A DNA stretch of 8,371 nucleotides from Chloroflexota bacterium (GTDB lineage: Bacteria; Chloroflexota; UBA5177; JANWHV01), in the NCBI GenBank assembly GCA_025450255.1, contig JANWHV010000137.1:1-8371 (forward strand). The letters run 5' to 3'. Below the pieces are notes generated by a model that had not been told where the DNA came from, searched no databases, and saw only the letters and a list, made by a program, of their open reading frames with translations. This document shows positions 1 through 8,371 of the stretch, piece after piece. Each line of letters begins with the position of its first letter. The first letter of the stretch is position 1. Made by a program: the position numbers and the translations under genes.

Positions 1-468
1 ATCTATAGCCGTGGCATCCACGGTGATCAGGTTATCGCCAACCACCGCTATAGCACTGGGCGGAACCTGGAAATGCGTTGCTGAGTGAAATAGGCCGGTG
101 CTTGGCGCCGCGACGTCATAATGGGTGATCGTGCCGTCGTTAGGATCGAAGTCGAGGCCATCTATCGTACCGGCGAGGTCTCCGGTATTCGTTACCACCT
201 TACTACCCTTGAACGCGCCCAGACTTACCGCGCACGCGATCTCGGAGCTACCCGCCGCGCTCGCGTCATCAACCATCACCGCGTCTTTTCCTATGCTGCG
301 AACATCGCCCCATGGCACGCTAGCGCCGCCACGGAACAGGCCGCCACGTAGCACGAAGCCGGCCAAACGGTGATTCGCGGTATCGATCAATAGATCGGCA
401 ATCTCGCCCAGTTTCTCCGCTTGGTTCACGTTAACTACCGCCCGGCTTTGCAATTGCGCGAGATCCAT
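1..468 (-). CDS. PRC-barrel domain protein, two barrels (partial, C-terminus off the left edge)
   Basis: The frame is open on the minus strand from an ATG at 468 to base 1, giving 156 codons with no stop, so the C-terminus lies outside the window. A good GGAG ribosome site sits 6 nt before the ATG. Residues ~9-70 (AVVNVNQAEKLGEIADLLID, then VPWGDVRSIGKDAVMV) form one PRC-barrel unit. Residues ~84-153 (FKGSKVVTNTGDLAGTIDGL, then VPPSAIAVVGDNLITV) form a second. Both show the pattern of a 'stay/mark, G-x-(L/I)-x-(E/G)-I-x-D-L' strand followed by a 'V-P-x-x-x-(I/V)' strand. PRC-barrels are small beta-barrels found in RNA-processing, photosynthetic reaction-centre and many uncharacterised soluble proteins. 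No catalytic function can be read from this one. Codon use is unlike the right-hand operon: 4 of 9 isoleucines are ATA, and CTA, GTA and AGT are frequent. The family call is fairly sure; the role is unknown. Confidence 0.8.
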   Translation of the reverse strand, partial: MDLAQLQSRAVVNVNQAEKLGEIADLLIDTANHRLAGFVLRGGLFRGGASVPWGDVRSIGKDAVMVDDASAAGSSEIACAVSLGAFKGSKVVTNTGDLAGTIDGLDFDPNDGTITHYDVAAPSTGLFHSATHFQVPPSAIAVVGDNLITVDATAID

Positions 469-666
469 GGCCCACTCCAGTCGTGCGAAGGTATGGGTCG
501 CGTCGCGACCCCCACATGCTTGAAGTATGCCACGTACTTACGTAATGCACGCCGCGCCGATCGGCACAATTCTCCACGCCATTGACGGCCTGGTACTATT
601 CCCGCTCATGGGGAAGCTTGGCGACGCTCCCGAGGCGCGAAGAGACCGCCGGTTGCCAGAGAAGTG
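469..666. promoter_or_regulatory. Intergenic control region upstream of the PRC-barrel gene
   Basis: This 198-bp gap lies between the VOC gene stop and the PRC gene start, both on the minus strand. It holds a run of short symmetric elements: 495-511 (GGGTCGCG-T-CGCGACCC, perfect), 515-529 (CATGCTT-G-AAGTATG, one mismatch), 538-545 (TTACGTAA) and 556-565 (GCCGATCGGC). The element nearest the gene ends 26 bp before the ATG. As RNA it could fold to a 6-bp stem with a 5-nt loop in the leader. I found no convincing -35/-10 pair and no clear U-tract terminator for the VOC gene. An independent promoter for the PRC gene is inferred from the symmetry only. Confidence 0.4.
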
Positions 667-1038
667 CTAGCCGCGAGCAGGCAACTGCTGCACGGACCAG
701 CGGTTGCCGTCCGGATCGCTGAAGAAGACGTACGAGCCCCAGGCGAAATCCTGGACCTCGCTGACCTCAACCCCCCGCTTGACGAGTTCCGCGCGCGCTG
801 CTTGTATATCCGCGACCACGAGCTGCAAGCCCTGGACAGAGCCCGGCGGCGTATCCACGAGCCCGGTCCCCAGGGCGATCGAGCAGGCCGACCCGGGCGG
901 GGTGAGCTGCACGAAGCGAAGCTCGTCGCTGACCCGGTGGTCATGGTCGGCGTTAAAGCCGGCCTTCTCGGTGTAAAAGGCCTTTGCGCGGTCCACGTCC
1001 GAGACGGGAATCGCCACCAACTCAAGCTTCCAATCCAT
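667..1038 (-). CDS. VOC family (glyoxalase/bleomycin-resistance/dioxygenase fold) protein
   Basis: A 123-residue protein of the usual size for a single-unit vicinal-oxygen-chelate protein. It has the characteristic start (MDWKLELVAIPVSDVDRAKAF, residues 1-21), a central IALGTG segment (54-59), the second beta-alpha unit GLQLVVADIQAARAELVKRG (70-89), and the closing FFSDPDGNRWSVQQ (105-118). The ATG at 1038 is preferred because AAGGAAGG lies 6 nt before it and the family begins here; a further 22 codons upstream are open but look non-coding. VOC proteins bind a metal with His/Glu/Gln side chains and act as lyases, isomerases, dioxygenases or drug binders. The usual C-terminal acidic ligand (…VQE) is Gln here and the mid-protein position is Q72, so classical glyoxalase I activity should not be assumed. 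It lies 69 bp downstream of the MFS exporter on the same strand and is possibly co-transcribed with it. Confidence 0.85.
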   Translation of the reverse strand: MDWKLELVAIPVSDVDRAKAFYTEKAGFNADHDHRVSDELRFVQLTPPGSACSIALGTGLVDTPPGSVQGLQLVVADIQAARAELVKRGVEVSEVQDFAWGSYVFFSDPDGNRWSVQQLPARG

Positions 1039-1107
1039 GATGCACCTTCCTTTCGTGCGCGATCGATACCAGTGTACTCGCCGGTTTCGTACCGCGCGCC
1101 GCACTTC

Positions 1108-2439
1108 CTATGCTCCGGCGGCGCTGGCCCGCTCGACCGGCTCACGCAAGGTGGTCAATCGCCGCATTTCCGGCCAATGCCAGGCGACGAGGAGCACCAC
1201 CAGCAACGTACCAACACCGCCGGCGGCCACCGCGGCAACCGGACCGAAAAGCTGGGCCGCGAGGCCCGACTCGAACCCGCCAAGCTGGTTCGAGGTACCG
1301 ATGAACAACGAGTTCAGGGCGCCTACTCGGCCGCGCATGTGGTCCGGGGTGCGGACGAGCACCAACGTACTGCGGATGACGACGCTGATATTGTCGCAGG
1401 CGCCGAGCACGAAGAGCATACAGAACGAGAGCGCGAACGACGTCGACAGTCCGAACACCACCGTCGACAGGCCAAATACGGCGACCGCCAGCAACAGCGC
1501 GCGCCCTGCCCTGGCGAACGGCGGCCGGTGCGCCAGGATCAATGCCATGCACACGGCGCCGAACGAGTCCGCCGCTTGCAGCCAGCCCAAACCGGCCGGG
1601 CCGACGTGCAAAATATCCCTGGCATACACCGGAAGCAACGCCGTGGCGCCGCCAAACAGGACGGCGAAAAGATCGAGCGTGATCGCCGCGAGCAGTACCT
1701 GCGTCTGGCGCAGAAATCGCAGGCCCTCCGCCAGCGACTCCAGCGCATTCGCGGTAACGACGCGCGCCTGTGGATTCCGCACCCTTGCCTGCAGCAGCAT
1801 GACCACATAGACGAGCGCGCCCAGGCCGGTAAGCGCGTAGATCCAGGCCGCGCCGTGCAAGATACCGAGCAGGAATCCTCCCGCCGCCGGTCCCATCACG
1901 GCGGATAGCTGCCAGGTACTGCTGCGCCACGTCGTGGCATTTTCGAACAATGGCGGCGAGATCACCTGGGCGATCAAAGCGGAGCCAGCCGGGTTGCCGA
2001 AGGCGACGGCGCCCCCAATCAACACCAGGCACCCATAGACCAGCGCCAACGAGCCATGCTCGGCGGAAACCGCCGCCAGCCCGAATGCGCCCAATGCCAT
2101 GACCATCTGCGAGACCACGACCACGCGCTTCCGGCTGAAGCGGTCCGCGATATGACCGGCCGGGAGGGACAGCAGGATAATCGGCAGAACCTGCGCCAGC
2201 CCGACCGCGCCCAGGGCCAGTGCCGAGTTCGTGCGGTTATACAACTCCCAGCCGAGCGCGACGGACAGCATCTGCTGTCCGAACGACGCCACGAAGGCCC
2301 CGATCATCAGCAAGCGGAAATCGCGGACCCGGAGCGCGCTATACGGATCACGCTTGAGGCTCGCCTCGGCATTGGGCGTGTCGTCCGCCAGATATCGCGG
2401 CCGTACAGGGCGGAGTACGGCCTTGCGCGGTCGCTTCAA
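1108..2439 (-). CDS. MFS transporter, EntS/MFS_3-like exporter
   Basis: A 443-residue protein with twelve hydrophobic segments in two six-helix halves, separated by a charged loop around residues 215-240. The loop between helices 2 and 3 carries the MFS motif A as GHIADRFSRKRV (95-106). The C-half contains DNISVVIRSTLVLVRTPDHMRGRVGALNS, typical of the EntS-like branch of proton-driven exporters (siderophores, macrolides and other small molecules). The substrate cannot be read from the sequence. The start chosen is a TTG at 2439, with GGAG 5 nt upstream; no ATG is available before the first helix. The N-terminal ~38 residues are basic and cytoplasmic. A perfect 16-bp palindrome lies about 97-112 bp upstream and may be an operator. 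The VOC gene follows 69 bp downstream, so an exporter plus small-molecule-modifying or binding pair is possible, but this is inference. Confidence 0.87.
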   Translation of the reverse strand: MKRPRKAVLRPVRPRYLADDTPNAEASLKRDPYSALRVRDFRLLMIGAFVASFGQQMLSVALGWELYNRTNSALALGAVGLAQVLPIILLSLPAGHIADRFSRKRVVVVSQMVMALGAFGLAAVSAEHGSLALVYGCLVLIGGAVAFGNPAGSALIAQVISPPLFENATTWRSSTWQLSAVMGPAAGGFLLGILHGAAWIYALTGLGALVYVVMLLQARVRNPQARVVTANALESLAEGLRFLRQTQVLLAAITLDLFAVLFGGATALLPVYARDILHVGPAGLGWLQAADSFGAVCMALILAHRPPFARAGRALLLAVAVFGLSTVVFGLSTSFALSFCMLFVLGACDNISVVIRSTLVLVRTPDHMRGRVGALNSLFIGTSNQLGGFESGLAAQLFGPVAAVAAGGVGTLLVVLLVAWHWPEMRRLTTLREPVERASAAGA

Positions 2440-2535
2440 GTCGTCTCCGTCTCCAGGGTAATCCGCGTGTCCTTCCGGCGGCGTGTGTCACGGCATTGTG
2501 TGGCAACACTGCACGCGGGCTGTTCACCGCAATGC

Positions 2536-2551
2536 GACGACGATCGTCGTC
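2536..2551. promoter_or_regulatory. Perfect 16-bp palindrome, candidate operator for the MFS gene
   Basis: GACGACGATCGTCGTC is identical on both strands, and the symmetry stops exactly at the flanking bases (C2535 and C2552). It lies about 100 bp upstream of the MFS TTG start. A symmetric site of this length upstream of a drug-exporter-type gene would suit a dimeric repressor of the TetR, MarR or similar type. No regulator gene is adjacent in this window, so the partner is unknown. Confidence 0.4.
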
Positions 2552-2706
2552 CACGTCCGGAAAGGCATCGTCAACTGGTAGCCATGGTACTGCATGCGCC
2601 GGGCTCGATGACTCGGCCACGCGCGAGCGCCGGCGATCCCTTCACGCCCGCCAGGCAGTTGCAAACTTCATGCACCGTCCGGCGGCAGTTGAGACGACAG
2701 CTCCGC

Positions 2707-2728
2707 CGGCCCGTGGCGCCGCGGGCCG
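2707..2728 (-). terminator. GC-rich hairpin after the small membrane gene, possible terminator
   Basis: CGGCCCG (2707-2713) pairs with CGGGCCG (2722-2728) across an 8-nt loop, 14 nt past the minus-strand stop codon at 2742. No T-tract follows on the minus strand, so it is not a textbook intrinsic terminator. It could be an mRNA 3'-end stabiliser, a weak or factor-assisted terminator, or a chance stem in GC-rich DNA. Confidence 0.25.
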
Positions 2729-2741
2729 CGCACACCGCGCC

Positions 2742-3053
2742 TCAGCCCAGCGAGGATGAGCGGAAGCGGTTGGAATCGGAAGCGGACATGCTGCCGGCGA
2801 GGCAGTCACGGGGCTGGTGAGATCCGGTCAGGGCGGCCATCGCGAATGGCCCCGCGGCCAATGAGGCCAGGAGGAGCGCGATCGACAGTAGATTGTGGGG
2901 GCTCATGCCCACGACCAGCGCGAGTAGACTGACGAACAAAAGCAGCCATGCCCCCGCCTGCCACTGGCAGATGATCGCGCGCTGGAGCGCGCCCCAGCGT
3001 TGAAGCATCCCCCTGCCCGTGTCGTCGCCGGCAATGATGTCGTCCATTGTCAT
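2742..3053 (-). CDS. Small two-helix membrane protein, function unknown
   Basis: I do not recognise a family. The 103-residue product has a charged N-terminus (MTMDDIIAGDDTGRG), an amphipathic stretch LQRWGALQRAIICQWQ (17-32), two adjoining hydrophobic helices at ~34-50 (AWLLLFVSLLALVVGM) and ~54-76 (NLLSIALLLASLAAGPFAMAAL), and a Ser-rich tail. The helices are joined by a short SPHN turn, which predicts a helical hairpin. The first ATG (3053) has AAGG only 4 nt upstream. The second ATG (3047, two codons later) has the same AAGG at 10 nt, so either may be used. The gene is divergent from the sigma-factor operon and shares its 183-bp upstream region, so it may be co-regulated with it. Coding status is supported by the clean membrane pattern and a possible ribosome site, not by homology. 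Confidence 0.6.
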   Translation of the reverse strand: MTMDDIIAGDDTGRGMLQRWGALQRAIICQWQAGAWLLLFVSLLALVVGMSPHNLLSIALLLASLAAGPFAMAALTGSHQPRDCLAGSMSASDSNRFRSSSLG

Positions 3054-3236
3054 CCCGCCTTGACTTTGTCGTGCCGCGATCACCAGCATAGCATCAGTGG
3101 TCAACGGAGCCTGCACGGACCACCACGTGAACCTTTTCCCTCGATCGGGCTACTCACTTGATGGAAGGGCCAAACCGATGTAGACATGGAGAACGCGGTG
3201 GTCGGGGAGTGCGCGGCGGTACGGGAGACCAACCGG
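3054..3236. promoter_or_regulatory. Divergent promoter region between the small membrane gene and the ECF operon
   Basis: This 183-bp region separates divergently read genes and should hold promoters for both. GTGGTC (3097-3102) and GACCAC (3118-3123) form an inverted pair 15 bp apart, and a further GTGGTC copy lies at 3198-3203. Next to this is an ECF-like -35 element (see 3128-3156). An alternative ATG for the sigma factor at 3186 also falls inside it. Confidence 0.45.
3128..3156 (+). promoter_or_regulatory. Candidate ECF-type, possibly autoregulated, promoter of the operon
   Basis: TGAACC at 3128-3133 followed by a pyrimidine run resembles the 'GAAC' -35 core recognised by many ECF sigma factors. 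The expected -10 window, 16-17 bp further on, contains CTACTCA (3150-3156), which is only a loose match. It lies ~80 bp before the preferred sigma start. ECF factors commonly drive their own operon, so the location is right, but the evidence is one short motif. Confidence 0.3.
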
Positions 3237-3797
3237 ATGGCTGAGAGACCGGATGCCGACGCGGCGCTCATCGCGCGCATCGGTGGTGGAGAGCGCGACG
3301 CACTCACCGAACTCTACGGGCTCTACCGCATCCCCCTTTTCCGCTATCTGCTGGCACTGAACCCTGACCATGGCCTGGCAGAGGAACTGCTTCAGGATAC
3401 GCTTGTCGCCGTGTGGAGAAGCGCGCGAACGTTCAGGGGAGAGTCATCGGTGCGCACCTGGCTCTTCGGCATCGCGCGCCGGCAGGCGTATAACACACTC
3501 CGCCGGCGCGGAATCCCCGTGACCGACTGCATGGAGTTGGACGATATGCGCGCGAGCGAGCCGGAGCCGGAGGCATTGGTGCTGACAAGATTGGCCTACG
3601 ACAACCTGTTGGCCGCCATGGAGCGATTGGCGCCGCCACAGCGCGAGGTGCTCGTACTGACTTTTGTCGACGAGCTCTCGTATCAAGAGTCCGCGGCGGT
3701 CATGGGCGTGCCTGTTGGCACGGTGAAGAGCCGCCTGAGCAACGCCAGACGTGCCCTGCGCTCGCTCTTGCATGAGGGGGAGAGGAGAGAACCATGA
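3237..3797 (+). CDS. ECF-type RNA polymerase sigma factor
   Basis: A 186-residue sigma-70 family protein with only regions 2 and 4, the ECF layout. Region 2 spans ~25-92 and includes AEELLQDTLVAVWRSA (48-63) and the -10-binding segment FRGESSVRTWLFGIARRQA (67-84). Region 4 spans ~122-178 with LAPPQREVLVLTFVDELSYQ and the helix-turn-helix ESAAVMGVPVGTVKSRLSNA (151-170), which reads the -35 element. The ATG at 3237 is preferred because GGGAG lies 9 nt upstream. The alternative ATG at 3186 has no ribosome site and would add 17 residues of non-conserved sequence. The stop codon overlaps the anti-sigma start (ATGA), coupling their production. It should direct RNA polymerase to promoters controlled by its anti-sigma partner, probably including its own. 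Confidence 0.93.
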   Translation: MAERPDADAALIARIGGGERDALTELYGLYRIPLFRYLLALNPDHGLAEELLQDTLVAVWRSARTFRGESSVRTWLFGIARRQAYNTLRRRGIPVTDCMELDDMRASEPEPEALVLTRLAYDNLLAAMERLAPPQREVLVLTFVDELSYQESAAVMGVPVGTVKSRLSNARRALRSLLHEGERREP

Positions 3798-4699
3798 TGC
3801 CACATACGCCACGCGACGCCGGCCACGTCGCCGACCTCTTGCCGGCGTACGTCAACCGCACACTCGATCGTGAAACCATGGAGCAGGTAGACCGGCATCT
3901 CGGCTCATGCGCTGCCTGCCGAACTGATCTGGATGACTGGCGGCTGGTTGCGCGGCTTACGCTGCAAGTGACCTCGCCGGCGATCCTTCCCGCCCCCTTC
4001 GTGATGGCGCGGATCTGGGCGGCCGTTGAGGCGGATAGCAGTGCGGGGGCGCGCCCTTCCATACGCGCCTCCGCCGGTCACGCCCTCCAGGTGCTGATCG
4101 GCCAGTTGCCGCTGATTCAGCGGTATCTGTGGCCGGCCTCCGCCCTGGTGATGGCACTGGGCTTCGTGATCGCGGCTGTGGAACGGCCGGGCACATCGAG
4201 CCTGGTTATCCAGCTGGTGGCCCCAATCGTCGCCGCTATCGGGATGACCCTGATCTATGGACCGGAGATTGACCCTTCGCTTGAGGTGGCCCTGGCCACG
4301 CCGACATCGCCGCGGCTCATACTGCTCGCCCGCCTCACCCTTGTCTCCGGCTATGACCTGCTGCTTACGCTGGTGGCCACGGCCGGGCTGGTGCCCCTGG
4401 GCCGCGGAGGATTCGCTTCAACCCTGAGCTTCGAGTGGCTCGGCCCCATGCTCTTCCTCTCAGCGTTGGCCCTGATCCTCTCGCTACGCCTTGGGCCGAC
4501 CGTCGCCGCGTCCATGGCGCTGATCCTCTGGATGGTCCGTGTCTTTGTCGCCTCGGGCGCCGGCCTGGGAGTGCTGAACGGCCAGGAGACAAGTCTGATC
4601 GTCCAGGCGTGGTCCACCAACGCGGTCACCCTGGCGGGCGCCGCCATCCTCCCCGCGCTGGCCGTCGGGTCAATCACACGACAGGAGCGGCTGGCATGA
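3794..4699 (+). CDS. Zinc-binding anti-sigma factor (zf-HC2) fused to a six-helix ABC-2 permease-like domain
   Basis: A 301-residue protein. The N-terminal cytoplasmic part has the zinc anti-sigma signature H35-x3-C39-x2-C42, with H11 as the likely fourth ligand (GHVADLLPAYVNRTLD … HLGSCAACR). Such domains clamp the ECF sigma factor until a signal releases it. Instead of the usual single anchor helix, six hydrophobic segments follow at about 111-129, 136-155, 183-201, 215-233, 237-259 and 276-295. The loop after helix 2 (DPSLEVALATPTSPRLILLARL, 160-181) looks like the ABC-2 permease segment 'E-L-L-L-A-T-P-V-S-R…L-x-x-K'. It matches both downstream permeases in spacing. AGGAG lies 6 nt before the ATG at 3794, with a second ATG directly after. 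It overlaps the sigma stop and the next gene's start by 4 nt each. The anti-sigma call is firm; the permease origin of the membrane half is inference. Confidence 0.9.
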   Translation: MMPHTPRDAGHVADLLPAYVNRTLDRETMEQVDRHLGSCAACRTDLDDWRLVARLTLQVTSPAILPAPFVMARIWAAVEADSSAGARPSIRASAGHALQVLIGQLPLIQRYLWPASALVMALGFVIAAVERPGTSSLVIQLVAPIVAAIGMTLIYGPEIDPSLEVALATPTSPRLILLARLTLVSGYDLLLTLVATAGLVPLGRGGFASTLSFEWLGPMLFLSALALILSLRLGPTVAASMALILWMVRVFVASGAGLGVLNGQETSLIVQAWSTNAVTLAGAAILPALAVGSITRQERLA

Positions 4700-5382
4700 A
4701 CGTCGCGGCGTGGACCCTAGAGTATCGCCTCCTCGGCCGGCGCACCTGCGGCTTGACTGCGCTCGCCGCCGCCGTCATCGCCGTCGCCGCGGTACTGAGC
4801 TCGGCGGTGAGTGCCGAGGACAACGCGACCACGGTCCTTACCGGCGGTCTGGAGCTCGGTCTCCCGATCGTGTCCGGCGCGCTCACCGCCGCCCTGATCG
4901 GAGACGACCCCGCCCGCGAGTTGCAGCTCACCTTCCCGACCCCGTACCGGCGGACCGTCCTGCGCCGCGTGATCCTGGCCACGTCGTGGCCGCTGCTCAC
5001 CGCCGCCGCCGCCGCGGCGATACTGATCACCATCGGCCGCTGGATCAGCCCAGGCGGCGCAATAGGCGGACAGCTCGCCTGGATCGCCCCCCTTGCCTGG
5101 ACCACCATGGTCTGCTGCTTCCTCACGGTGGCGATGCGCGCCTACGTTGTGGCTGTGACACTCGTGGCCACGCTGGCGGCGGCGGAGATGGTGCTGGGCG
5201 CGGTCTTCAGGCAGAATGGCTGGCTGCACCCCGTGTACTTGCTGGCCACGACCGATACACAGGCACACGCCTACTGGTGGTCGAACCGGCTCGCGCTGCT
5301 CGGCACAGCCGTCGTGGCCGCCATCCTCAGCCGGATCCTGCTCGGCAGGCCCGAGCGGCTGCTCATGGAGGATGATCGATGA
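4696..5382 (+). CDS. ABC-2 type permease subunit, first of two
   Basis: A 228-residue integral membrane protein with six hydrophobic segments, about 19-37, 50-68, 92-114, 127-147, 149-171 and 197-216. The cytoplasmic loop between helices 2 and 3, DDPARELQLTFPTPYRRTVL (70-89), is the E-L-x-L-x-x-P segment typical of ABC-2 exporters, where a coupling helix meets the ATPase. The ATG at 4696 overlaps the anti-sigma stop (ATGA), has AGGAG 8 nt upstream, and fits the family N-terminus; a longer frame reaching 4435 is only open read-through inside the previous gene. The protein ends in LLMEDDR, overlapping the next permease by 4 nt. It presumably forms a heteromeric channel with the next gene, powered by the ATPase. 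The substrate is unknown. The call rests on topology, loop motif and operon partners. Confidence 0.8.
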   Translation: MNVAAWTLEYRLLGRRTCGLTALAAAVIAVAAVLSSAVSAEDNATTVLTGGLELGLPIVSGALTAALIGDDPARELQLTFPTPYRRTVLRRVILATSWPLLTAAAAAAILITIGRWISPGGAIGGQLAWIAPLAWTTMVCCFLTVAMRAYVVAVTLVATLAAAEMVLGAVFRQNGWLHPVYLLATTDTQAHAYWWSNRLALLGTAVVAAILSRILLGRPERLLMEDDR

Positions 5383-6179
5383 CCGCCGTTTGGCACCCCT
5401 TTGTCGCGGTGATGCGCAACGAATTCCGCATGCAATGGCGGCGGCGGGCGATGTGGCTCGTGATGATCGCCGCGAGCGGCGTCTTACCCCTACTCGCCTG
5501 GAATACCCTCAACCAGCGGTTCGAGCAAGACACAGTGGCGGGGGCCGTGGCCGATTGGGCGAGTTACCTCAACCACACCGGTCCCTTCGGCTGCGCCATG
5601 GTGCTGGCCAACCGCCTCCCGCGTGACCGGCGGCTCCAGGTCGACGAACTGTTGGACAGCTTCCCCGCCGGCCTCGGGACGCGCCTGTGGGGCAAGGCGC
5701 TGGGCGCCGTCGCGGCAAGCATCATCCCCTTCCTGCTCATCGCCCTGGCGGGCGTCGTCTACATCGCGGCGCATCTCCACGCGGCACGCGCCATCCCGAT
5801 TGGCGTGGCCGCCATCCTCACCATCACTCTGCCGGCGCTGCTGTTCATCTCCGCCCTGTGCATCCTCCTCTCGGCAGTGATCTGGACGCCCGCGGTCGGA
5901 TTCGTCTGTGCGTTCGTGTGGAGCTGGGTGCAGCTGGATCCCACCCAGAATCCCGCGCCTGGCAACAGCCTATTTTCGCCGTATGGCGACTATGCCATCG
6001 TCGGACTGTTCGGCTCACACCGCGGCGCGGCAGGCACGCCGGGGCAGGTCAACTTCGGTCCGCTCTCGCCGGCAGTGTCGGTCACGACAGGGCTGCTCAG
6101 CGTGCTGCTGATCGTGGCGGTCGCCGCTGTCCTCCAGGGCGCCGTGCCGTCCATTGCCCGCCGCCGGCAACGCCGATGA
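5379..6179 (+). CDS. ABC-2 type permease subunit, second of two
   Basis: A 266-residue membrane protein starting at an ATG overlapping the previous stop (ATGA). It opens with the amphipathic segment HPFVAVMRNEFRMQWRRRAMW (6-26), a common ABC-2 entry helix ('…r.E.r…rr…'). Hydrophobic segments follow at ~25-43, 60-79, 108-131, 142-166, 167-186 and 235-255. The helix 2-3 loop LQVDELLDSFPAGLGTRLWG (86-105), followed by K106, is the family's 'EL-x-x-x-P…R…GK' segment. A longer extracytoplasmic-looking stretch, ~187-234 with many Pro/Gly (DPTQNPAPGNSLFSPYGDYA), precedes the last helix and could be a substrate or signal contact. The tail is strongly basic (ARRRQRR), consistent with a cytoplasmic end. 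It probably pairs with the preceding permease. Confidence 0.85.
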   Translation: MTAVWHPFVAVMRNEFRMQWRRRAMWLVMIAASGVLPLLAWNTLNQRFEQDTVAGAVADWASYLNHTGPFGCAMVLANRLPRDRRLQVDELLDSFPAGLGTRLWGKALGAVAASIIPFLLIALAGVVYIAAHLHAARAIPIGVAAILTITLPALLFISALCILLSAVIWTPAVGFVCAFVWSWVQLDPTQNPAPGNSLFSPYGDYAIVGLFGSHRGAAGTPGQVNFGPLSPAVSVTTGLLSVLLIVAVAAVLQGAVPSIARRRQRR

Positions 6180-6210
6180 CGCGACACGCCACAGCACAGG
6201 AGAGTACAGC

Positions 6211-7101
6211 ATGAACATCGAGATTCGTGACCTGGAGAAGATCTACCCCGGCGGCGTGCATGCCCTGCGCGGCGTCACCCTCGACATCGAGCGTGGCATG
6301 TTTGGCCTCCTCGGCCCCAATGGCGCGGGGAAGACCACGCTCATGCGCATCCTCGCCGGCATCCTGCGGCCCAGCGGCGGCACGGTACGCGCCGGCGCCT
6401 GGAACATGGCGACCGAGCAGGATCGGATAGCGGTCAAGCGCGTCCTCGGCTACCTGCCCCAGGAACTCGGCCTCTACCCAGACCTCCGCGCCCGCGAGTT
6501 CCTCGACTACGTGGCAGTCCTCAAGGGGCTCGACGACAAGACCATCCGGCGTCAACGCGTCGCGGAGCTGTTGGAAACCGTGGGACTTGCCGGCGCGGCG
6601 GGGCGCACAATCAAGACCCTATCTGGCGGCATGAAACGGCGGCTGGGCATCGCCCAGGCGCTCCTCAATCACCCGCGACTGCTGATCGTCGACGAGCCGA
6701 CGGCCGGCCTCGATCCCGAGGAGCGCATCCATTTCCGCAATCTGCTCTCCGATCTCGCCGGCGACAGCACAGTGGTGCTCTCCACCCACATCGTGGAGGA
6801 TATCGCCCAGACTGCCCTGAGAGTAGCGGTGATGATGGAGGGCCAGGTCATTTTCCAGGGTACGACGCTCGATGTCGTGGAGCGCGCACGCGGCCATGTC
6901 TGGACCGTTACGGCCACGGATGGCAAGCCCCAGGGGGATGTGAGCGTGGTCTCGTCGCTCAATGTGGGCACGGCCGTGCAGTATCGTGTGGTTGGGCAGC
7001 CTGAGCACACCGCGCAGGCAACAGCCGCCCAGCCAAGTCTGGAAGATAGTTATGTCTGGTTGATGCGGGAACATCGCCGCGCCGCCGCCCTGTCGCACTG
7101 A
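6211..7101 (+). CDS. ABC transporter ATP-binding protein
   Basis: A 296-residue nucleotide-binding subunit with all motifs intact: Walker A GPNGAGKTT (35-43), Q-loop glutamine Q84 in GYLPQELGLYP, signature LSGGM (137-141), Walker B LLIVDEP (157-163) with catalytic E162, D-loop GLDPEE, and switch histidine H193 in STHIVED. It hydrolyses ATP to drive the ABC-2 permeases. A C-terminal extension of ~85 residues contains a small beta-rich segment and ends in PSLEDSYVWLMRE, seen in export-type ATPases of this branch. The ATG at 6211 is chosen over an upstream in-frame ATG at 6154 because AGGAG sits 8 nt before it and MNIEIRDLEKIYPGG is the family start. There is a 31-bp gap after the permease, the only non-overlapping junction in the operon. 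The stop overlaps the next start by 1 nt. Confidence 0.96.
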   Translation: MNIEIRDLEKIYPGGVHALRGVTLDIERGMFGLLGPNGAGKTTLMRILAGILRPSGGTVRAGAWNMATEQDRIAVKRVLGYLPQELGLYPDLRAREFLDYVAVLKGLDDKTIRRQRVAELLETVGLAGAAGRTIKTLSGGMKRRLGIAQALLNHPRLLIVDEPTAGLDPEERIHFRNLLSDLAGDSTVVLSTHIVEDIAQTALRVAVMMEGQVIFQGTTLDVVERARGHVWTVTATDGKPQGDVSVVSSLNVGTAVQYRVVGQPEHTAQATAAQPSLEDSYVWLMREHRRAAALSH

Positions 7102-8147
7102 TGAGCTTTGCACGGCTTTGGCTGCGCTTTGCCCCGGCGCTCCGATCGCCGCGCGTGCTTGGACCAACGCAGGCCGGCGCCGGCCTGCTGGCCGCGCTGC
7201 TGGCCTATGCCGGCGTCGGGCCGGTCCTGCGCCGCACCGCCCATCTTCAGGCGACGTCGCTGCTGCTGCTCGGCGTCCTGATGGTCGGCTACGAGGCGGT
7301 GCGCACCATGCAGTGGATCCTGCTGCTGTGTGGCATCGACCCGCCCCCTCCAGGGCGGGCAGCGGCGATGGCCTATCTCGGCGGTGAACTTGTCAAGGGC
7401 GTCCCCGCCGGCCAGTACGCGCAGACCCTCCTCTTGCGGCGGGCGAGCGGCACTCCGTTCACCACCTCCATCGCCGCGATGTGGCTTCTCTTGTGGATCG
7501 AGGCCACGGTATGCCTGCTGGCCCTGGGCCTGCTGGGATCCATCCCCTGGCCGTGGCTACGCCCGTTGGCGTGGGGGCTGCTGGCCGGCATTGGCACGGT
7601 GGGTTGGGCGGTCCGGCAAGGCAGCCGGCGGCGCCGTCGCGTGCCGGAGACACGCCTACCGCACCGGCGTGCAACGTTCCGGCAGCGGGGCGCGGAGCTG
7701 CTCACCGTGGTCGGGAACCTGTTGCGGCCGCGCAGCCTCGGCCCGGCGGCGGTTTGCGCGGTCATCTATGTGGTATTGGCCGGCGTCATTCTGTGGGCCA
7801 TCGCTCATGCGCTCGGCGTGTCGGGCATTGGGCCGGCGCGGAGCATCGCCATCTACGCGTTCGCCCTGGCGGCCAACCTGCTCGTCCTCGTGCCGTTTGA
7901 CCTTGGTCTGATCGAGACGGCAGGGACCGCGGCGCTGGTGGCCTGTGGGGTTCCCAGTGATGCGGCGGTCGCCACTATGCTACTCCATCGCGTCGTGTGC
8001 GGGCTGCTGACGGCGGCCATAACGGTGACAGGGCTGATCGTGCTGCGGCGCCAGGTAGGCGCGGCGTGGCGCGGGCACGCACCGGGCGCGCAGGGCGCGC
8101 CCGGCGATCTGCCCGGTTCCTCATCCGGGCATCGCGGGTGCGCGTGA
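7101..8147 (+). CDS. Lysylphosphatidylglycerol synthase transmembrane-family (flippase-like) protein
   Basis: A 348-residue polytopic membrane protein. Two stretches match the LPG_synthase_TM/UPF0104 family: AYLGGELVKGVPAGQYAQTL (91-110, the 'G-x-x-x-x-x-x-P-x-x-x-G' region), and VPFDLGLIETAGTAALVACG (264-283) followed by VPSDAAVATMLLHRVV. The latter is the 'P-x-x-x-G-x-x-E-x-x … G-V-x-x-x-x-A-x-x-x-x-L-x-x-R' region. In MprF this membrane part flips aminoacylated phosphatidylglycerol. Here no C-terminal aminoacyl-transferase domain exists, as in many stand-alone family members that handle lipids or glycolipids. A basic loop (GSRRRRRVPETRLPHRRATF, 174-193) splits the helices, and a ~30-residue Gly/Ala/Pro-rich tail is non-conserved. 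The start overlaps the ATPase stop (TGATG) and has no ribosome site, so translation should depend on re-initiation from the upstream gene. The substrate is unknown. Confidence 0.82.
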   Translation: MSFARLWLRFAPALRSPRVLGPTQAGAGLLAALLAYAGVGPVLRRTAHLQATSLLLLGVLMVGYEAVRTMQWILLLCGIDPPPPGRAAAMAYLGGELVKGVPAGQYAQTLLLRRASGTPFTTSIAAMWLLLWIEATVCLLALGLLGSIPWPWLRPLAWGLLAGIGTVGWAVRQGSRRRRRVPETRLPHRRATFRQRGAELLTVVGNLLRPRSLGPAAVCAVIYVVLAGVILWAIAHALGVSGIGPARSIAIYAFALAANLLVLVPFDLGLIETAGTAALVACGVPSDAAVATMLLHRVVCGLLTAAITVTGLIVLRRQVGAAWRGHAPGAQGAPGDLPGSSSGHRGCA

Positions 8148-8307
8148 TCCGGCGCGAAAGCCCCGTACCTGACCCGATTGGCGGAATGCGGGGCGCGGGC
8201 TGCCGGCCTGCTCATTCCCAGCCGGCCTGCCTCGTGTTGGGCAGTGCGGCGGAACGCGAAGCGCCTACCGCGCCGCTTGAGCCGGGCTGGTGGCACGACG
8301 GCAAATA
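8148..8307. other. Non-coding spacer between the operon end and the CRISPR repeat, with a direct repeat
   Basis: No gene is supported here. GCCGGCCTGC occurs twice, at 8202-8211 and 8221-8230, separated by 9 bp. Because GCCGGC is self-complementary, the two copies can also pair as a 6-bp stem with a 13-nt loop. A second weak stem, GCCCCG/CGGGGC, spans 8160-8194. Neither is followed by a T-tract, so an operon terminator is possible but not shown. Confidence 0.4.
8202..8230. repeat. 10-bp direct repeat, two copies 9 bp apart
   Basis: GCCGGCCTGC is present exactly twice (8202-8211 and 8221-8230), 19 bp from copy start to copy start. It lies about 55 bp past the operon's last stop and 78 bp before the CRISPR repeat. 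It could be a protein-binding pair, part of a terminator stem, or a small duplication. Confidence 0.45.
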
Positions 8308-8371
8308 GTTTCAATCCTCACCCGGCCGCCTGACCGGGTGCAACCGCGTGCGGATCTGGAAGTAGCCGGCC
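8308..8371 (-). CRISPR. Leader-distal end of a CRISPR array: one 37-bp repeat plus a partial spacer
   Basis: Positions 8308-8344 begin GTTTCAATCC and end GGGTGCAAC. The interior has a 7-bp inverted repeat, CACCCGG (8319-8325) with CCGGGTG (8334-8340), around an 8-nt loop. Read on the minus strand the element starts GTTGC and ends GGATTGAAAC, the classic 3' handle of type I and III repeats, so crRNA is probably transcribed on the minus strand. Bases 8345-8371 (27 nt) have no symmetry and would be the start of a spacer cut off by the window edge. The sequence left of 8308 does not contain another copy at spacer distance, so this is the outermost repeat. With minus-strand transcription it is the leader-distal, oldest end. 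Only one copy is visible, so array status is inferred from sequence style. Confidence 0.75.

Follow-up and report, generated by a model that had tools for sequence, protein, structure and literature searches.

An anti-sigma factor with a predicted ABC-2-type membrane module in a putative exporter operon of a Chloroflexota bacterium

Introduction

The way in which anti-sigma factors perceive their signals is, to our knowledge, an open question for many ECF groups. The zinc anti-sigma factors ChrR, RslA, RsiW and RsrA have zero or one membrane helix; RsrA senses thiol stress, and RsiW, like RseA, releases its sigma factor through regulated proteolysis. An ECF sigma gene, regulators and ABC exporter genes share one operon in sigY-yxlCDEFG of Bacillus subtilis, and the coupling helix of ABC-2 (type V) exporters is the part that meets the ATPase. 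Three to four helices together with DUF2275 are ascribed to some ECF36 proteins (PMC8999054), and the idle MalFGK2 transporter of E. coli is described as retaining the transcription regulator MalT, which transport releases (PMC10427625). Here we analyse a stretch of 8,371 nucleotides from a Chloroflexota bacterium (the window), in which a first-pass annotation had proposed that a zinc anti-sigma head is fused to an ABC-2 permease module. We found no report of an anti-sigma/ABC-2 permease fusion in the literature searched, the main ECF classification paper standing outside that search.

Results

The operon in the window comprises the following features.

3128..3156, + strand: ECF-type promoter-like site TGAACC-N16-CTACTCA, 29 bases upstream of the annotated sigma start codon
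3186..3797, + strand: ECF sigma factor, 203 aa (Pfam Sigma70_r2, 6.5e-15; Sigma70_r4_2, 4.1e-17); start codon uncertain, Pfam match starting at residue 43
3794..4699, + strand: 301-aa anti-sigma factor carrying a membrane module of ABC-2 type (zf-HC2, relatives, fold, profile matches)
3827..3922, + strand: zf-HC2 zinc-finger part of the anti-sigma head, H35-x3-C39-x2-C42 (Pfam, residues)
4061..4696, + strand: ABC-2-type module of the anti-sigma factor, residues 90-301 (AlphaFold2 model, VIA-align)
4283..4333, + strand: anti-sigma coupling-loop motif E164-x5-P170-x9-R180 (sequence scan, conservation)
4696..5382, + strand: permease 1, 228 aa, assigned to the ABC-2 type from its fold, with the motif at 4918-4968 (model, VIA-align)
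5379..6179, + strand: permease 2, 266 aa, of ABC-2 type, with the motif at 5646-5696 (Pfam on family members)
6211..7101, + strand: ABC ATPase, 296 aa (Pfam ABC_tran, 2e-31), carrying Walker A, the LSGG signature, Walker B and STH (H-loop)

Genes overlap by ATGA at 3794, 4696 and 5379, the first of these being the anti-sigma start within the sigma gene. Rfam gave zero matches at gathering scores across the window.

The zinc residues H35, C39 and C42 proposed for the head were confirmed in the anti-sigma sequence, where zf-HC2 is matched at E 6.1e-9 (36.3 bits against a Pfam cut-off of 22.2). Our protein searches, which scored solely the candidates sharing most words, returned 162 relatives at E<=0.001 among the candidates scored; the best 120 of the 162 were considered, of which 111 entered the alignment once nine short or partial sequences had been set aside. 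Across the 112 aligned rows C39 and C42 are invariant and H35 is kept in at least 90%; the H-x3-C-x2-C residues are the most conserved columns of the protein. Only the head was matched when the PDB was searched with the anti-sigma sequence, and it is kin to heads solved with sigma. Having zf-HC2 with H-x3-C-x2-C and an adjoining ECF sigma gene, the protein falls among the zinc class I anti-sigma factors, and by sequence its head is expected to bind and inhibit sigma. Viral contigs gave three pattern matches and no relative.

The AlphaFold2 model of the anti-sigma protein (mean pLDDT 83.6, pTM 0.67) shows the topology of the ABC-2/type V family, with an interfacial helix (90-104) before TM1, six long membrane helices, and short helices (256-259 and 263-273) between TM5 and TM6; we infer from the presence of an anti-sigma head that the N-terminus is cytosolic. 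In VIA-align rows 1-21 are all ABC-2/type V proteins, the fold matching that of solved members, and Foldseek alone gave nothing significant against the PDB (best E 0.18). Permease 1 (pLDDT 89.0, pTM 0.87) likewise finds type V/ABC-2 exporters in all of the best 50 rows listed by VIA-align. No fold unrelated to ABC-2 permeases arose for the anti-sigma module. Six helices had been claimed for each of the three membrane proteins: the count stands for the anti-sigma protein by hydropathy and model, and for permease 1 by model (five by hydropathy), but not for permease 2, where hydropathy gives five.

Shared ancestry with ABC-2 permeases, an inference at first reading, is now backed along three lines: profile comparison with permease 1, Pfam ABC2_membrane matches in some of the relatives, and the fold. 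The anti-sigma profile matches that of permease 1 in hhalign (98.7%, E 4e-16), none of 23 controls being better than 0.037; the module and permease 2 profiles do not match (E 0.09). Permease 1 and permease 2 match at 75.6% and E 2.4e-5, though not when smaller sets are used (E 0.074), and the module is thus linked to permease 2 through permease 1. ABC2_membrane_2 is matched in 31 of the 112 anti-sigma rows at E<=1 (best 2e-5); the window anti-sigma sequence has no Pfam ABC2 match, and none of 20 permease 1 members matches the Pfam ABC-2 families. In the permease 2 family, ABC2_membrane_3 is found in 16/20 and ABC2_membrane_2 in 9/20 at E<=1 (best 7.8e-15), the window member showing ABC2_membrane_3 alone at E 0.015, below the cut-off. 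By sequence homology the module therefore belongs with the ABC-2/type V family. The computations show that the anti-sigma protein consists of a cytosolic zinc head and a membrane module homologous to permease 1 with a predicted ABC-2 (type V) fold, and we have very little doubt about the fold and ancestry of the module.

The motif E-x5-P-x9-[R/K], noticed at first reading, occurs once per protein at the expected positions: E164/P170/R180 in the anti-sigma protein (EVALATPTSPRLILLAR), E75/P81/R91 in permease 1 (ELQLTFPTPYRRTVLRR) and E90/P96/K106 in permease 2 (ELLDSFPAGLGTRLWGK). In 20,000 composition-preserving shuffles it arose by chance in 3.1%, 1.8% and 1.3%, respectively, and in all three proteins together in 1/20,000 trials; it is absent from the MFS and LPG_synthase_TM proteins of the window. 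Among the gathered loci, which are partly non-independent, it is present in 59/77 anti-sigma-type, 33/45 permease-1 and 40/55 permease-2 stretches, compared with 9/110 comparison ORFs having at least four hydrophobic segments. E164 and R180 are invariant in 53/53 aligned modules, drawn from 57 stretches after dropping near copies (L063, L072, L089) and a duplicate of L008 (L095); this alignment precedes the later Actinomycetota loci L116-L135, four of which (L119, L120, L122, L135) have no motif. In the anti-sigma model a coupling helix (161-168) lies between TM2 and TM3 with the conserved E and R/K, and conservation along the protein, taken by region, is highest in loop 156-180.

A survey of anti-sigma/six-helix fusions, suggested at the outset, found the module near ABC transporter genes in both Chloroflexota and Actinomycetota. 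Across 75 loci, some of them near copies from related genomes, the module has an ECF sigma gene immediately upstream in 70; a gene for an ABC ATPase is likewise found nearby in 70. Of the five sigma exceptions, L049 and L087 do possess the sigma gene, L127 and L129 have two modules each with the sigma gene adjoining the other one, and in L135 the module starts 591 bases from the contig start. The ATPase is absent within range at a contig edge in L003, L004 and L134, and away from any edge in L051 and L088; further operons truncated by an edge are L011, L049, L121 and L125. Outside the 75 loci, a zinc head occurs in L092 but the module does not, and L053 is a single-chain fusion of two membrane halves with no ATPase nearby, one case from a metagenome-assembled genome in which a lost stop codon or assembly fault is possible.

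The heads differ among zinc finger, HEAT repeats and short forms. Because each ORF was read from its earliest possible start, protein and head lengths may be overestimated; HEAT heads were assigned by Pfam on three proteins (L060, L065, L072), the remaining long heads being judged by reading. In 39/75 loci the zf-HC2 match and its residues are both absent and the module still stands beside the sigma gene. Permease 1 was not seen in some relatives' operons, although the labels are score thresholds that a diverged permease 1 might escape. The module's description as a third ABC-2 permease accordingly holds for the window operon, while in such relatives it may be the second.

The promoter-like pattern, after the GAAC-type ECF promoter site, has a single match in the window, at 3128..3156, which suggests by its sequence that sigma may autoregulate. 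It occurs in 23/75 sigma upstream regions (19/33 beside zinc heads, 4/42 others), against a mean of 0.06 and a maximum of 2 in 500 shuffles, a non-independent test since the pattern was tuned on the same regions. Scanning eight whole genomes gave 12 matches for the real pattern and 6 for a backward control. A single copy elsewhere is therefore no more than chance would give, and the strict pattern cannot delimit a regulon.

Discussion

We propose that the operon would form an exporter that is complete in itself and carries its own switch. The anti-sigma module would lie within or against an exporter of permease 1, permease 2 and the ATPase, contacting the ATPase via E164-R180. With the pump at rest the head would retain the ECF sigma factor; substrate load or the ATP-driven cycle would shift the coupling and interfacial helices beside the head, releasing sigma, which would transcribe its own operon from TGAACC-N16-CTACTCA to yield more pump and more anti-sigma, closing the loop. 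Such a mechanism is made plausible by how well the coupling loop is conserved and by the gene arrangement of the operon. The module probably contacts the ATPase. The full switch, in which sigma would be held or released according to the state of the pump, much as MalT is by MalK, is a tentative analogy that could fall either way, our confidence having been lowered slightly by three operons with the module and no nearby ATPase gene (L051, L053, L088).

Where an operon shows no permease 1, the anti-sigma protein could take the place of the second membrane subunit in the exporter. It may then be a working exporter half: the module would complete the pump, the idle pump would repress its own operon and transport would activate transcription. 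On that reading, one membrane module bearing zinc, HEAT or short heads would constitute a modular class of sigma switches embedded in pumps, spread over Chloroflexota and Actinomycetota. We regard this extension as rather doubtful.

A little less probable still, and in our view unlikely, is a retired ABC-2 permease outside the pump, making no ATPase contact and acting as a stand-alone membrane receptor, whose former substrate pocket would bind the export compound and signal to the head so that sigma induces the pump. Such a receptor would fit the three membrane subunits to one ATPase gene in the window operon, the three operons just named, and a tree in which the modules occupy one side of a 100/100 branch separate from permease 1, as a dedicated class. 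However, conservation peaks in the cytosolic coupling loop and not in the membrane helices, and both the operons without permease 1 and the L053 fusion better suit a pump subunit.

Were the module a mere anchor, the zinc head could sense cytosolic thiol stress like RsrA and free sigma when oxidised, as might be read from the retention of H-x3-C-x2-C in the aligned zinc-headed relatives. We consider this improbable, because the same module adjoins the sigma gene where the zinc head is missing, the match to RsrA is not significant (E 0.49) and a mere anchor would have no need for its coupling loop to be conserved. Least probable is release by regulated proteolysis under envelope stress, as for RsiW or RseA, which is common among membrane anti-sigma factors; the model shows six membrane helices and offers a site-1 protease no outer domain of appreciable size.

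For this system a candidate sensing body can be put forward, an ABC-2 exporter-type subunit. If the pump-state switch is correct, a pump would sense its own work and set its own expression through one protein, and ECF systems would gain a flux-sensing mode resembling MalK/MalT. The small operon with its one promoter-like site makes the idea directly testable.

Like ChrR, RslA, RsiW and RsrA, the protein has a zf-HC2 head with H-x3-C-x2-C and a gene adjoining that of an ECF sigma factor; unlike them, its body is an ABC-2 module. With NosY, PmtD and the ABCG family it shares the fold, helix order, coupling-loop motif and ABC operon, but it has an anti-sigma head at the N-terminus, and its transport role is a prediction. 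The gene content resembles that of sigY-yxlCDEFG, whose regulators are separate small proteins, unlike the fused anti-sigma factor here. The proposed switch resembles MalFGK2-MalT in outline, with no homology claimed: that system is an importer rather than an exporter, its ATPase subunit rather than a membrane subunit does the binding, and the regulator bound is MalT rather than a sigma factor.

Operon structure and the coupling-loop motif

The window carries a tight operon on the forward strand, consisting of the following genes.

3186-3797, +, ECF sigma factor
3794-4699, +, anti-sigma protein with a zf-HC2 head (Pfam, 6.1e-9)
4696-5382, +, permease 1
5379-6179, +, permease 2
6211-7101, +, ATPase
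7101-8147, +, LPG_synthase_TM protein (flippase-like), its start overlapping the ATPase stop

The first three gene junctions are ATGA overlaps. No other phmmer match to the LPG_synthase_TM protein at E<=1e-5 appeared among the matches listed for the loci gathered from other genomes, so the operon may have gained this gene locally. Next to the operon, the opposite strand encodes a second transporter, of the major facilitator type (MFS_3/MFS_1, 1108-2439, -), as well as a Glyoxalase/VOC-family protein (667-1104, -) and a PRC-barrel protein (1-468, -).

The first-pass annotation had described a motif, E-x5-P-x9-[R/K], shared by three consecutive membrane proteins in the cytoplasmic loop between helices 2 and 3, the expected place of the ATPase-coupling helix. 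It is present exactly where it had been placed, with one copy each in the anti-sigma protein (E164/P170/R180), permease 1 (E75/P81/R91) and permease 2 (E90/P96/K106), and only 1 of 20,000 shuffles gave the motif in all three proteins by chance.

Relationship of the anti-sigma module to ABC-2 permeases

A Pfam search of the window anti-sigma protein named no domain outside its zf-HC2 head. A protein search returned 162 relatives at E<=0.001, of which 120 were listed and 111 were aligned with the window protein (112 rows). All 112 rows contained zf-HC2, and at E<=1 ABC2_membrane_2 was found in 31 and ABC2_membrane_3 in 16 (best 2e-5). In profile-profile comparisons the six-helix module (residues 90-301) matched the permease-1 family (98.1%, E 7.4e-14) and a larger permease-1 set (98.7%, E 4.3e-16, 205 columns); the controls for the latter, 20 column-shuffled and 3 reversed, all gave E 0.037 or worse. 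Together, the profile match and the Pfam matches in some relatives argue for the kinship with ABC-2 permeases proposed at first pass. The module gave no match to permease 2 in the same type of comparison (E 0.09). The profiles of the two permeases match each other (75.6%, E 2.4e-5), and the permease-2 family is ABC-2 by Pfam, with ABC2_membrane_3 in 16 of 20 members at E<=1 and a best ABC2_membrane_2 match of 7.8e-15. When 73 modules were placed in one tree with 44 permease-1 domains, a 100/100 branch separated the two kinds. The row closest to both the window's module and its permease 1 was from a Chloroflexi metagenome contig (L001, 55% identity); the protein search contained closer relatives (best 75%).

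Within the 112-row alignment C39, C42, W49, D160, R180, W215 and P218 are invariant, and H35, E164 and P170 are conserved at 90% or more. The loop (156-180) reaches a mean conservation of 0.62, whereas the head (12-59) averages 0.41 and the remaining regions range from 0.17 to 0.47; the top single columns are the zinc ligands C39, C42 and H35. Among 53 aligned modules with several head kinds, E164, R180 and W215 remained invariant and the motif proline was present in 40. We infer that the module continues to work with an ATPase, and the strongest indication of this is selection on a cytosolic loop of the kind that contacts the ATPase in exporters.

Distribution and gene order

A contig scan identified 11 loci, ten titled Chloroflexota or its subgroups and one Actinomycetota. 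In the phylum of the genome titled Chloroflexi that holds locus L005 (G005), at least 22 of 400 drawn genomes matched the 112-row alignment at E<=1e-20, a lower bound given that at most five candidates were scored per genome. In that of the genome titled Actinomycetota that holds L011 (G011), 22 of 396 reached E<=1e-10 against the membrane module on its own, with at most eight candidates scored.

A survey for such fusions elsewhere, as suggested at first pass, was carried out by reading the surroundings of 75 module loci, window included. A sigma gene lies directly upstream of the module in 70 loci, and an ATPase is within range, likewise, in 70. Both permeases were labelled in 40 loci, neither in 26, and permease 2 without permease 1 in nine (L011, L061, L071, L072, L075, L079, L089, L120 and L122). 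Three of these nine, the near copies L071, L072 and L075, have a single permease-2 gene with the ATPase upstream, and L071 and L075 showed no further nearby ORF of at least 150 aa with hydrophobic segments. The permease-2 scores of L120 and L122 are weak (45 and 62 bits). L061 was rejected as a two-subunit case, having two extra membrane genes, of which the one tested is ABC2_membrane_4 (1.3e-16).

A divergent class (L084, L086, L090, L091, L093) has the order sigma, module, one membrane gene, ATPase, mostly with an additional membrane gene beyond; the in-between gene was ABC2_membrane_3 in both cases tested (L086, 1.2e-7; L093, 1.7e-12). In seven of the loci that the Actinomycetota search yielded (L119, L123, L124, L126, L130, L131, L133), the order is sigma, module, ATPase, long membrane protein; none of the three such proteins tested is named by Pfam at its cut-off. 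Side observations include a doubled permease pair (P1-P2-P1-P2) with one ATPase gene in L117 and also in L116, where the second permease 1 is in two short frames; an ATPase gene apparently split into two frames in L066 (11170-12071, +); and, in L051 and L088, the module and both permeases by the sigma gene with no ATPase gene found nearby, the contig continuing.

Given these arrangements, the module may form one half of the two-part exporter or may be a side subunit. Operons without permease 1 favour an exporter half, as does L053, where a single 629-residue frame (7148-9034, -) comprises zinc head, module and permease 2. However, operons with three membrane subunits do not favour it, nor do those lacking a nearby ATPase gene (L051, L088 and L053 itself).

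Variation of the head

Zinc heads are present at 35 of the 75 loci; one more shows just the zinc residues, and the other 39 lack both. HEAT repeats were identified by Pfam in all three zinc-less-headed proteins tested (L060, L065, L072) and judged by reading in L062-L064, L066, L068, L071 and L074-L077; others among the heads without a zinc finger are short stretches. Where the ABC-2 module next to a sigma gene bears HEAT repeats, these are possibly a new kind of sigma-holding head. Because zinc-headed rows (L048, L052, L061) are scattered among zinc-less rows in the tree, at forks some of which are weakly supported, the head has probably been lost or exchanged more than once.

A promoter-like site upstream of the sigma gene

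The sequence TGAACC-N16-CTACTCA at 3128-3156 is the sole match to its pattern in the window. In a set of 75 sigma upstream regions, different from the 75 module loci, the pattern occurred in 23, made up of 19 of the 33 regions next to zinc heads and 4 of the remaining 42, compared with a mean of 0.06 (maximum 2) in 500 shuffles and 1 on the opposite strand of the same regions. Eight whole genomes contained 12 strict copies in total versus 6 for the backward control. Seven of the 12 immediately precede the sigma gene in operons of this type (G001, G003, G010, G126, G361, G473, G603), and in G003, G361, G473 and G603 this is the genome's only copy. G592 has no strict copy in its whole genome, its own site ending CTACTTA. 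As the pattern recurs before sigma genes, transcription of the operon by its own sigma factor is probable. L092 (6911-8799, +) likewise has a sigma gene with this pattern; the zinc-head protein there, a 419 aa frame, carries no ABC-2 module.

Comparison with known systems

We found no description of an ABC-2 module bearing an anti-sigma head in the open-access literature searched, including passages of PMC7406223, PMC8999054, PMC11256431 and PMC10427625; the main ECF classification (10.1093/nar/gkaa1229) lay outside this scope, so a prior mention is possible. PMC8999054 mentions ABC transporters near ECF257, although that group has no anti-sigma factor. According to PMC10427625, MalK holds MalT during idling of the maltose importer, and this pair is the nearest working model for the proposed arrangement of a sigma factor held by the head of an idle pump and freed by the pump's state, to which we give slightly less than an even chance.
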